NCBI RefSeq assembly: GCF_000702445.1
Contig: NZ_JNIF01000003.1
Span: 4,092,001-4,156,000 of the forward strand
Length of the DNA: 64,000 nucleotides
Source: Bryobacter aggregatus MPL3
Lineage (GTDB): Bacteria; Acidobacteriota; Terriglobia; Bryobacterales; Bryobacteraceae
Direction: 5' to 3'
Part shown: positions 1 to 64,000 of the stretch, in pieces
Position numbering within the stretch: the stretch's first letter is position 1
How the letters are laid out: the number at the start of each line of letters is the position of its first letter
Made by a program: the position numbers and the translations under genes
Notes under the pieces: generated by a model
Seen by the model: the letters and a program-made list of their open reading frames with translations, nothing else
Told to the model about the DNA's origin: nothing
Database searches by the model: none

Positions 1-1377
1 TACAACTATCGGACCGGGGTGGTGGATACCTATCTCGGCCGGAGCATGATGCATGGGGACGAAGTGACGCTGGCTGAGATGCTGAAGCCCGCGGGTTATA
101 AGACCGGCATCTTTGGCAAGTGGCATCTGGGGGATAACTATCCGCTTCGCTCGATCGATCAGGGCTTTGAGGACAGCCTGGTGCTGAACGGCGGCGGGCT
201 GGTGCAGCCGGGAGATGTGCCGGAAGCATTCAGCGGCGTGAGGCCTTCCTACTTTGATCCGGTGCTGAGCCGCAATGGGAAGTGGGAGCCGCAGAAGGGC
301 TATTGCACCGATATCTACTTTCGCGAGGCGATGCGCTTTATCGATGAGAATCAGGCGAAGCCGTTCTTCTGCTACATCCCGACCAATGCGCCCCATACGC
401 CGCTTGAGGTGGCTCCGGAACTGGTGGCTCCGTTCTTGAAGATGGCGCTGGATGATGTGACCGCCAAGATCTATGGCATGGTCAAGAACATTGATGACAA
501 TGTCGGGCTGTTGCTGGCGCATCTGAAGAAGCGGCAACTGGAGCGCGACACCATCGTGGTTTTTATGACCGATAACGGGCCGCAGCAGAAGCGTTTTAAT
601 GCGGGTCTGCGGGGCTTGAAGACGACGCCCTATGAGGGTGGGGTGAGGGTTCCTTTTCTGATGCGGTGGCCGGGGAAGATTGCTCCGGGGACCGTGGTGG
701 ATCGGCTGGCCGCGCACATTGACGTTGCTCCGACCTTTCTTGAGATGACGGGTGTGAAGACGAAGTCGAAGATGGATGGGCGGAGTTTGTTGCCGCTGCT
801 TAGTGCCAAGAAGACGGAGTGGAAGGATCGCGAGATCTTCTTGCAGTGGCATCGCGGGGATGAGCCACGGGCCTTTGAGAATTCGGCGGTTGTGACACAG
901 CGCTATAAGTTGGTGAACGGTTCTGAGTTGTATGACCTTGAGACCGATCCGGGGGAATCGAAAGACCTCGCCCGGGAGCAGCCGGAGCGTGTGACGAAGT
1001 TACGTGCCGCTTATGAAGTCTGGTTCCGCGATGTTTCTGGGACGCGCGGGTATGCGCCGCCACGGATTGTGTTTGATGGCCAGTCGACCGTGTTGCTGAC
1101 GCGTCAGGATTGGCGCGGACCGAAGGCGACCTGGACGCCAGAGGGACTGGGGCATTGGGAAGTGAAGGTGGAGTCTGCCGGGCCTTATGACGTGTCGCTG
1201 TTGTTTGCTCCTTCGGCTCAATCTCGGGAGTTAGAGGCGTCTTGGTTGGGCAAACATACGCTGAAGCCGGGTCAGAAACGCCTTGATTTGAAGGGGGTTT
1301 CGCTGCCGCTCGGAGAGGCGCGCTTTGAGTGCCATCCGGGGCTGGATTATGCGTGGTTCCGGCGGGCGGGGAGCTAG
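1..1377 (+). CDS. Sulfatase (arylsulfatase-type), 5' truncated by window edge
   Basis: The frame is open from base 1, so the N-terminus lies outside the window; 458 residues remain. The sequence shows the sulfatase-family block FGKWHLGD near its start, an IPTNAPHTPL stretch, TDNGPQ and YEGGVRVPFLMRWPG, all typical of alkaline-phosphatase-fold sulfatases acting on sulfated polysaccharides or sulfate esters. The Cys/Ser-x-Pro-x-Arg site that becomes formylglycine normally lies just upstream of the visible part and cannot be checked. The last ~110 residues look like an added beta-rich C-terminal domain. It converges on the next gene with a 7-base gap. Substrate is unknown. Confidence 0.9.
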   Translation, partial: YNYRTGVVDTYLGRSMMHGDEVTLAEMLKPAGYKTGIFGKWHLGDNYPLRSIDQGFEDSLVLNGGGLVQPGDVPEAFSGVRPSYFDPVLSRNGKWEPQKGYCTDIYFREAMRFIDENQAKPFFCYIPTNAPHTPLEVAPELVAPFLKMALDDVTAKIYGMVKNIDDNVGLLLAHLKKRQLERDTIVVFMTDNGPQQKRFNAGLRGLKTTPYEGGVRVPFLMRWPGKIAPGTVVDRLAAHIDVAPTFLEMTGVKTKSKMDGRSLLPLLSAKKTEWKDREIFLQWHRGDEPRAFENSAVVTQRYKLVNGSELYDLETDPGESKDLAREQPERVTKLRAAYEVWFRDVSGTRGYAPPRIVFDGQSTVLLTRQDWRGPKATWTPEGLGHWEVKVESAGPYDVSLLFAPSAQSRELEASWLGKHTLKPGQKRLDLKGVSLPLGEARFECHPGLDYAWFRRAGS

Positions 1378-1384
1378 GCGGTAC

Positions 1385-2194
1385 TTACCGTTCCATGTGC
1401 TGGAGCAGGCGTTGTGCTAGATCCCGTAGTTCGGTATCTTTGGTCCGAAGCTGCAGTTCTCGAATCTTGGGCGTGACTCGTTTGGTTATTGATGGTGCGA
1501 ATAGTTCCAGTGTTCGCACTGCTTCTTTAACCACATTTGAATCGCTGTCGTCTAATGCAGCTATGGCGGCCGTTGCGTAGCGAGGTTGCCGCAATTGTTG
1601 CCGGTAGATTGTGTTGAGCGCAGCAAGCTTAAGTTCAGGTCGAGGGGCAGTAGTCACCATGCTGTCCAAGAGTGTCGCCGCTTGTTCATTGGTTGCCGCG
1701 AGTCGCCCCAATCCGGAGACAGCGGCGACCGCTGTGCGGGCGTCCTCGTTCTCCGTAGCGTTTCTAAGTGGCTCCATAAAAATGACAGGAATGCTGGGTT
1801 GAAGTGCCGAAATGGTGAGTGCAGCGTTGTAGCGGACCCGGAGATGCGGGTCGTTCAATTGCTTCATCAAAATAGGAAACCACTCCTCCAATGCCAGCGC
1901 GCTATCTTTCCTACCGAAAGATACGGTGTAGAGAAATCCAGAAGCTTGGAGTCGGATTTTCTCATTTCGGTTGAACTGAGGAAGAAGATCCTTGAGCTCT
2001 AACTTCAAGCTTCCAACGTCCTCTGTTACCAATCGAGGAATTACTGTCCCAAATGTCTCGGCTCTAGCCGCGTCGCTTATGGTCAGATTGTCATTTGTCA
2101 GTCCGTCGAATAGTTTTTCCCAGTTTAGCTGTTGCCCGAGTAACGAGTTAAGTGAAAGTGCCAGAAAAGCAACATTGATTCGAATTATGTTCAT
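1385..2194 (-). CDS. Secreted HEAT-repeat-like protein, unknown function
   Basis: A 269-residue protein when started at the ATG at 2194, giving a hydrophobic leader (MNIIRINVAFLALSLNSLLG). A longer frame reaches 2374 but overlaps the 3' end of the upstream gene and has no leader. The body is helical with repeats resembling HEAT repeats (for example DPHLRVRYNAALTISALQP and DSDSNVVKEAVRTLELFAP), a scaffold for protein contacts. It lies 16 bases downstream of the preceding minus-strand gene, so the two and the gene at 3434-3958 probably share a transcript. The AT-rich base use differs from neighbouring genes. No enzymatic motif was seen. Confidence 0.65.
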   Translation of the reverse strand: MNIIRINVAFLALSLNSLLGQQLNWEKLFDGLTNDNLTISDAARAETFGTVIPRLVTEDVGSLKLELKDLLPQFNRNEKIRLQASGFLYTVSFGRKDSALALEEWFPILMKQLNDPHLRVRYNAALTISALQPSIPVIFMEPLRNATENEDARTAVAAVSGLGRLAATNEQAATLLDSMVTTAPRPELKLAALNTIYRQQLRQPRYATAAIAALDDSDSNVVKEAVRTLELFAPSITKRVTPKIRELQLRTKDTELRDLAQRLLQHMER

Positions 2195-2210
2195 TAAAGA
2201 TACCTCGAGT

Positions 2211-3399
2211 CTAATAAATGGTTCCGCTTGTTGATCCACTACGCGTTCCAATCCCGGCCAAGCATGGCGCAATGTCGAGGATAGGGTGGTTCCCGGCAGG
2301 CGTAAAGGCATGAATGAGTTGCGCTCCGATGTAAACTTCAAATGCTGGATAACAATCGTGTGAGTAGCTAACACTATAAGTTGGAATCAGTGGGATGGCT
2401 GATGAAATAATTGTTGTTACATCCCAGTCTATCTCTGGAGTCGATAATGTTGAGACGGGGTTTCCGGCACTACCGTACTGATGAATGTAGAGAGTCGGTG
2501 CCGTTCCGCTTAGTCCGATGTACATGTTGTTGGTCGGAGAGTATCCTCTTTTGTCTAAGTAATGACAGTCATTGAATATATGATCACTCAGTAATGTCTG
2601 GTTTGGTTGAAGCGCATCGGATGCATAGCGATCACTGCGGCCGGTATAATTATGGATAGAGTTCGCGATCGCCTGTCCTGCAGTAGTATCGACCTTAATC
2701 TCTGAATGTGTTCGAACTGCTGAAGTATATGGAAAAAAGGAGCGCCCGTCTCCTCCGTAGATGGTTGATTTAATATTAAAGCTACTATCTATGCATGTGT
2801 CAGGTCCCCAAGCCCATTTTGGGGGGGATAAATGATCTGACTTTTACACTGAAAACTCGCTTCGGTGCTGGAAGTTGTGCCGCTGCACCACTGTCTCCCA
2901 GCTCGATAAGTTGAGCAAAGGCCCTTACGGCGATCACAGGAGGAGACCATAGCCAGACGCTAAATGTGGGCCCCCACGAATCAAGATCTCCTTTCTGGGA
3001 AATATATGAATAGTCAAAAGGATCGTACCAGTCATAACAGACTGAGCAACCAGCTAGGATCTCATATGTTTGATATTCAATGTTTAGGTAGAAAGAATTG
3101 TACTGCTCATAAGATGATCCACTTATAACTGTGGTTCCGGTATGTGTCTCTGCATAGGATCCAGTGTTTGACCAACCATCAAAAGATGCAGTGCTCTGGT
3201 CTCTTCTGAGAGTCGAACGTATTTCGAGTTTGTAATAATACTGTGTGTTGTAGTCTATACTTGCACTGGTGACTCCGTATAATTGATTAGTGGCGGAGTT
3301 GTAGTAAAGGTCAGTGCGGCTTTCAGTCAGTGTTTGTGCGCTAGTCGATGACGCAATAAATATAGTGCAAATAATTAGCATTAAATGGTAAAGTTTCAC
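2211..3399 (-). pseudogene. Secreted protein of unknown family split by a frameshift in a G7/C7 tract
   Basis: The first part (3399 down to 2800) starts with a signal peptide (MKLYHLMLIICTIFIASSTSA) and ends in frame shortly after a run of seven C on the coding strand (G7 at 2821-2827). Reading one base later, the frame is open without stop from about 2815 to 2211 and has natural-looking composition (for example KWAWGPDTCIDSS, then many Tyr/Ser/Asn residues). With six C the two parts join into one ~395-residue protein. This could be a sequencing error, a decayed gene, or a slippage-prone tract that switches expression. No domain is recognised. The protein is rich in Tyr, Ser and Thr, as in extracellular beta proteins. 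Confidence 0.7.
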
Positions 3400-3433
3400 G
3401 AAAATATTCTCTCATTGCGGGCGTGCGGTGTTG

Positions 3434-3958
3434 TTAGTTGCCTGTTTTGTTATCTGGTGATGAGGAGTTTTTGCGCAGGTAGGAATCAATAGCGGTTGAG
3501 CTGGTAGCTGATAGTGTGTTTTTGATTTTGTTAATGGATTCGTTGACTAATGAAATATGCGTCATTTGCAGTTCTGTCAATTCTTTTGGAGGCGGCGGAT
3601 ATAAATCCCCTTTTTTGTGTTCTGTGCGAATTTTCGCGATGATAGCCGTAGCTCTTCCGTCAAGGATTTGCAACTGAGAGTCAAGGTCTTTAGCGATAAT
3701 GAGGAGCGACTGGGTGTCGCTTGGATTGAGTGCAAGCTTGTCAGTGACCATAGCTGAAACCAATTCTGCAGATTTTGCAGACGATGCTGTAGCTTGGACT
3801 CTGCGAGATAAGCTAGCCAGATTTCTAAGGAACAGGTGATATCGTGTGTAATCTGGGGTGATCGACGGTATCTGTGATGCTGGCTTTATCTCAGCAAAAG
3901 AAAAATGGCTGCTGAGCGAAAACAAAATCGTCGCCACGGTAGCGATGTAACGAACCAT
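3434..3958 (-). CDS. Small secreted protein, unknown function
   Basis: A 174-residue protein if started at the ATG at 3958, which gives a leader (MVRYIATVATILFSLSSHFSFA). An upstream start at 4030 would add 24 hydrophilic residues. The mature part is predicted mostly helical with a PPPP stretch and no recognised catalytic motif. The gene has the same low GC as the next two minus-strand genes and lies 34 bases before the first of them, which suggests one three-gene unit. The insertion sequence at 4055 begins about 100 bases upstream and may have removed or replaced its promoter region. Confidence 0.55.
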   Translation of the reverse strand: MVRYIATVATILFSLSSHFSFAEIKPASQIPSITPDYTRYHLFLRNLASLSRRVQATASSAKSAELVSAMVTDKLALNPSDTQSLLIIAKDLDSQLQILDGRATAIIAKIRTEHKKGDLYPPPPKELTELQMTHISLVNESINKIKNTLSATSSTAIDSYLRKNSSSPDNKTGN

Positions 3959-4054
3959 TGGATTTCCAACTTCCTTGGAGTTCTCTGAGTGAGTTGGTTC
4001 TACAGTAGGCTCATTGAGCATTAAAAGCAAGCAATTTGTGAAGCAAGTTTAAAG

Positions 4055-4090
4055 ACTGAGTTGAAATTAGCGGGAGATCAGCGGACACAA
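4055..4090 (+). repeat. Left terminal inverted repeat of the insertion sequence
   Basis: This 36-base segment is the imperfect reverse complement of 5304-5339. Identical blocks are ACT, AGTTG, TTAGC, AGATC and CGGACAC in the same order. Confidence 0.7.
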
Positions 4091-4235
4091 TGATGGAAAA
4101 CGGCGCTTAGGGGAAGAGGCGAAGGGAGGGCGTAGCCCGACTGGAGCCGAAGCCCCTAAGCGCCCCGAGCGGGTCCTTACGGTGATAGATTTGGAATCTT
4201 CCAAAACACCAAAATCACCCCGAAAGGACACACTC

Positions 4236-5270
4236 ATGAGCGACAACCAGAAGCTTATCAAAGCCCGCATTGGACTGCTCCAACTCGCCCAGGAACTGGG
4301 CAACATCAAGGCCGCTTGCCAGCGAGCCGGCATCAGTCGGAGCCACTTCTACGAGATCAAGGAAGCCTACGAGAAGCACGGCGCCGAGGGTCTAGAGCTC
4401 AAGCAACGCCGAGCTCCCCGGATGCCGAATCAGACTCCGCCCGAGCTTGAAAAGCAGATCCTCGAGATGACGGCGCAGTATCCGACCTACAGTTACATCC
4501 GCATTGCCGACCAGCTTCGTTTGGTCGGCATCGGTGTCTCTGCCCCCGCCGTCCGAGGGGTCTGGGTGCGGCACGGCATCACTCTCCGACTGCAGCGTTT
4601 GCTCTGGCTCGACAAGAAGACCGCCACCGAAGGCGGCGTGCTGACGGAGCAAGCCAAGCGGCTCCTGCAGAAGCATCAGGGCCGAAACGTGGATCCGGAG
4701 CAACATATCGCTGCACCGCATTCTGGCTATCTGCTTTGCCAGGACACCTACTTTGTAGGCACGATCAAAGGCGTCGGCAAGGTCTACATGCAGACGGTCA
4801 TTGACGCACACTGCTCGCAAGCCTTCGCCAAGGTCTATCTCAGCAAGATGCCGATCACTGCGGCAGACACACTGAATGATCGAGTCATCCCCTTCTATGA
4901 CGATGAGAAGGTGGGGATCGAGAGGCTGCTCACCGACAATGGCCGTGAGTACTGTGGGCTCGAAGCCCGTCATCCCTTCGAGATCTATCTGGCCATCAAC
5001 CAGATCCGCCACAAGAGAACACAAATCGCCTCCCCTCAATCCAACGGCTTCTGTGAGCGCTTCCATCGGACCATCAAGGAAGAGTTTTACAGCATCAAGT
5101 TCCGGCAGAAACTCTATCAGTCTGTGGCTGAGCTACAGGATGATCTGGACGCCTATCTGAGCTTCTACAATCGCCAGCGCCCCCATCATGGATATCGGAC
5201 TCAAGGCCGAACGCCATACCAGGCTTTCCTCGATGGGAAAATCGCCCAGGCGCAACCTATGGCAGCATGA
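4236..5270 (+). CDS. IS481-like DDE transposase
   Basis: A 344-residue transposase that cuts and joins the ends of its own element. The ATG at 4236 is preferred over an in-frame ATG at 4182 because it has an AAAGGA ribosome-binding site eight bases upstream. Residues ~1-60 form a helix-turn-helix (GNIKAACQRAGISRSHFYEIK). An rve-type integrase core follows with catalytic Asp170 (CQDTYF), Asp234 (LLTDNGREYC) and Glu274 (NGFCERFHRT), then the YNRQRPHHGYRTQGRTP tail. The reading frame is intact, so the element may be active. IS481 is favoured over IS3 because there is a single orf without an orfA/orfB frameshift. Confidence 0.88.
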   Translation: MSDNQKLIKARIGLLQLAQELGNIKAACQRAGISRSHFYEIKEAYEKHGAEGLELKQRRAPRMPNQTPPELEKQILEMTAQYPTYSYIRIADQLRLVGIGVSAPAVRGVWVRHGITLRLQRLLWLDKKTATEGGVLTEQAKRLLQKHQGRNVDPEQHIAAPHSGYLLCQDTYFVGTIKGVGKVYMQTVIDAHCSQAFAKVYLSKMPITAADTLNDRVIPFYDDEKVGIERLLTDNGREYCGLEARHPFEIYLAINQIRHKRTQIASPQSNGFCERFHRTIKEEFYSIKFRQKLYQSVAELQDDLDAYLSFYNRQRPHHGYRTQGRTPYQAFLDGKIAQAQPMAA

Positions 5271-5303
5271 AGTAACCGAATCTCACCCGAGGCCCGCAAG
5301 CCC

Positions 5304-5339
5304 TCGTGTCCGGAGATCTTCAGCTAAATACAACTGAGT
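5304..5339 (-). repeat. Right terminal inverted repeat of the insertion sequence
   Basis: Partner of the left repeat at 4055-4090. It starts 33 bases after the transposase stop codon. Confidence 0.7.
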
Positions 5340-5392
5340 GTCTCGCCGTTCTGAGATGATTCTTATCTCTGTTTCAACGATTCACTGCTTTG

Positions 5393-6007
5393 CTAGAAGC
5401 CGGGGAGGCGGGTTTGGGGACGTAGGTTGGTTTGGCCGATGCGTTCTCGCCAGCAGGCGAGGGCCAGCGCCATGACTAAGTCGTCGTGCGCGTCTTTGTC
5501 GAAGGCTCCATATTTGTAGCCTTGCCCGACGCGGCGGATTTCTACCGTAAGTAACTCCTGCTGTAACTCTTTGGCCGCCAGGCAGTCCGCGGCGATGCGG
5601 AGTTTGCCTTGCTCGAGACTCGTTTCGATCGCGGCGTACATGTCGCGCTTGAGTTCCTGACTGATGACGATGCCTTCGAGATTGGCCCCACGGAGTTGGT
5701 CGCGGATCATTTCATAGACGGCGTCGCCGACACCGGTCTGGTCGACGACCAGGACCGTGCGGCCGAGGGTTTCGACCTTGCGGTACAGCGTGCCGACTTC
5801 TTTGGCGAGATCGCCGTAGGGGGTGCCGAGCCGCCATTGCTTTGCATAACGGACGTTGAGGCGCTCCTCCCATTGGGTAGTGGCGTCGATGTAGCGGGTG
5901 TTGATCGCTCTTTGGCTTCGTTCGAGGACAATGAGCGCGGAGTGGTCGCGCTTGCGGCCGAGATCGAGACCGAGGAAGTATTCGTTGCGGACGAGTTGGT
6001 TGCTCAT
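5393..6007 (-). CDS. Terminase large subunit, nuclease part (separate gene)
   Basis: A 204-residue RNase H-like nuclease domain of a phage DNA-packaging terminase. Visible are the first-strand acidic motif GLDLGRKRDHSAL (Asp15), VLVVDQTGVG (Asp89) and the C-terminal HDDLVMALALACW (Asp175/176), the usual arrangement of metal ligands. In most phages this domain is fused to the ATPase. Here it is its own gene, starting at an ATG 11 bases after the stop of the ATPase gene. A long alternative frame spans both genes but is not the coding frame. It would cut concatemeric DNA if the module works as a packaging motor, but no head genes are present. Confidence 0.78.
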   Translation of the reverse strand: MSNQLVRNEYFLGLDLGRKRDHSALIVLERSQRAINTRYIDATTQWEERLNVRYAKQWRLGTPYGDLAKEVGTLYRKVETLGRTVLVVDQTGVGDAVYEMIRDQLRGANLEGIVISQELKRDMYAAIETSLEQGKLRIAADCLAAKELQQELLTVEIRRVGQGYKYGAFDKDAHDDLVMALALACWRERIGQTNLRPQTRLPGF

Positions 6008-6018
6008 GTCAGTGGCTC

Positions 6019-6780
6019 CTAAAGAGAGAGGGCGCGGACCTCGCGCGTGAAGGCGGCTTCGACCCAGGCGCGGGATAGATAGGTGTTCTCGTTCTCGAGG
6101 AAGTGGCAGAGGTATTCCTGTTTGAACCAGCTTTCGCCCATCGATTTGCGTTCGCGATCGAGGAATTCGGGGTCGATGCGGGGGCATTCGTCTGCTGCGG
6201 TTCTGAGGCGCTGCCAGCCTTCGCCGCGCTCCCATTCTTCCCAGAAGAAGCCGCGGGTTCCGTAGGGTGTGGACATGAGGATGAGGCGGCCTTTGTCGGA
6301 GGCGGCGAGGAAGGGGCGGACGCTGCGGTAGAGGCTGTCGCCGACCTGCGCGGCCTCGTCGATGAGGAGGAGACTGGTGCCGGAGAAGCCACGGATGGTG
6401 CCGTCTTTGCCGGGCAGACCCACGATGCGCGAGGCATTGGGGAGTTCTACCGAAAGGGTGTTGACGCCGTCGGACTTCTTTCGGATGCCCAGCGCGGGGA
6501 GATAGCCGATGATCTTGCGGATGAGCTCGCCTGATTGGCGCAGCGTGGGGCTGACGACGAGGACGAGGCTCTTGGGCGTGAAGTAGGCCTGGTGCAGCGC
6601 GAGGATGCTCGAGACGGTGGACTTGCCCCATTGGCGCGAGCAGTTCAGGATGAGCTGCCGCGCTGGGGTGCGGAGGACGATCGCCTGCTTGCCGTCTGGC
6701 TCGATGCCCAGGAATTTGCTGGCGAAGGTGGCCGGGTCGAGCCGCGCAGCGAGAGTGCATCTGGCAAATCCGAGTTCCAT
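6019..6780 (-). CDS. Terminase large subunit, ATPase part (separate gene)
   Basis: A 253-residue packaging-motor ATPase. The phage-type Walker A is CSRQWGKST (residues 47-55), Walker B is LLLIDEAAQ (137-145), and the coupling segment LMSTPYGTRGFFWEEW follows (~169-184). The protein ends where the nuclease domain would normally begin; that domain is the next gene. Its ATG overlaps the TAA of the preceding small gene (TAATG), indicating translational coupling. The key residues are all present, so this is not obviously decayed. The split could be ancestral for this family or come from an old frameshift that became fixed. Confidence 0.82.
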   Translation of the reverse strand: MELGFARCTLAARLDPATFASKFLGIEPDGKQAIVLRTPARQLILNCSRQWGKSTVSSILALHQAYFTPKSLVLVVSPTLRQSGELIRKIIGYLPALGIRKKSDGVNTLSVELPNASRIVGLPGKDGTIRGFSGTSLLLIDEAAQVGDSLYRSVRPFLAASDKGRLILMSTPYGTRGFFWEEWERGEGWQRLRTAADECPRIDPEFLDRERKSMGESWFKQEYLCHFLENENTYLSRAWVEAAFTREVRALSL

Positions 6781-7004
6781 TAGCTGACGACTCGAGTGGA
6801 TGCTTGTTCTCCGAGACCGGCAGTGAGCGCCTTGGCGACCTCGATGCGGATCTCGGGGTAGGGTTCGAGGGCCTGGTAGACGACGTTCAGGATTTGTCCC
6901 AGCCGGACGGTGCCTGACTCTTCAATCTGAGAGGGAGTGGCGTTGAGGTTGACGCCGTCGAGGCTGTGGTAGCAGCCTCGGTAGGCCGTTTTTTTCTTGG
7001 GCAT
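6780..7004 (-). CDS. Small protein of the terminase module, unknown function
   Basis: A 74-residue protein starting with a basic stretch (MPKKKTAYRGCYHS). The ATG at 7004 has an AAAGGAG site upstream; a longer in-frame start at 7043 would overlap the preceding gene. The stop shares a base with the ATPase start. Its size and place before the large terminase would fit a small DNA-recognition subunit, but no helix-turn-helix is clear, so this is only positional inference. Confidence 0.6.
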   Translation of the reverse strand: MPKKKTAYRGCYHSLDGVNLNATPSQIEESGTVRLGQILNVVYQALEPYPEIRIEVAKALTAGLGEQASTRVVS

Positions 7005-7006
7005 GG

Positions 7007-7468
7007 CTATTTCTCCTTTCGTGGCGCTTTGGGGGCGGCCCACTTTTCGATGCGGGCCGATAGCGGGTTGAGCGTTTTGACGGTGTCGAGGTGCTGCTTG
7101 GTGAGCAAAACGAAGGAACGGTCTGCGAGGCAGAGCCGGTAGGCGAGCATGAGACGATTGCCGGCGTCGGCCGTGGTTTGGAGGTGCGGGAGGCGGACGC
7201 GGTGGTTGATTTCCCGTTCAATGAGGCTGTTGAGGCGCTCGGTGATCCAGCGGAGCTGGGCGAGGGCAATGAGGTCGCCTTCCTGCTGGATGTTTTGGGG
7301 CGGGAGCTCTGAGAAGAGGCGATCGAGGAGCCGGTTGAAGCTTCCCAGATCTTCGACATCGTTGACCTGGACAGGAGGGACGATGCGGATGCGCCGCCGG
7401 GGCTTATTGGGTCCGTTGGTGTTGTTGGCTTCCTCGATACGGACTTCTAATTTGTCGTCTTGATTCAC
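7007..7468 (-). CDS. Hypothetical protein of the terminase module
   Basis: A 153-residue protein if started at GTG 7468, chosen because AAGGAG lies five bases upstream (at about 7474-7479). The first 35 residues are charged and Pro/Arg-rich (KPRRRIRIVPP); the rest is predicted helical (FNRLLDRLFSELPPQNI, ALAQLRWITERLNSLIER). The end is basic. It is two bases from the next gene and 49 from the previous one. No family is recognised. It may be a helical adaptor partner of the terminase. Confidence 0.55.
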   Translation of the reverse strand: MNQDDKLEVRIEEANNTNGPNKPRRRIRIVPPVQVNDVEDLGSFNRLLDRLFSELPPQNIQQEGDLIALAQLRWITERLNSLIEREINHRVRLPHLQTTADAGNRLMLAYRLCLADRSFVLLTKQHLDTVKTLNPLSARIEKWAAPKAPRKEK

Positions 7469-7517
7469 GGTTGCTCCTTGCGGGGCGGAGATTGGCAGCG
7501 AGACAGGCTCGCGTTTC

Positions 7518-8093
7518 TTAGTGGGTGATGCCGGCGTCTTTTGCCATTTGGATGAGTTGCTCGATGCTGAGTTTGAGATCATCCGGCTTGGTTGGGGATG
7601 CCTGCTGCATGGCTTGCGCCGCATCTTTGACCTCTTGCGTCTGGTAGAGGAGGAACTGGGCGAGGTAGTTTGGGTTCGTTCTTTGCAGATTGGATTTGCG
7701 GAGCTCTGTGGTGGGCAGACTCTTGGGGATGCTGACCTCGCGCCCCATCGCGCAGAGTTCGGCGTGGACTTCGTAGGCGGCGAAGCGGTCTTTCTGGAGT
7801 TGCCGCAGTTCGTGGAGGGCACTGTTGGCACGGCGCTCCTGCAGGATGGCCAGTTTGACGATGCGTTCGAGTGTGAGGGTTAGACCGGGATCGCTGGGGG
7901 ATTCGAGCCATTTTTGTTCGGCGATGCGTTCGTAGGATCTGGCTTTGGTCACCTGGTAGCTTGCCCAGGCGAAGCGCTCGAAGGCGAGTTCTTCGAGTTC
8001 AGAATCAGGTTGGCAGTCCTGACGGAGCTTGGACTTGTAGTCCTGGTAGGGTGGATCCTCTTGGAATTTGTTTTCTGCGATCTGTTGTTTCAT
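7518..8093 (-). CDS. Helical hypothetical protein, first gene of the terminase module
   Basis: A 191-residue protein started at ATG 8093 with AAGGAG about 12 bases upstream. It is strongly helical (SELEELAFERFAWASYQVTKA, then RRANSALHELRQLQKDRF). This pattern of two long helices ending in an ALxELxxLQ segment resembles small multi-copy hypothetical proteins I recall from Acidobacteriota, though I cannot confirm it here. It is the first gene after a ~210-base region that probably holds the promoters for this operon and for the divergent phosphotransferase gene. Confidence 0.55.
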   Translation of the reverse strand: MKQQIAENKFQEDPPYQDYKSKLRQDCQPDSELEELAFERFAWASYQVTKARSYERIAEQKWLESPSDPGLTLTLERIVKLAILQERRANSALHELRQLQKDRFAAYEVHAELCAMGREVSIPKSLPTTELRKSNLQRTNPNYLAQFLLYQTQEVKDAAQAMQQASPTKPDDLKLSIEQLIQMAKDAGITH

Positions 8094-8254
8094 TTTTATC
8101 TCGCTCCTTCTTCTCTTTTCACAAAAAGATGTTTGCTGGTGACTGCGGAAAAGAGTGAACGGCACACAGCACCAGAACTGCTGCTATTGTCCTGGCGGGG
8201 GGCGAGAGAACTGGAGGGTGGATTTGCATTATGTTGAAAGCAAAGGAGAAATAA

Positions 8255-8281
8255 AATCACATTTTTTGTGATTGATTTTTT
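8255..8281. promoter_or_regulatory. Perfect palindrome followed by a T run: operator or terminator
   Basis: AATCACA and TGTGATT form a perfect 7-base inverted repeat around a 5-base T loop (8255-8273), followed by GATTTTTT (8274-8281). Read on the plus strand this looks like an intrinsic terminator, yet no plus-strand gene lies just upstream. It sits between the divergent starts at 8093 and 8303, so it may instead be an operator or a hairpin in the leader of the phosphotransferase gene. Confidence 0.4.
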
Positions 8282-8302
8282 AGGCTGTTGGAGAATGACC
8301 TT

Positions 8303-8983
8303 ATGGAGATACAAAAGACGCCAATTTTGATTGGGTGCTCTGGTGCGGCTGTGGTTCGTCTGGAAGATGCGGAGGGGCGGGTTTGGATTGAGAAATCAGG
8401 AGAGGTGGAACAAGAAGGCGCTGTGCTCGCCTGGTGCCAGGGGCGCTTGCCAGTGCCGCAGATTCTATCGTGCGAGCCTGGGTTGCTACGGATGTCGGTG
8501 GTGCCTGGCGTCGATCTGACCGAACTGCCTTGGCAGACGAGTGTGGCGGTGCTGGTGGAGGCTTTGGAACAGATTCACGCCCTGCCTGTTGCCGGGTGTC
8601 CGTTTTCAGCAAGTTGGGAATTGCGATTGCGTGAGGCCGAAGAGCGCTTGGCCGCAGGGTTGGTGGATGACTGTAGTCCGGAGGTTGCTGCTGCGATTCT
8701 GAAGGAACTGCATGCGTTGCCGCCGTTGCCGGACGTTGTCTGTTTCACGCATGGCGATGCGTGTTTGCCGAACTTTCTCGCCGCGGAGGGCAGACTGTCG
8801 GGGATGGTTGATCTTGGACGCGCGGGGCTGACGCATCCGGCTCAGGATTGGGCGCTTGCTCTGCGTAGCGTTCGCTCTGATTTTGGCTTGGAGGCCGAAG
8901 AGATGCTGCTTGCCCATGTGCCTGCGCATTGCAGGGACGAGCAGTTGCTCTATCGCTTCCGGATGTTGGATGAGTTGTTTTAG
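8303..8983 (+). CDS. Aminoglycoside O-phosphotransferase, APH(3')-like
   Basis: A 226-residue kinase-like enzyme expected to phosphorylate the 3'-hydroxyl of kanamycin/neomycin-type aminoglycosides using ATP. The catalytic loop FTHGDACLPN (His150, Asp152, Asn157) and the metal-binding DLGRAG (Asp170) match APH(3') enzymes closely, as does the C-terminal RFRMLDELF. Lys31 is the likely ATP lysine. Family members are usually ~260 residues; this one has a short N-terminus. ATG 8303 is preferred over TTG 8288 because GGAG lies nine bases upstream. The 3' end overlaps the convergent NHL gene by four bases. Whether it gives resistance is untested. Confidence 0.87.
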   Translation: MEIQKTPILIGCSGAAVVRLEDAEGRVWIEKSGEVEQEGAVLAWCQGRLPVPQILSCEPGLLRMSVVPGVDLTELPWQTSVAVLVEALEQIHALPVAGCPFSASWELRLREAEERLAAGLVDDCSPEVAAAILKELHALPPLPDVVCFTHGDACLPNFLAAEGRLSGMVDLGRAGLTHPAQDWALALRSVRSDFGLEAEEMLLAHVPAHCRDEQLLYRFRMLDELF

Positions 8984-10752
8984 CGAATCGGAATTTTTCC
9001 GATGTTGCTGGTGACGCCCGAGACCTGGACGGCGAGGTCGACCGAGCCACTGGGCGCCGCGTTTGGAACGAGGACGTTGATCTGGTAGAGGCTGATGAAG
9101 CCGGGGGTGAGTCCCGAGAAGGAGACCGTTGCCTGGTTGCCGCCGATGTTCACCGTGGGGGTGAGGATGCTGGGACTGAGCGGGGAGAAGGGGGTGGGTT
9201 GTCCTGTGGTGGGCGCGTGTTCCACTTGGCCGAGACCGGTGAGGTACAACACGACGGTTTCACCTCGGGTGGCGGGGTTGCTGGTTGTTACGACGCTGCC
9301 GTCGGCGTGGGTGGCAACATTGGCGGCTCCATCGAGCAAGAAGAGGCCGGGTTGTGCGTTGAGAATGGGGACGGAGATGCCAGCGCTAGAGCCAGCCGAC
9401 GTAGTGACGATCACTTGCACGCGGTTTCGGCCCGACAGTGACAGGGGGGCTTGGATGGTGATCTGCTCTTGGCCCTCGAGATTCAAGACGCGGTAGACGG
9501 GGGCGGGCGCGTTGTCGAGCGAGACCTGGATGCCATTGAGAAGCGTGGGCCAGGTATTGGTGGATGGTGTGATGATCTGCCCGAGGCGCGCTCCGAGATT
9601 GGTTCCGAAGATGGTGATCATGCCGCCGGGGACGATTCCGGTTTGGAAGCTGGCGGCGTTGGTGATGCTGGCGCTGCTGATGAGGGGATTGGCGACGGCA
9701 GGAGCGGAGAGCGAACGGATGCGGTCGTTGCCGGTGTCGCCAATGAAGAGGTTGTCGGACGGAGAGATGGCGAGCGCGAGGCTGGAATTGAGTTGGGCGG
9801 CAGCGGCGGCGCCGCGATCACCCGAGAAGCCTGCGACACCGGTTCCGGCGATGGTGGTGATGATGCCGGCATAGACCTTGCGGATGCGTTGGTTTTCGGT
9901 ATCGGCGATGTAGAGAGCACCCACAGAGTCTGTAACGATGCCGCCCGGGTAACGGAGGCTGGCGGAGGTGGCTGCTGTGGCGTCGCCGGAGAAGCCGATG
10001 TTGCCGTTGCCAGCGTAGGTGGTGATGATGCCGTTGGTGCCGACGCGGCGGATGCGTTGGTTGGACTGGTCTGTGATGTAGAGCGTACCGCTACCGTCGG
10101 TGGCGAGCGCGATGGGATTGTTCAGCGCGGCTTGATTCGCTTGGCCTCCGTCGCCCGAGAAACCGGCGGCGCCGGTTCCGGCGACGGTGCTGATGGTGCC
10201 GCTGAGCGAGACTTTGCGGACTTTGTGGGTGCCTTGGTCGGCAATGTAGAGGTTGCCCGCGGGATCGACTGCGCAGCGGATGGGGAGGACGAGACTGGCG
10301 GCGCTGGCGGGTCCGCCGTCGCTGGAATCGGCGGCGATGCCGTTACCTGCGATGGTGGTGATGGTTCCGTTGGTGGCGATGCGGCGGACCCGGTGGTTGT
10401 TGAGGTCGTTGACGTAGATGTTTCCGGTGGGGTCGATGCAGACGCCGGTGGGGCTGTCGAACTGGGCCTGGAGAGCGGGGCCGTTGTCTCCGCTGAAGCC
10501 TGCGGCGCCTGTTCCGGCGATGGTGGTGATGATGCCGTTGCGGTCGACTTTACGGATGCGGTGGTTGTTCTGGTCGGCGAGAATCAGGTTGCCGGAGGCG
10601 TCACCGGCGAGGCCGACGGCGCGATTGATCTGGGCTTGGGTGGCGGGGCCATTGTCGCCCGAGTATCCCGCCGTGCCTGTGCCGGCGAGGGTCGTGATGG
10701 TTTGTGCGGAGAGTGAGATTGAAAGAACGAAGAGCGAGGCGAGCGGCTTCAT
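8980..10752 (-). CDS. Secreted NHL-repeat protein with Solibacter-type IPT-like C-terminal domain
   Basis: A 590-residue protein with a signal peptide (MKPLASLFVLSISLSAQT). About six NHL repeats of ~55 residues follow, each with an IAGTGxAGFSGDxG turn and a DxxGNLYIADxxNHRIRKV core, predicted to form a beta-propeller (residues ~19-350). The C-terminal ~230 residues (from SITNAASFQTGIVPGGMI to the end) match the TIGR03437-type domain I recall as strongly expanded in Solibacter. The role is probably extracellular binding or cell-surface interaction; no catalytic residues are seen. The repeats make the DNA internally repetitive. Confidence 0.85.
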   Translation of the reverse strand: MKPLASLFVLSISLSAQTITTLAGTGTAGYSGDNGPATQAQINRAVGLAGDASGNLILADQNNHRIRKVDRNGIITTIAGTGAAGFSGDNGPALQAQFDSPTGVCIDPTGNIYVNDLNNHRVRRIATNGTITTIAGNGIAADSSDGGPASAASLVLPIRCAVDPAGNLYIADQGTHKVRKVSLSGTISTVAGTGAAGFSGDGGQANQAALNNPIALATDGSGTLYITDQSNQRIRRVGTNGIITTYAGNGNIGFSGDATAATSASLRYPGGIVTDSVGALYIADTENQRIRKVYAGIITTIAGTGVAGFSGDRGAAAAAQLNSSLALAISPSDNLFIGDTGNDRIRSLSAPAVANPLISSASITNAASFQTGIVPGGMITIFGTNLGARLGQIITPSTNTWPTLLNGIQVSLDNAPAPVYRVLNLEGQEQITIQAPLSLSGRNRVQVIVTTSAGSSAGISVPILNAQPGLFLLDGAANVATHADGSVVTTSNPATRGETVVLYLTGLGQVEHAPTTGQPTPFSPLSPSILTPTVNIGGNQATVSFSGLTPGFISLYQINVLVPNAAPSGSVDLAVQVSGVTSNIGKIPIR

Positions 10753-10902
10753 TGCGATTGGATTTTTGGGTAGGAAGTGCCGTTACAAAGAAAATCGTTA
10801 GAGACTGGAATCCACTTGAGCCGTTCGAAACCCCACTCCGCGGCCAGCGGCTAACGTGGGTGATATGGAGAGAGGTTCGGCTATCGCTGTGAGCTGAAAC
10901 TC

Positions 10903-12027
10903 CTAAAGCGTAGATGCCGGTAAATGCCCTACCGACTGCGCCTGCGCCGGCAGCGACTTTCCGCATTTCTGGCATAAGTTCAGATCCTGATACTTCGGAC
11001 TTCCCTGCGGTAAGGCCTTAAAGTATGCCTTCACATCCGGATGTACCTTGGTCTCACCGGAAAGTACCTTGGCGACATTCAGATCGACAATATTCGCATG
11101 CCCGCAATACGCGCAGATGCGATGCCGCTCCTGATTGAAATAGAAGAGGCGCAAGTCCAATTTGCCTTCCGGCCATGCTGTCCGGAAGTGATTCTCGGTG
11201 TACTTTCGGAAGTGATCTGGTGGCAAACCGGTTGTTAGCGATTCGTCATGAATCTTCTCAAATTCATAAAGGCGCTGGCCGGTCACTGAGTAGTAAACAT
11301 GAATCAACTCATGCGCAAAACCAATCGCCACCGGACGCTTTCCCTTCGTACCGTCGAAGGCGCAAGTCACTTCGTCCTTTGTCAGATCAACGCCAATCAC
11401 GGCCGGGACACCTGTGCCTCTCTCGAGCCATGGCTCCAGCTTGCGCGCGATCATCGTGTACTGCTCGGCGGCTGTAAAGAGACAGTCCCCGCCGGCAAGA
11501 AATTTCGTGAGCGCTTTTTCCCACTGCTTTTCGAGAGAAGAGATCGTACTTTCCTTGACGGAATTTGACGAAAACAGACCTTTGGGCGAGAACATCGGTG
11601 CTGTCTTCGGTGCGCCAAACTTGACGTCGGCGGCATCGAGCGCTTTCACTTGCGCGGGTGTGAACGCATAGTTCGTCAGACCTGGGGTGGGCGCGACGAG
11701 TTGCTTGGCCAGTTTGTCTGCCGTCGAGAAAAAGCTCTTGGAGAGCGAGGCTTGGAGTTGTTTCCGCGCCTCCACCCAGTTGTTCGTGCGGAACGCGGCG
11801 ATCAGTTTGTAATATTGATTCTCGCCAGAGACAGAGGTTGTGTTGTTCCCCTTCTTGATGCCGATCGTATGCGGGGTGCTATCCAGCTCGCGGATGAAGT
11901 CTTTTCCGAGATCATCTTTCAGAGCCCACAATTCGTCAAACAGGATCTTCACTTTCTTCTGAAAGTCATCGTCCCCGATGATGTCAAATTTTGAGCTTAC
12001 GAATGCAGTGTTGGTATAGCCTGCCAA
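10903..12027 (-). CDS. M91-like (NleD-type) metallopeptidase with C-terminal zinc ribbon
   Basis: A 374-residue protein. HELIHVYYSVTG at ~239-250 is the HExxH zinc-protease motif, and DESLTTGLPPD then KYTENHFR (~261-282) match the rest of the M91 family pattern, founded on the host-cell effector NleD. Two CxxC pairs (CAYC 305-308, CQKC 352-355) add a probable zinc ribbon. The ~200-residue N-terminus is helical and unrecognised. There is no signal peptide, so any export would need a dedicated route. It is alone between the NHL and MFS genes, with 150 featureless bases downstream. It could act as a toxin or as a housekeeping protease. Confidence 0.72.
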   Translation of the reverse strand: MAGYTNTAFVSSKFDIIGDDDFQKKVKILFDELWALKDDLGKDFIRELDSTPHTIGIKKGNNTTSVSGENQYYKLIAAFRTNNWVEARKQLQASLSKSFFSTADKLAKQLVAPTPGLTNYAFTPAQVKALDAADVKFGAPKTAPMFSPKGLFSSNSVKESTISSLEKQWEKALTKFLAGGDCLFTAAEQYTMIARKLEPWLERGTGVPAVIGVDLTKDEVTCAFDGTKGKRPVAIGFAHELIHVYYSVTGQRLYEFEKIHDESLTTGLPPDHFRKYTENHFRTAWPEGKLDLRLFYFNQERHRICAYCGHANIVDLNVAKVLSGETKVHPDVKAYFKALPQGSPKYQDLNLCQKCGKSLPAQAQSVGHLPASTL

Positions 12028-12083
12028 TTCAATATCCTAATCTGGAAGCGTCAGTTCCAAAGGAGACGGTCCATTGTTTCGGG

Positions 12084-13289
12084 CTAGAGGCGGGCGAGGC
12101 GGCGTTGGGTGAAGAAGAAGATGCCGGTGATGAGCATGAGCAGCAGGCCGTTGGCGGCGAGGACTTGCTGGACGCCGAAGCTTTCGATGGCTTTGCCCGC
12201 AGCGAAAGCGCCGAAGGGCATGCCGCCGCGGAAGGCGACGTTGTAGACACTCATCACGCGGCCGCGCATGGAATCCTGTACGATGGCCTGCACGAGTGAG
12301 GAAACGAGGCCGAAGCAGGCGATGAGCGCGGCTCCGGCGCAGAAAAGCATGACAAGGCTGACGTAGAAGTTGGGGGCGATGCCGAAGCCGAAAATCAGTG
12401 CGCCGAGGGTGCCGAGAGCGACCAGCGAGAGCAGGCCTTTCTTCTGGTAGTTGCTGGTGGCGGCCACAAAGATGCCTCCCACGACGCTACCGATTCCAGA
12501 GATGACGAGCATTGACGAATAAGCGTCTTCGCCGAGATGGTAGACGCGTTCGGCGACCACCGGGAGGAAGGTGAGCAGCGGGACGCCGAGCAGAGTCATG
12601 AGGAAGGCGAGCGCGACGAGGCTGCGCATGGCGCTGTTGTCGCGGATGAAACGAAGGCCAACCTTCATGCTTTCGAGGATGGGTTCCTTGTGAGTCATTG
12701 CCGGAGGTCTGGGGGCGACCTTGGTGAGGGTGAAGATGACGGCGAGGAAGCTTAGGGCATTGATGCCGAAGCACCAGACGGCTCCGAATTTGGCGAGGGT
12801 GACGCCGCCGATGGTGGGACCGATGACGCGGGCGACGTTGAACTGGATGGAGTTCATCGCGATCGCGTTTTGGAGGTCTTCCTTCTTGACGAGGGAGGGA
12901 ACGAGAGCCTGGTACGCAGGGCCGCCAAAGGCCTGGGCGGTTCCGACCGTGAAGGAGAGCGCCAGGATGTGCCAGACCTGGACGATGTGGAGATAAGCCA
13001 GGGTCGCCAGCAGAAAGGCGCAACTCATCTGGATGATTTGCGAGACGACAAGGACTTTGCGGCGGTCTTTCCGATCGGCGACGACGCCTCCCAGGATGGA
13101 GAACAGAAAGATTGGAATCTGTCCGAGGAAGGCGTCGAGGCCGAGATACCAAGCGGATTTCGTCAGTTCGTAGACAAGCCAACTCTGGGCCAGGTTCTGC
13201 ATCCAGGTTCCGATGGAAGAGGTGCAGGCGCCAAGCCACATGATCCGGAATTCCGGATACTCGAAGGCCTTGAAGATCTGACGTTTCAA
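12084..13289 (-). CDS. MFS transporter of the EntS/MFS_3 type
   Basis: A 401-residue membrane protein with about 12 hydrophobic segments. The MFS loop motif GGVVADRKDRRKVLV (~67-81) and the MFS_3-typical starts (FRIMWLGACTSSIGTWMQNLAQSWLVYEL) identify it as a proton-driven exporter of small molecules, similar to enterobactin exporters. The substrate cannot be told. A TTG start at 13289 is used, seven bases after the stop of the VOC gene, so the pair is probably co-transcribed. Confidence 0.85.
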   Translation of the reverse strand: MKRQIFKAFEYPEFRIMWLGACTSSIGTWMQNLAQSWLVYELTKSAWYLGLDAFLGQIPIFLFSILGGVVADRKDRRKVLVVSQIIQMSCAFLLATLAYLHIVQVWHILALSFTVGTAQAFGGPAYQALVPSLVKKEDLQNAIAMNSIQFNVARVIGPTIGGVTLAKFGAVWCFGINALSFLAVIFTLTKVAPRPPAMTHKEPILESMKVGLRFIRDNSAMRSLVALAFLMTLLGVPLLTFLPVVAERVYHLGEDAYSSMLVISGIGSVVGGIFVAATSNYQKKGLLSLVALGTLGALIFGFGIAPNFYVSLVMLFCAGAALIACFGLVSSLVQAIVQDSMRGRVMSVYNVAFRGGMPFGAFAAGKAIESFGVQQVLAANGLLLMLITGIFFFTQRRLARL

Positions 13290-13298
13290 GTGTTGCGC

Positions 13299-13673
13299 TT
13301 AGGGAAGAGGCGTTTCACGCTGGATGAGGTGGCAGAGGTTGCCGTCGGCATCCTTGAAGAAGACCAGCTTGTTTCCCTGATTGGTGAAGGGTTCACCGGT
13401 GAAGGTGACGTTCTTGCTCTGGAGGAAGGCGTAGGCGGCGTCGAAATCGTCGCTAGCAATGGCGAAGTGACGGATGCCGGGCGTCTTCATCTCGTTGGGG
13501 CCAGCTTCCCCTTCGCTGGGGATGATTTCCAGCATAGAGCCGTTGCTCGCCTTGACGAAGTAATTGCCGGCGTACTCGAAGTTAATACGGAACTCGAGGT
13601 GCTCGACGTACCAGTCAGCGAGGCGCTTGGGGTTCGGGGAAGCGATTGCGGTGTGTTCTAGACCTTGGAACAT
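13299..13673 (-). CDS. VOC (glyoxalase/dioxygenase fold) protein
   Basis: A 124-residue single-domain protein started at ATG 13673; the longer frame upstream overlaps the next gene. It shows the paired beta-alpha-beta-beta-beta modules: LEHTAIASPNPKRLADWYVEHLEF, then TPGIRHFAIASDDFDAAYAFL and KLVFFKDADGNLCHLIQR. Likely metal ligands are the early His, and Glu/His near the end. It could be a dioxygenase, lyase or resistance protein. It sits between a secreted small protein and the MFS exporter. Confidence 0.82.
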   Translation of the reverse strand: MFQGLEHTAIASPNPKRLADWYVEHLEFRINFEYAGNYFVKASNGSMLEIIPSEGEAGPNEMKTPGIRHFAIASDDFDAAYAFLQSKNVTFTGEPFTNQGNKLVFFKDADGNLCHLIQRETPLP

Positions 13674-13701
13674 AGAAGTTCTGAGTTTAGCAATTGCGGC
13701 C

Positions 13702-14190
13702 TCAATAAACAGAGAAACAGTAGACGCTATTGTCGCCAGAGGGCGAGAGACAATATTCGCCGACTTCGAGGGCTTCCTGGACTTCGAGCTTATAGAGACC
13801 GGCGGAGAGAGGGTCGAGGGAAAGGCGGATGGCGCGAGGGCCATTCTTGCGCGTGTTTTTGGGAATAGACAGGACACGCTGGCCGCCTTTGGTCTCCATC
13901 TTGTAGAGCTGCATCTGCTGGATGTTGAGACTTTTGACTTTGACTATAAACGAGGGCTCGGTGAGGGGAGTTTTGGCGGTGGAGTTCAGGCCGGAGACGG
14001 TGTAGACGGTGTCGTTTTTTGCGTCCTGCTGGCTGGCGGCGCCCACATCGGTGGGGATGAGTTTGTTGGCGTGCCGGAGGTAGGGGAGATCTGTTTTCTC
14101 GGGAACTGGACCTTTGTAGGGCTCGTCGGCGAAGAGGGCGGCTGCGGCGAGGGTCAAGAGCAGGGTCCAGCGAGGGGTCACGGTGAACAT
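13702..14190 (-). CDS. Secreted hypothetical protein
   Basis: A 162-residue protein with a leader (MFTVTPRWTLLLTLAAAALFA) and a mature beta-rich part. Two Cys near the end (GEYCLSP, SVYCFSVY) may form a disulfide. The final GLYKLEVQEALEVGEYCLSPSG resembles small proteins that end in an adhesion-like beta sandwich, but no family is claimed. It is the first gene of the minus-strand run 14190-12084. The 125 bases to the divergent diguanylate cyclase probably contain both promoters. Confidence 0.65.
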   Translation of the reverse strand: MFTVTPRWTLLLTLAAAALFADEPYKGPVPEKTDLPYLRHANKLIPTDVGAASQQDAKNDTVYTVSGLNSTAKTPLTEPSFIVKVKSLNIQQMQLYKMETKGGQRVLSIPKNTRKNGPRAIRLSLDPLSAGLYKLEVQEALEVGEYCLSPSGDNSVYCFSVY

Positions 14191-14315
14191 TTTATCTCCA
14201 AATGAAAATCTGAATTCGGCCGGGATTCGTAGATGCGTCTTGAAACGACGCCACAGTATAAAGACGGTCTGAGAACCGCCGATGGATTCAACAGGACTCC
14301 CCAGAAATCCGATTT

Positions 14316-15221
14316 ATGTCGAGATCGATGCGATTTTATGCCTTGCTGGACCGCTTGCCGCTTGCGAATACCTTTCGCAGCAAGGTGGTGTTGGGGGTTG
14401 TCGTCAGTGTTCTGTTGCCGGTCGCGGCGATGGAGGTGTACTTTATCGGGTTCTCGCCGCTTCGTGGGGAAGCGCTGGAACAGGCGATTCTGATCAGTTG
14501 CCTGTCAGCGGCTGCGGCTGCGGTGTTTGCCTATTGGGTGCTCTCGACGATTCTTCGCCCGATTCTCTATACCTCGCGGCAACTGGATCGTTATCTGAAT
14601 CATCGGGTGCTGCCAGAGTTGCCGGGGCACTACAAGGATGAGGTGGGCATTCTGATGTCGAACGTGAACTATTTGACGCGTTCGCTGCATGATCTGGTGC
14701 GGAGTGCCAATGAGAACGGGACGATCGATCATTTGACGGGTGTCTTTAACCGGCGGAGCGCGGAGGACCGGCTGCGGGATTCAATCGAGCTGACCCGCAT
14801 CCGGCAGGGTGCGTTGAGTTTTGCGATTCTGGATCTCGATAATTTCAAGAAGCTGAATGATACGTTTGGGCATGAGTTTGGCGACTCGGTTTTGCGGCAG
14901 ATTGGGGATCTGCTGCGGCACAATGTACGGCGGGTGGACTGGGTGGGGCGCTGGGGCGGCGACGAGTTTGTGATTACGATCCAGGGCGGGGAAACAGAGG
15001 CGGCCGCGATGCTGAGCCGGATTTGTGAGGCGGCGCGGAAGAAGAGTTTTCTGGCGCCCGATGGGAGTCTTCAGCGGGTTACTTTTTCTTGCGGGGTGAG
15101 TGAGTGGCACGATCCGCTTGATTCGCAAAAAATCTTCCACCAAGCGGATGAGGCGTTGTACTGCGCCAAGCGCCTGGGACGAGATCAAATTCAGTTCTGG
15201 GGTGAGGTCACGTTCGCCTGA
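14316..15221 (+). CDS. Membrane diguanylate cyclase (GGDEF) with intact I-site
   Basis: A 301-residue enzyme that makes cyclic di-GMP from two GTP. Two transmembrane helices (~24-44 and ~57-77) flank a short periplasmic segment, then a HAMP-like linker (RPILYTSRQLDRYL) and a GGDEF domain from ~138. The active-site loop is intact (RWGGDEF, GGDEF at 214-218). The allosteric I-site RRVD (205-208) lies exactly five residues before it, so product inhibition is expected. The sensor part is very small, so input may come through the membrane or a partner. No EAL domain is nearby. Confidence 0.9.
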   Translation: MSRSMRFYALLDRLPLANTFRSKVVLGVVVSVLLPVAAMEVYFIGFSPLRGEALEQAILISCLSAAAAAVFAYWVLSTILRPILYTSRQLDRYLNHRVLPELPGHYKDEVGILMSNVNYLTRSLHDLVRSANENGTIDHLTGVFNRRSAEDRLRDSIELTRIRQGALSFAILDLDNFKKLNDTFGHEFGDSVLRQIGDLLRHNVRRVDWVGRWGGDEFVITIQGGETEAAAMLSRICEAARKKSFLAPDGSLQRVTFSCGVSEWHDPLDSQKIFHQADEALYCAKRLGRDQIQFWGEVTFA

Positions 15222-15250
15222 GCAGACGGTGGTTTGATACGCTTGAGCCG

Positions 15251-16057
15251 ATGAATCGACGTTCCCTTTTCAGCACGATTTTTGCCAGTACGGCTGCGTT
15301 TGCACAACAAGCGAAAGACCCTAAACGTTTCAACCAGGCGACCGGGTATAGCGATACGCCCATTATTCCATTTCAGCGTTGGAAGGTTCACGATATCGAT
15401 CGTCCGAAGCCGCCTGTGGTGACGCCTGCGAATGTGGTGGGTGGAGCGCCGTCGGATGCGATCGTTCTGTTTGATGGGAGCGATCTTTCGCAGTGGACTT
15501 TCCGGGGGAAGACGGGCAGACCGCGCCAGTCCTGGAAGCTCGAGAACGGAACGATGGAAGTGGTGCCGGGGGCGGGCGATGCCCAGACGAAGGAGAGTTT
15601 TGGCGATGTGCAGTTGCACGTCGAGTGGTCGCCGCCAACGGAGATCTCGGGAGACTCGCAGTGGCGTGCGAATTCGGGAATTCTGATCATGGGGAATTAC
15701 GAGATCCAGGTACTGGATAGCTACAACAACCCGACCTATGCCGATGGGCAGGCTGGCGCGGTGTATGGACAGTATCCGCCGTTGGTGAACGCAGTCCGGA
15801 AGCCGGGGGAGTGGAATTCCTATGACATCATCTGGGAAGCGCCGAAATTTGTGGGGCCGGATCTGGCGAAGCCCGCTTATGTGACGGTGATGTTAAACGG
15901 GATTCTGGTCCAGCATCGCAAAGAGGTGATTGGCCGTGTGGCGCACCGGGTGGTGGGGACCTACCAGGCGCATGCGCCGGAGTTGCCGCTGTCGTTGCAG
16001 GACCACGATGTACCAGTACGATATCGCAATATCTGGGCACGACGTCTAGTGCTTTAA
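15251..16057 (+). CDS. Secreted DUF1080 / 3-keto-disaccharide hydrolase-like protein
   Basis: A 268-residue protein with a Tat-like leader (MNRRSLFSTIFASTAAFAQ). The domain starts at VLFDGSDLSQWTF and includes LHVEWSPP, SGILIMGNYEIQVLDSYNNPTYADGQAGAVYGQ and the closing HDVPVRYRNIWARRL. These are landmarks of DUF1080 (3-keto-disaccharide hydrolase, concanavalin-like fold), linked to breakdown of 3-keto-glycosides after oxidation. The N-terminal ~60 residues are an extension. It is 30 bases after the cyclase gene, with no obvious partner enzyme here. Confidence 0.85.
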   Translation: MNRRSLFSTIFASTAAFAQQAKDPKRFNQATGYSDTPIIPFQRWKVHDIDRPKPPVVTPANVVGGAPSDAIVLFDGSDLSQWTFRGKTGRPRQSWKLENGTMEVVPGAGDAQTKESFGDVQLHVEWSPPTEISGDSQWRANSGILIMGNYEIQVLDSYNNPTYADGQAGAVYGQYPPLVNAVRKPGEWNSYDIIWEAPKFVGPDLAKPAYVTVMLNGILVQHRKEVIGRVAHRVVGTYQAHAPELPLSLQDHDVPVRYRNIWARRLVL

Positions 16058-16107
16058 CGGAGTGTTTTCTGCGGGTGGATGCTGTAATCTATCGGTAACC
16101 ATCCACC

Positions 16108-16530
16108 ATGAAGTACAGTGACACGTATGCGGTCAATGCTCCCCAGGCGATCGAGGAGAGTTTTGAGACTGAGGTCATCGTTGTCAACCTCGAAATTGGG
16201 ACTTACTTTTCTTTGCGAGACAGTGCTGCCGATGCCTGGATTCGCATAACGGAGGGCCAGAGCGCGGAAGCGATCTGTGCGGCCTGGACCGTTCAGTTTC
16301 CTGAAGTTGTGTCGTTGCAAGAAGATCTGGAGAAGTTCTTTGCCGAGTTGCTGGCCGAGGGTTTGATTCGGGTGGAACCGCGCAGTGCGGCGGAGACCGT
16401 GAAGTCGATTCCGTTCTCTACTTATCAGGCTCCGGCGTTGGAAAAGTACACCGACATGCAGGATCTTCTGTTGCTTGATCCTGTGCACGATGTGGACGAG
16501 ACGGGGTGGCCGGCTCCGCGACCCCAATGA
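16108..16530 (+). CDS. PqqD-like peptide-binding protein with a distinctive C-terminal tail
   Basis: A 140-residue protein. Residues ~1-92 have the PqqD/RRE layout: beta strands EVIVVNLEIGTYFSL, a helix DSAADAWIRITEG, then AEAICAAW and a C-terminal helix VVSLQEDLEKFFAELLAEGLI. PqqD-family proteins bind precursor peptides for modifying enzymes. Beyond the fold there is a ~45-residue tail ending DMQDLLLLDPVHDVDETGWP (117-136) and a few more residues. The tail has no role in known PqqD domains and could be an attached substrate or docking peptide. The stop overlaps the next start (ATGA), so it is coupled to the kinase. Confidence 0.78.
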   Translation: MKYSDTYAVNAPQAIEESFETEVIVVNLEIGTYFSLRDSAADAWIRITEGQSAEAICAAWTVQFPEVVSLQEDLEKFFAELLAEGLIRVEPRSAAETVKSIPFSTYQAPALEKYTDMQDLLLLDPVHDVDETGWPAPRPQ

Positions 16531-17561
16531 GCCAGGAGCGATACTTTTCATCCTGTATCGCACTCGCAGATTCGGCAACCGAAAATACGGGGAAGCTAGA
16601 GCAGGTATTTGCTCTGGGAAAACAACGACTTCGTGCGCGGTTTGCGGGCGAGGCCTTAGTTTCGCATCTGACACGGGCAATGGCCCATCTGACGGTGCCT
16701 GATTCCACCGCGACGGTAAGCGTTACTTGTTTCGATTCGGCTTCGACCGGGGTTGCGATGCATCCGCCTCCTTGGGACCAGGATTCCTATCTGGCGAATG
16801 GGGCGATTCGGGGCTGGGGCCAGGGCCGTTACCGGGCGCACTATATCCAGAGTCAGCATCTGTTGCATTTGATGGATCTGGAGAGCGGCTGTGCGCTGTA
16901 TTGGACGCAGAATCGCAAGTTTGTGCCTTGGTGGGAGCAGACCTTTCCTTTCCGGCAATTGATTCATTGGGGCATGGAGAAGCGAGCGTTGCAGCCGGTG
17001 CATGCGGGCGCGGTGGGCTTTGCCGATGGCGGGGTGTTGTTGGCGGGAAAGAGCGGGTCTGGGAAATCGACGTCGACCTTGAGCTGTTTGCATTCGCCTT
17101 TGCTCTATGCGGGGGATGATTACGTTTTGCTCGATCATGAAGGCGAAGAGCCTTGGGTGCATAGCTTGTATGCGACGGCGAAGGTGGTGCCGGACAATTT
17201 GCATCGCTTGCCGTGGTTGCGGGATTGGGTGGTGAATCCGGAGGAGTTGGGCGAACAGAAGGCCGTTGTCTATGTGAACGAGCAGGCGGCCGAGCGGGTG
17301 TCACGAGGGTTTCCGATTCGGGCGATTCTGTTACCGCGGGTGACGGGGGAGAAGCGGACGCGGATTGTTCCAGCAACGGCGGGGGAAGCGATGCAGGCAT
17401 TGGCGCCGACCTCCGTGTTTCATCTCAATGGTGATTCGATGGGAATCATGCGGAAGGTGTCGCGGGTGGTGCGAGCGGTTCCAGCGTATTGGCTGGAAGC
17501 GGGGACTGAACTCGAACAGATTCCGGACGCTATTTGTGGGTTACTGGGGAGGCGCGCATGA
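16527..17561 (+). CDS. HPr-kinase-like serine kinase
   Basis: A 344-residue protein. The C-terminal half holds a Walker A loop GKSGSGKST (174-182) preceded by PVHAGAVGFADGGVLLA and followed by YAGDDYVLL (194-202), the arrangement of HprK-type kinases; HAGAV is typical of HprK relatives that act on peptides or proteins other than HPr. The N-terminal half is poorly conserved. ATG 16527 overlaps the previous stop; a start at 16506 would overlap more. Homologues in lasso-peptide clusters phosphorylate the precursor's C-terminal residue, but no lasso enzymes are present here. Confidence 0.8.
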   Translation: MSQERYFSSCIALADSATENTGKLEQVFALGKQRLRARFAGEALVSHLTRAMAHLTVPDSTATVSVTCFDSASTGVAMHPPPWDQDSYLANGAIRGWGQGRYRAHYIQSQHLLHLMDLESGCALYWTQNRKFVPWWEQTFPFRQLIHWGMEKRALQPVHAGAVGFADGGVLLAGKSGSGKSTSTLSCLHSPLLYAGDDYVLLDHEGEEPWVHSLYATAKVVPDNLHRLPWLRDWVVNPEELGEQKAVVYVNEQAAERVSRGFPIRAILLPRVTGEKRTRIVPATAGEAMQALAPTSVFHLNGDSMGIMRKVSRVVRAVPAYWLEAGTELEQIPDAICGLLGRRA

Positions 17562-18919
17562 TTTCGGTTGTGATTCCGGCCAAGAATGCGGAGCGATTTC
17601 TTCCGGTGGCCTTGGCGAGTGTCGATGAGCAGGGTCATGAAGATTTTGAGATTCTCGTCATCGACGATCACTCGACGGATGGCACGGCGGAGATCGCCAG
17701 ACGGCATCCGCGAACGAAACTCCTCACGCTGGAGGGAAAGACCGGACCGGGAGCGGCACGCAATTTGGGGATTGAGCGGGCGCAAGGGGAGTTTGTTGCG
17801 TTTCTCGATGCCGATGACGTTTGGACTCCCTACAAGACGCGGGTGCAGACCGCGCGCTTGTTGGCACAGCCACATCTCCAGGGGGTGTTGGGGCGGGCGC
17901 GGTGGGTGGCGATGGGCGAAGGGGTGTTGCCCAGACTGCGCTATGAAACCGACGAGGATTTGGTTCCGATGTATCTGTTTGGCGCGGGACTCTTTCGTAA
18001 ATCCTATCTGGAGCAGTTGGGGCCGATCGATGAGGGCTTGATCTACGGCGAGGATCAGGACTTCTTCATGCGGGTGCTTGAATCTGGCGAGCCGATTCTG
18101 ACCCTGCGCGATCAGGTGATGGAATACCGGATCCATGGCCAGAATATGACGACCGGGATGACGCAGCAATCGATGAATCTTGTTGCGGTTCTGCGGAAAA
18201 GTCTAGCGCGCCGGAAGGCGGCTGGTATAGGGGCCTTACGAACCTGGAAAAGCCTTGATGAGTTTGCGACCGCGATGATCTCGGTGGTGATTCCGGCTTA
18301 CAACGCAGAGAAGACGCTGGGGCGTGCGATTGAGAGCGCGCTGGGGCAGACGCTGGCGCCGCTCGAGGTGATTGTTGTCGATGATGGATCGAGCGATGGA
18401 ACGGCAGCGGTTGCGCGCAGTTTTGGCGAGCGGGTGCGGTTGTTGGTGCAGCCGAATGGAGGAGTTGGGGCAGCCCGGAATACCGGCATTCTGGCCTCTG
18501 TGGGAAACCAGATCGGGCTGCTCGATAGCGACGATGTGTGGCGTCCAGACAAGCTCGAGAAGCAGTGGGCGGCGCTGACGAAAGCGCCTTATCCGGAACT
18601 GGTTTTTGGACAGGTGGAGCAGGTGGTGGATGCGACGGGAGTGGTTTTGGGGCAGCAGCCGGGCGTCAATGCGACGGGGTTGCTGGCGCGGCGCAGTGTG
18701 TATGAGCGTGCCGGGTTGTACCGGCCGGAACTGAAGGCTGGCGAGTTTGTGGATTGGTATGCGCGAGCGGTGGAGGCGGGGCTGAAATCGGTGATTCTAC
18801 CCGATGTGTTGGCGGAGCGCCGGCAGCGTTCGGACAGCATGATGGGAGCGAAGCCCGCACTGGCACGAGAGTACTTGCGCGTGTTGAAGGATTCGCTCGA
18901 TCGGAGGCGTAAAGTTTAA
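17558..18919 (+). CDS. Double-domain family 2 glycosyltransferase
   Basis: A 453-residue protein with two complete GT-A family 2 domains in one frame. Domain 1 starts MISVVIPAKNAERFLP with the metal-binding LDADDVW (83-89). Domain 2 starts at Met240 (MISVVIPAYNAEKTLG) with LDSDDVW (322-328). Both have the LVIDDHSTDGT / VVDDGSSDGT nucleotide motif and GPGAARNLGI / GVGAARNTGI. The two halves look like related enzymes joined by a short linker. The ATG overlaps the kinase stop (ATGA). It has no transmembrane segments. Sugar donor and acceptor are unknown. Confidence 0.86.
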   Translation: MISVVIPAKNAERFLPVALASVDEQGHEDFEILVIDDHSTDGTAEIARRHPRTKLLTLEGKTGPGAARNLGIERAQGEFVAFLDADDVWTPYKTRVQTARLLAQPHLQGVLGRARWVAMGEGVLPRLRYETDEDLVPMYLFGAGLFRKSYLEQLGPIDEGLIYGEDQDFFMRVLESGEPILTLRDQVMEYRIHGQNMTTGMTQQSMNLVAVLRKSLARRKAAGIGALRTWKSLDEFATAMISVVIPAYNAEKTLGRAIESALGQTLAPLEVIVVDDGSSDGTAAVARSFGERVRLLVQPNGGVGAARNTGILASVGNQIGLLDSDDVWRPDKLEKQWAALTKAPYPELVFGQVEQVVDATGVVLGQQPGVNATGLLARRSVYERAGLYRPELKAGEFVDWYARAVEAGLKSVILPDVLAERRQRSDSMMGAKPALAREYLRVLKDSLDRRRKV

Positions 18920-20004
18920 TGCTGGACGTTCTCCTGCTCGAAGCCGCACTTGCACCGAAGGTCCGGGCGATCAAGGCTTGGCAGGAGTGGTATGCCGCAA
19001 CGCAACTGGAGCATGTGCCAGGGGCTTCTTACCGTTTGTTGCCCTTGGTGCATGCGCATCTGGTGGAAGTGGGGTATGCGGGCAGCGAACTCAGCCGGAT
19101 CAAGGGGATTCGGAAGAAGCTTTGGCTCGAAGGGGAGCAGCGGGTGTATCGCGGTGTTCCGGTATTGCGGGAGTTGCAGGAACGATTTGGGCGTGTGGTG
19201 TTGTTGAAGGGTGCGCCGCTCGCCTCGCTTTATTATCGGGATTTTGGGTTGCGGGCGATGCATGACCTGGATGTTCTGGTGGAGGAAGAGCGGGCGATCG
19301 ATGTGATCGATTTTCTGATGCAGCAGGGCTGTGAGATTGATCTACATCCGACGCCGTTGCGGCTGGATGCGGAGTTTACGACCTTCCGGCATGGGGCAGG
19401 CTTTCGGCATCCGGGCGGGGTGGAGTTCGACATCCATTGGCGGATGTCCTATCTGGGGTCCAGACCGGGGATCGATGGCCCGGTGCGGGAGAAGGTGGAA
19501 GCGTTTCCGTTGAAGGGGGGCGAGTTCTGGACGCTCTGCACCACGGATCACTTCTTTCATACTTTGATCCATGGGATCTTGTACAACCCATCGCCGGCAT
19601 CGCGGTGGGTGGCCGATGCGGTGTGGATCTTGCAGTCGGGGTGTCCCGTTGACTTTGGACGGATTTCGGAACTGAGTGTTCATTACGGTGTGGAACCGTA
19701 TGTAAGCGCGGCGCTGGCTTGTCTGCGGGAGCAGTTTGGCTTGGATGTGCCGGTGCTGGAGTTTGGTCAGACCTCGTTCTGGAAGCAGATCGAGTTTCGG
19801 CGTGAGACGACGGACTGGTATGAGAGTGGACCGCATGTCTTTGTGGCGAGTACGCTTTACCGCTATGGGCGAACAGGTGCGTCGTATTGGAATCTGCCGC
19901 GCCTCATGCGATTTTGCCAATACCAGATGGATTTGACGACGATGGAAGCGGTGCGGGAGCGGGGGCGGCGTTTAACGAGGCGACTGCGCGGTGGTGGTGT
20001 TTAG
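18919..20004 (+). CDS. Nucleotidyltransferase family protein (PF14907-like)
   Basis: A 361-residue protein of the nucleotidyltransferase_5 type. The landmark is LLKGAPLASLYYRDFGLRAMHDLDVLV (95-121), where Asp116 and Asp118 are the metal-binding pair. A helical C-terminal half follows with HFFHTLIHGI. The start codon shares a base with the stop of the glycosyltransferase (TAATG). Family members occur next to HprK-like kinases in lasso-peptide clusters, where they have been linked to attaching hexose to phosphorylated peptide. The 3' end overlaps the convergent kinase gene by 33 bases. Confidence 0.8.
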   Translation: MLDVLLLEAALAPKVRAIKAWQEWYAATQLEHVPGASYRLLPLVHAHLVEVGYAGSELSRIKGIRKKLWLEGEQRVYRGVPVLRELQERFGRVVLLKGAPLASLYYRDFGLRAMHDLDVLVEEERAIDVIDFLMQQGCEIDLHPTPLRLDAEFTTFRHGAGFRHPGGVEFDIHWRMSYLGSRPGIDGPVREKVEAFPLKGGEFWTLCTTDHFFHTLIHGILYNPSPASRWVADAVWILQSGCPVDFGRISELSVHYGVEPYVSAALACLREQFGLDVPVLEFGQTSFWKQIEFRRETTDWYESGPHVFVASTLYRYGRTGASYWNLPRLMRFCQYQMDLTTMEAVRERGRRLTRRLRGGGV

Positions 20005-22857
20005 GTAATCGCGAGTCTCCTGCGCGATTTTCCGGTGGGAGAACATAGCGGCAGCATTGCGTACGGGAGCCCAGAGGGTGAGGGCATGTTGGGCCGCCTC
20101 GCGCGCTTCGCCGTGTTGCCCGAAGCTGCGGTGAATGGCCGAGAGTTCGGCGTAGGCACGGGCGAGGTGTGCGGCGCGGGGTTCGGAATTCGGGTCGGAA
20201 CGGAAGAAGGCTTCTGCGCGGGCGATGGCGCGGCGGGAGAAATCGAGTGCGGTGGTGCTGTCCTTACGGGTGGCGTAAAGATCGGCGAGCGCTTCTTCGG
20301 TGACGAAGGCCTGGACGGTGAGACTACCACTGCCGCCGCTCATCGCTCCTTCGGCATCGGCGATGGCCTGCTGGTATTGGCGGATCGCTTCGTCGATGCG
20401 GCCAAGAGCACGGAGGCGATGTCCAGCGTATTCGCGGGCCATGGAGAGCTGGGCTGCGACGGGAGTGGATTTGGGGTTTGCGGCGTAGATCGGTTCGATG
20501 AGCGCAATGGCTTCGCTGAGGCTGGCCAGAGAAGAGCTTTCGCCTCCCGGGTCGGGCTGGACCATGCCGAGACGCGAGAGGCACATGGCGAGATCGTAGC
20601 GGGCATTGGTGTCCTGGGCGTCGGATTGAACGAGTTCGCGCGCGAGGGTGACGGCTTTCTGACTGTAGGCGCGGGAATCGGCGTAACGCCCGAGGTTCGG
20701 CATCCAGGCGAGGCCGAGGACGGTGGCGTAGTTGCCGTAGTTCACGAGTAGGCTGCGCTTGGAGACGGCATTGTTGGGGTCTGCGGCGAGCAGGGTTTCG
20801 CGGATTTCAATGGCCTGACGGTAGGCGTCTGCCGCGACTTCGAGATTGCCAGTGCGCATGGCGTGGTTGCCGAAGGTGGCAAGGCCGCCGCCGTAGTGTT
20901 GTTTCAGTTCGAGCTGATTGGGGAAACGACGGACGAGTTCACTGTAGAGCTGCACCATGCGGGTGGCGTGGTGTTGGGCGGCTGCGAACTGGTCTGGATT
21001 GACGACGTAGACGAGACGGCTTTCGATGTGGGCTTCGTGCGTTTTGGCGATGCGATCGTCGGGAGAGATTTGTGCGAGGCGATGGGTGAGGGGGAGGAGC
21101 TTCAGGTAGGATGCTTCGGCGACTCCCCGGTTGCCGATATGGTTGGTGTTTTCCGCGAGTGCGGATTCGATCTCAATCCAGCGCTGGAGGAGTTGTGGAT
21201 CCGACGGCGCTTTCTCATAGAGAGGGCGGAGGAGGGATTCTGCGTGGAGAAGGCTTTCCCGGGCACCGGCGAAATCGTTGATGCTGGGGCCAAAGATATC
21301 GCCCTGGATGTTGGCGAGGCGGTAATAGGCGGCGCTGAGGGTGAGGCGGAGGCGGGGATCGGCGGTACTTTCCTTTTCGAGACGGGCGAGATAGTCGAGG
21401 GTACTCTTGACGATGGCGCGCCGGGCGGCGATGGCGCCGGGGAGAACCTTGATGGAATCGTGGATCTCAAAGAGAGAATGGTTGGAGAGTTGTAACAGGT
21501 CTGTGGCGCGGAGTTCGGCACGGAGGCGTTGCTGGTCTGCAATGCCGCGCTGAGTGGCCTCGGCTTCGCGAGCGGCCATCGCTTCTTTTGATTGGTGCTC
21601 GGCACGGCTGCGCTCCTGGAGCGCGATCTGGCGTTCGGCAAGAGCGGCCTGGGTGGCGGCATTCGCTCGACGGGATTGGTCGACGGAGATTGCGAGACCG
21701 ACCACCAGACTGAGGATGACAGCTGTGGCCGCTCCGACCTCAAGCCAATTGCGGCGCAGGAACTTTGCACTGCGGTAGAGATAGGAATCCTGCCGGGCGG
21801 CGATGGGTTTGCCATCGAGATAGCGTTGGATGTCTTCGGCGAGCAGATCGACCGAGGAATAGCGGCGTGCCGGATTCTTGCGCATCGCCATGAGGACAAT
21901 GTTGTCGAGGTCGGCGTTGAGTCCGGAGGAAATGGAACTGGGGCGGGTGACTTCGATTTCGCAAACGGCGCGCTCCACCTCGGAAGGAGTGGAAGAGGTA
22001 ATGGACTGGGCGCGGCGGCCGGTGAGCATTTCAAAGAGAACGGCCCCGAGCGCATAGACGTCGGCCGCCGTGGTGACGGGGAGACCACGAACCAACTCCG
22101 GGCTGGCGTAGTCCGGGGTGAAGGGGCGATGGGGCAGTGCGGTGGTGCTGCCGTCGCCTTCATTCGAGAGCAGTTTGGCAACCCCAAAGTCGAGGAGCTT
22201 GGGGGTGTGATCGGCATTGACCAGGATGTTGCCAGGCTTGAGGTCGCGGTGCACGACGAGATTGCGATGGGCATAAGAGACGGCCTCGCAGACACGCAGA
22301 AAGAGGCGGCAGCAGGCGGCGGGCGAGAGCTTCTGCTCGCGACAGTAGACGTCGATATTTTTGCCATCGACGTATTCGAGGATAAAGAAGGGACGGGCGT
22401 CGGGGGTGGTGCCAGCGTCGAGAAGACGGGCGATGTAAGGGTGCTCGAGGTTGGCGAGAATCTGCCGTTCGTGACGGAAGCGGGCGAGGACTTCAGCGGT
22501 GTCCATGCCGCGTTTGACGACCTTGACGGCGACCTGCTTTTGGAACTGATCGTCGTCGCGAACGGCGAGATAGACCGTACCCATGCCGCCGCGGCCGATC
22601 TCATGGAGGACGCGATAGGGACCTAGGCGCTGGCCGGTGAGGTTGCGATCATCGAGCAGCAGGGCGGCTTCGTCATGCACCGCATCGGCGATGGCGTCGG
22701 TGCTCCAATTGTCTGAGGCGAGCAAGGATTCGATGTCGGCGCGCAACTCGGTGTCGCCTTCGCAAAAGGTGTCGAGAAAGGCGGAGCGGGCGTCAGGAGC
22801 CAACTCCGCCGCTTCTAAAAAGGCACTTTGCACCCGGATCCAGCGCGCGTCGCTCAT
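19972..22857 (-). CDS. Membrane Ser/Thr protein kinase with TPR sensor domain
   Basis: A 961-residue kinase. The N-terminal ~70 residues are helical. The kinase domain spans ~75-350 with the Gly loop IGRGGMGTVY, VAVKVVK (Lys112), HRDLKPGN (203-210) and DFG (223-225), all intact. One transmembrane helix (~373-392) is followed by a coiled-coil (ALAERQIALQERSRAEHQ) and ~10 TPR-like repeats to the end. Acidobacterial kinases of this build are often paired with ECF-like sigma factors, as here (24478-25044). It lies 11 bases after the PEP-CTERM gene and may be the last gene of that unit. Confidence 0.92.
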   Translation of the reverse strand: MSDARWIRVQSAFLEAAELAPDARSAFLDTFCEGDTELRADIESLLASDNWSTDAIADAVHDEAALLLDDRNLTGQRLGPYRVLHEIGRGGMGTVYLAVRDDDQFQKQVAVKVVKRGMDTAEVLARFRHERQILANLEHPYIARLLDAGTTPDARPFFILEYVDGKNIDVYCREQKLSPAACCRLFLRVCEAVSYAHRNLVVHRDLKPGNILVNADHTPKLLDFGVAKLLSNEGDGSTTALPHRPFTPDYASPELVRGLPVTTAADVYALGAVLFEMLTGRRAQSITSSTPSEVERAVCEIEVTRPSSISSGLNADLDNIVLMAMRKNPARRYSSVDLLAEDIQRYLDGKPIAARQDSYLYRSAKFLRRNWLEVGAATAVILSLVVGLAISVDQSRRANAATQAALAERQIALQERSRAEHQSKEAMAAREAEATQRGIADQQRLRAELRATDLLQLSNHSLFEIHDSIKVLPGAIAARRAIVKSTLDYLARLEKESTADPRLRLTLSAAYYRLANIQGDIFGPSINDFAGARESLLHAESLLRPLYEKAPSDPQLLQRWIEIESALAENTNHIGNRGVAEASYLKLLPLTHRLAQISPDDRIAKTHEAHIESRLVYVVNPDQFAAAQHHATRMVQLYSELVRRFPNQLELKQHYGGGLATFGNHAMRTGNLEVAADAYRQAIEIRETLLAADPNNAVSKRSLLVNYGNYATVLGLAWMPNLGRYADSRAYSQKAVTLARELVQSDAQDTNARYDLAMCLSRLGMVQPDPGGESSSLASLSEAIALIEPIYAANPKSTPVAAQLSMAREYAGHRLRALGRIDEAIRQYQQAIADAEGAMSGGSGSLTVQAFVTEEALADLYATRKDSTTALDFSRRAIARAEAFFRSDPNSEPRAAHLARAYAELSAIHRSFGQHGEAREAAQHALTLWAPVRNAAAMFSHRKIAQETRDYLNTTTAQSPR

Positions 22858-22868
22858 GAGTATCTACG

Positions 22869-23498
22869 TTAGCGAATTCGGCGCCATACCGAGATTGCCA
22901 GCAGGCCGATGCCAAGGCTGAGGCAGGTGGCCGGTTCGGGGAGTTCGGCGTCATCGAGCTCGACACCGCGCGTTGTCCCCTGGACCCGGAAGGCCATCTG
23001 CTGGAAGCCGGGACTGTCGCTTGTGATGTTGGGAACTCCACTTGGCTGGAAGCGCGCATGGGCCGAGGGGTTCTCGTTGGTGGCGGACCAATAGACGCTG
23101 AAGCCTGACCCGTCGGTGAGGGTGGAGCCAGAGTGCAGTTCCAGCCAGTAGTTGCCAGCGGCGAGAGTGATGCTGCCGAGCGAGAATGTGGCGAGGAAAG
23201 CGTTGCTGTCGACGCTGGTGACCGGGGTGGCCGTGGCGGTGGCGATGAGGTTCCCGACGGACTGCGAGGCATCGGTATAGAGGGCCCAGGTGACGGAGTT
23301 GAGATCGTCCTCGAACTGCGCCTGGTACCAGAAGTCGATCGTGTTGAGGGTGGAGTTCTGGGTGAGGATGAAGTTGTCGGCGACCCGGTAGTTGGTGATG
23401 TCGATCGCGTTCGGATTCGGCGGCGATTGATCGTAGAGCAGCGCCGCCTGGAGCGGCGCACTGAGGCTGAGGGCCAGAAGAAGGTGGTGGATTTTCAT
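22869..23498 (-). CDS. PEP-CTERM sorting-domain secreted protein
   Basis: A 209-residue protein started at ATG 23498 with AGGAGA upstream; longer in-frame starts lack a signal. The leader is MKIHHLLLALSLSAPLQA. The mature part is beta-rich (YRVADNFILTQNSTLNTIDFWYQ and NYWLELHSGS). The C-terminus has the sorting signal: PEPATCLSL, a hydrophobic stretch, then WRRIR. Exosortase would cut at the PEP motif and couple the protein to exopolysaccharide export. No exosortase gene is in this window. It is just upstream of the Ser/Thr kinase gene. Confidence 0.85.
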   Translation of the reverse strand: MKIHHLLLALSLSAPLQAALLYDQSPPNPNAIDITNYRVADNFILTQNSTLNTIDFWYQAQFEDDLNSVTWALYTDASQSVGNLIATATATPVTSVDSNAFLATFSLGSITLAAGNYWLELHSGSTLTDGSGFSVYWSATNENPSAHARFQPSGVPNITSDSPGFQQMAFRVQGTTRGVELDDAELPEPATCLSLGIGLLAISVWRRIR

Positions 23499-23508
23499 CG
23501 GGATTCTC

Positions 23509-24405
23509 CTAGCGCAGGGAGGCGGCCAGCGCGGGCGCTCCATCGACGACATTGCCAGCAAAGATGTTGGTGCGGAAGGTGTAGATACTGGCGTCTGCGG
23601 GGGAGATGCCGGTTCCGTTCTCCGTGAAGGATGAACCGTCGAGCCGAATGTTGGTGGGCCTTACGTTCAGGAAGCTGACGACCAAGCCTTGGCCGTTCGA
23701 GCTGACGTCGGTGTTCTTGAGCAGGACGCTGGAAGAACTGGCGAAGGAACTGACTTGTATCCCCAAGGTGTTGTGATGGAAGTTCGAATTGCGGATCATC
23801 GCGGTGACGCTTTCGAGATAGAGACCCTTGGTGGCTCCAAAGGCAGAGACATGATCGAGGTAAGTATTGCCGCCCCCACTGACTCCTTCGACTGCCAATG
23901 CCACCGTGCCGCCAGAGACGGTGATGTCCTTCAGATAGACGTTAGATCCGGTGTCGATCTGGAATCGGGCTGTGACGCCAGAGTTCCGGGTGTTGATGGA
24001 GACATTTCTGAGACTGATGGTAGAAACGCCGAGCAAGGAACTGGTGAGCGTGGCGGTGAAGGCTGCCGCATTGGAGGGCGGAGTCTCGATGGTGATGTCC
24101 TCAATCGCGACGGTGGCGCTGGTGACCGTGACCGTAAGCTGCTGCAGGATGGCTCCGGGAACGCCTTGGAGCCGGATGGATTTGGCGATGCTGAGGGAGC
24201 CGAAATTCCCAGCGCTGAGAGCGTGGATGGAGCCCGATTCGTTGGTCTTGTTATAGGCGGCCTGCATGGTGAGGCAGGGAGAGCTTTGTGTGCAATTGTT
24301 CGAGTCGTTGCCTGTGGCAGATACCCAGGTGGTGGTGTTTTGAGCGAAGAGGCTGAGGCTGGCGCCGCAGCATAGGCCGAGAAATTTCAAAATCCGTGTG
24401 GTCAT
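23509..24405 (-). CDS. Secreted parallel beta-helix (right-handed) protein
   Basis: A 298-residue protein with a leader (ILKFLGLCCGASLSLFAQ) and an opening WVSATGNDSNNCTQSSPCLTMQAA block seen in bacterial beta-helix proteins. The body repeats short strands of the type ITIETPPSN, LRNVSIN, LKDITVSGG and LDHVSAFG, as in pectate-lyase-like folds that bind or act on polysaccharides. No catalytic residues were identified. A GGAGGG site precedes the ATG. It is 73 bases downstream of the sigma-factor gene and 10 bases before the PEP-CTERM gene. Confidence 0.8.
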   Translation of the reverse strand: MTTRILKFLGLCCGASLSLFAQNTTTWVSATGNDSNNCTQSSPCLTMQAAYNKTNESGSIHALSAGNFGSLSIAKSIRLQGVPGAILQQLTVTVTSATVAIEDITIETPPSNAAAFTATLTSSLLGVSTISLRNVSINTRNSGVTARFQIDTGSNVYLKDITVSGGTVALAVEGVSGGGNTYLDHVSAFGATKGLYLESVTAMIRNSNFHHNTLGIQVSSFASSSSVLLKNTDVSSNGQGLVVSFLNVRPTNIRLDGSSFTENGTGISPADASIYTFRTNIFAGNVVDGAPALAASLR

Positions 24406-24477
24406 GATTCCCTCCAGAAATCAGCGAATGAAAATCGCTTCAATGGGAGTGCGGAAAAACGGGTAGGAAATTGGGAA

Positions 24478-25044
24478 TTATTTTTTGCGATTCAGTTCGC
24501 GGTGGAGCCAGGCTTGGGCAATGCGGAGCTCGGAGCGGACTTTGTCGACGGAAAGCTCCAGTACTGCAGCGGACTCTTCTGCGGTGAGCCCTCCGAAGAA
24601 ACGCATTTCGATGAGGCGGGCCTTTTGCGGATCGTGGCGTTCGAGGGCATCGAGAGCGTCGTTGAGGGCGATGATGTTCGTGGGTTGATGGGCGGAGGCG
24701 GCGTCAAGCGCCTCGTTGAGCGAGAGATGCTGTTGCCCAGCACCGCGTTTGCCGGCCAGACGGGCGCGCGCGTGGTCTGTCAGGATTTGCCGCATGAGAC
24801 GGGCGGCGACGCCAAGAAAATGGCCACGGCTGCGGTAGTCCGGCTGGTTTTGTCCGATGAGCCGCGCGTAGGCTTCGTGGACCAGAGCGGTGGGCTGGAG
24901 GGTGTGTCCGGTTCGGTCCCGGCGGAGGGCTCCGCTCGCCAACTTCTTCAGTTCCGTATAGACCAGCGGCATCAGGCGATCGAGTGCTTCTTTGTCGCCG
25001 GAAGCGAATTCCTGCAGGAGTACGGTGATGGGGCGGCTGGTCAT
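24478..25044 (-). CDS. ECF-like RNA polymerase sigma factor (SigX6 type)
   Basis: A 188-residue sigma factor started at ATG 25044; the upstream frame to 25101 adds a basic stretch unlike a sigma factor. Region 2 includes LVYTELKKLASGALRRDRTGHTLQPTALVHEAYARLIG and region 4 the segment LTAEESAAVLELSVDKVRSELRIAQAWLHREL. This pattern matches the Sig-70_X6 family, which is usually found with TPR Ser/Thr kinases and lacks an ordinary anti-sigma factor; control by the kinase at 19972-22857 is likely but inferred. It faces the M14 gene across 68 bases. Confidence 0.88.
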   Translation of the reverse strand: MTSRPITVLLQEFASGDKEALDRLMPLVYTELKKLASGALRRDRTGHTLQPTALVHEAYARLIGQNQPDYRSRGHFLGVAARLMRQILTDHARARLAGKRGAGQQHLSLNEALDAASAHQPTNIIALNDALDALERHDPQKARLIEMRFFGGLTAEESAAVLELSVDKVRSELRIAQAWLHRELNRKK

Positions 25045-25112
25045 TGCGCGAGTCCGGGTGAGCCTCGTCTTGGGATGCAGCGGCAAATGAATTTGCGACA
25101 ATCGCGAGATAT

Positions 25113-27893
25113 ATGCATCTCCGACAGTGGCTCCTTCCGAGCCTGCTTGCCCTGGGTCTGTGCCTCCCTGTAGAAGCTCAGCGTAAGATTACCACTCCAA
25201 AGGAGGAGTTCGGTTTCCATATTGGCGACGACTACATGCTCGCCACTTATACACAATTTGAGAAGTACGTTCAAAAGCTTGCCAAGGAATCTGACCGCAT
25301 GAAGCTTGTCAGCATTGGTAAGACCGCAGAAGGCCGTGAGCAGTACATGGCGATTGTCTCGTCGCCAGCAAACATCAAGAACCTAGCGAGGTTGAAAGAG
25401 ATTTCGCACAAGATGGCGACGGCTGAGGGTGTGAGCGAAGAAGCCGCCCAGGCGATGGCGAAAGAAGGCAAGGCGGTGGTGTGGATCGATGGCGGGCTGC
25501 ATGCCACCGAGGTGTTGGGCGCCGCACAGTTGATCGAGATGATTTACCAGATGAATTCGCGTAGCGATGAGGAAACGCTGCGGATTCTGAACGATGTGGT
25601 GATTCTGTTTGTCCATGCGAATCCCGATGGGATGGAGCTGGTGAGTACGAATTACATGCGCAATCCGGAGCCGGCCAAGCGCCGCTATGTGGCCGAACGG
25701 CTGTATCAGAAGTATGTCGGACATGACAACAATCGCGACTTTTTCATGAGCACGCAGAAGGAGACGCAGAATATCAACCGTCAGCTTTATCTTGAGTGGA
25801 TTCCGCAGATTCTGTATAACCACCACCAGCAGGGGCCGGCGGGAACGGTGTTGTTCTGTCCGCCGTTCCGCGATCCGGCGAGCTATTTTTACGATCCGTT
25901 GATGATGATTGGGGTGGATCAGGTGGGGGCGGCGATGCATGCCCGCTTTACGGTGGAAGGGAAGCCCGGATTTACGACACGCGAGGGATCGAACTTCTCA
26001 GTTTGGTACAACGGCGGGCTGCGGACGACGGCTTACTATCACAACATGATTGGCTTGTTGACGGAGTCAGCCGGAAACCCGACGCCGATTGACATTCCGT
26101 TTGTGCCGTCGCGCCAGTTGCAGAGCAAGACGACCCCGTACCCGATTGCGCCGCAGGAGAAGTGGCATTTCCGGCAGTCGATTGAGTACTCGGTGACGGC
26201 GAACCGGGCAGTGCTTGATTACGCTTCCCGTCACAAAGACAATCTGCTTTACAACATCTGGAAGATGGGAACGAACTCGATCGAGCGCGGGAAGCAAGAT
26301 CACTGGACGATGACGCCAGCGAGAATCGATGCGCTGAACGAGAAGATTGCGAAGGAGCGGATTGGCGCGGACCGGGGCGGCATTGATCCGGCGACGGGCG
26401 TTGGCGGCGGAGTGGTGCCGGCGAAGTATTATCAGGAACTGATCAAGCCGGAGCTGCGCGATCCGCGCGGCTATATTCTGCCGGCGGACCAGGCTGATTT
26501 CAATACGGCCGTGGTGTTTACGCAGACCTTGCAATGGATGGGGATCACGGCGCACCGGGCGACTGCCGACTTTACGGTGGCGGGGAAGACCTACAAGAAG
26601 GGGTCGATTGTGTACCGGGCGGCGCAGGCCTTCCGGCCGCATTTGATCGATATGTTTGAGCCTCAGAATTATCCGAACGACTTCCGGTATCCGGGCGGGC
26701 CGCCGATTGCGCCTTATGACAGCGCCGGGTGGACGCTGGCTTATCAGATGGGCGTGAAGTTTGACCGGATTCTCGATGACTTCAATGGACCCTTTGAGAA
26801 GATCGAGGGCTTGATCCAATTGCCCGAGGGCAAGGTGAGTGGCGCGGGCGCGGCAGGGTATCTCTTGAGCCACAAGGTGAACGATAGTTTCAAGGCGGTC
26901 AATCGTCTGCTGGCTGCGGGCGAAGCCGTGTATTGGCTGAAGGATCCGCTGCGGGTGGGCGATGTGGTGTTCGAGGCGGGAACGATTTATGTGCCGTCGC
27001 AGGCGAAGACCGCGCAGACGGTGGCGGCTGTTGCGAAAGAAACCAATGTGACCTTTGTGGCCGCGGCGCAGAAGCCGGTGGGAGATGCGCTGAAACTGAA
27101 GCCGATCAAGATCGGACTTTGGGATAACGTTGGTGGTTCGATGGCCTCGGGTTGGACCCGCTGGTTGTTTGAGCAGTACCAGTTTCCGTTTGAGCTGGTG
27201 TATCCGCCCTCGCTCGATCAGGGGGATTTGCGCTCGAAGTTTGATGTGCTCGTGTTTGTGACTGGCGCGATTAGCGAACGGGGACGTTTTGGTGGCGCTG
27301 GCGGCGGGGATGTGAGCACGATGACCGCGGAGTGGCGGGAACGCCAGGGCCGTGTGACCCGGGAGAAGACCGTGCCGCAGTTGAAGAAGTTTCTCGAGAG
27401 CGGCGGGACGGTGTTGACGATCGGATCGTCGACCGGACTGGCGCAGATGCTGGGCTTGCCGGTGGGCGATCAGTTGGTGGAGCGGATGGCGAATGGAGCT
27501 GAGCGCCGCTTGCCGAACGAGAAGTTCTATGTGCCGGGTTCGGTGCTGGAGGTGGCGATCGACAATACGAATCCGCTGGCTTATGGCATGGAGAAGAAGG
27601 CGGATATTTTCTTTGAAGATAGTCCGGTGTTCAAGCTGAAGCCGGATGCGGGCCTGCAGAATGTGAAACCAATCGCCTGGTTTGACAACAGTAAGCCGCT
27701 GCGCAGCGGTTGGGCCTGGGGCCAGCAGTATCTCGAGGGCGGCGTCGCTGTGGCGGAGGCCAAGGTGGGAGAAGGGAAGTTGTTCCTGTATGGGCCGGAG
27801 GTGATCTTCCGGGCGCAACCGCATGGGACCTTCAAGCTGTTCTTCAATGCCTTGTATTACGGCACGGCGGAGCAGCGGCGGCTCGAGAAGTAA
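25113..27893 (+). CDS. Secreted M14-family zinc carboxypeptidase-like protein
   Basis: A 926-residue protein with a leader (MHLRQWLLPSLLALGLCLPVEA). The M14 metal site is DGGLHATEV (His130, Glu133) with NNRDFF and NHHQQG (His237/238), and the catalytic Glu is in LLTESAG (Glu318). The remaining ~500 residues are a large C-terminal region typical of acidobacterial relatives and may bind substrate or membrane. It would remove C-terminal residues from peptides outside the cytoplasm. It is monocistronic, convergent with the next gene across 4 bases. Confidence 0.86.
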   Translation: MHLRQWLLPSLLALGLCLPVEAQRKITTPKEEFGFHIGDDYMLATYTQFEKYVQKLAKESDRMKLVSIGKTAEGREQYMAIVSSPANIKNLARLKEISHKMATAEGVSEEAAQAMAKEGKAVVWIDGGLHATEVLGAAQLIEMIYQMNSRSDEETLRILNDVVILFVHANPDGMELVSTNYMRNPEPAKRRYVAERLYQKYVGHDNNRDFFMSTQKETQNINRQLYLEWIPQILYNHHQQGPAGTVLFCPPFRDPASYFYDPLMMIGVDQVGAAMHARFTVEGKPGFTTREGSNFSVWYNGGLRTTAYYHNMIGLLTESAGNPTPIDIPFVPSRQLQSKTTPYPIAPQEKWHFRQSIEYSVTANRAVLDYASRHKDNLLYNIWKMGTNSIERGKQDHWTMTPARIDALNEKIAKERIGADRGGIDPATGVGGGVVPAKYYQELIKPELRDPRGYILPADQADFNTAVVFTQTLQWMGITAHRATADFTVAGKTYKKGSIVYRAAQAFRPHLIDMFEPQNYPNDFRYPGGPPIAPYDSAGWTLAYQMGVKFDRILDDFNGPFEKIEGLIQLPEGKVSGAGAAGYLLSHKVNDSFKAVNRLLAAGEAVYWLKDPLRVGDVVFEAGTIYVPSQAKTAQTVAAVAKETNVTFVAAAQKPVGDALKLKPIKIGLWDNVGGSMASGWTRWLFEQYQFPFELVYPPSLDQGDLRSKFDVLVFVTGAISERGRFGGAGGGDVSTMTAEWRERQGRVTREKTVPQLKKFLESGGTVLTIGSSTGLAQMLGLPVGDQLVERMANGAERRLPNEKFYVPGSVLEVAIDNTNPLAYGMEKKADIFFEDSPVFKLKPDAGLQNVKPIAWFDNSKPLRSGWAWGQQYLEGGVAVAEAKVGEGKLFLYGPEVIFRAQPHGTFKLFFNALYYGTAEQRRLEK

Positions 27894-27897
27894 AACG

Positions 27898-28992
27898 CTA
27901 CTTGCTGGGCGGGTGGGCGTGGACGATCTCTTCGGCTTCGACAGGAGGCATTTCGTATTCCTGTCGCCGGGTGGGCCGTGTTCCGCGTTCGAAGGGTTCG
28001 AGGCGAACGGTCTTGCGGCTGCGCATGGACCGGAGGAGCGCATCGACAACCCGGAGGTCGGCCCACCCTTCCTGGCCGGAGGGCTCCGGTTCCTCGTGAT
28101 TGAGGACGCAGCGAGTGAAGTAGTCGAGTTCGGCGCCAAACTGATCGATGCGGTCGAAGTGCTGGGCCCGTGTTTCCCCGTCTCTGGTGACCTTGAGGGT
28201 TTTCGGCTGGTGGTAGGAAAAGGCAGGCGTCAATCGCAGAGAACCTTTGGTGCCGATGACTTCATAGTGGTCTGACGGCGATGCTCCCATGCTGCTGGTG
28301 AAGCTGGCTAAGCGGTCGCCGGGGAAACGGAGGATGGCGGAGGCCATCTCGTGGACTTCGTCGAAACGCGAGTCCTCAGAACTCCCGCCGATTGCGCTCA
28401 CCTCGATTGGCTCGGTGCCAAAGAGGTAGCGGGCGGCATTGACCGGATAGACACCCAGATCCATCAAGGGGCCGCCGCCCAAGTCTCGCTTCAGACGGAT
28501 ATTGCCCGGCTCGACTTGCTGGGAGAAGACAGAACTGAAGAAGCGAGGTTCGCCGATGATGCCGTCGCGGATGATCTCGATTGCTTTGAGGTTGGCCGGT
28601 TCAAAATGAAGGCGGTAGGCAACCATGAGGCGGATGCGATTGCGCGCGGCAATGTGGATCATGGTTTCGCACTCTTCGGCTGTGCTCGCCATGGGCTTTT
28701 CGCAGAGGATGTGGATTCCGGCGCGGGCGGCACGGGCGGCGAAATCGCCGTGCATGCTGTTGGGAAGACCGATGTAGACGGCATCGATGGCGCCGCTGGC
28801 GAGCAGTTCGTCATATTGGGCGTAGGTACAAGTACGGCTGACGCTGTACTGTTTGCCGAGTTCGTCTGCCTTTGCGATATCGCTGCTGACCAGTGCGGCC
28901 AGGACACTGCTCTGGGCATTTTGAAAGGCGGGGAGGATCGATTCCTGCGCGATCCAACCGAGGCCGACGACGGCATAGCGAAGAGTCTCCAT
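27898..28992 (-). CDS. Gfo/Idh/MocA-family NAD(P) oxidoreductase
   Basis: A 364-residue oxidoreductase. The Rossmann motif VVGLGWIAQESILPAF, the cofactor and substrate stretch IGLPNSMHGDFAARAARAGIHILCEKPMA, and a C-terminal domain with GGGPLMDLGVYPVNAARYLFG match the family. The Lys in EKP is the usual catalytic one. Substrate is probably a sugar or inositol derivative. ATG 28992 was chosen because the upstream extension is low-quality and overlaps the PIN gene. No signal peptide, so it is cytoplasmic, unlike the relative at 44997. Confidence 0.88.
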   Translation of the reverse strand: METLRYAVVGLGWIAQESILPAFQNAQSSVLAALVSSDIAKADELGKQYSVSRTCTYAQYDELLASGAIDAVYIGLPNSMHGDFAARAARAGIHILCEKPMASTAEECETMIHIAARNRIRLMVAYRLHFEPANLKAIEIIRDGIIGEPRFFSSVFSQQVEPGNIRLKRDLGGGPLMDLGVYPVNAARYLFGTEPIEVSAIGGSSEDSRFDEVHEMASAILRFPGDRLASFTSSMGASPSDHYEVIGTKGSLRLTPAFSYHQPKTLKVTRDGETRAQHFDRIDQFGAELDYFTRCVLNHEEPEPSGQEGWADLRVVDALLRSMRSRKTVRLEPFERGTRPTRRQEYEMPPVEAEEIVHAHPPSK

Positions 28993-29027
28993 AGATAGGA
29001 GAGACTTCGGCGGAGCCGTTGCCGTTT

Positions 29028-29441
29028 CTAAGCTGCGCCGAGCCAATTGTGGGCGGCGAGGAATTGACGGGAATTGACGATTTGCGCGTGAGCCCAGGGA
29101 GCGGGGAAGTCCTTGAGGTTGCCGGTGACGATGTAGCTGGCTTGGGATGCCAGCGCACATTCGAGGATGCGGTTGTCATCTTCATCGCGGGCTTCAGCGA
29201 GGGTGATCTGCGGGTGGAACGGGAGATGTTTGGTTTCGAGACGAGCGAGCAGATGGTCGATCTGGGTGCGGAGCTTGGCGAACTTTGGGCGATGGAGGAC
29301 CTCGCGGTATTCGGCCCAAAGCTGGGGACTGGTGGCGATGTCGAAGTGGCCTGTGCAACCGAGCTCCAGCACGCGATCTTCGAGGCCACCGGGCTTCCAG
29401 CAGGCGGAAATTAGTATGTTGGTATCGAGAACCACGCGCAT
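29028..29441 (-). CDS. PIN-domain ribonuclease (toxin-type)
   Basis: A 137-residue PIN protein. VVLDTNILISA gives the first Asp (Asp6), with further acidic residues in RDEDDNRILECAL and a final YIVTGNLKDF segment, as in putative toxin-antitoxin PIN proteins (TIGR00305 type). It should cut RNA. No antitoxin is next to it: the upstream neighbour is the divergent Thg1-like gene, only 18 bases away. The start is ATG 29441 (a GTG at 29447 is possible), with AGGTG just upstream. It may be a lone toxin or an RNA-processing nuclease. Confidence 0.82.
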   Translation of the reverse strand: MRVVLDTNILISACWKPGGLEDRVLELGCTGHFDIATSPQLWAEYREVLHRPKFAKLRTQIDHLLARLETKHLPFHPQITLAEARDEDDNRILECALASQASYIVTGNLKDFPAPWAHAQIVNSRQFLAAHNWLGAA

Positions 29442-29459
29442 CCCCACCTACCCTAACGC

Positions 29460-30152
29460 ATGAAAGACGAGATTGGAAAACGGATCAAGCAGTATTACGA
29501 GGATGCGCTGCGCATCCAGTTGCCACGGCAGACGCATGTCGTGTTGCGTATTGATGGGAGGAGCTTTCATCAGTTCACGCGCGGATTGGAGCGGCCCTAT
29601 TGCCGGCCGCTGGCCGATGCCCTGGACGCAGCCGCGCAGGCACTTTGCGAAGAGATGACCGGTTGCCGCTTTGCCTATGGGCAGAGCGACGAGTATTCGT
29701 TCCTGCTCACCGACTTTGAGCGGGAGAAGAGCAAGATGTGGTTCGAGGGCAACCTGCAGAAGATTGTTTCGGTGTCGGCAAGCGTGTTTACCGGAGCTTT
29801 TGCGCGGGCCTTTGCGAGCCGGGAGATTGCTAGTTTTGATTGCCGCGCGCTGGTGATTCCGCAGGCGAGCGAGGTGGCGAAATATTTTCTGTGGCGGCAG
29901 TTGGATGCCTCGGCCAATAGCTTGAATATGCTGGCTTCGGCTCACTATTCGCATGCGGAGCTGCTGGGAAAGAGTGAGCCGGAGAAGCATGAATTGCTGC
30001 ATGCGAAGGGTCTAAATTGGGCCAAAGAGCCAGCGGACTTCAAGCGGGGGCGAGCGGTGCTGCGGGGCGAGGACGGAAAGTGGGCCGTGGATCGGGAAAT
30101 TCCAATTTTTCAGCGAAATCCGACATATCTGGGGCGCTTTTTACGCTTATAG
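29460..30152 (+). CDS. thg1: Thg1-like 3'-5' RNA polymerase (tRNA-His guanylyltransferase family)
   Basis: A 230-residue enzyme of the Thg1 family, which adds nucleotides to RNA in the 3'-to-5' direction. The metal-binding motifs are both intact: RIDGRSFHQFTRG (Asp32) and FAYGQSDEYSFLL (Asp77, Glu78). In eukaryotes Thg1 adds G-1 to tRNA-His; bacterial Thg1-like proteins often repair 5'-truncated tRNAs. Which activity applies here cannot be told. The ATG is 18 bases from the divergent PIN nuclease start, so the intergenic space must hold both ribosome-binding sites. The next gene starts three bases after its stop. Confidence 0.88.
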   Translation: MKDEIGKRIKQYYEDALRIQLPRQTHVVLRIDGRSFHQFTRGLERPYCRPLADALDAAAQALCEEMTGCRFAYGQSDEYSFLLTDFEREKSKMWFEGNLQKIVSVSASVFTGAFARAFASREIASFDCRALVIPQASEVAKYFLWRQLDASANSLNMLASAHYSHAELLGKSEPEKHELLHAKGLNWAKEPADFKRGRAVLRGEDGKWAVDREIPIFQRNPTYLGRFLRL

Positions 30153-30155
30153 GAT

Positions 30156-30956
30156 ATGAAGATTTTGCTGGCCGGGATGGCCGGCCAGGTAGGGCGTCGC
30201 GTCCATCGGCTGTTGGTGGCGGCGGGACATGAAGTGAGGGGAGTTAGCGGGCGCGCGGTGGATTTGACGCAGCCGCAAGCGGCGTATGGGCTGGCACAGG
30301 GTTGTGGCATTCTGGTGTCCTGCGCCGGAGCGAGCGTTTCTATTTGGCGGGGGGAGCGGCGGAGTTTTGAGGATGTCGATCCGGTGATCCATGCGGCACT
30401 GCTTGAGGAAGCGGTGCGGGCGCGGGTGTATCGTTTTGTCTATCTGGGGGTGCACCTGGAAGGCCGCGCTGCGCATACCCATTTCGTGCGAGCGCATGAG
30501 CGTTTTGTGAGTCTGTTGCGGACGGCTCCGTTGAGCGCGACGGTGATCCGGCCGACCCGGATGTTCAGCTCTTTTCAGGATCTGGTGCCGCTGGCCCGGT
30601 GCGGCGTCATGCCCTTGTCCGGAGATGGCCAGGCGAGGATGAATCCGATTGATCCGCAAGATGTTGCTGATTTGCTGCTGCGGCATCTGCACGCGGGGCC
30701 TGCGGACGTGGATTGCGGGGGGCCTGAAGTGCTGACCCGCGAGGAGATCTATCGCGTGATCGCCGAGAGCCATGGGAAGAAGGTTTGGATGCCGCGGGTT
30801 CCGGCCGGGCTGGTGCGGACGCCGGCGGGGCTGTTGCGTCCCTTCCATCCTCGGGTGGCGGATCTGCTGGAATTCTTCCATTTTGCGGCTGCTCAGGATT
30901 GTATTGCGCCGGTGATGGGGCAACGAAGGCTGAAGGATTATTGGCGTAGCTGCTAG
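30156..30956 (+). CDS. NAD(P)-binding atypical SDR / NmrA-like protein
   Basis: A 266-residue protein with a Rossmann start (ILLAGMAGQVGRRVHRLLVAAGHEV; GMAGQVG) and an extended-SDR-like body (RFVYLGVHLEGRAAHTH, VIRPTRMFSSFQDLV, MNPIDPQDVADLL). The classical YxxxK catalytic pair is not evident, so it may be a sensor-type or modified enzyme rather than a standard reductase. ATG 30156 has TAGGAT directly upstream. It follows the Thg1-like gene by three bases and probably shares its transcript; the functional link is unknown. Confidence 0.75.
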   Translation: MKILLAGMAGQVGRRVHRLLVAAGHEVRGVSGRAVDLTQPQAAYGLAQGCGILVSCAGASVSIWRGERRSFEDVDPVIHAALLEEAVRARVYRFVYLGVHLEGRAAHTHFVRAHERFVSLLRTAPLSATVIRPTRMFSSFQDLVPLARCGVMPLSGDGQARMNPIDPQDVADLLLRHLHAGPADVDCGGPEVLTREEIYRVIAESHGKKVWMPRVPAGLVRTPAGLLRPFHPRVADLLEFFHFAAAQDCIAPVMGQRRLKDYWRSC

Positions 30957-30981
30957 ACTGGCTTTTCAAGTAGCTTTTTGA

Positions 30982-31764
30982 GTGTCTTCTTCCTTCCGAT
31001 TTCTGATTCTTGCCAGCTCGAGCGCTGGAAACTCGGCTTATCTTACCGACGGCCATACGCATTTGCTGGTGGACTGCGGTTTGTCGCGCCGCGAGACTTT
31101 TTTGCGTTTGCAGAATGCCGGGGTGGATCCCGATTGCATTGACGCGATTTTGATTTCGCATGAGCATAGCGACCATGTCACCGGGCTGGGCGCCATCGCG
31201 AAGAAGCTGAAGAAGCCGGTGTATCTGACGCAGGCGACCGCGAATTCGCTCGAGCCTGGGGCCGAGCAGCAATATTTTCAGCCGATTGCGGCGGGCTCGC
31301 TGCTGCAGATCGGGACTTTTTCCGTGCAGTCGTTTTCGCTGCCGCATGATGCGGTGGACCCGGTGGGCTATGTGTTCCAGAGCGAGGGCCGCAAGGTAGG
31401 AGTTTGCACGGACTTGGGTTATATGCCTGATTCGATCCGCTTCCATCTGCAGGATTGTGACCTGCTGCTGCTGGAGAGCAATCACGATCTTGAGATGTTG
31501 AAGGTGGGGCCTTATCCGTGGAGCCTGAAGCAACGGGTGATGTCGCGGCGCGGGCATTTGTCGAACGATGTGGTGAGCCAGTTCATCCTCGATGATTTGA
31601 CTCTGCGGACCCGGCATTTGATCTTAGGGCATTTGAGTGAGCAGAATAATGTGCCGGCGCTGGCCCATATGGTGGCGGCGCAGGCCATTGAGCGCCGCGG
31701 ATTGGGCCAACTGGAATTGACGGTCGCCGAGCCGCGTAAACAATCGGTAACTTTTGAACTTTAG
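30982..31764 (+). CDS. Metallo-beta-lactamase-fold hydrolase (YycJ/WalJ-like)
   Basis: A 260-residue MBL-fold hydrolase. The zinc motif SHEHSDH (His60, His62, Asp64, His65) lies in the usual strand-turn position, with LASSSAGNSAYLTDGHTHLLVDCGLS before it and LLLLESNHDLEML and LILGHLSEQNN after it. The opening LxSSSxGN is typical of the YycJ/VicX group of small MBL hydrolases, thought to act on nucleic-acid or cell-wall-linked substrates. The GTG start at 30982 is weakly supported. It lies directly before purB. Confidence 0.8.
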   Translation: MSSSFRFLILASSSAGNSAYLTDGHTHLLVDCGLSRRETFLRLQNAGVDPDCIDAILISHEHSDHVTGLGAIAKKLKKPVYLTQATANSLEPGAEQQYFQPIAAGSLLQIGTFSVQSFSLPHDAVDPVGYVFQSEGRKVGVCTDLGYMPDSIRFHLQDCDLLLLESNHDLEMLKVGPYPWSLKQRVMSRRGHLSNDVVSQFILDDLTLRTRHLILGHLSEQNNVPALAHMVAAQAIERRGLGQLELTVAEPRKQSVTFEL

Positions 31765-31773
31765 CGGGAGAAC

Positions 31774-33081
31774 ATGATCCAACGTTATACGCGCCCGGAG
31801 ATGGGCGCCATCTGGTCGGAACAGAATAAGTATCAGTCGTGGCTTGAGGTGGAGTTGGCGGCGTCCGAAGCGCTGGCCGAACTGGGCCTGGTGCCACAAG
31901 AAGCAGCCGCTTCTTTGCGCGCGCATGCGGGTTTTGATGTCGCTCGCATTGCCGAGATTGAGCGCGAAGTGAAGCATGACGTGATCGCATTCACGACCGC
32001 TGTCGCCGAACGGATGAAGGAGAAGGGCGAGGCGGAGCAGTCGCGCTGGCTGCATTATGGCCTCACTTCCAATGACGTGGTGGATACCGCGCAAGCTTTG
32101 CAGATTGCGCAAGCCAGCAAGATCATTGCTGCCGGACTGGAGACGGTGCTCGAAGCGCTGAAGAAGCGGGCCTTTGAGCATAAGGATACGATTCAGATTG
32201 GCCGGACTCATGGTGTGCATGCCGAGCCGATTACCTTTGGGCTGAAGCTGGCGAATTTCTATGATGAGCTGCGGCGTAATGCGGCTCGTTTTGCGGCTGC
32301 GGCTGAAGAGATTCGGGTGGGTAAGACTTCGGGCGCGGTCGGCGCGTTTGCGCATCTGACGCCCGAGAGCGAAGAGAGGATTTGCGCGCGGCTGGGCCTG
32401 AAGGCTGCGCCGGTGTCGAGCCAGGTGTTGTCGCGCGACTTGCATGCGCACTATATCAGCGTGCTGGCGCTGATTTGTTCGACGCTCGATAAGATCGCCA
32501 TTGAGGTGCGGCATCTGCAGCGGACCGAAGTGAGGGAAGCGGAAGAGCCGTTTGCGCCGGGACAGAAGGGTTCGAGCGCGATGCCGCATAAGAAGAATCC
32601 GATTGTGTGTGAGCAGATTTCGGGGCTGGCTCGGGTGGTTCGTGGCAATGTGCAGGCGGCGTTTGAGAACATCGCGCTGTGGCATGAACGCGATATTTCA
32701 CATAGCTCGGTGGAGCGGGTGATTCTGCCGGATTCGACGATTCTGACGGACTATCTGCTGTCGAAGACCGCCTGGCTGGTGAATGGGTTGAAGGTGAACG
32801 AGGAGCGGATGCTCGCGAACTTCAATGCGACGCTGGGGATCGTTTTCAGTGGCCAGTTGTTGCTGGACCTGGCTGAGGCCGGGATGTTGCGGGAGACCGC
32901 CTATAAGCTGGCACAGGGCCATGCGATGCAGTGCTGGGATACGGGGACCGATTTCCGCGATGCGGTGCGTGCGGATGCGGATGTTGCCAAGTATCTGAGC
33001 AGCGCGCAACTGGATCATACCTTTTCGGCAGAGCGGCAGTTGCAGAATGTCGGGAAGATTTTTGATCGGGTGTTTGTTTAG
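31774..33081 (+). CDS. purB: Adenylosuccinate lyase
   Basis: A 435-residue lyase that makes AMP from adenylosuccinate and AICAR from SAICAR in purine synthesis. The superfamily signature GSSAMPHKKNP is at 266-276, with TSND (98-101) and GRTHGVHAEP (143-152) also in place. A GGGAG site precedes the ATG. It follows the MBL gene by nine bases and is followed by a strong terminator. Length and motifs are normal for the purB group. Confidence 0.97.
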   Translation: MIQRYTRPEMGAIWSEQNKYQSWLEVELAASEALAELGLVPQEAAASLRAHAGFDVARIAEIEREVKHDVIAFTTAVAERMKEKGEAEQSRWLHYGLTSNDVVDTAQALQIAQASKIIAAGLETVLEALKKRAFEHKDTIQIGRTHGVHAEPITFGLKLANFYDELRRNAARFAAAAEEIRVGKTSGAVGAFAHLTPESEERICARLGLKAAPVSSQVLSRDLHAHYISVLALICSTLDKIAIEVRHLQRTEVREAEEPFAPGQKGSSAMPHKKNPIVCEQISGLARVVRGNVQAAFENIALWHERDISHSSVERVILPDSTILTDYLLSKTAWLVNGLKVNEERMLANFNATLGIVFSGQLLLDLAEAGMLRETAYKLAQGHAMQCWDTGTDFRDAVRADADVAKYLSSAQLDHTFSAERQLQNVGKIFDRVFV

Positions 33082-33105
33082 AATCCGCTTCATGGGGAAT
33101 CCTGA

Positions 33106-33130
33106 GGGGCAGCTTCGGCTGCCCCTTTTT
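33106..33130 (+). terminator. Intrinsic terminator of the purB transcript
   Basis: A perfect 8-base stem (GGGGCAGC / GCTGCCCC) with a TTCG tetraloop is followed directly by five T. It lies 25 bases after the purB stop. Confidence 0.93.
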
Positions 33131-33347
33131 GATTGGAACGGGGGCTGGAGCGATGAGGTATTGGCGCCACATGGGCGTCGGCAATCGAGAGCCGTTGATC
33201 CGGGCCACCCACACAAGAATTGATCGACACTGAGGTCGAGCAAAATCGCTCTTCGTACTGCCTTGAGGTGTATGCCTTGGCGCTCGCGGGCTACTGGCGG
33301 AGTCTTTTCGAACTTGTCTTTGGTATCGCAGGCCCATTCTGCCTGAG

Positions 33348-35687
33348 TTAGATCAGCTTTTCGAGGCGGTCCTTGAACCGGGTGTAGATCCAACTGGCGG
33401 CGATCAACAGCAGGCCCAAAATGAGGAAGCTGAGGATGCGGGCTAAGCCGGTGAGACCGCTGAGGTCGTAGAGGAAGAGCTTCAATATGCCGAGGCCGAA
33501 GAGGGCGAGTCCGCTGAAGCGGAGCCAGCGCTGCTGTAAGGAGAAGCCGATGCCGAGCATCGACGCTCCGGCGAGTCCCCAGCCAATCGAGATCCATTCG
33601 CGCTCCAGTTGCTTGCCAATGAGGAGCGCGGTGAAGATTGGTGTTGCGAATTGACTCGCTTTGGTCATTCGCGGAGCGAAGTGACTGCGCGCGCCGAGTA
33701 GTGCGTGGATCGCGATGAGCGGGATGCCAGTGCGGAGGCGTGCGCTGTTGTTGAGATCGCCAGCAAGGTAGGCGACACATGCGAGCCATAGTGCGACCAG
33801 TCCTTGCGCCGCCATGCCGAGCGGCTGGATGGCGAGTAGCGCGGCGGCGTAGGCGAGCAGCGAAAGAGCTAGCCATTGCGCTGGTGCTTGATAGTAGAGG
33901 AGATAAAAGGGGATCGCTGCCGCAACCGTGAGGTAGAGTTGCCGGAAGAGCGGCAGATCGGTTTCGAGCCTGGCCATGCCGAAGTAGAGCAGCGTGAGCA
34001 CGAGGCCAATGGGCGTGTCGTGGTCAGATGTGAAGGCGAGGTATAAGAGGATGGGCAGGGCCAGGGTGAGGCGCGGCGCGATGGGAAGGCTCGGGTGGGC
34101 CGGGTAATATCTGGCGATCAGAGCGCAGGGCAGGGCGAAGATGAGGGCGTGCCAGAGCTGTGGGACTGGATCGTGGAGGTAGATTAGCGTGACCAGTAGC
34201 GCTGCGACGATGCGGCAGAAGCCATCGAGCTTGTGGCGGGTCCAGATGCCGCCCGCCGTGTAGACGAGCGTCGCGAAGACTCCTAAGAGAACCCATAACT
34301 TGATGGGGCCCCAGTGTGGGACGCTGTCGCCGCGTCCTTCATAGGAAAGGGCGAGGAGGGCGAGGATGAAGGTCGCATCGAGCAGATAGCTGTAGTAGGT
34401 GAAGATCTTCTTGCTTTGCCTGGTGCCTAACCAGAACAGGAATTGGGCCTGGAGCAGGATGCCGAAGGCCTGGCCGAGTTCTTTGAAGCGGAAGAAGATC
34501 GCCGCAGTGAGGGTGAGGTTGGTGATCAACAGCGAAGCGATGGGGCCGCTGCCGGTGACTTCGTCGATCTCGTTCTGCGCCTTGCTGCCGAGGCCCATGC
34601 GCCAGCGTGCGAAGGCTGATGCGGCGAAGGCAAGGGTGGCCCAGGTGAGGACGTAGCCGTAGTGGGTTTCTGATTGGTCGCCCACGAGCAGACTGGCGCT
34701 GACGAAGCCAATCGCATTGAGTTGGGGTAGGACCGGGATGCCGCGCTCGCGGGCCTGGGTGAAGAGGTCGTAGGCTTCAAAGACGATCCAGAGGAGCCAG
34801 AGCGTGGGGTCGCCAAAGTTGTTGATGAGGTGGGGGTGTCCGGGGATGAGGAGGTAGGCGGCGTAGGTGACGAGCAGGTCGCCGAGGACGAGCCATCGCC
34901 AGGCGAAACGCCAACTGACGATCAAGGCAGCGACGGCGAGGATGGTCATTGCGGGCAGGACGATGGGGAGATCGCGGTGGATGAGGAAGGCGATGTAGGC
35001 CAAGAAGAAGGTGGCTCCGGTAACGCGTTCGTCGCGGTAGACCAGGGAGTGGGCGACCATCGCTGTGGCGACGGCGAGCAGGACGGCGAGACCGTAGATG
35101 GGATTGTCAATAACGTGGGTGGCTTCGATGCCGTGGCTGGCGAAGGCGGTGAAATAGAGACCGGCCCAGCCGATGGCGATGAGCCCGAGCGCCCAATGTT
35201 TGAAGTGTTGCCAACACTTTTCGACGACGATGCCGCCGGTGAGGAAGATGAGACTGATGGAAACCGCGAGGAGGAGTCTGCCGAGCGGGCCGAGCAGACC
35301 GAAGGAGTAAGTGGGCAAGAGGGCGAGCCCGATGATGAGGATGAGTGCGCCGAGTTTGAGCAGCCAGTTTTCGCCGAGGCGGGATTCCCAGGAGAAGTCG
35401 GGAGGCGGCTCTTCGTAGTGGAGGTTGGGAGTGAATTCTACTGCGGCGATGGGAGTTGGGGGCGCTTCTTCGTAGGTTGGCGGAATGGGAAGGGGAACTG
35501 CTTGGGGAATGGGTGGCGCTTGCATGCCGTTGTGGCGTTCGAGGTTCCAGATGCGCTGGGTGAGTTGGGCCACTTGTTGTTCGAGGAGGGCGATGCGGTC
35601 TGGGGAGAGTTGCGCGTCTGGACGGAGGCTGATCCGGATTGCCCAGGCGATCATCGCAATGACGAGAACTGCAACCACGAATTCCAT
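33348..35687 (-). CDS. DUF2339 polytopic membrane protein
   Basis: A 779-residue protein with one N-terminal helix (FVVAVLVIAMIAWAI), a short coiled-coil (LLEQQVAQLTQRIWNLE), a Pro-rich linker (residues ~57-95) and then roughly 20 transmembrane helices to the C-terminus. The block SWESRLGENWLLKLGALILIIGLAL and the ordering are typical of DUF2339. Its function is not known. It stands alone between purB and a divergent small receiver-like gene. The 217 bases between the purB terminator and this stop hold no recognised feature. Confidence 0.85.
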   Translation of the reverse strand: MEFVVAVLVIAMIAWAIRISLRPDAQLSPDRIALLEQQVAQLTQRIWNLERHNGMQAPPIPQAVPLPIPPTYEEAPPTPIAAVEFTPNLHYEEPPPDFSWESRLGENWLLKLGALILIIGLALLPTYSFGLLGPLGRLLLAVSISLIFLTGGIVVEKCWQHFKHWALGLIAIGWAGLYFTAFASHGIEATHVIDNPIYGLAVLLAVATAMVAHSLVYRDERVTGATFFLAYIAFLIHRDLPIVLPAMTILAVAALIVSWRFAWRWLVLGDLLVTYAAYLLIPGHPHLINNFGDPTLWLLWIVFEAYDLFTQARERGIPVLPQLNAIGFVSASLLVGDQSETHYGYVLTWATLAFAASAFARWRMGLGSKAQNEIDEVTGSGPIASLLITNLTLTAAIFFRFKELGQAFGILLQAQFLFWLGTRQSKKIFTYYSYLLDATFILALLALSYEGRGDSVPHWGPIKLWVLLGVFATLVYTAGGIWTRHKLDGFCRIVAALLVTLIYLHDPVPQLWHALIFALPCALIARYYPAHPSLPIAPRLTLALPILLYLAFTSDHDTPIGLVLTLLYFGMARLETDLPLFRQLYLTVAAAIPFYLLYYQAPAQWLALSLLAYAAALLAIQPLGMAAQGLVALWLACVAYLAGDLNNSARLRTGIPLIAIHALLGARSHFAPRMTKASQFATPIFTALLIGKQLEREWISIGWGLAGASMLGIGFSLQQRWLRFSGLALFGLGILKLFLYDLSGLTGLARILSFLILGLLLIAASWIYTRFKDRLEKLI

Positions 35688-35809
35688 GTGCGGCTAGTGT
35701 ATCTCAGCGCACGGGGATGGTTTGCTTAGTACTAGTAGTATGGTCTGGCCAGGACTGTCTTTCGGCCAGAAGTTTCCCCTAGAAAAACATTGCGAAATCC
35801 ATATACTGT

Positions 35810-36286
35810 ATGCAGAGCTTTGAGCTCCAAACGAAAAAAAAGTCGAAAATGTCGTTCACCCTCCAACTCGCCCCGAAAAAGCCCATGCGCCTGGCCCGCG
35901 TACTGTTGGCTGATGATAATCCGACGGCCCGATTGACCTTGCAGACCGTATTAGAAGCTAGTGGATATAACGTGGATGCGGCGGCCAGCGCTGCCGAAGC
36001 CATGGAGAAACTGGATACGGAAGAGTACTCCCTGGTGCTGAGTGGCCGGGATTTAGAAGCGCCCGATGCGGGATTCCGCATTCTTGCGCATGCGAATACG
36101 ATGACCTATCGCCCCGCGACGGCCGTGTTTGATTCCGAAAGCGATGCCGATGTGGCACAGGAGCCGGGGAAACGCCCGGTGCTGGTTTCTCCTGAAGATC
36201 TTCCGGAATTGCTCGGACAGGTGGCGGACTTGATCAGCCGCCGGGCCCGCCGGCAGGTGCGCCGCGAATTGCTGGTTGCCGGTTAG
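35810..36286 (+). CDS. Degenerate response-regulator receiver domain
   Basis: A 158-residue protein with the receiver pattern VLLADDNPTARLTLQTVLEASGYNVDAAASAAEAMEKL. The acidic pair (Asp35, Asp36) is present, but the phospho-acceptor position in LVLSGRDLEAPDAG is Gly79 instead of Asp, and the conserved Lys is not seen (LVSPEDL). The ending is basic (SRRARRQVRREL). It is therefore likely a pseudo-receiver acting by protein contact. Start position is uncertain: ATGs at 35810, 35849 and 35885 all lack a clear ribosome-binding site. No histidine kinase is nearby. Confidence 0.72.
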   Translation: MQSFELQTKKKSKMSFTLQLAPKKPMRLARVLLADDNPTARLTLQTVLEASGYNVDAAASAAEAMEKLDTEEYSLVLSGRDLEAPDAGFRILAHANTMTYRPATAVFDSESDADVAQEPGKRPVLVSPEDLPELLGQVADLISRRARRQVRRELLVAG

Positions 36287-37254
36287 TTCTGCAGGACGCC
36301 GACTGCCTCGAGCGCAACCGTCGCTTCATTCGATCCCACTCCTTCGACCACGCTGAGCGGGCCGAAGTGAGTTTCGAGACCGCGGCTGACGCCGTACACC
36401 CGTTTGATGAGCAGCTTGGCGCTGTTCGCCTCGAGTAGTTTGAGGAGCCGGGTTTCGAGCTGTTCGGCGTCCGATTTGCCACTGCCGAAGCCAATCAGCG
36501 TTCCTGTGAGGACCAGGTGCGAGGCGTCGCCACTGCTGCGCCTGCTGGCCGCCTCGCAGCGTGCGAGACCACTGCCGGTGGCCCGTTGTACTTGCACGAG
36601 GCTGCGCGCGGCGGCGGGGAAACGGGTGGCGATCGCCTGATCGAGAGCCGCTGCGGTATCGAGCGAGCTGACGAAGCAGGAGACGGCAAGCAGTTCTCCT
36701 TTCAAACTGGCGAGGCTTTCTTCGAGTAGCGGGAGAACTGCGTTGGGATCGCCGGAATTGCCCAGTGCTTTGACGACTTCGCGTGAGCTGATCCAATCGA
36801 TGCCGTGGAAATTCTGCGGACGGCGGTCTTCGGCAATCGCCTCGATCAGGACTTGCGCGCCGTCGAGGGGCAGCGCGCCAACCTGGACAATCGAAAGAGC
36901 CGGGAGCGGCTGTTTCCAATCGTTGAACTGTTCACTGACGATGGTCGTGATGCGGCGGGCGTCGCCACGTCCGGCCACGAAGACACGCAGCTTGACGAAG
37001 GTGGCTCCACGGGTTTGCTTGCGGAGCGCGGTGAGCGCTTCTTTGGCCTGCTGGCTGAGGAGGCCTTTTGCCGACATCGGACTGGTGAAGAAGACGAGCC
37101 GGGAACTCTCGACGTGGATGGCCGCGGGCGGGTCGGGGAGCAACTCGAGAACCTGCGTGGGCGGCTCTTTCTTTTCCTTCTTCTCCTTGCGGCTCTGCGC
37201 GGTTGCCAGCGTGGCGAGCAGGAGGAACAGCGAGATGAGTTTAACTGCGGACAC
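36283..37254 (-). CDS. Secreted RidA-like (YjgF/UK114 fold) protein
   Basis: A 323-residue protein with a leader (AVKLISLFLLLATLATAQ) and a Lys-rich spacer. The block LVFFTSPMSAKGLLSQQAKEAL followed by VKLRVFVAGRGD and PALSIVQVGALPLDGAQVLIEAIA has the RidA fold pattern; a second and a weaker third module follow (GSGKSDAEQLETRLLKLLEAN). RidA proteins hydrolyse reactive enamines in the cytoplasm; a secreted form is unusual and the catalytic Arg is uncertain. The start overlaps the end of the TIM-barrel gene by 14 bases. Confidence 0.62.
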   Translation of the reverse strand: MSAVKLISLFLLLATLATAQSRKEKKEKKEPPTQVLELLPDPPAAIHVESSRLVFFTSPMSAKGLLSQQAKEALTALRKQTRGATFVKLRVFVAGRGDARRITTIVSEQFNDWKQPLPALSIVQVGALPLDGAQVLIEAIAEDRRPQNFHGIDWISSREVVKALGNSGDPNAVLPLLEESLASLKGELLAVSCFVSSLDTAAALDQAIATRFPAAARSLVQVQRATGSGLARCEAASRRSSGDASHLVLTGTLIGFGSGKSDAEQLETRLLKLLEANSAKLLIKRVYGVSRGLETHFGPLSVVEGVGSNEATVALEAVGVLQN

Positions 37255-38311
37255 CTAAGTTCAACTCCTGGCGGGCATAGCGGATGCTGCGTTCCATATG
37301 TTCCTTCTGTTGGTAGGCTAACGCAGCCTGATAGACAGGTGGAGTGGGGCGTCCGGGGGCGTCTTCCTGCACCACGGTCTTTTCGTAGGGCCTGCCGCGT
37401 TTGGCGATAGCGAGGAAGCGGGCGTACTCTTGGGCGCGGGCCTTGGGATACCAGCGCGCCCACCAGGCGTCGTCGTAGACGGGCAGGATGGCGGGGGCGC
37501 GGCCTGTGATCGGTTTGATAAAGATGTGGACGCTAGGATTTAAGAGCTGGCGGGCACGGGCGATGATCTGTTTGAAATCGATGGTGCCTTCGCCGAGGGG
37601 GACCCATTGGACGGCGATGCCGTCGGGGTGGTTGTAAACGACGGAGTCGCGCAGGTGGAAGGTGAGGACGTAGGGGGCGAGGGTTTCGAGCGTGAGGAGC
37701 GGGTCTTCGAGGGTGAAGACGGGGTTGCCGGTGTCGAGATAGGTGCCGACGAAATCCTTGCCTGCCTGCTCGATGATGATCTTGTGTTCCCATGCCTGGA
37801 AGTCTTTGTGGACTTCGATGGCGATCTTGAGATTGGCATCGAGGACTTCCTGGCGGACGGTTCTGAGGACCTTGATGCCAAGCTCCATATTCGCTTCGAT
37901 GTCGGGGAGGGGCAGCTCATTGCGGAAGCTGGCGAAGAGGCTGCGGACGATGGGGGAGCCGCAGGCCTTGGCGCGCGCGATGTTGCGGCGGAGCGTTGCG
38001 ACGACGGCATTGAACTGATCGGGAGTTTTGGGGAGGATGCCGCTGCCGCCGGTTTCGATGTGGAGCTTGCTTTCCTTCGCCCAGGTTTTGATGTCGGCCC
38101 AGTGTGCGGGGTCGTTGGTGGCGGGGTCGAGGGAATCCTGGAGGAAGAGCGCGTCGAGATTCCAGGCAATGGCCTGGTCGAAGTGCTGGCGGTCTGTCAT
38201 CTTCAGACCGCGCAGACAGTAGGTGTTGTAACCGATGGGGATGCGATCGGGCAGGCTCGCCTGGGCCAGAGCGGGAGCGGCGAGAGAAGCGAGAAAGTTG
38301 CGACGTAGCAT
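37241..38311 (-). CDS. Secreted TIM-barrel protein (sugar isomerase/epimerase-like)
   Basis: A 356-residue protein with a Tat-like leader (MLRRNFLASLAAPALAQA) and a xylose-isomerase-like TIM barrel: IPIGYNTYCLRGLKM, IAIEVHKDFQAWEHK, FVGTYLDTGNPVFTLEDP and VLTFHLRDSVVYN. The Glu/Asp/His ladder fits metal-binding sugar isomerases. ATG 38311 shares a base with the stop of the permease (TAATG). A longer frame reaches 38974 only as a shadow of the permease gene. It is likely to act on a sugar outside the cytoplasm. Confidence 0.82.
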   Translation of the reverse strand: MLRRNFLASLAAPALAQASLPDRIPIGYNTYCLRGLKMTDRQHFDQAIAWNLDALFLQDSLDPATNDPAHWADIKTWAKESKLHIETGGSGILPKTPDQFNAVVATLRRNIARAKACGSPIVRSLFASFRNELPLPDIEANMELGIKVLRTVRQEVLDANLKIAIEVHKDFQAWEHKIIIEQAGKDFVGTYLDTGNPVFTLEDPLLTLETLAPYVLTFHLRDSVVYNHPDGIAVQWVPLGEGTIDFKQIIARARQLLNPSVHIFIKPITGRAPAILPVYDDAWWARWYPKARAQEYARFLAIAKRGRPYEKTVVQEDAPGRPTPPVYQAALAYQQKEHMERSIRYARQELNLGVRS

Positions 38312-39813
38312 TAGATCTCCTGGGCGAGCGAACTGCGGGATTTGGAATAGGCGAAGTAGATTGCAAGGCCGATGATGAGCCAGATGAAGAAGGCGATCCA
38401 GGTCTGGAGCGGCAGACCGAGCATCAGGACCAGACAGAAGAGAATCGAGAAACCGGGGACCCAGGGGACGAGGGGAACGCGGAAGCCACGGGCGCGGTCG
38501 GGCTGGCGGCGGCGCAGGATAATGACACCTGCCGAGACGCTGGCGAAGGCGGCGAGGGTGCCGATGTTGGCGAGTTCGGCGAAGGTGGCGATGTCCCAGA
38601 TGCCGGCGGGGATGCCGACGACGAAGCCGGCGATCCAGGTGCTGACGTGCGGGGTGCGGAACTTCGGGTGGACCTTGCTGAAGAGGCCGGGGAGCAGCTT
38701 GTCGCGGGACATCGCAAACCAGATGCGGGCTTGTCCGTACTGGAAGACCAGTAACGAACTCCACATTCCGATGAGAGCGCCGAGGCTGACGAAGACGCGC
38801 AGCCGGTTGTAGCCAATGTCCTTGAGCGCCTTGGCGACCGGTTCGTCGGTGGTGCCGAGGGTGGTGTAGGGGACGATGCCGGTGAGGACGAGCGCGACGG
38901 CGCCGTAGAGGAGCGCGCAGACGAGCAGAGTGATGATGATGCCCCAGGGCATGTCGCGCTTGGGGTTCTTGCATTCTTCGGCCGCTGTCGAGACGCTATC
39001 GAAACCGATGTAGGCGAAGAAGACGATGGCCGCGCCTGAGATGATTCCAGTGGTGCCATTGGGGGAGAAGGGAACCCAGTGTGCGGGGTCGATGGCATTG
39101 GCCGCTCCGAGGACGAAGGCGAGGATGGCGAGGACCTTGATGACGACCATGAGGGAGGTGGCGTTCGCGCTTTCGCGCACGCCGCGGATGAGCAACCAGG
39201 TGAGGAGGATCATGATGAGGAGGGCGGGGAGGTTGAAGTAGGCTCCGGTGATTTCCCCACCGCGGAAGGCGGGGCCGGACCACTCGGGAGGGAGGCGGAC
39301 GCCGAGGAGATTGTCGAGAATGTCGTTGAAATAACCGGAGAAGCCGACGGCGACGCTCATGTTGGAGACGGCGTATTCGAGGATGAGATCCCAGCCGATG
39401 ATCCAGGCGAAGACTTCGCCGAGTGTGGCGTAGGCGTAGGTGTAAGTGCTGCCAGCGATGGGGATCATCGAGGCGAGTTCGGCATAGCAGAGGGCGGCAA
39501 AGCCACAGGCGAAGGCGACGAGGAGAAAGCTGATGACGACGGCGGGTCCGGCTCCAGGGCGGCCGATGGTGGAAATGGCGTCGGGACCGTAGCGGAGGAG
39601 ATCGAGAACAGGAGCGTGGAGGACGCTCTGGTACTTCATGGTGACGCCTGCGGCAGCGGTGCCGGTGAGGGTGAAAATGCCGGAGCCGATCACCGCACCA
39701 ATGCCCATCGCGACCAGGCTCCAAAGGCCCAGAGTCTTCGAGAGTTTATGGTTGGACTCTTCGCTTTCGCGAATGAGTGAGTCGATCGACTTGCACCGCA
39801 GCAACTGGCTCAT
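38311..39813 (-). CDS. APC-family amino acid permease (cationic amino acid transporter type)
   Basis: A 500-residue transporter with about 12-13 transmembrane helices started at ATG 39813; an upstream ATG at 39831 is also possible. The APC consensus GIGAVIGSGIFTLTGTAA near residue 41 and the repeat FVSLGALIGMWSSLLVFQYGQARIWFAMSRDKLLP identify the family, closest in style to cationic amino acid transporters. It is the first gene of the unit that continues into the TIM-barrel and RidA-like genes, and could supply amino-sugar or amino-acid substrates. Confidence 0.9.
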   Translation of the reverse strand: MSQLLRCKSIDSLIRESEESNHKLSKTLGLWSLVAMGIGAVIGSGIFTLTGTAAAGVTMKYQSVLHAPVLDLLRYGPDAISTIGRPGAGPAVVISFLLVAFACGFAALCYAELASMIPIAGSTYTYAYATLGEVFAWIIGWDLILEYAVSNMSVAVGFSGYFNDILDNLLGVRLPPEWSGPAFRGGEITGAYFNLPALLIMILLTWLLIRGVRESANATSLMVVIKVLAILAFVLGAANAIDPAHWVPFSPNGTTGIISGAAIVFFAYIGFDSVSTAAEECKNPKRDMPWGIIITLLVCALLYGAVALVLTGIVPYTTLGTTDEPVAKALKDIGYNRLRVFVSLGALIGMWSSLLVFQYGQARIWFAMSRDKLLPGLFSKVHPKFRTPHVSTWIAGFVVGIPAGIWDIATFAELANIGTLAAFASVSAGVIILRRRQPDRARGFRVPLVPWVPGFSILFCLVLMLGLPLQTWIAFFIWLIIGLAIYFAYSKSRSSLAQEI

Positions 39814-39859
39814 CGCTGTAGTGTAATGCAAGGGGCGAGAGGCGGGTCAATGGAAACGC

Positions 39860-39894
39860 AAAAAGGGCCAGTGGCGTGGAGGCGCCGCTGGCCC
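39860..39894 (-). terminator. Intrinsic terminator for the small minus-strand gene
   Basis: Read on the minus strand, a 12-base stem (one G-T pair) around 39865-39876 and 39883-39894 is followed by five T (A5 at 39860-39864). It lies ~70 bases beyond the stop of the 39962-40123 gene. A second hairpin (39899-39906 with 39934-39941) precedes it and may be part of the 3' end. Confidence 0.72.
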
Positions 39895-39961
39895 GCTTTG
39901 CATCCCTAGCAGGCTCGGAGGGGAGGCCCGGTCGGGATGCATGTCTTTTGGAGAAGGAAAC

Positions 39962-40123
39962 TTAGCGCTTGCGCGACTGGCCCTTCACGATTTTCTTCAC
40001 TTTTTTCTTTTGGGAACCGCGATCCACGCCGGGGCCGCGTCCGGTGATGGCAGGGGCTGCCTTGCGGGCGGCGCGCTTCAGCTTCTTACGTTCGTCTCTG
40101 TCTTTTACGTGCTTCGTGTTCAT
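39962..40123 (-). CDS. Small basic protein, unknown
   Basis: A 53-residue protein starting MNTKHVKDRDERKKLKRAAR and ending KKIVKGQSRKR, nearly half Lys/Arg. This composition fits an RNA- or DNA-binding ribosome-associated peptide, but no family is recognised and there is no clear ribosome-binding site. Support comes from the intact frame and a good terminator downstream. It may be a conserved small gene or part of the decayed stretch that follows. Confidence 0.45.
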   Translation of the reverse strand: MNTKHVKDRDERKKLKRAARKAAPAITGRGPGVDRGSQKKKVKKIVKGQSRKR

Positions 40124-40230
40124 CTTGTCGAAATATCCAAACTTGTAGGGTAGCGCATCTTGGGGGGAAATGCGAGTTTCGGGGAGGGAGGGGTTGTTGA
40201 AGCTTCGGGACTGGTCCGCATCATGGAAGC

Positions 40231-40364
40231 ATGAAGAGCAAAGATGCCGCAGCAGTGGCGCTCGGATTGCACGGCGGTCCTGCGCGGGCTGCTCAATGAC
40301 GCCTGAGCAGCGGAGCGAGAGTGCGCGCAAGGCGGTTCTTGGCCGGTGGACGAAGGCTTCCTGA
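40231..40364 (+). pseudogene. Small KGG-type protein broken by a one-base frameshift
   Basis: Frame 1 reads MKSKDAAAVALGLHGGPARAAQ then stops at 40297-40299 (CAATGA). The next frame starts at the ATG inside that stop (40296) and reads MTPEQRSESARKAVLGRWTKAS. Joined, they resemble short widespread proteins with an LGxxGGxARAxxMTPEQRSExARKAxxxRW pattern, which I recall from bacteria but cannot confirm here. One missing A would repair it. The stop-start overlap could also give two short peptides. Confidence 0.55.
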
Positions 40365-40532
40365 GGGAATTCTGAACCACCTGATCGAAGGATTTCGAGA
40401 TGGCTGGATCTCTATCGTGACGGTGATTGGTATAAACGATTTCCTGATTTCACGCTCGTCGGGTCTGGCGAATTTCCAAAGACATTTCTGACCTCTGACA
40501 TGAAACCATACGGTACTGAGGTGAACGACTAG
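40365..40532 (+). pseudogene. Possible 3' remnant of a decayed gene
   Basis: Directly after the preceding stop, the same frame is open for 55 codons to a TAG at 40530. The translation is protein-like (WLDLYRDGDWYKRFPDFTLVGSGEFPKTF and SDMKPYGTEVND), unlike the Arg/Pro-rich shadows elsewhere in this GC-rich DNA. No start or family is recognised. Together with the gene before it, this suggests a degraded stretch in the otherwise empty 40124-40539 interval. Confidence 0.35.
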
Positions 40533-40539
40533 AAACGCG

Positions 40540-41718
40540 CTACTTTGTGATTTCACGGAAGACGCGGAGCATGTTGCCTCCGAGGAATTTGCGGATGCGG
40601 CTTTCGCTCCAGCCTCGCTTGAGCATCGCTTCGGTCAACATCGGGAGATCGGAGATGTCGTGCATGCCGCGCGGGAGTGTGGGGCCTCCGTCGAAATCGG
40701 AACCTAAGGCGACGTGGTCTTCGCCGATGATTGCGATTGCCTTTTCTACGACCGCGATCCAGTCTTCAGGGCCAAAGAGCACCTCGTCTGGCATGTTGAG
40801 ACCGACCATCGGGAATTGCGGTGCAACGTGCTTGTCGATCTCCTCAATGCTCATCGTCTTCTCCCGCTTGGCAATGTCGGTGGTGTCCCAGAAGGGCTTG
40901 CCCGCATGCTGAGTGCGCCAGTCGAAGGCTTTGCGATTGTGGAACTCGTTGCCGATCTGGAAGCCGATCACACCGCCCTTTGCCGCGAGCTTGCGCATGA
41001 GGGCTTCGGGCATGTTGCGGGGGATGTTGTTGATCATCCGCAGACCGTGGTGCGTGGCGACGACCGGAGCTTTGCTCAGGTCAATGGCCTGCGAGATGCT
41101 TTCGTCCGAGGCGTGCGAGACGTTGATGACCATGCCGAGACGATTCATCTCCGCAATGACGGCGCGGCCGCGCTCGTTGAGGCCGTTGTACTTGGGCTTC
41201 GAGCAGCAGGAATCGGCGAAGTTGTTGGCCCAGTTGTGCGCCGAGAGTTGCGCGGAGCGCAGACCGAGGCGGTAGAGGTCGCGCAGAATGCCGAGATCGC
41301 CATCGAGATCGAAGCCACCTTCGAGGTCGAGGACGGCAGCGATCTTGCCCGAACGGTGGATGCGGTCGATGTCGTTCGCGTTGCGCGCTAACTCGATGGT
41401 GGCTTTGTTCCGTTCGAGCTGTGTGAGCGCGAGATCGATGAGTCGGAAGGTTTGCTTGGTTTCAAGGCGCTGCGGGTAGTAATCCTCGGTGACAAAGATG
41501 GAGAAGAACATCGCGTCGACGCCGCCTTGCTTGGCGCGTGGCAAATCGAATTGGCCGTCGCTGACACGGGTGCCGATGTCGCCGCCGTGATAGAACTGCC
41601 GGTTGATGACGTGCACGTGGGCATCAAAGACAAAGGCATCGTTGTGGAGCTTTTGTGCTTTTTCACTCACGGTTGCCAGAAGCAGGAATGGGATGAGCAG
41701 CAGTTTCAGACTTGACAT
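40540..41718 (-). CDS. Membrane dipeptidase (M19 family), secreted
   Basis: A 392-residue peptidase with a leader (LKLLLIPFLLLATVSEKA). Metal ligands of the M19/renal dipeptidase family are visible: FDAHVH (His34, His36; most relatives have HxD), LDLEGG, NVSHASD, VATHHGLR and ALGSDFDGG. It hydrolyses dipeptides, possibly including D-amino-acid dipeptides. It is monocistronic, divergent from the next gene across 30 bases, so the promoters must overlap. The HVH replacement at the first motif deserves a structure check. Confidence 0.88.
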   Translation of the reverse strand: MSSLKLLLIPFLLLATVSEKAQKLHNDAFVFDAHVHVINRQFYHGGDIGTRVSDGQFDLPRAKQGGVDAMFFSIFVTEDYYPQRLETKQTFRLIDLALTQLERNKATIELARNANDIDRIHRSGKIAAVLDLEGGFDLDGDLGILRDLYRLGLRSAQLSAHNWANNFADSCCSKPKYNGLNERGRAVIAEMNRLGMVINVSHASDESISQAIDLSKAPVVATHHGLRMINNIPRNMPEALMRKLAAKGGVIGFQIGNEFHNRKAFDWRTQHAGKPFWDTTDIAKREKTMSIEEIDKHVAPQFPMVGLNMPDEVLFGPEDWIAVVEKAIAIIGEDHVALGSDFDGGPTLPRGMHDISDLPMLTEAMLKRGWSESRIRKFLGGNMLRVFREITK

Positions 41719-41748
41719 CTGACTAGAAGTTTATAATGGGGCTTCCTT

Positions 41749-43002
41749 ATGAGCACTGACAGGTTGAGTCGTCGCGGCCTTTTGGCGGGTGCTGGTGGTC
41801 TTCCTCTGTTGGCACAGGGGCGGAGACCGAAGCTGGCAGCTATCACCACGGTCTTTTTTAAGCATTCCCACACGCAGCACATCGTGGATCGTTTTCTCGA
41901 TGGCTATGGTTGGAACGGGACACACCATCGGCCGGAGATGGATCTGGTTTCGCTGTATGTGAATCAGATTGGAGATACGGATCTGAGTGCGGAGCGTGCC
42001 AAGCGACATCCGTCGATGAAGATGTTTCCGACGATTGCCGAGGCGCTGACGCTTGGCGGCTCGAAGCTGGCTGTCGATGGCGTGGTGCTGGTGGGCGAGC
42101 ATGGCCAGTACGATCGCAACGAGAAGGGCCAGACGAAGTATCCGCGTTATGAGTTCTTCCAAGAGATTGTGAAGGTGTTTCGTGACAGTGGGCGGTCTGT
42201 GCCGATTTTCAACGATAAGCATTTGTCGTGGAACTGGGACTGGTCGAAGGAGATGTACGACACCTCGAAGTCGATGGGCTTTGCGATGATGGCAGGCTCC
42301 AGTTTGCCGGTGACTTATCGCACGCCTTCGCTGGAGATGCCGCTGGGGTCGAAGATCCAAGAGGCGATGTGTATTTGCTATGGCGGCGTGGATAGCTATG
42401 ACTTCCATGGCCTCGAGACGCTGCAGTGTATGGTGGAGCGCCGCAATGGCGGCGAGAGCGGCGTGAAGTGGGTGCAGGCTTATCGCGGCGAGAGCTTCTG
42501 GAAGGCTTATGCCGACAAGGTTTGGCCGCGTGATCTGATGCAGTCGGCGTTGTCACGGAGCCATACGCTGGTGCAGCCGCGGCCCGGTTTCAATGATGTG
42601 CTGCCGACCCTCGATGAGATGAAGAAGCTGGTGAAAGATCCGGTTGCTTATCGCTATGAACATGCCGATGGGCTGATGAGCACGATGATTCTGATGAGCG
42701 GCCTGCTGCGGGACTTCAACTTTGCAGCGCGCCTCGATAGCGGGTTGTTTTCGACGCAGATGTATTTGCCGATGCCCGATGGCCGGACGACGACAGCGAG
42801 TTTCTTTAGTCCGCTGGTGGCGAACATGGAGCCGATGTTCTTGACCGGCAAGCCGACTTATCCGCTGGAGCGCACACTGCTGACGACGGGCTTGACGGCG
42901 GCGGGTGTCGAGAGTTTGTATCGCAAACAAGTTCGATTCGATACGCCGCATCTGAGCATCAAGTACCAAGCACCGAAGCAGTCGACCTACTGGAGAACTT
43001 AA
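41749..43002 (+). CDS. Tat-exported protein of an unrecognised family, copy 1
   Basis: A 417-residue protein with a Tat leader (SRRGLLAGAGGLPLLAQ). The body is Rossmann-like at the start (KLAAITTVFFKHSHTQHIVDRFLDGY) and shares blocks with the next gene: EHGxYxRNExGQ, YPRYEFF, NDKHLS, AGSSLPVT and ERRxGGESGVK. No named family was recognised. The repeated, highly conserved blocks suggest an active-site pocket, perhaps for a sugar given the DUF1080 and Gfo/Idh neighbours. The copies form one operon with the next three genes. Confidence 0.7.
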   Translation: MSTDRLSRRGLLAGAGGLPLLAQGRRPKLAAITTVFFKHSHTQHIVDRFLDGYGWNGTHHRPEMDLVSLYVNQIGDTDLSAERAKRHPSMKMFPTIAEALTLGGSKLAVDGVVLVGEHGQYDRNEKGQTKYPRYEFFQEIVKVFRDSGRSVPIFNDKHLSWNWDWSKEMYDTSKSMGFAMMAGSSLPVTYRTPSLEMPLGSKIQEAMCICYGGVDSYDFHGLETLQCMVERRNGGESGVKWVQAYRGESFWKAYADKVWPRDLMQSALSRSHTLVQPRPGFNDVLPTLDEMKKLVKDPVAYRYEHADGLMSTMILMSGLLRDFNFAARLDSGLFSTQMYLPMPDGRTTTASFFSPLVANMEPMFLTGKPTYPLERTLLTTGLTAAGVESLYRKQVRFDTPHLSIKYQAPKQSTYWRT

Positions 43003-44175
43003 GTGAAAAGAATCTGCGTCGTTGGTTCAATTTATCGCTATCTGTCGCATGTCCAGCACATGGCGGATCGCTTTCTGGTGGGCTACCCAGTTGCCGGTGC
43101 GTGGCATCAGCCGGACATGAAGATTGTCTCGCTGTATGTGGACCAGAAGCCCGAAGGGGATTTGAGTGGAGCACGGGCTCAAGAGTTTGGTTTCCAGGTG
43201 TATCCGACCATCGCAGAAGCCTTGCGTTGCGGGACGGACAAGCTGGCTGTCGATGCGGTGTTGATCATCTGTGAGCATGGTGACTATCCGCGCAATGAAC
43301 TCGGCCAGGTGCTGTATCCGCGCTATGAGTTTTTCAAGCAGGTGGTGGATGTCTTCGAGAAGGACGGGCGCGTCGTGCCGGTCTATAACGATAAGCACCT
43401 GTCCTACAACTTCGAGAAAGCAAAGTGGATGGTGGATGCGGCGGCGCGTCTGAAGTTTCCGTTGCTGGCTGGGTCGTCGTTGCCGGTGACCTGGCGCTTG
43501 CCGGATGTCGAATTGCCTCTGGGCTGCGAGATCGAGAGCGCGCTGATGGTGGGCGTGGGCGGATCGGATCCGATGGATTATCACGCGCTCGAGGCGATGC
43601 AGTGCATGATTGAACGCAGACGCGGCGGCGAGAGCGGTGTGAAGTCTGTGCAGATGATCGAGGGCGACGCGGTTTGGAAGGCTGGAGAAGAGGGGCGTTA
43701 CTCGAAGGAATTGTTGCGCTCTGCCTTGTCGCGCAGCGATACGCCGCAAGGTTTGAGTGTGCTTGATGGCCGGCCGCAGGATCTGGTGGGCAATGGAGAG
43801 CTGTACAAACTGGTGACGAAACCGGCCGCTTATTTTATTGAGCATCGGGATGGATTGAAGACGACCTTGCTGATGCTGAATGGCGCGGTGACGGACTATA
43901 ACTTTGCAGCCCGTTTGCGTGGCGGCGAGGTGAAGGCTTGCCAGTTTTTGCTGACCCCGGTGCCGCAGGTGACCTATTCGGCTTGCCTGGTGAGCAAGAT
44001 TGAAGAGATGTTTGCGACCGGGCGCGCGCCGTATCCGGCAGCGCGGACTTTGATCGTGAGCGGCATGCTCGAGAGTTGTTTGAAGTCGCGAGCGGCGGGA
44101 AGCAAGCTTCTCGAGACCCCTCATCTTGGGGTGCGCTACCAGGCGCCGCACCTGAGCCAGCATGCACGCAGCTAG
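43003..44175 (+). CDS. Cytoplasmic paralogue of the preceding protein, copy 2
   Basis: A 390-residue protein that begins with GTG directly after the previous TAA. It lacks a signal peptide, so it should stay in the cytoplasm while copy 1 is exported. It keeps all the main blocks (EHGDYPRNELGQ, YPRYEFFKQVVDVF, YNDKHLSYN, LLAGSSLPVTWRLP, ERRRGGESGVKSVQ). The two are similar across their whole length, so they arose by tandem duplication and then split in location. Function unknown; context suggests sugar metabolism. Confidence 0.72.
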   Translation: MKRICVVGSIYRYLSHVQHMADRFLVGYPVAGAWHQPDMKIVSLYVDQKPEGDLSGARAQEFGFQVYPTIAEALRCGTDKLAVDAVLIICEHGDYPRNELGQVLYPRYEFFKQVVDVFEKDGRVVPVYNDKHLSYNFEKAKWMVDAAARLKFPLLAGSSLPVTWRLPDVELPLGCEIESALMVGVGGSDPMDYHALEAMQCMIERRRGGESGVKSVQMIEGDAVWKAGEEGRYSKELLRSALSRSDTPQGLSVLDGRPQDLVGNGELYKLVTKPAAYFIEHRDGLKTTLLMLNGAVTDYNFAARLRGGEVKACQFLLTPVPQVTYSACLVSKIEEMFATGRAPYPAARTLIVSGMLESCLKSRAAGSKLLETPHLGVRYQAPHLSQHARS

Positions 44176-44207
44176 AAGCTTTGGAATAGACTAGCAGGGT
44201 GCGTACG

Positions 44208-44990
44208 ATGATTGTTGGCCTGTTGCTTGTCGCGGGCCTGATGGCGCAGAAGCGCCCAGAGTTAAACGACGGCGAGATGCATGGCGATGCTCCCTATCTG
44301 CTAGAGGACGGCTGGAAGCCGCTGCTGAATGGCACGGACCTGAGCGGGTGGCATGGCGACCGGAATGCGAAGAGCGAATGGATCACGACAACCGGCGTGT
44401 TGTGGGATCGTTTGCTGGGGCCGACGCGCTTGCGTGCGGTGCCTGGCGCGGTTCCGGGCGGATCGATGATCAATGGCCCCACGGGCCGTACGGCGAACTT
44501 TGTCACCGATCAGAAGTTTGGCGATTTGGAACTCTATGTCGAGTTCATGGTGGCGAAGGGGTCGAACTCGGGCGTGTATCTGCATGGCTTGTATGAGGTG
44601 CAGGTGTTTGATAGCTGGGCTTCCGATGAGAAGGTGACGTCGTCGGATTGCGGCGGGATCTATCATCGCTGGATCAACGAGAAGGGCGTGGGCGGATCTG
44701 CGCCGAGACTGAATGCTTCGCGTCCTCCGGGGCAGTGGCAGTCCTTCTACATTGCTTTCCGCGGACCTCGTTTTGATGCGAGCGGGAAGAAGACGGAGAA
44801 TGCGAAGTTCCTGCGTGTGGTGCACAACGGGTTCACGATCCAGACTGATGTCGAGGTGGATGGACCGACGCGTGCGGCGATGAATCTTCCGGAGGCGGCC
44901 GAGAATCCGCTGATGCTGCAAGGCGACCATGGGCCAGTCGCTTACAAGAATATTTATTGGCGCCCGCTTCGTCCAATCATTGAACGGTAG
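44208..44990 (+). CDS. Secreted DUF1080 / 3-keto-disaccharide hydrolase-like protein
   Basis: A 260-residue protein started at ATG 44208 (with CAGGG upstream) rather than GTG 44199. The leader is MIVGLLLVAGLMAQ. It has the DUF1080 landmarks GWKPLLNGTDLSGWHGD, LELYVEFMVAKGSNSGVYLHGLYEVQVFDSW, and HGPVAYKNIYWRPL. It is related in type to 15251-16057. It lies 32 bases after the paralogue pair and seven bases before a Tat-type oxidoreductase, so the four probably act in one sugar-handling pathway. Confidence 0.87.
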   Translation: MIVGLLLVAGLMAQKRPELNDGEMHGDAPYLLEDGWKPLLNGTDLSGWHGDRNAKSEWITTTGVLWDRLLGPTRLRAVPGAVPGGSMINGPTGRTANFVTDQKFGDLELYVEFMVAKGSNSGVYLHGLYEVQVFDSWASDEKVTSSDCGGIYHRWINEKGVGGSAPRLNASRPPGQWQSFYIAFRGPRFDASGKKTENAKFLRVVHNGFTIQTDVEVDGPTRAAMNLPEAAENPLMLQGDHGPVAYKNIYWRPLRPIIER

Positions 44991-44996
44991 GTAAAT

Positions 44997-46208
44997 ATGA
45001 ACGAGAATTCTCTGTTGAATCCCACCAGCCGGCGTAATCTTTTGCGCGGCGCTGCAGCGATGACCGCATTGTCCTATAGCCGTGTTTACGGCGCTAATGA
45101 GAAGTTGCGCCTCGGTGTGATCGGCGCGGGCGAGCGTGGCCGTGGGGACATGGGCAAGTTCCAATTGGACCCGACGGTCGACGTGGTGGCCGTTTGCGAT
45201 GTCTATGCCGAATCGATCGATAAGGCGAAGCAGAAGGCTCCGAATGCGAAGAGCTTCAGCGACCATCGCAAGCTGCTCGAGATGAAGGATGTGGACATGG
45301 TGCTGATCGGTACCCCCGATCACTGGCATGCGCAGACCGCCATCGATGCGTTGAACGCGGGCAAGGATGTCTACGTCGAGAAGCCGCTGACTTTGACGAT
45401 TGAAGAAGGCCCGCTGGTGGTGAAGGCGGCGCGGGTGAACAATCGCATCTGCCAGGTGGGCATGCAGCAGCGCTCGGGCAAGCATTACTTGCAGGCGAAG
45501 CAGGAGTACATGGACACCAAGCGGCTGGGCAAGATCACGCTCGCCCGGACCTGGTGGCATGGGAATACGTATCATTTGCGGCGGGCTCCCGCCTCGTTGC
45601 AGCAGCAGCCGAGCAATCTCGATTGGGCTCGCTTTCTGGGCCCGCTGAAGTGGAGAGATTGGGATCCGCAGCAGTTCTGGAATTGGCGCGCTTATCTTGA
45701 TTTTGGTGGCGGGCAGGTGACGGACTTATTCACGCACTGGATCGACGTGGTGCACATGTTCACGGGACAAGAGATTCCGAGTGCGGCGGTTGCTGCCGGT
45801 GGGGTCTATCACTATAAGGATGGCCGCACGGCGCCCGATACGATCAGCGTATTGCTCGAGTATCCGAGCGAGATGACGGCGACCTTTGAGGCGACGCTGG
45901 CACCGGGTGTGACCGGTGAAGGGATTGAGTTCTGTGGGACCGAAGGCCGGCTGTTGATCGATCGCCGCCAGTATACGTTTACGCCTGCGGGCCGGGGCGC
46001 GACTCCGGTGACCGTCCAGCGGATGAGCGATCTTGATGCCGACCATGTGAACAACTTCATTGAGTGTGTGCGCAGCCGTAAGCGTCCGAACGGCGATGTG
46101 TTGATCGGGCACCGCTCTGCCCAAGCGTCGCATCTGGGCAATATTGCCTATATGCAGAAGCGACGCTTGAACTTCGATACGGTTCGCGAGCAGATTCAAC
46201 CGCTATAG
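44997..46208 (+). CDS. Tat-exported Gfo/Idh/MocA oxidoreductase
   Basis: A 403-residue protein with a Tat leader (TSRRNLLRGAAAMTAL) and Rossmann motif GVIGAGERGRGDMGKF, then LIGTPDHWHAQTAIDALNAGKDVYVEKPLT with the catalytic EKP. The C-terminal domain includes WHGNTYHLRR and DLFTHWIDVVHMF. Exported members of this family are known to carry the cofactor out folded. Together with the DUF1080 protein it would fit oxidation of a glycoside to a 3-keto form and then cleavage. It converges on the next gene across one base. Confidence 0.9.
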   Translation: MNENSLLNPTSRRNLLRGAAAMTALSYSRVYGANEKLRLGVIGAGERGRGDMGKFQLDPTVDVVAVCDVYAESIDKAKQKAPNAKSFSDHRKLLEMKDVDMVLIGTPDHWHAQTAIDALNAGKDVYVEKPLTLTIEEGPLVVKAARVNNRICQVGMQQRSGKHYLQAKQEYMDTKRLGKITLARTWWHGNTYHLRRAPASLQQQPSNLDWARFLGPLKWRDWDPQQFWNWRAYLDFGGGQVTDLFTHWIDVVHMFTGQEIPSAAVAAGGVYHYKDGRTAPDTISVLLEYPSEMTATFEATLAPGVTGEGIEFCGTEGRLLIDRRQYTFTPAGRGATPVTVQRMSDLDADHVNNFIECVRSRKRPNGDVLIGHRSAQASHLGNIAYMQKRRLNFDTVREQIQPL

Positions 46209-46209
46209 C

Positions 46210-48057
46210 CTAGTCCCAGGGGAAGTGGAAGGTGGGCGCGTTCTTGTAGCGCGCCATCGCGAAGTTCAGCTTGACGCCGGCACCGGGCGCGAGCTTCAGG
46301 GTCATGTGGCGGCCGTTGATGGGAGTTGCCTTTCCGTCAATGGTGACGCTTTCAAACTGGTGTTCTCCGTAGCCACCGGCCTGGATGACCAGGCTGCGTG
46401 GCTCGAGTTGATTGGTGTTGACCAGCGTGACGCTGGCGGCGCTTGCTTCCAGTTTGTCGACCAACGCCGCGACGTCCTGGGGGAGACCGGCACGGCGGCG
46501 TTCGGGGTCGAAGTAGCGGAAGCGGGAGTGCAGGATCCAGATGCGTCCGTTCGAGAAATAGCCGCCCGTGGTGAGGTTGAGTAGCGCGTCTGTGGTGACG
46601 GGTTGCATTTCGAGCAGATAGTCGGCCAAGCGGGTGTCCGCGGTGGTTGCGTCGTTCTCCATTTCCTTGAGATTTTTGCGGATTGAGGAGAAGCCCTTAG
46701 TGAGGGCGGCGGTGGGGTAGGAGGCGTCTTTGCCTTCGAGGTAATCGAGCCAGGCGGGTTTGGTGGGGATGCGGTTGAGATCTTCGCGGTTCATCGACCA
46801 GAGATAAATCTCGGTCATGCGATCGGAGAAGGAGTTCTCCGTGAAGTGATACCACTCGGGCTTGCCGTCGAACTTGTAGCCGCGTGGGTCGCCATACATT
46901 TGCGGGTAGAGCGTTTTCCCGTTCTCGGTCTTCTTGTTGGCGTAGAGCAATTGCATCTGTTTGCGGAGAACGTCGATGTAGCTCTGGTCGCCGCTGAGGA
47001 GCAGGGCGTTGGCGAAGCCGGGCCAGGCGCCATGCATGAAGTAGTTGCGGTGCGCGATCTGTTCGAGTTCGCCGTCGAAGATCGTGAAGTTCCAGCCGTA
47101 GGTGCCCTTCCACCATTGGCCGTTGTGCTCGCCGCCCAGTTTGCCGTCGAGGCCGATGTTGGAGGGAATCATGCCGCCTGTTGCGGCCGCGCGTTCCTTC
47201 CAGGCATTTGCGTAGTCTAAGGCCCAATTCTTATACTTTGCGTCGCTACTCAACATGAAGGCATTCAACCCGAGAGTGGTTGCCGCGAGGTTCAGATGGA
47301 TATCCCCGGCCGAGTCGAGATACTCGGCGCAGTGAGCGAGCATCTTCGGGTAATACTTTGCCATATCGAGAGTGGCCGCGCGCTTGGCCGGGTTGTGCAG
47401 GAGATGGAAGCTGCCAGGGACTGGATCGCCGACCCAGTCGTAGACCGTAGCTTTGCTGAGCATGGGACCTTTGGAACCATTCCAGATGCTTTTGATGATG
47501 CGGAGCTTCGGGTCGTAGTTCGGAGCTTCCGGATCTTCGTTCATATACATACCAGCGAAGCGTTTGGTGCGGTGTTGGTAGAGTTCGTCGTTGGGTTTCG
47601 AGAGACCGGCCAGGAGGAAGGAGCGCATGCCTTCGCCGGTGTGGAACCAGTCGGACATAGTGATGAACTCTTTGTAGTAAGCGCCATTCTCTGCTAGCTT
47701 TGTGAGTTTGGTCCGGAGTTGGTTGTATTGCTTCCAGTGACCTTCCTGGGCTTTGTTGTACATGTCGAGGATGTCGTCATCGCCGCCGAGGGCGTGGAGC
47801 AGCGTCCAGTTATAGAAGGTTTCGATGGCGTCGTCCGGGCCGTCGAGCGTGCCCCAGCGGGGCGTATGGAGCAGCATGCCCTGCTCATCGACATAGCGCC
47901 GGTAGAACGCCCGGGCGGCATCGGAGTTGGCCTTCAGTAAAGCTCTTTCCATCAGAGCCCAGTCTGGAGGGGGCATGGGCTTCTCAATGCGGACGATCGG
48001 ACCTTGAGCAACCGACAAGGTGGTGAATGCGAAGAGAGATAACAAGCGAAGGGTCAT
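46210..48057 (-). CDS. Large secreted protein, probable alpha/alpha-toroid glycosidase-like
   Basis: A 615-residue protein with a leader (LRLLSLFAFTTLSVAQ). The middle is helical and rich in aromatic residues (FYNWTLLHALGGDDDILDMY, WFHTGEGMRSFLLAGLS, HGAWPGFANALLLSGD), like six-hairpin glycosidases, and the C-terminus is beta-rich (SLVIQAGGYGEHQFESVTID). No exact family was recognised. The Glu/Asp in the helical part could serve as acid-base. It is divergent from the pseudokinase gene and convergent with the oxidoreductase. Confidence 0.6.
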   Translation of the reverse strand: MTLRLLSLFAFTTLSVAQGPIVRIEKPMPPPDWALMERALLKANSDAARAFYRRYVDEQGMLLHTPRWGTLDGPDDAIETFYNWTLLHALGGDDDILDMYNKAQEGHWKQYNQLRTKLTKLAENGAYYKEFITMSDWFHTGEGMRSFLLAGLSKPNDELYQHRTKRFAGMYMNEDPEAPNYDPKLRIIKSIWNGSKGPMLSKATVYDWVGDPVPGSFHLLHNPAKRAATLDMAKYYPKMLAHCAEYLDSAGDIHLNLAATTLGLNAFMLSSDAKYKNWALDYANAWKERAAATGGMIPSNIGLDGKLGGEHNGQWWKGTYGWNFTIFDGELEQIAHRNYFMHGAWPGFANALLLSGDQSYIDVLRKQMQLLYANKKTENGKTLYPQMYGDPRGYKFDGKPEWYHFTENSFSDRMTEIYLWSMNREDLNRIPTKPAWLDYLEGKDASYPTAALTKGFSSIRKNLKEMENDATTADTRLADYLLEMQPVTTDALLNLTTGGYFSNGRIWILHSRFRYFDPERRRAGLPQDVAALVDKLEASAASVTLVNTNQLEPRSLVIQAGGYGEHQFESVTIDGKATPINGRHMTLKLAPGAGVKLNFAMARYKNAPTFHFPWD

Positions 48058-48102
48058 CGGTTGCCGAGTTTATCTTATGAACAAGTAGAATGTGGAGACC
48101 TC

Positions 48103-51090
48103 ATGATGGATGACTGGCAACATAGCTCGCATCGCAGTTTTATCAATGCGAATGATTGGGTGGGAGGACGTTTTCGCATTGTGCGGTGTCTTGGCGGGGA
48201 GCTGTATGAGGCGGAAGACCGGGAGCTTGGTGAGACCGTCGCGCTGAGAGTTTTTGGCCCTGATTCGGCGCTTTCCGGACCGGCGCGGGCACATCTTGAG
48301 AAGTGCGTTCCACTGATCCGGAGCGTGAATCATCCGAATGTGTGCCGGGTGTTTGATCTGGGCTTGTGTGAGATTCCAGGTTTGGGACAGAGTAGCTTTT
48401 TGTCGTCGGAGTTTCTTGGAGGAGAACGGCTGAGTGCGTTTCTCAAGAGGAATGGGCCGCTCGGCAGCGATGCCGCCTTGCCGTTGGTGAAGCAGATTGT
48501 TGCAGGCCTGGCTGCCGCGCATCATATCGGGTTGCTACATGGGGATCTGAAGAGTGCAGACGTGATTCTTGTGGAGACCAAGGGGGAAAGCACGCCGCGT
48601 GTTGTGCTGACCGGATTCGGATTGGCGTTCCCTGGGGAGGATGATCAGACGGCACTTGGCGCCCTGCTGGTTGAGATCTTAGGGGGGCGACGGCCTCTGG
48701 TGGGAGAGTCTGTTGCGAGTTTGCGGCAGGAGTTGTCCGGATTGGAGCGCCGGTGGAAGAAGGCGATTTTAGGGTGTTTGGCGCCGAATCCCGCAGAGCG
48801 CTTTGGCAAAGTGGAACAGGTGCTGGAAGTTCTTGAAGCTGAAGAAGCGCCGAGTTATGCGGGTTGGCCGGGTTTGGTGGCTGCCTTGTTTCTGGCGGTT
48901 GCCGTGTCCGGAGCTTGGTCTGTGTATTCGACCTGGGGCGCGGAGAAGCCGCGCAAGAGCATCGCCATTCTGGGATTGCGGAACTCGTCTGGAGCCGCGT
49001 CTGATCAGTGGCTCTCGACGGGCTTCGTCGAGATATTGGGCGCAGAACTGAGACAGGCAGAGCAGTTCCGGTTGTTGCCTAGCGAGACCGTTGCTCGAGC
49101 GAAGACGGAGCTAGGGCTGGAAGAACAGGAGATCTACTCCGCCGGGGTCTTGCGCCGGCTGGCGGGGAGTATCCAGAGTGACTTCGTCCTCAGCGGGATG
49201 TATGAGATTTCCGGGGAGCCGCGCCAGCTTCGCTTTGCCCTTCATGTGCAGGATGTTGGTTCGGGCCGGGTGATCCAGTCGGTGCGGAGGAATGGACTGG
49301 AGCCTGAATTTGTGAGCCTGGTCTCCGGGATGGGAAGGCAGGTGAACGAGATTCTTGCTCCAGGGAAAATTGTTGCCGTCCAGGAGCGGAGGCTCATTCC
49401 GTTTGCGGCGATTCGGAATTATGCGATGGGGCTCGATCTGATTCGGAGTTTTGATCCTGTTGGGGGACGGGAGAAGCTCCAACAGGCGGTTGCCGCCGAT
49501 CCGGATTTTGCGATGGCTCATGCGGCGTTAGCGGATCTCTATGCCTCACTCGGATTTGACGCACAGTCGAAGATGGAAGCCCGCAAGGCTTTTGACCTTG
49601 CTACGGATTTGCCGCGATCGGATCGTCTGCTAATCGAGGCTCGTTTTCGGGAAGCGAATCGGGATTGGAATGGTGTGGAGCGGATCTACGAAGCCTTGTT
49701 GCAGGACTATCCCGACGAGCCTGAGTATCGCTTGCGGCTGTTGATAGCGATGACGAAGGCCGGCAAAGGGAGCGCGGCGCTCGCGCAGGTTGCAAAGCTT
49801 CCCAAAGGAGATGCGCGGGCCGATCTGGTTGAGGCCGCAGCGGCGGAAACCATCAATGACTTCAAGCGGGCCGGGCAAGTGAGCCGCCGTGCGATTGCCG
49901 ATGCGCGCAGGCAGGGATCTCTGACGGCAGAGGCTCGCGGCTGGACCTTGTCGGGAGTATCGCGTTTTCGACTGGGGGACGCGCGGGGCGCCAAGTTGGA
50001 TTGGGAACGGGCCGCGGCGTTGTACGAGCGGCTTGGGGACGAAGTGGGACATTCGCGAATCTATAACAATCTCGGTGGTTTACTGCTCCGTGAGGGAAAT
50101 TTGGCTGGAGCCAAACAGCATTACGAGCAGTCGCTCGCGATCAAGCGGAAGATCGGCGACCAGCGGGGAATTGGGATGACGGTGGGAAATCTAGCTCTTC
50201 TGGCGAAAGATCGCGGCAACTATCTGGAGGCGCTGAAGCTGCTTGAGGAACGCTTGGCCATTGCGGCGGAAATGTCCGACCGCGCTGGGCTGACCTTCGG
50301 ATGGCTGAACAGCGCGGTGATGTGGCAGGCCCAAGGCGAGTTTGAGAAAGCACAGGAGTCTTACGAGAAGGCTGAGGCGGAAGCGCGAGCGATGGGCGCC
50401 CGGCAGGATCTGGGGATCGTGCTGATGAACAAGGGGCTGCTCTCTCTCGACCTGGGAAAAGTGGGGGAGGCCGGGCTCTATTTTGACGAAGCGATTCGTT
50501 TGGAGCGAGAGGCCGGCGCTGTGCTTGCATTGCCGAATATGCTCGTGCTGAAGGCGAGATGGTTTCTGGTTCGAGGGCAACGGAAAGAGGCGGAGGCTTT
50601 GCTGGCCCAGGCGAATGGCTTCGTCAAAAAGAGCGGCAACGCGAAAGACCGGCATGCCATCGATCGGGTGATGGCGGAACTCTGGCTCGAGGATGGGAAT
50701 GCGATTGAAGCGGAGCGGTATCTGCGTTTGCATTCCGACTCAACCGATGATCAAGCGATGCTGGTGACTGCACTGGCGCAGCAGAACCGGAATGCGGAAG
50801 CGAGCAGCGTGGCAGATGAAGTACTAGCGGACAGGTCGAATCTGGAGTGCCGGAAGTGCCAGTGGGATGTTGCGATTTTTACCGCACCGGTGAGGGGCGC
50901 TGCGGTGTTGCGTACGGCGCTGGAAGAGATGCGGAGCCATCAGGCCGTGCTGCATGAGATCCGGGCCAGACGAGCGTTAGCCCAGGTATTGCGGCAGCAG
51001 CCGAATGAGGCTGCTGCCAGAGTGGAAGATCAGAAGGCGAGCGAGCTTGCCAGAAAGTCTGGTTTTGCCCTTTATCTCGTGGCTAGATGA
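48103..51090 (+). CDS. Pseudokinase-TPR membrane protein
   Basis: A 995-residue protein started at ATG 48103 (GGAG upstream; a TTG at 48061 is possible). The kinase-like domain (~20-248) is degenerate: the Gly loop is shortened to LGGELYEAED, VAxK is ALRV (Arg49), HRDLKPxN became HGDLKSAD (146-153), and DFG became GFG (171-173). One transmembrane helix (~256-274) leads to a FlgO/TolB-like domain and a long run of TPR repeats. It probably senses or scaffolds rather than phosphorylates. The 3' end overlaps the nitroreductase gene by eight bases. Confidence 0.86.
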   Translation: MMDDWQHSSHRSFINANDWVGGRFRIVRCLGGELYEAEDRELGETVALRVFGPDSALSGPARAHLEKCVPLIRSVNHPNVCRVFDLGLCEIPGLGQSSFLSSEFLGGERLSAFLKRNGPLGSDAALPLVKQIVAGLAAAHHIGLLHGDLKSADVILVETKGESTPRVVLTGFGLAFPGEDDQTALGALLVEILGGRRPLVGESVASLRQELSGLERRWKKAILGCLAPNPAERFGKVEQVLEVLEAEEAPSYAGWPGLVAALFLAVAVSGAWSVYSTWGAEKPRKSIAILGLRNSSGAASDQWLSTGFVEILGAELRQAEQFRLLPSETVARAKTELGLEEQEIYSAGVLRRLAGSIQSDFVLSGMYEISGEPRQLRFALHVQDVGSGRVIQSVRRNGLEPEFVSLVSGMGRQVNEILAPGKIVAVQERRLIPFAAIRNYAMGLDLIRSFDPVGGREKLQQAVAADPDFAMAHAALADLYASLGFDAQSKMEARKAFDLATDLPRSDRLLIEARFREANRDWNGVERIYEALLQDYPDEPEYRLRLLIAMTKAGKGSAALAQVAKLPKGDARADLVEAAAAETINDFKRAGQVSRRAIADARRQGSLTAEARGWTLSGVSRFRLGDARGAKLDWERAAALYERLGDEVGHSRIYNNLGGLLLREGNLAGAKQHYEQSLAIKRKIGDQRGIGMTVGNLALLAKDRGNYLEALKLLEERLAIAAEMSDRAGLTFGWLNSAVMWQAQGEFEKAQESYEKAEAEARAMGARQDLGIVLMNKGLLSLDLGKVGEAGLYFDEAIRLEREAGAVLALPNMLVLKARWFLVRGQRKEAEALLAQANGFVKKSGNAKDRHAIDRVMAELWLEDGNAIEAERYLRLHSDSTDDQAMLVTALAQQNRNAEASSVADEVLADRSNLECRKCQWDVAIFTAPVRGAAVLRTALEEMRSHQAVLHEIRARRALAQVLRQQPNEAAARVEDQKASELARKSGFALYLVAR

Positions 51091-51670
51091 TGGTGGCTAC
51101 TTCATCGAAGTCGAGACGTGGGGCGCGAGGATAGAGCTTTGATTTGTCGCCATAGCCGAGGTTGCAGAGGAAATTCGAACGATAGGGAGTGCCAGCCAAG
51201 AAAGCTGCGTCGGCGGCGTCTCGGTGGAATCCGGACATGGGGCCGCAATCGAGGCCGAGCCCGCGCGCCGCGATCATGAAGTAGGCAGCTTGGAGTGTGG
51301 CGTTGCGGAAGGCGGCGTCTTCAATCATTTCCGCCTTGCCTGCAAACAAGGCTTTTGCGTCGGAGTGGGGCCAGAGCTTGCTCATCTTCTCGTAGAACTC
51401 AAGGTCGTAAGCGAAGATTGCGGTTACTGGCGCAGCCATTGTTTTGTCGACATTGCCGGGCATCAGGCATGGCTTGAGTTTTGCCTTGGCGTCAGGACTG
51501 GTGACGAAGACAATGCGGAGCGGCGACATATTCATCGAAGTAGGACCCCACTTCATAAAATCGTAGATCTGAAAGAGCAGTGCGTGGTCCACGGGCTTAT
51601 TTAAAAATGCAGGATAAGTGCGGGCGTCACGGAAGAGCAGGTCGAAACTGACGTCATCAATGCGAGTCAT
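51083..51670 (-). CDS. Nitroreductase-family oxidoreductase (RutE-like)
   Basis: A 195-residue flavoprotein of the nitroreductase fold. DLLFRDARTYPAFLNKPVDHALLFQIYDFMKWGPTSMNMSPLRI and AAYFMIAARGLGLDCGPMSGF match malonic semialdehyde reductase (RutE/HadB) proteins. It would reduce an aldehyde or nitro compound with FMN and NAD(P)H. The start overlaps the end of the glycosyltransferase gene by 14 bases; the upstream frame to 51733 is not preferred. No rut genes are nearby. Confidence 0.84.
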   Translation of the reverse strand: MTRIDDVSFDLLFRDARTYPAFLNKPVDHALLFQIYDFMKWGPTSMNMSPLRIVFVTSPDAKAKLKPCLMPGNVDKTMAAPVTAIFAYDLEFYEKMSKLWPHSDAKALFAGKAEMIEDAAFRNATLQAAYFMIAARGLGLDCGPMSGFHRDAADAAFLAGTPYRSNFLCNLGYGDKSKLYPRAPRLDFDEVATII

Positions 51671-52586
51671 AGTGCAAGGATAACGTCTGCCGAATTCTGT
51701 TACCGATGATGCGCCATGGGAAAGCCCAGCCATGTTTGCTGATCCAGTTGCGGCAACTGTCGTGTCTGGCTTGGAACTCGTCGCGACGCTTGCCGGCCAT
51801 ACCCAGAGCGAGCCTGAGCTTTAGCGCATAGTATTCGTAGCTGACCATTCTTTGGACGGTGGCGGCATCAAAGTGCTTGGACCAAAACAGAAGAGTGCCG
51901 GCGAACTCGCGTTGCTTCTGGCGGTAATTGCTCTCGTGAGCAATGCTGTGGCGGCCCACATGCTGTGCGATGGTATTGCCGTTCCAGGCGATCTGCCAGC
52001 CCGCACGTCTTGTGCGCAGGCAGAGATCCACCTCCTCGGCGTATAGAAAATAGTCGGGATCAAAACCGTTCAGGTCTTCCCACACCTGGCGCCGGATCAA
52101 GAAGCAGCCGCCGTGGACCCAGGCATAGCCGGGAGTGCGAGGACGGTTTGCCAGGGGAGCGAGAGCTTCACCGAGATAGCGGTGGCTGGGGGGATAAGTC
52201 TCTCCGCCTTCGATGAGACGAGGGGCGACCACCGCAAGTTCGGGATGCTTGTCCAGATGATTGGCCAGGGTGGCGAGTAAGTCTGGAGCCAGGTTGACAT
52301 CCGGGTTTACGATCAGCACGTAGTCCGCGCTGATCCGGCCGAGGTGCTGGTTGTGGGCACGGCCGAAACCAACATTCTCCCTATTGCGGGTGAGCCGGGC
52401 CTTGCCCCAGTTCTTGACGACTTCGCAGGAGGAATCTGCGCTGGCGTTGTCGACGATATGAGCATCCCAACTGATGTCCTGCTGCGCGTCCAATGAGCGG
52501 AAAAGCGTTTCGAGACAACTTGCAGAATTGTAAGTGACCAGGCTGATGCTGACGCGAGGCTTGACTACTGTCCGACGTTCACCCAT
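51657..52586 (-). CDS. Family 2 glycosyltransferase (rhamnosyltransferase-like)
   Basis: A 309-residue enzyme. SISLVTYNSASCLETLFRSL and AHIVDNASADSS open a GT-A fold; VLIVNPDV is the DxD-type motif; ERxE-type VHGGCFLIRRQVWEDLNGFDPDYFLYAEEVDLCLRTRRAG is typical of dTDP-rhamnosyl and related transferases. It overlaps the preceding gene by 22 bases and the next by 14, so the three are translated from one message. The acceptor is probably a surface polysaccharide or glycolipid. Confidence 0.87.
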   Translation of the reverse strand: MGERRTVVKPRVSISLVTYNSASCLETLFRSLDAQQDISWDAHIVDNASADSSCEVVKNWGKARLTRNRENVGFGRAHNQHLGRISADYVLIVNPDVNLAPDLLATLANHLDKHPELAVVAPRLIEGGETYPPSHRYLGEALAPLANRPRTPGYAWVHGGCFLIRRQVWEDLNGFDPDYFLYAEEVDLCLRTRRAGWQIAWNGNTIAQHVGRHSIAHESNYRQKQREFAGTLLFWSKHFDAATVQRMVSYEYYALKLRLALGMAGKRRDEFQARHDSCRNWISKHGWAFPWRIIGNRIRQTLSLHYDSH

Positions 52587-53452
52587 TCGCAGTCTTTCAG
52601 CGCGAGTAGCGCAGGAGTTGCCTCCAGAAAATTTTTAAGAGCCCAGGGCTGTGCCAGATCCGCACCTCGTAAGACAACCACTAAAGGCGCGGTGGTTTCG
52701 CGAAAGGTATCGATGAGAATGGACGGATGGAGGACCAGGTTCATGACCACTTGCCGGCGTTCAAAATAGGGCCAACGGTAGATGCGGATCCACCGGGGCT
52801 TCGAGGCCGTGGTCGGGATCATGGTGAGATCGGGTGGCCCGCCCGGGCTTTTGTAATCGCCAGGTTTGGGATTCCATGGGACTTGGGGGCAGGGAGTGAA
52901 ATCCGGAAGTAGTGAAGTGGCGTAGGGGTCATCGAAGACCGGACCAGCAGGAATCCCGCTTTCCACCCCGAGATCATATCGAATCCCAAGCTCCCGCATG
53001 AGCGGGGGAATGCGCTCAGACATCCAGCGCTCTCCCATACGCGCGGAGATGGGAGCTTCGCCGAAAGTCTTCTTGTAGCCGTTGTAACAGGTGCGGAAGC
53101 AGTGTTCTTCCCAGGCGGGATCGTTGAATTCGTTGTACCAGCGCTGGTTGCCCTCGTCCCATTTCCAGAGATGGCAGTGCATGCCGCGATGGTCCTGCCA
53201 GGCCTCGACTTGATCGAGGAGTTCCGGACAAGCTTGCCTGACAAAATCGGACCGGCCCCAGGTGTGTTCGATCTGAGGGTCGAAGCGAAAGAACCAATTG
53301 AAATGAACAGAACGTCCGATGCTTTGCTCAAGCTTGGCTCTCAGCGTTTTGAGGTGAGAGAGCGCGAGGAGGTTGCCGGTCCAATTGCTCTCTGTCGAGG
53401 TATGCCGGAAATCGGGTTCGACATCAATGAGGAAGAGACATTTTCTAGTCAT
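52565..53452 (-). CDS. Polysaccharide-deacetylase-like protein
   Basis: A 295-residue protein with the barrel start CLFLIDVEPDFRH and a metal-type GMHCHLWKW (~119-127), as in the NodB/carbohydrate esterase 4 fold, although the full motif set is not certain. It has no signal peptide, so it may act on a cytoplasmic glycan or lipid-linked precursor. It starts nine bases after the FKBP stop and ends inside the glycosyltransferase start. Another function, such as a sugar-processing TIM-barrel enzyme, is possible. Confidence 0.6.
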   Translation of the reverse strand: MTRKCLFLIDVEPDFRHTSTESNWTGNLLALSHLKTLRAKLEQSIGRSVHFNWFFRFDPQIEHTWGRSDFVRQACPELLDQVEAWQDHRGMHCHLWKWDEGNQRWYNEFNDPAWEEHCFRTCYNGYKKTFGEAPISARMGERWMSERIPPLMRELGIRYDLGVESGIPAGPVFDDPYATSLLPDFTPCPQVPWNPKPGDYKSPGGPPDLTMIPTTASKPRWIRIYRWPYFERRQVVMNLVLHPSILIDTFRETTAPLVVVLRGADLAQPWALKNFLEATPALLALKDCEWVNVGQ

Positions 53453-53461
53453 TCGTGTGGG

Positions 53462-54262
53462 TTATGGTTTCTCGCTGAGGCGGCCTAGATTTTCGGAAAG
53501 TTGGGTAATGAGGAGGAGGTAATAGCCACGGACTGTGGAGGCTTCGCCAAAGACGCGGAGTTCACGGTCGAGGGCAGAGGACCGCAGAGGCGTTAATTGT
53601 GTTTTGAGTGCTGCCGCTGCTTCCGAAAAGCTAGCGATGGCGTCTTGCCGGGATCCCGTGTCCTGCTCGCGTTTTTCATAGTCTTGGACGCGCTGCTGGT
53701 AGAGATCATCAGGAGGAAGGTCCCGGGCTGCCCAGGTGAGGAGTTTGATCTGGTTGGCAGCATGCCATACAAGTTTGGGGTCTACCTTCGTGCGTGCGAG
53801 AGTGAGAAAGCGAGCGGAGAGGCTGTTGAAGGTATTAAGAAGATCCTGGGCGGCGGGTTGGGGCGTGAGGTCCTGGACGCCGAGGAGTTCTACATCGAAG
53901 ATCAACTCCGCTTTGGGCGGGATGGCCCCGCGGCCCTTTTCTCCATAAGCCAATGGATAGGGGATGAAGAGGCGGCGTTTGCCGCCAACACGCATGCCTT
54001 CGAAGCCGGCGTCCCAACCGGCGATCACCTGTCGCTTGCCTTGGGTGAAGGTGAAGGGTTCGTTGCGGTCACGAGAGGAGTCGAACTTCTTGCCGTTCGT
54101 CAGCCAGCCGGTGTAGTGGACGGTGAATTGTTGTCCTGGTTGGGCGATGGCGCCAGTGCCGAGTTGGATTTCGATGGATTGCATGCGGAGGAAATCGGTT
54201 CTGGTTCCCGCCACTTCAGGAATTTGCGCCAGGGCCAATGGGATCAGGAATGCGTGTAGCAC
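53462..54262 (-). CDS. FKBP-type peptidyl-prolyl isomerase with extra helical domain
   Basis: A 266-residue protein with a leader (MLHAFLIPLALAQ). The FKBP domain (~22-131) shows QFTVHYTGWLTNGKKFDSS, VIAGWDAGFEGMRVGGKRRLFIPYPLAYG and AELIFDVELLGV, all key FK506-pocket residues. A helical C-terminal domain of ~135 residues follows (FNSLSARFLTLARTKVDPKLVWHAANQIKLLTW) and is unrecognised. The start lies 47 bases inside the end of eutC, so the two are transcribed together. It may help fold exported proteins. Confidence 0.88.
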   Translation of the reverse strand: MLHAFLIPLALAQIPEVAGTRTDFLRMQSIEIQLGTGAIAQPGQQFTVHYTGWLTNGKKFDSSRDRNEPFTFTQGKRQVIAGWDAGFEGMRVGGKRRLFIPYPLAYGEKGRGAIPPKAELIFDVELLGVQDLTPQPAAQDLLNTFNSLSARFLTLARTKVDPKLVWHAANQIKLLTWAARDLPPDDLYQQRVQDYEKREQDTGSRQDAIASFSEAAAALKTQLTPLRSSALDRELRVFGEASTVRGYYLLLITQLSENLGRLSEKP

Positions 54263-54908
54263 CTTTCAATGTTACGCCGCTCAGGCTGCGATTTTTGGCT
54301 TCTGAGCAGAGATAAAAAAGCATTTCGGCGGCGGCTGCATAACTGAGGCCTTGGGGACGAATATTGGAGACGCAATTGCGGTCGGCATCTGTACGGCCGG
54401 GACCTGGATTCCAGGTGATATAGGCGCCGAGGCTGTCTGGTGAGGTGAGGCCGGGACGCTCGCCGATGAGGACAATGGTGAGTTTGGCCTGGCACTGCGC
54501 ACCGACTTCGTCACCGATGGCAACACGGGCTTGCCTTGCAACAAAGATGGGCGACAACTTCCAGTCGTGGAACTTGGGAAGCAGTTGTTCGAGCAGCGCT
54601 TCCGCGTGCCGGTGGACCGCTAGTGCGGAGAGGCCATCTGCAACGAGAATTGCAGCGTCGTAAGGACCGGGCGTCAGTTGGGTTTTCAGCCGGCGTCCGA
54701 GGTCGGGACGGACAAGGAAGGTTTTGCGATCTTTTGCGCCCGACTCAAGGAGCGTGTGCGGAAAGTGCAGCGAGGCGGGGTCAAGCTCGGCGTGGACGGC
54801 ATCGCGGGCCCTGGCGTGATCGAGGCTGAAGCGGAGCACCTCGCTTGTTGAGATGCTCTCGCCGAGGGAGACGCGCGCCGGGGTGAATGATCTTAGGTCA
54901 AGAGCCAT
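54216..54908 (-). CDS. eutC: Ethanolamine ammonia-lyase small subunit
   Basis: A 230-residue subunit of the adenosylcobalamin-dependent lyase that splits ethanolamine to acetaldehyde and ammonia. TPARVSLGESISTSEVLRFSLDHARARDAV and ILVADGLSALAVHRHAEALL are recognisable, with VLIGERPGLTSPDSLGAYITWNPGPGRTDADRNCVSNIRPQGLSYA later. The ATG at 54908 overlaps the end of eutB by 16 bases. The C-terminal region overlaps the FKBP gene start. It needs EutB for activity. Confidence 0.94.
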   Translation of the reverse strand: MALDLRSFTPARVSLGESISTSEVLRFSLDHARARDAVHAELDPASLHFPHTLLESGAKDRKTFLVRPDLGRRLKTQLTPGPYDAAILVADGLSALAVHRHAEALLEQLLPKFHDWKLSPIFVARQARVAIGDEVGAQCQAKLTIVLIGERPGLTSPDSLGAYITWNPGPGRTDADRNCVSNIRPQGLSYAAAAEMLFYLCSEAKNRSLSGVTLKGATRIPDPIGPGANS

Positions 54909-56170
54909 GACTGTTGCTCGATCAGGTTGGGGTTGGTGTGGAGCCAAGCTTCAAATTCCGGGCTGGGCTTCTTGTGCAAGAGCTTGCGCAGGTAGAGGGC
55001 GTCCTGGAAGCTGGTGCTTTGGTAGTGGAGCATGACGTCGTCGGCGCCAGGGACGCCCATGATGAAGTTGCAGCCAGCCGTGCCGAGCAGGGTCAGGAGT
55101 GAATCGATGTCGTCCTGGTCCGCTTCGGCATGGTTCGTGTAGCAGACATCACAGCCCATCGGGAGGCCCATGAGTTTGCCGCAGAAGTGATCTTCGAGGC
55201 CAGCGCGGGTGATCTGTTTGCCGTCGTAGAGGTATTCGGGGCCGATGAAGCCGACGACGGTGTTGACCAGGAGAGGGCTGTAGCGGCGGGCGACGGCGTA
55301 GGCGCGGGCTTCGCAGGTTTGCTGGTCGACGCCGTGGTGGGCGTTGGCGCTGAGGGCGCTGCCTTGGCCGGTTTCAAAGTACATGACATTGGCGCCGGGA
55401 TGGAGTTCGCGGCCGGCCTGATGCGCTTCGTCGAGCAGTGCGAGGTTGATGCCGAAACTGGTGTTGGCAGCCTCCGTTCCGGCAATCGACTGGAAGAGCA
55501 GATCGACCGGCGCACCTGCGGCGAGCGCCTGCAATTGAGTGGTGATGTGTGCGAGGACGCAGGACTGGGTGGGGAGTTGCAACCGCTCGCGCAATTGATC
55601 GAGCATGCGGAGAATGGCGGTGACGGTCGAGACGCTGTCGGTGGCGGGATTGATGCCGATGCAGGCGTCGCCGCTGGAGAGAGAAATTCCATCGAGGATG
55701 CTGGCGGCAATCCCGCGCAGATCGTCGGTTGGATGATTCGGCTGGAGACGAGTAGCGAGGCGGCCGCGAAGGCCAATCGTGGTGCGAAAGCGGGTGAGGA
55801 CTTCGCACTTGGAGGCGACGAGGATCAGGTCCTGGAGCCGCATGAGTTTTGAGACGGCGGCGGCCATTTCTGGGGTGACTCCGGCGGCAATGGTGCTGAG
55901 GTCTTCGGTGCGGAGCAGCCAGTCGCGGAAGTCGCCGACGGTGAGATGCGAGATGGGCGCGAAGGCTTCGGCATCGTGTGAATCGCAAATAAGGCGGGTG
56001 ACTTCGTCGCTTTCGTAGGGAATGATTGGCTCGGCGAGGAAGCGCTTGAGCGGTATGGCGGCGAGCGCCATGCGGGCCCGGATGCGCTGTTCCTGAGAAG
56101 AGGCGGCGAGGCCGGCGAGTGCGTCACCGGAGCGGGCGGGACTTGCGTGGGCGAGGAGGGTTTTCAGCAT
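54893..56170 (-). CDS. eutB: Ethanolamine ammonia-lyase large subunit
   Basis: A 425-residue catalytic subunit, a TIM barrel that binds ethanolamine and cobalamin. Landmarks are ISLSSGDACIGINPATDS, FQSIAGTEAANTSFGINLALLDEAHQAG, YFETGQGSALSANAHHGVDQQTCEARAYAVAR and GLPMGCDVCYTNHAEADQDD, with GVPGADDVMLHYQSTSFQDALYLR at the end. The start overlaps the permease stop by seven bases. No eutA reactivase or aldehyde dehydrogenase is adjacent. Confidence 0.95.
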   Translation of the reverse strand: MLKTLLAHASPARSGDALAGLAASSQEQRIRARMALAAIPLKRFLAEPIIPYESDEVTRLICDSHDAEAFAPISHLTVGDFRDWLLRTEDLSTIAAGVTPEMAAAVSKLMRLQDLILVASKCEVLTRFRTTIGLRGRLATRLQPNHPTDDLRGIAASILDGISLSSGDACIGINPATDSVSTVTAILRMLDQLRERLQLPTQSCVLAHITTQLQALAAGAPVDLLFQSIAGTEAANTSFGINLALLDEAHQAGRELHPGANVMYFETGQGSALSANAHHGVDQQTCEARAYAVARRYSPLLVNTVVGFIGPEYLYDGKQITRAGLEDHFCGKLMGLPMGCDVCYTNHAEADQDDIDSLLTLLGTAGCNFIMGVPGADDVMLHYQSTSFQDALYLRKLLHKKPSPEFEAWLHTNPNLIEQQSWLLT

Positions 56171-57582
56171 GCGGCCTTCTCCCGTTGCGCTTGTGCGAAT
56201 TCTTCCTCAGGAGACAGGATGAGCCGATGCCGGGCGTGGAAGGCGAACCAGATGATTCCGATCAGGAACCAGACCGCCGCGCCGTAGACGCCTTTGACAT
56301 ATTCGGGATTGAGGAAGAGCGTAATTAAGGTGATCGAGGCGATGACTCCGCTGAGGATGGCGCCCGGTTGCCCGAGCGGGCTGCGGTAGGGACGGTGGAG
56401 AAGCGGGAAGCGGCGGCGGAGGACCAGATAGCTCAGCATCTGCGAGAGGTAAGCGAGGACGGCCCCAAAGACCGCCATGTTCAAGAGAATCGCGCCGACC
56501 GGACCATCATGCGGAGCATATTGGATGGCGAGCGCGGCGGAGAAGCCGAGAAGGGCTCCGGCGATCAGTGCGCGGTGAGGCGTCTGACGGGTGGCGTGTG
56601 TTTTCGAGAGCCAGACGGGAAAATAGCCAGCCCGTGAGAGCGAATAGATCTGGCGGCCGTAGGCAAAGAGAATGGTGTGGAAGCTGGCGATCAGGCCGAT
56701 GCAGGCAATGGCGGCGAGGAGTTTGGTGCTGGCGGTATTGCCGTAAGCGGCTTGGAAGCCAAGGAAGAGCGGTTCATTGGATGCACCGATGGTTGCCGCG
56801 CCAGGTGCACTTCCTGCACCGAGAGTGAGCGTGAGGAAGGCGCAGACCGAGAGAGTGGCGAAGCCCCAGACGAGGCCGCGTGGGATATCGCGCACGGGGT
56901 CGTGGGTTTCTTCGGCGGCGAGGGGGAGTTGCTCGATGGCGAGGTAGAACCAGAGTGCGAAGGGAAGGCAGGCTGTCGCGCCACTGAGGCCTTTGGGGAA
57001 GGCAGGCATGGCGAAACGCTGGAAGTTGAACTGCGGGGCGACGGAAATCCAGTACAGCACCAGGGCGATGAGTGCGGCGATGGTGATGACCAGCGAGAAG
57101 CGGAACGAAAGCTCGACACCGAAAACATTCAGCGCGACAAAGAGTGCGTAGCAGCCAAGCCACCAGAGCGGTTCGGCGGATTTGGGAGTTTCAAAGATGG
57201 CTCCGAGATAGCCGCCGATGCCGACGACAATGACGGCGGGAGTAATAATGTACTCCATATTTTCCGCGAGACCCGTGATGTAACCGCCCCAGGGACCGAG
57301 TGCGGTGCGGGCGAAGGAATAGGCTCCTCCGGTGTGGGGCAGGGCCGCGGCCATTTCTGCAATCGAGAGACAAAGGCCCAGATACATGGCGGTCACGAGA
57401 AGCAGGGCGAGGAACATGCCTCCGAAACCGCCGGAGACAAGACCGAAATTCCAGCCAAAGAAATCACCAGAGATGACGGCGCCCACGCCGAGAGCCCAGA
57501 GTTGCCAGACGCCTGCGTGCCGGCGGAGCTGCCGCTGGGCGAGGAAGTCCTCGGATGCGGCGGTGTAACTAGTCTTGACCAT
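56164..57582 (-). CDS. eat: Ethanolamine permease (APC family)
   Basis: A 472-residue transporter with ~12 helices. LWALGVGAVISGDFFGWNFGLVSGGFGGM and SIAEMAAALPHTGGAYSFARTALGPWGGYITGLAENMEYIITPA match the ethanolamine permease group, and its place before eutB supports this. It should bring in ethanolamine with protons. The 48 bases to the roadblock gene are too short for a cobalamin riboswitch. It is the first gene of the eat-eutB-eutC unit. Confidence 0.92.
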   Translation of the reverse strand: MVKTSYTAASEDFLAQRQLRRHAGVWQLWALGVGAVISGDFFGWNFGLVSGGFGGMFLALLLVTAMYLGLCLSIAEMAAALPHTGGAYSFARTALGPWGGYITGLAENMEYIITPAVIVVGIGGYLGAIFETPKSAEPLWWLGCYALFVALNVFGVELSFRFSLVITIAALIALVLYWISVAPQFNFQRFAMPAFPKGLSGATACLPFALWFYLAIEQLPLAAEETHDPVRDIPRGLVWGFATLSVCAFLTLTLGAGSAPGAATIGASNEPLFLGFQAAYGNTASTKLLAAIACIGLIASFHTILFAYGRQIYSLSRAGYFPVWLSKTHATRQTPHRALIAGALLGFSAALAIQYAPHDGPVGAILLNMAVFGAVLAYLSQMLSYLVLRRRFPLLHRPYRSPLGQPGAILSGVIASITLITLFLNPEYVKGVYGAAVWFLIGIIWFAFHARHRLILSPEEEFAQAQREKAAC

Positions 57583-57630
57583 GAGGATGTTCCGTCAATT
57601 GTAGCCGTGACGGGACTTGCGGGCGGGTGC

Positions 57631-58089
57631 TCAAGCTGCAGTGGGGAAGAGCTGGTCGAGGAAGGATGTGGCTTCGTCGCGCAGTTCTGGCGAGAGCGGC
57701 TGCGATTCGCTGGCGGATCCTGTGTCCGGAGTGAGCGCTTCTATTTGTTCGATGAGCTGATCGGCCAGATCGAGAACGCGGCCCTCGTCCACTTGGGCAG
57801 GAAAGCTGGCTGCGAGGATCATGCCGCATGGCATTGGACAGAGCAGTAAATCCTGCCGCCGGCCTCGTTGGAGTTGGAAGTATTGTTCGCCCGCGCCGAG
57901 CAGACGGCTGAGTTCCCGGCCGGTGCCAGAGACTGCGGCGATAATCGGGCCGAGCGATAAGGCGAAGGGCTTGGCATCCTGACCCGCAGTGGCGACGATG
58001 CTGCCGACGTGTGTGACCAGAATGGCTTGGCGGCATTGCTCGCGGCCAATGAGGCCCTGCAGGATTCCGGAGAGGCTACTGTTGATCAT
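57631..58089 (-). CDS. Roadblock/LC7-domain protein
   Basis: A 152-residue protein with a roadblock fold: helix SSLSGILQGLIGREQCRQAILVTHVGSIVATAG, strands and helix FALSLGPIIAAVSGTGRELSRLLG, then the Arg-rich GRRQDLLLCPMPCGMILAASFP. Such proteins are often partners and regulators of small GTPases (MglB type), but no GTPase is near. The last ~30 residues are an extension. It lies six bases after the TPR gene and forms one operon with it and the zinc-ribbon gene. Confidence 0.82.
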   Translation of the reverse strand: MINSSLSGILQGLIGREQCRQAILVTHVGSIVATAGQDAKPFALSLGPIIAAVSGTGRELSRLLGAGEQYFQLQRGRRQDLLLCPMPCGMILAASFPAQVDEGRVLDLADQLIEQIEALTPDTGSASESQPLSPELRDEATSFLDQLFPTAA

Positions 58090-58095
58090 ATGGGC

Positions 58096-59514
58096 TTATC
58101 CAAAGTAGGATTTGGCGATCGAGGGCTGGAGGCGAACTGCCATCAGGCGGCATTGCTGGGCCTTGGTTGCTTCCCCCCTACGGTCAAAGAGCGAGGCGAG
58201 AGAAATGAGGGCTTCCGCGTAGCCGGGGTCGGCACGTAAGGCGAGCTCATAGTAGTGAAGGGCAGGGGCCATTTGCTCGCCAGCCTCAAAGGCACGGGCA
58301 ATGCGGCAACTAATGGAGGCGAGGGGGATCCCGCGGCTTTGCAGTGTTTCCAGAATCGAGACCGCTTCCGCGAGATGCCCCAGCTCAATCTCGAGACCGA
58401 TGAGCGCTTCGGCTGCTTCCCGGCTGGAGGGTTGTTCCCGGAGGGCGTTTTCGAGAATGGCGCGCGCCTGGTTGTAGTTGCGCAGGCGCTGCATCGCAAT
58501 GCCCAGGTTGATGCGCGCTTCGCTCCAGAATTCGTTCTCACTACAGCACAGATCGAAGTGGCGGACCGCCTCCTCGTAGCGGCCGGACTCGAGGCAGTTC
58601 AGGCCCAGCCGGAAGCGCAGCTCGGGCGTGTAGCCATCGAGCTGAATGAGTTTTTGGGCGGCGAGAACGGCTTCCTCATGACGGTGGCAGAACTCGGCGG
58701 AGAGCAGATAGTTCCACCAGGCATTGCTATTGCTGCTATCGATGCTGGTGAGGTAGGCCAAGTGATCTGCGGCCTGATCGTATCTACCGAGTTGGATGAG
58801 GAGGCAGCTCAGGTTGTAACGGGCTTCCCGGTGGTTCGGACTCGCTTCCAGGCATTTCTCGTAGTCGGCGAGCGCGAAATCGTAGTTCCTCATTTGTTCC
58901 AGTGCGAAGGCATTGAAGAAATGCGCAGTGGGCTCGCCCTGTTCGATGTAGGGTTCGCAAGATTTGAGGAGCCGTTCCCACTCCTGTCCTGCGGCGAGAT
59001 CGTGCAGTTGGAGTTCCCAATCCTCGGGTTGCACAGCTGACGGTGGGCCGAGCAGCGCTTGCGCCGCGCGGATTCCCTCTTTGGCGACGCTATTTCCCGG
59101 CAATCGCGCATCGACCGCACTAAAGACCTCGAAGGCCTCCTGGGGTTGATTCAGGTGCAGGCGGCAAATTCCCAGTGCGAGAGCGGCTTCGGTCCAGTCC
59201 GGATGGAGTTCGACTTCGGGCTGGAGCAGGGCAGCGCCTTCCTCCCAGCGTTCCAGCCGTTCCATGCAGGCGACGATCTGGATCAGCAGGTCAGGACGGG
59301 TGGGGACCAGCTTGAGCAGCCGTTGGAATGCGTCGAGCGCTTCAGCGTACTCGTCGAGCGCCAGATGAAAATGTGCGAGCGCTTCGAGCTTGCGGGCCGC
59401 AATGGCGGCGGGCGATTCACTGGGCAAGCTCGCAGGAACGAATGACTCCGCAGCGTCCGGTTGACGCTTCATGGGCATTTCGATGATTTTCAGGGCTCGG
59501 GCTGCGTTAGACAT
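58096..59514 (-). CDS. TPR-repeat protein
   Basis: A 472-residue soluble protein made of about 10 tetratricopeptide repeats (for example KLEALAHFHLALDEYAEALDAFQRLLKLVPTRP and AEALISLASLFDRRGEATKAQQCRLMA). These form a superhelix that binds other proteins. No signal or membrane segment. It is 12 bases after the zinc-ribbon gene and six before the roadblock gene, which suggests a complex of the three. The ligand is unknown. Confidence 0.85.
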   Translation of the reverse strand: MSNAARALKIIEMPMKRQPDAAESFVPASLPSESPAAIAARKLEALAHFHLALDEYAEALDAFQRLLKLVPTRPDLLIQIVACMERLERWEEGAALLQPEVELHPDWTEAALALGICRLHLNQPQEAFEVFSAVDARLPGNSVAKEGIRAAQALLGPPSAVQPEDWELQLHDLAAGQEWERLLKSCEPYIEQGEPTAHFFNAFALEQMRNYDFALADYEKCLEASPNHREARYNLSCLLIQLGRYDQAADHLAYLTSIDSSNSNAWWNYLLSAEFCHRHEEAVLAAQKLIQLDGYTPELRFRLGLNCLESGRYEEAVRHFDLCCSENEFWSEARINLGIAMQRLRNYNQARAILENALREQPSSREAAEALIGLEIELGHLAEAVSILETLQSRGIPLASISCRIARAFEAGEQMAPALHYYELALRADPGYAEALISLASLFDRRGEATKAQQCRLMAVRLQPSIAKSYFG

Positions 59515-59526
59515 TCATGCTCTCGT

Positions 59527-60684
59527 TTATCGCGGGTTGGCCGCCGGCCGAGGCGGAAGAACCGGAGTCAATTGGAAGAGGGACGGAAAGGTCACTGGGG
59601 GAACCCGATGGGGGATCGAGAGCCGTTGCCAATGAGAACGCTCCAGCCACGCCGTATTGCCGGCCGGTAGGACAGGGCGGTTTTCCCACCAACTCTCGGA
59701 GCAGGCCAGATGAAGACCGGCCACATCGGAAAGCTCTGTTGCCTCGAAGGCGAGATTGCTTGTCTCCGCAGGAAGAGGGGCCGGGAGATGCGCGTGGAGT
59801 TGCACCTCCATCGAGAGGTGGAGATGCGCGATGGAACCGAGGTCGGCTTGGTATGGGGTGAAGGTGGTGAGTGTGGCCGCGGGCTGGTCGCCCGGAAGGA
59901 TGGCGTCCCAGGTGTCGGGCGTTCCGATTGTGAAAATGCTTTCCGGGCGAGCCAGATGATTGAAGGCCGAACTGACCTCGCTTGCGGCGTAGGGATAACG
60001 GAAGCGGACGCGGGGCGTGATCTCTTCCCGGCGGCCTAAGGGCGTGTGTTTTAAGTTACCTGGTACCGCTTCGTACTCGAGAGGATCGAAGTCCAGGCTG
60101 TAAGACAAGGAGCGCTTGGCCTCGCGCCGGTCTGCTTCCGGAAACAGGAGCCAGGGCTCTCCAAACGCTTCGGCTGAAAAAGCCGGGGCAGATGGGAGAG
60201 CGGTCGCGAGCTGACTCGGCTCGTCGGCGACCATTTCAAACTGCTCTTCCTGCAGCGGGAGACTGCGTACCTGGCTTGGGTCTGGGGTGCCGGGTGTGCA
60301 GCAATCTGCCTGGACGATGATGGCAAATGTCGAGGGGGATAGTAGCGGCTTCTGGACAGCCAAGGCCGGGATGGGCGGAGGGATCTCCGGGAATCTGTCC
60401 TCGCAAAGAGGCGCTGGACCGCGCAACTCCTCGGGCGCTGATTCCTGCTTCAATGCACGGCTGCGGCTTTCGCCGGAAGTTTGATTCAGATTGGACCGCT
60501 CTGCAATGGGAACCGGAGCCCCGGACTTGGGCACTGGGGGGGGCGCAGCCTTGGAGCCCAGCCGCTCAATGAGCGCGTGCTCCAGTTCATTTTGATGAGA
60601 ACGGAGATGCTCCTCGCTGCAGAAGGGAGTGTCCTTGTAGCGCGAGAAGAAGCCAAGCTTTTTGCCGCAGTAGAGACAGGTCAT
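59527..60684 (-). CDS. Zinc-ribbon protein with long Pro-rich linker
   Basis: A 385-residue protein starting with a zinc-binding motif MTCLYCGKKLGFFSRYKDTPFCSEEHLRSH (Cys3, Cys6, Cys22, His26/30). A Pro-rich, poorly ordered region follows, then a beta-like C-terminal part (SLSYSLDFDPLEYEAVPGN, HLHLSMEVQLHAHLPAPLP). No family is recognised. It starts an operon with the TPR and roadblock genes. The role is likely assembly or regulation by protein-protein contact. Confidence 0.65.
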   Translation of the reverse strand: MTCLYCGKKLGFFSRYKDTPFCSEEHLRSHQNELEHALIERLGSKAAPPPVPKSGAPVPIAERSNLNQTSGESRSRALKQESAPEELRGPAPLCEDRFPEIPPPIPALAVQKPLLSPSTFAIIVQADCCTPGTPDPSQVRSLPLQEEQFEMVADEPSQLATALPSAPAFSAEAFGEPWLLFPEADRREAKRSLSYSLDFDPLEYEAVPGNLKHTPLGRREEITPRVRFRYPYAASEVSSAFNHLARPESIFTIGTPDTWDAILPGDQPAATLTTFTPYQADLGSIAHLHLSMEVQLHAHLPAPLPAETSNLAFEATELSDVAGLHLACSESWWENRPVLPAGNTAWLERSHWQRLSIPHRVPPVTFPSLFQLTPVLPPRPAANPR

Positions 60685-60796
60685 GGGTAGTTGAGCAGAA
60701 GACCGGCTGCACCCAGCCTAAATAGTAGAATTCTGCCTCTGGCAAGGAAATCGGCACTTCCCCTTAACGGCTTTAGCCCGTTGCTAAGATCGGAGT

Positions 60797-61558
60797 GTGA
60801 ATCCGAGACTTTTCCTTGCTCTCGTCCTCTTGCCGTCTCTTTCGGGGGCCGACGCCCCTAAAAGTTACTTGTGTGAAAAGGTTGGTAACCCAATCAAAAT
60901 CGATGGAGTTCTTGATCCGAAGGAATGGGGTGGAGCGGCTTGGACTGACGATTTTGTGGATATCGAAGGGGCGGCAAAGCCGAAGCCGCGGTTTCGCACC
61001 CGGGTGAAGATGGCCTGGGATGATCAGTATCTCTACATCGCGGCCGAGCTTGAGGAACCAGCCCTGTGGGCTACCTATGACAAGCATGACATGGTGATTT
61101 TCCATGAACATGATTTCGAGGTTTTCCTTGATCCTGATGGAGATGGGCTGCATTACTTCGAGTTTGAGATGAATGCCTTGAACACAGGCTGGGATCTCTA
61201 TCTGGACAAGCCTTATAAGAATGGTGGGAAGGCGGATAACGGTTGGGAGATTCCAGGGCTGAAGACTGCAGTGCATCTGAATGGAACATTGAACGATCCA
61301 CGAGATACCGATCGCGGCTGGACACTGGAGATTGCGTTTCCGTGGACTGCCTTCAATCGAGGGCCACGGAAAGCTGTGCCGCCCCAACCCGGAGAATCCT
61401 GGCGGATCAACTTCTCCCGGGTGGAATGGATTCTTGATGTTGTCGAGGGTAAATATCAGAAACGGAAGGGTTTAAAGGAAGACAACTGGGTGTGGAGTCC
61501 CCAGGGAGTGATCAACATGCATGTGCCGGAAAAATGGGGTGTAGTGAAGTTTCAATAA
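60797..61558 (+). CDS. Secreted CBM9-like carbohydrate-binding protein
   Basis: A 253-residue protein with a leader (PRLFLALVLLPSLSGADA). PIKIDGVLDPKEWGGAAWTDDFVDIEG, TRVKMAWDDQYLYIAAELEEPALWATYDKHD, NDFEVFLDPDGDGLHYFEFEMNALNTGWDL-type blocks and the final NFSRVEWIL are typical of CBM9-like domains that bind sugar ends. The start is GTG 60797 with weak support. It faces the zinc-ribbon gene across 112 bases and converges on the next gene across 23. Confidence 0.85.
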   Translation: MNPRLFLALVLLPSLSGADAPKSYLCEKVGNPIKIDGVLDPKEWGGAAWTDDFVDIEGAAKPKPRFRTRVKMAWDDQYLYIAAELEEPALWATYDKHDMVIFHEHDFEVFLDPDGDGLHYFEFEMNALNTGWDLYLDKPYKNGGKADNGWEIPGLKTAVHLNGTLNDPRDTDRGWTLEIAFPWTAFNRGPRKAVPPQPGESWRINFSRVEWILDVVEGKYQKRKGLKEDNWVWSPQGVINMHVPEKWGVVKFQ

Positions 61559-61581
61559 ACTCTTGTATCTTGCTGGGAAGA

Positions 61582-62010
61582 TTAGAGTTTTGGTAACTCA
61601 AAGAAGGAGATCGGGTCGATTTTGGTGATAATCCATTTTTTCCCGCGCTTCTCGAATTGGAAGGTGAGACTCTCCCGGCGCTGCTCGTTGACGATCCGTT
61701 CGGACAGCGGTTTGAGATTCATGTACCAATCGATCAGAGCGGTCTGGTGCGTGGCATCTCCGGTCGCCGTCTGGATCTCGATGCTCGAACTGATGTCCGC
61801 CATTTCGCAGAGTCCGGTGATTTGCTGCCGCAGCTCCGGATAGCCGGGCATGGCCTTATCGATCGATTTGAAAAAGGCAGAGAAGTTGGCGGCGCTCAAA
61901 CTGGTCGCCATGCCGGCGAGGACCTCGCGCAGTTCATCCCTGACCTCCGCGTGGAGAGTCAGGGAGGCACCGATGAGGGCGAGGGCGTTTCTACGTCCGA
62001 TAGCTGCCAT
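61582..62010 (-). CDS. Secreted small hypothetical protein
   Basis: A 142-residue protein started at ATG 62010, with a leader-like start (MAAIGRRNALALIGASLTLHA). The upstream frame to 62346 is only a shadow of argJ. The mature part fits a small alpha+beta fold resembling NTF2-like lipoprotein domains (ALIDWYMNLKPLSERIVNEQRRESLTFQFEKRGKKWIITKIDPISFF). It overlaps argJ by 20 bases and is probably its downstream partner in one transcript. Confidence 0.65.
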   Translation of the reverse strand: MAAIGRRNALALIGASLTLHAEVRDELREVLAGMATSLSAANFSAFFKSIDKAMPGYPELRQQITGLCEMADISSSIEIQTATGDATHQTALIDWYMNLKPLSERIVNEQRRESLTFQFEKRGKKWIITKIDPISFFELPKL

Positions 62011-63175
62011 TGATTTCAATGTACCCCTCGGTGAAATCGCAGGTCCAGAATTCTGCGGAGCCTTTGCCGGCACCGGCAATGCGGAGGTCGATGACGACAT
62101 CCTTGGCGTCGAGTTTCGCTTTGAGTTTTGCTTCGTCGAAGGGGGCAGCGAGGCCTGCCTTGCAGACACGCTTCCCCTGGAGATAGATGTCCGTTGCGGC
62201 GGGGAGGAAGTTGGCTCCTGAATAACCAGCGGCGCAGATGATCCGGCCCCAGTTGGGATCGGAACCTCCAATGGCCGTCTTGACCAGCGGAGAATTGGCG
62301 ATCGCCCGGCCGATCTTTTCGGCGTCCGCTTCGGACTTTGCCCCACTGACCAGAACCCGGATGAGCTTCTTGGCGCCTTCGCCGTCGCGGGCGATCTGGG
62401 CGGCCAGATTCTGCATCACGCGGGTGACGGCCTCGGCGACGAGCTGCAATTCGGCTGCGCTGGGTTTGACGCCGCTGGCCCCGTTGGCCAGGAGGACGAC
62501 CGTGTCATTGGTACTGGTGTCGCCATCGACGGTGAGGCGATTGTAGCTGAGCTGGGTGGCGCGGGTGAGGATCTTCTGGAGTGCCGGAGCCGGGATTGCG
62601 GCGTCGCACATGAGATAGCCGAGGGTGGTTGCCATGTTCGGCTGGATCATTCCTGAGCCCTTGGTCATTCCGGCGATGCGGACTTTGCCTTGCTTGAGGG
62701 TAATCGTTTCGGAGGCTGTCTTCATGACGAGGTCCGTGGTCAGAATGGCCCGGGCAACGTCTTCAAAGCGCGAGGCGCTGAGACCTGCGAAGAGAGCGGG
62801 GAGCGCCTTGGTGATCTTTTTGACGTCGAGCTCGACGCCGATGACGCCGGTGGAGGAGGGCAGGACTTGTGCGGGGTCGCAGGCGGCCAGATCGGCCACT
62901 GCGTCGACACTGGTCTCGGCCACCTTGGCTCCCGTGCGGGTGGCGCAATTGGCATTTCCGGCATTGATCAGCAGCGCCTTGACCTTGCCCTTGGAGATGG
63001 CGAGGTTCTGACGCGAGAGCACAACCGGGGCGGCGGCCACCAGGTTTTGAGTGAACACAGCCGCGGCATTGGCCGGTTGGTCGGAGATGATGAGGGCAAG
63101 GTCATCGCGTTCTACCTTGCGGATGCCTGCATAGACGGAGCTGTACTGATAGCCAAGAGGAAGCTGAATTTTCAC
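61991..63175 (-). CDS. argJ: Glutamate N-acetyltransferase / ornithine acetyltransferase
   Basis: A 394-residue enzyme of the cyclic arginine pathway that moves acetyl from N-acetylornithine to glutamate and can also use acetyl-CoA. The autocleavage site is intact: KGSGMIQPNMATTLGY, with Thr183 as the nucleophile. Other landmarks are LLINAGNANCATRTG, NDTVVLLANGASG and GGSDPNWGRI. A GTG start at 63175 lies directly after the fmt stop (TAAGTG). It is likely co-transcribed with fmt and the small downstream gene. Confidence 0.96.
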   Translation of the reverse strand: MKIQLPLGYQYSSVYAGIRKVERDDLALIISDQPANAAAVFTQNLVAAAPVVLSRQNLAISKGKVKALLINAGNANCATRTGAKVAETSVDAVADLAACDPAQVLPSSTGVIGVELDVKKITKALPALFAGLSASRFEDVARAILTTDLVMKTASETITLKQGKVRIAGMTKGSGMIQPNMATTLGYLMCDAAIPAPALQKILTRATQLSYNRLTVDGDTSTNDTVVLLANGASGVKPSAAELQLVAEAVTRVMQNLAAQIARDGEGAKKLIRVLVSGAKSEADAEKIGRAIANSPLVKTAIGGSDPNWGRIICAAGYSGANFLPAATDIYLQGKRVCKAGLAAPFDEAKLKAKLDAKDVVIDLRIAGAGKGSAEFWTCDFTEGYIEINGSYRT

Positions 63176-64000
63176 TTAATCACCCAAGAGTTCATTTTCG
63201 GCGATGCGCAGGCCGTTGCGGAGGTCGGTGCCCGAAACACGGGAGCGGCCCTCTTGCTGGACTTCCAGCAGTTCCAGGACGGTGGATTGGCCGCAGGCGA
63301 CGCGCAGCGGACCTTTGGCGCCGAGGACACGGCCTGGTTCGTGAGTTGTGGAGTCCTCGGAGACACGGGTTTTGGAGATGCGGAGGGTTTGCCCTCGGAA
63401 TTGGGTTGCGGTGCCGGGCCAAGGGAAGAAGCCGCGCGTGCGGTTGTGGATCACAGTGGCGGGCCAGTTCCAGTCAATGGCGGCGTCGAGACGGCTGAGG
63501 ATGGGGGCGTGGGTGGCCTCGCTATCCTGCTGTGGAATCGGAATCATCGTGCCTTGCTCGATGGCGGTGAGGGTCTCGAGCAGCAGGGTGGCCCCCATTG
63601 GAGCGAGACGGGCTCCCAGCTCGACGGCTGTCTCGTTCGGATCGATTTCGGTGGCGGCCTTGAGCAGCATGTCGCCCGTGTCGAGGCCGGCGTTGATCTG
63701 CATGGTGGTGACGCCGGTGGCGTGTTCCCCGTTGGCAATGGCCCACTGGATGGGTGCTGCGCCGCGATAGCGCGGGAGCAGCGAGCCGTGGACGTTGACG
63801 ATGCCAAAACGAGGAATGTCAATGATACTTTGCGGGATGATCTGGCCATAGCCGACGATGACCATGATGTCGGGGGCATCGGCTTTTAGCTCTTCGACAA
63901 TTGCCGTGTTCCGAATCCGCTCCGGCTGCCGCACGGGCAGACCGAGGGCGAGCGCGGAGTTCTTGACCGGGCTCATGGCCAAAGACTGGCCGCGTCCTTT
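63176..64000 (-). CDS. fmt: Methionyl-tRNA formyltransferase, N-terminus beyond window
   Basis: The frame is open to the window edge, so about 35 N-terminal residues are missing. Visible are GRGQSLAMSPVK at the edge, VIVGYGQIIPQ, the formyl-THF-binding block NVHGSLLPRYRGAAPIQWAI, and DTGDMLL. It formylates Met-tRNA for initiation. The C-terminal tRNA-binding domain follows (TVIHNRTRGFFPWPGTATQF). It would be in the same unit as argJ. Confidence 0.93.
   Translation of the reverse strand, partial: KGRGQSLAMSPVKNSALALGLPVRQPERIRNTAIVEELKADAPDIMVIVGYGQIIPQSIIDIPRFGIVNVHGSLLPRYRGAAPIQWAIANGEHATGVTTMQINAGLDTGDMLLKAATEIDPNETAVELGARLAPMGATLLLETLTAIEQGTMIPIPQQDSEATHAPILSRLDAAIDWNWPATVIHNRTRGFFPWPGTATQFRGQTLRISKTRVSEDSTTHEPGRVLGAKGPLRVACGQSTVLELLEVQQEGRSRVSGTDLRNGLRIAENELLGD

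Follow-up and report, generated by a model that had tools for sequence, protein, structure and literature searches.

The linear polyphosphorylated peptide (LPP) system was first described in 2026 (Popov et al., PMC13381572), and its authors call it restricted to Bacillota. According to the same paper, the LPP precursor carries the motif YxxPxVLxHQxIxFETxxS, the RREs of lasso and LPP pathways bind a [Y/W]xxPx[L/V/I/F/A] motif, Asp70 of LppB hydrogen-bonds the leader tyrosine, and the phospho-Ser (S3 in LppA) lies at +18 from the first motif residue. The LPP nucleotidyltransferase was inactive in the test host, and the authors suggest a partner outside the core cluster; in Bacilli, capsule loci are a frequent setting for LPP and paeninodin clusters (PMC13381572). 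In the phosphorylated lasso systems, the kinases need His, Lys, Asp and Asp residues (PMC9266682), and PsmN of pseudomycoidin, annotated as a nucleotidyltransferase, is linked to a hexose on phospho-Ser (PMC9266682, PMC10368454).

We analysed a stretch of 64,000 nucleotides from Bryobacter aggregatus MPL3 (hereafter, the window), in which four genes form a compact block (Table 1). A sequence-only reading had described them as overlapping by ATGA or TAATG, and the coordinates and junctions agree: PqqD/HprK, HprK/GT2 and GT2/NTF overlap at 3/3 junctions, by ATGA, ATGA and TAATG, respectively. Its assignment of the products to PqqD-like, HprK-like, double GT2 and PF14907 nucleotidyltransferase (NTF) families is borne out by Pfam and family-profile matches. 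For the kinase, the assignment is weak for the P0002 sequence alone (19 bits against Pfam Hpr_kinase_C, under the cut-off of 33.3) and, judged by profile and residue conservation, firm for the family, as a 21-sequence family profile matches HPr kinase structures (1jb1, 3.3e-5) and the residues needed by the lasso kinases are kept in relatives (His 79/79, P-loop Lys 78/79, Asp 75/79 and Asp 77/79). Against the NCBIfam HprK-related kinases A and B (TIGR04352, TIGR04355), P0002 scores 20.8 and 25.3 bits, weak matches within the same superfamily that fall far under the curated cut-offs of 200. The double glycosyltransferase, rightly seen as an addition to the cassette, has two Glycos_transf_2 stretches with a DD pair in both halves, the pair being present in 178/178 aligned GT2 domains; its score of 126.7 bits against the MftF model is under the cut-off of 280.

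Table 1. Features of the four-gene block, in positions of the window
Feature	Position	Strand	Details
PqqD-like RRE protein with leader-like C-terminal tail (P0001)	16108..16530	+	140 aa; Pfam PqqD 3.1e-10
RRE (PqqD) domain, residues 22-87, including D73, F77, L81, E84, L86	16171..16368	+	Pfam range
PqqD tail, residues 106-135, YQAPALEKYTDMQDLLLLDPVHDVDETGWP	16423..16512	+	Column counts, co-variation, pLDDT
HprK-like kinase (P0002)	16527..17561	+	344 aa; start is ATG 16527
HprK-like kinase residues: P-loop GKSGSGKS 174-181, H159, D197-D198	within 16527..17561	+	
Double GT2 glycosyltransferase (P0003)	17558..18919	+	453 aa; two Glycos_transf_2 stretches, 1.7e-64
Nucleotidyltransferase (NTF), PF14907 (P0004)	18919..20004	+	361 aa; Pfam NTP_transf_5 1.9e-26

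The PqqD-like protein continues beyond its RRE domain. Relatives were retrieved by scanning 84,980 species genomes with the tail pattern [DE]LLL[LA]DPIH; of the 243 stretches matched, 227 encode relatives, and the best 80 were kept. After a variable linker of 17–30 residues, in which identity in columns 88-105 never rises above 35/77, the tail follows the consensus [F/Y]xxPxLxKYTDMQDLLLLDPIHEVDxxGWP. Since the invariance of positions 119-127 comes partly from the retrieval pattern, these were excluded as evidence; in the tail columns outside it, 77 relatives have an aromatic residue at 106 in 76 cases, P109 in 76, D116 in 77, M117 in 75, G133 in 76, W134 in 75 and P135 in 77. Thirteen further relatives, gathered by whole-protein similarity without use of the pattern, have a looser version of the same tail (aromatic 106 in 9, P109 in 12, D116 in 13, M117 in 9, D124 in 13, P125 in 13, G133 in 10, W134 in 12 and P135 in 10). 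Three loci that apparently duplicate others (L080, L094 and L095, whose contigs have the lengths of L005-L007 from a search by phylum) are omitted from the 91-row alignment and included in the 80-locus counts given below; two with variant tails (L044 and L046) are omitted from the co-variation analysis, and L047 was dropped.

The first half of the tail fits [Y/W]xxPx[L/V/I/F/A], with Phe mostly replacing Tyr. P0001 has both an RRE with a lasso/LPP-type cleft, as a discrete protein, and a YxxPxL-type RRE-binding leader, which forms part of the C-terminal end of this same protein. A HMMER alignment with 9x8z, the LppB-leader structure, places LppB D70/F74/M78/L83 (numbered as in PMC13381572) at window residues 73/77/81/86. 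If the tail docks as a leader does, Y106 is expected together with an acid at 73. In the first form tested, D/E73 accompanied Y106 in 10/15 proteins and other residues at 106 in 13/74 (p 3e-4), and in a permutation scan comparing Y with F at 106, column 73 ranked 1st of 85 (z 7.8, next 4.4). With Y and W grouped and D alone counted at 73, a choice made after the result of the first test, the contrast is 12/19 with Y/W106 against 2/65 with F106. Column 73 was also the best of 77 in a tree-based Pagel test (LR 28.6, next 13.5), and 0/150 uncoupled null simulations reached the value observed for 73-106 (maximum 11.5 against 30.7). In a general scan of all columns, this pair ranked 3rd of 2838 RRE-tail pairs and 6th of 8128 pairs overall, among neighbours in the ranking that have no obvious meaning. 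The strongest RRE-tail pair in that scan was E84-K113 (D/E84 in 67/69 proteins with K/R113, and missing from 12/20 others), which we regard as weaker evidence for a contact, being found by the scan itself and having a Pagel p of 6e-5, which taken singly is too weak for the number of pairs compared.

An AlphaFold (AF2) model of P0001, the one target predicted, agrees with these data: mean pLDDT is 90 over residues 101-110, 73 over 111-120, 51 over 121-130 and 57 over 131-140, docking being read from this confidence profile and DSSP and not from contact distances. Co-variation and the predicted structure together give good support to the view that the segment [F/Y/W]xxPxL-x-K sits in the cleft of its own RRE, and suggest a division of the tail into a docking half (~106-115) and an exposed half (~116-135). 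Docking in cis and docking in trans (as a dimer) would both be compatible with the predicted model. In a different family, engineering has demonstrated a leader that acts from the C-terminal side of its core (PMC13003496). The VIA-align table has no PbaB1 or LppB entry, and absence there excludes nothing.

The docking evidence also speaks for a gated RRE, whose tail would act as an autoinhibitory pseudo-leader until a separately encoded peptide or protein takes its place and is modified by HprK, NTF and GT2; an Asp at the phospho-acceptor register (see below) might then make the tail a non-reactive pseudo-substrate. We consider this unlikely, although it is one of two serious rivals to the reading we prefer: it leaves the strong conservation of the exposed half (116-135) unexplained, and the genome holds neither a second tail-like sequence (none at E<=10) nor a second PqqD over the cut-off, though a substrate free of the motif would escape such a search.

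The sequence-only reading had seen no precursor and had suggested that the cassette may phosphorylate and glycosylate a peptide or protein. It was right to the extent that no stand-alone precursor was found, and it missed the leader-like tail at residues 106-135. Among 10,740 small ORFs compared and clustered, there was no plausible conserved peptide; the largest cluster covered 6 loci, and the clusters inspected resemble shadow frames or pairs from close relatives. Motif matches numbered 5, against 18 in reversed sequence. In a positive control with a lasso-type pattern, 25 tail-less loci (394 kb) gave 8 matches against 1 reversed, 7/8 of them being lasso-like precursors with clear leaders beside tail-less PqqDs, so a scan of this type does find such peptides; in 90 tail-bearing loci (1397 kb) the same pattern gave 5 forward and 8 reversed. 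A loose LPP-type pattern gave 97 against 142 reversed in the tail-bearing set and 29 against 29 in the tail-less control, and has no power in either. With the leader motif found in the PqqD tail and no conserved small ORF, an unseen separate peptide as the substrate is not supported, and these comparisons suggest that the recognition protein has taken over the leader.

What, then, is modified? The tail had been named merely as one candidate for a mass shift. The leader motif lies there indeed, yet +80 Da on the Ser/Thr of the tail cannot be general: S/T115 is missing in 17/91 relatives, 15 of these 17 with HprK in the locus, and two (L090 and L091) have no Ser or Thr in the whole tail, yet HprK, GT2 and NTF are present. 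The phosphate acceptor can therefore not be a Ser or Thr of the tail in every relative, and phosphorylation of T/S115 by HprK as the general reaction is rejected on the same counts. The preference for S/T/D/N at 115 would be explained equally well by a helix N-cap. At the +18 position, the LPP phospho-Ser register, the tail has Asp in 13/13 pattern-free relatives (the aromatic at the first position is missing in 4/13). By analogy with LPP, the tail resembles a leader in which the acceptor has given way to a residue that is unreactive or imitates phosphate.

The same register, however, also fits a self-precursor RiPP, in which the tail comprises leader and core, and kinase, GT2 and NTF modify Asp124, His127 or Trp134 of DPIHEVDxxGWP; the tail may in addition be cut off and exported. 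Besides the LPP precursor register, this second serious rival draws on the fact that tail-bearing loci are without the separate precursor found beside tail-less PqqDs, and on the exporter in 31/80 loci. Set against it are the want of a conserved tail Ser/Thr (S/T115 absent in 17/91, none in L090 and L091), the lack of a peptidase among the commonest neighbour families listed, and the near-identity of the tail across phyla, which is unlike a diversifying product, though fitting for a cofactor. We hold it to be rather unlikely. A related and likewise unlikely version is that recognition protein, leader and substrate are one polypeptide, with the RRE-bound tail itself a self-primed acceptor: kinase, NTF and GT2s would activate or decorate the conserved Asp that occupies the phospho-Ser register of LPP (or the His or Trp beyond it). 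If this were true, a folded recognition protein would serve to prime a phosphoglycan or would give rise to a conserved cofactor-like product, and it would be, to our knowledge, the first RiPP-type pathway with recognition element, leader and substrate in one natural polypeptide.

Given the lack of a conserved Ser/Thr acceptor and the Asp at +18, we favour the exposed half as a platform over both the self-precursor and the gated RRE. Our tentative preference is for a horizontally moving modification operon, kin to LPP and phosphorylated-lasso systems, in which an RRE carrying its leader in cis would present a conserved platform to the enzymes. The [F/Y/W]xxPxL-x-K segment would fill the protein's own leader cleft, and the exposed DMQ[D/E]LLLxDPIHxVxxxGWP could serve for the assembly of HprK-like kinase, dedicated GT2s and NTF, which may then assemble a phosphorylated glycan, with something other than tail Ser/Thr as acceptor. 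A different residue of the tail could take this part, or a further molecule recruited to the complex, and the MsbA-like transporter, where present, would export the product. The exposed half may also be the product instead of the platform.

That the genes belong together, as first supposed, is confirmed across genomes. HprK, GT2 and NTF were all present beside PqqD in 34/40 loci that extend at least 5 kb ahead of PqqD and 8 kb past it (individually, HprK 38, GT2 38, NTF 36 and the ABC exporter 18), presence being scored anywhere in the locus (<=10 kb per side) above profile scores of 200 for HprK, 190 for GT2, 100 for NTF and 400 for ABC. Among the best 80 of the 227 relatives' loci, HprK was found in 68, GT2 in 68, NTF in 61 and an MsbA-like ABC exporter in 31; in the window itself, the cassette-type ABC profile gave no match at E<=1e-4. 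HprK went undetected in 12/80 loci and GT2 in 12/80, some cut by contig ends, whereas three well-flanked ones (L066, L085 and L119) are not explained in this way. HprK-GT2 fusions in 7 loci (L070, L073, L109, L110, L117, L128 and L130; four by reading, all seven by motif) tie these enzymes together, as do two-domain GT2 frames, which occur in the window and in L055, L092, L093 and L102. Within the stretch read, cassette-type GT2 accompanied 11/12 tail-bearing and 0/25 tail-less PqqDs (Fisher 1.4e-8). The tail-less set joins 23 loci and 2 (L048, L154) from two separate searches; five are shorter than 9 kb, so the absence of GT2 there is weak, and one (L045) was scored tail-less though it has a leader-like end of another type. 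The counts exclude a short fragment resembling the tail, whose frame is broken by stops (L024/L047).

The cassette is widespread over many phyla. Record titles of the 80 relatives, the majority metagenome-assembled, name Chloroflexota, 'Deltaproteobacteria', Acidobacteria, Verrucomicrobiota, Cyanobacteria, Bacteroidetes and Planctomycete lineages, as well as Proteobacteria, Nitrospirae, Gemmatimonadetes, an acidimicrobial actinobacterium, Chlamydiae and others. In the cyanobacterium Crinalium, a relative is carried by a plasmid typed as mobilizable (L033); Crinalium epipsammum PCC 9333 and Oscillatoria sp. PCC 10802 are among the sources of relatives. None of the 7 other genomes searched from the genus of the window had a match to the PqqD protein. 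In the window, the block is flanked by a 3-keto-disaccharide hydrolase gene and a Ser/Thr kinase gene, which adjoin each other directly, with no block between, on a 3.5 kb contig of a congener (L171); in five further congener stretches (L166-L170), the hydrolase gene is kept, with neither cassette nor Ser/Thr kinase in the part examined. From this arrangement, the four-gene block looks to have been gained or lost as a single piece.

The wider neighbourhood bears on whether the block is simply an ordinary polysaccharide or lasso island with a vestigial PqqD protein. GT1/GT4 glycosyltransferases are the commonest of the families listed for 340 mechanically called neighbour ORFs (25 families listed per batch; Glyco_trans_1_4 in 5/120, 11/120 and 8/100 over three batches), followed by epimerases, TPR proteins and methyltransferases, and the capsule setting of LPP and paeninodin in Bacilli, described in PMC13381572, points the same way. 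Such an island is nonetheless very improbable: the tail is conserved and co-varies with the RRE, none of the 25 tail-less PqqDs has the GT2s, and the window flanks form no polysaccharide locus. The sequence-only reading had taken a standard lasso or exopolysaccharide pathway consistently nearby, or a lack of co-conservation of the four genes, as grounds for abandoning its proposal, and neither is borne out; no lasso cyclase, lasso protease or signal peptidase occurs among the families listed for the 340 ORFs, although GT1/GT4 enzymes are the commonest of them. Its statement that lasso core genes are absent locally likewise stands, with 0 matches genome-wide to the B2 protease family PF13471 (Transglut_core3, E<=0.01) and 5 to the macrolactam cyclase family PF00733 (Asn_synthase), 2 of full length and none inside the window. 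A defence system was considered and rejected, there being no PADLOC match at E<=0.01.

As a compact operon unites kinase, NTF and glycosyltransferases and brings its own leader, HprK and NTF chemistry would be accessible with four genes and no separate precursor. We suggest that the RRE has evolved from a peptide receptor to a self-liganded protein in a system present in many phyla. No description of the cassette was found in the literature searched, bioRxiv and most subscription journals lying outside its scope. A kinase, sugar-adding enzymes and a nucleotidyltransferase paired with a small peptide-binding protein that seems to grip its own tail suggest a widespread cousin of the known peptide-modifying systems, probably one not yet described.

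Mycofactocin has an RRE, MftB, a GT2, MftF, a radical SAM enzyme and the MftA peptide. The cassette resembles it in joining an RRE with GT2s and differs in having a kinase and NTF instead of a radical SAM enzyme and MftA peptide. Kinship to phosphorylated lasso tailoring, proposed at the outset, is supported by the His-Lys-Asp-Asp residues of the kinase, the nucleotidyltransferase and the YxxPxL motif. With the phosphorylated or glycosylated lasso systems (paeninodin, Bsf and pseudomycoidin), the cassette shares this kinase motif, the nucleotidyltransferase, the RRE B1 protein and the leader motif, and differs by lacking cyclase, B2 protease and separate precursor and by its added GT2s. LPP is the closest described system. 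The two share a discrete RRE, an HprK-like kinase, an NTP transferase (taken as PF14907), the lack of a macrolactam cyclase, a YxxP-type RRE-binding motif with matching pocket residues (LppB D70/F74, cassette D73/F77) and, in part of the relatives (31/80) and not in the window, an MsbA-like transporter. LPP also has three features that the tests did not find in the cassette: a precursor of its own, an SpI-like leader peptidase (sought among the ten flanking ORFs of the window and the families listed for the 340 neighbour ORFs) and a phospho-Ser. We therefore do not class the cassette as LPP. Where LPP is described by its authors as restricted to Bacillota, the cassette occurs in many phyla and carries the motif on the RRE itself, an Asp at the phospho-Ser register and GT2s in its core.

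The leader-like C-terminal tail of the PqqD protein occurs in a second form in two related loci (L044 and L046), which make up a separate subgroup that has neither DPIH nor the GWP ending. Their variant tails read YxxPxLxAYHDMADLLALDPP..., and the variant is accompanied by a GT2 in both loci and additionally by HprK and the nucleotidyltransferase (NTF) in L046. A further pair (L042 and L043) carries the tail GEAPTLTCFEDLQELLLIDPIHQVDISEGWP, in which position 106 is not aromatic; the gene order there is HprK-NTF-PqqD-GT2.

The Crinalium plasmid locus has the order PqqD-NTF-HprK-FkbM methyltransferase-GT. One more GT gene and a second NTF gene lie on the opposite strand, together with the gene for an ABC transporter. 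Within the window, an MFS transporter adjoins the ORF with a borderline peptidase match.

Coordinates of the features discussed
Feature	Sequence	Position	Strand	Remark
Crinalium plasmid locus (L033)	NC_019735.1	5896-17248
PqqD frame	L045	9748-12003	-
ORF, borderline Peptidase_M91 match	window	10903-12027	-	25 bits, at cut-off

Five tail-less PqqDs (L050, L137, L143, L148 and L151) are adjoined by lasso-like precursor ORFs, and these genomes belong to the same phylum as the window. The PqqD protein of L045, where the GT2 cassette is absent, ends in YVSPHMEKHGKLDQLMLSGE. L045 is perhaps an independent or ancestral instance of an RRE bearing its own leader: this C-terminal tail resembles a lasso leader with the core nearly absent.
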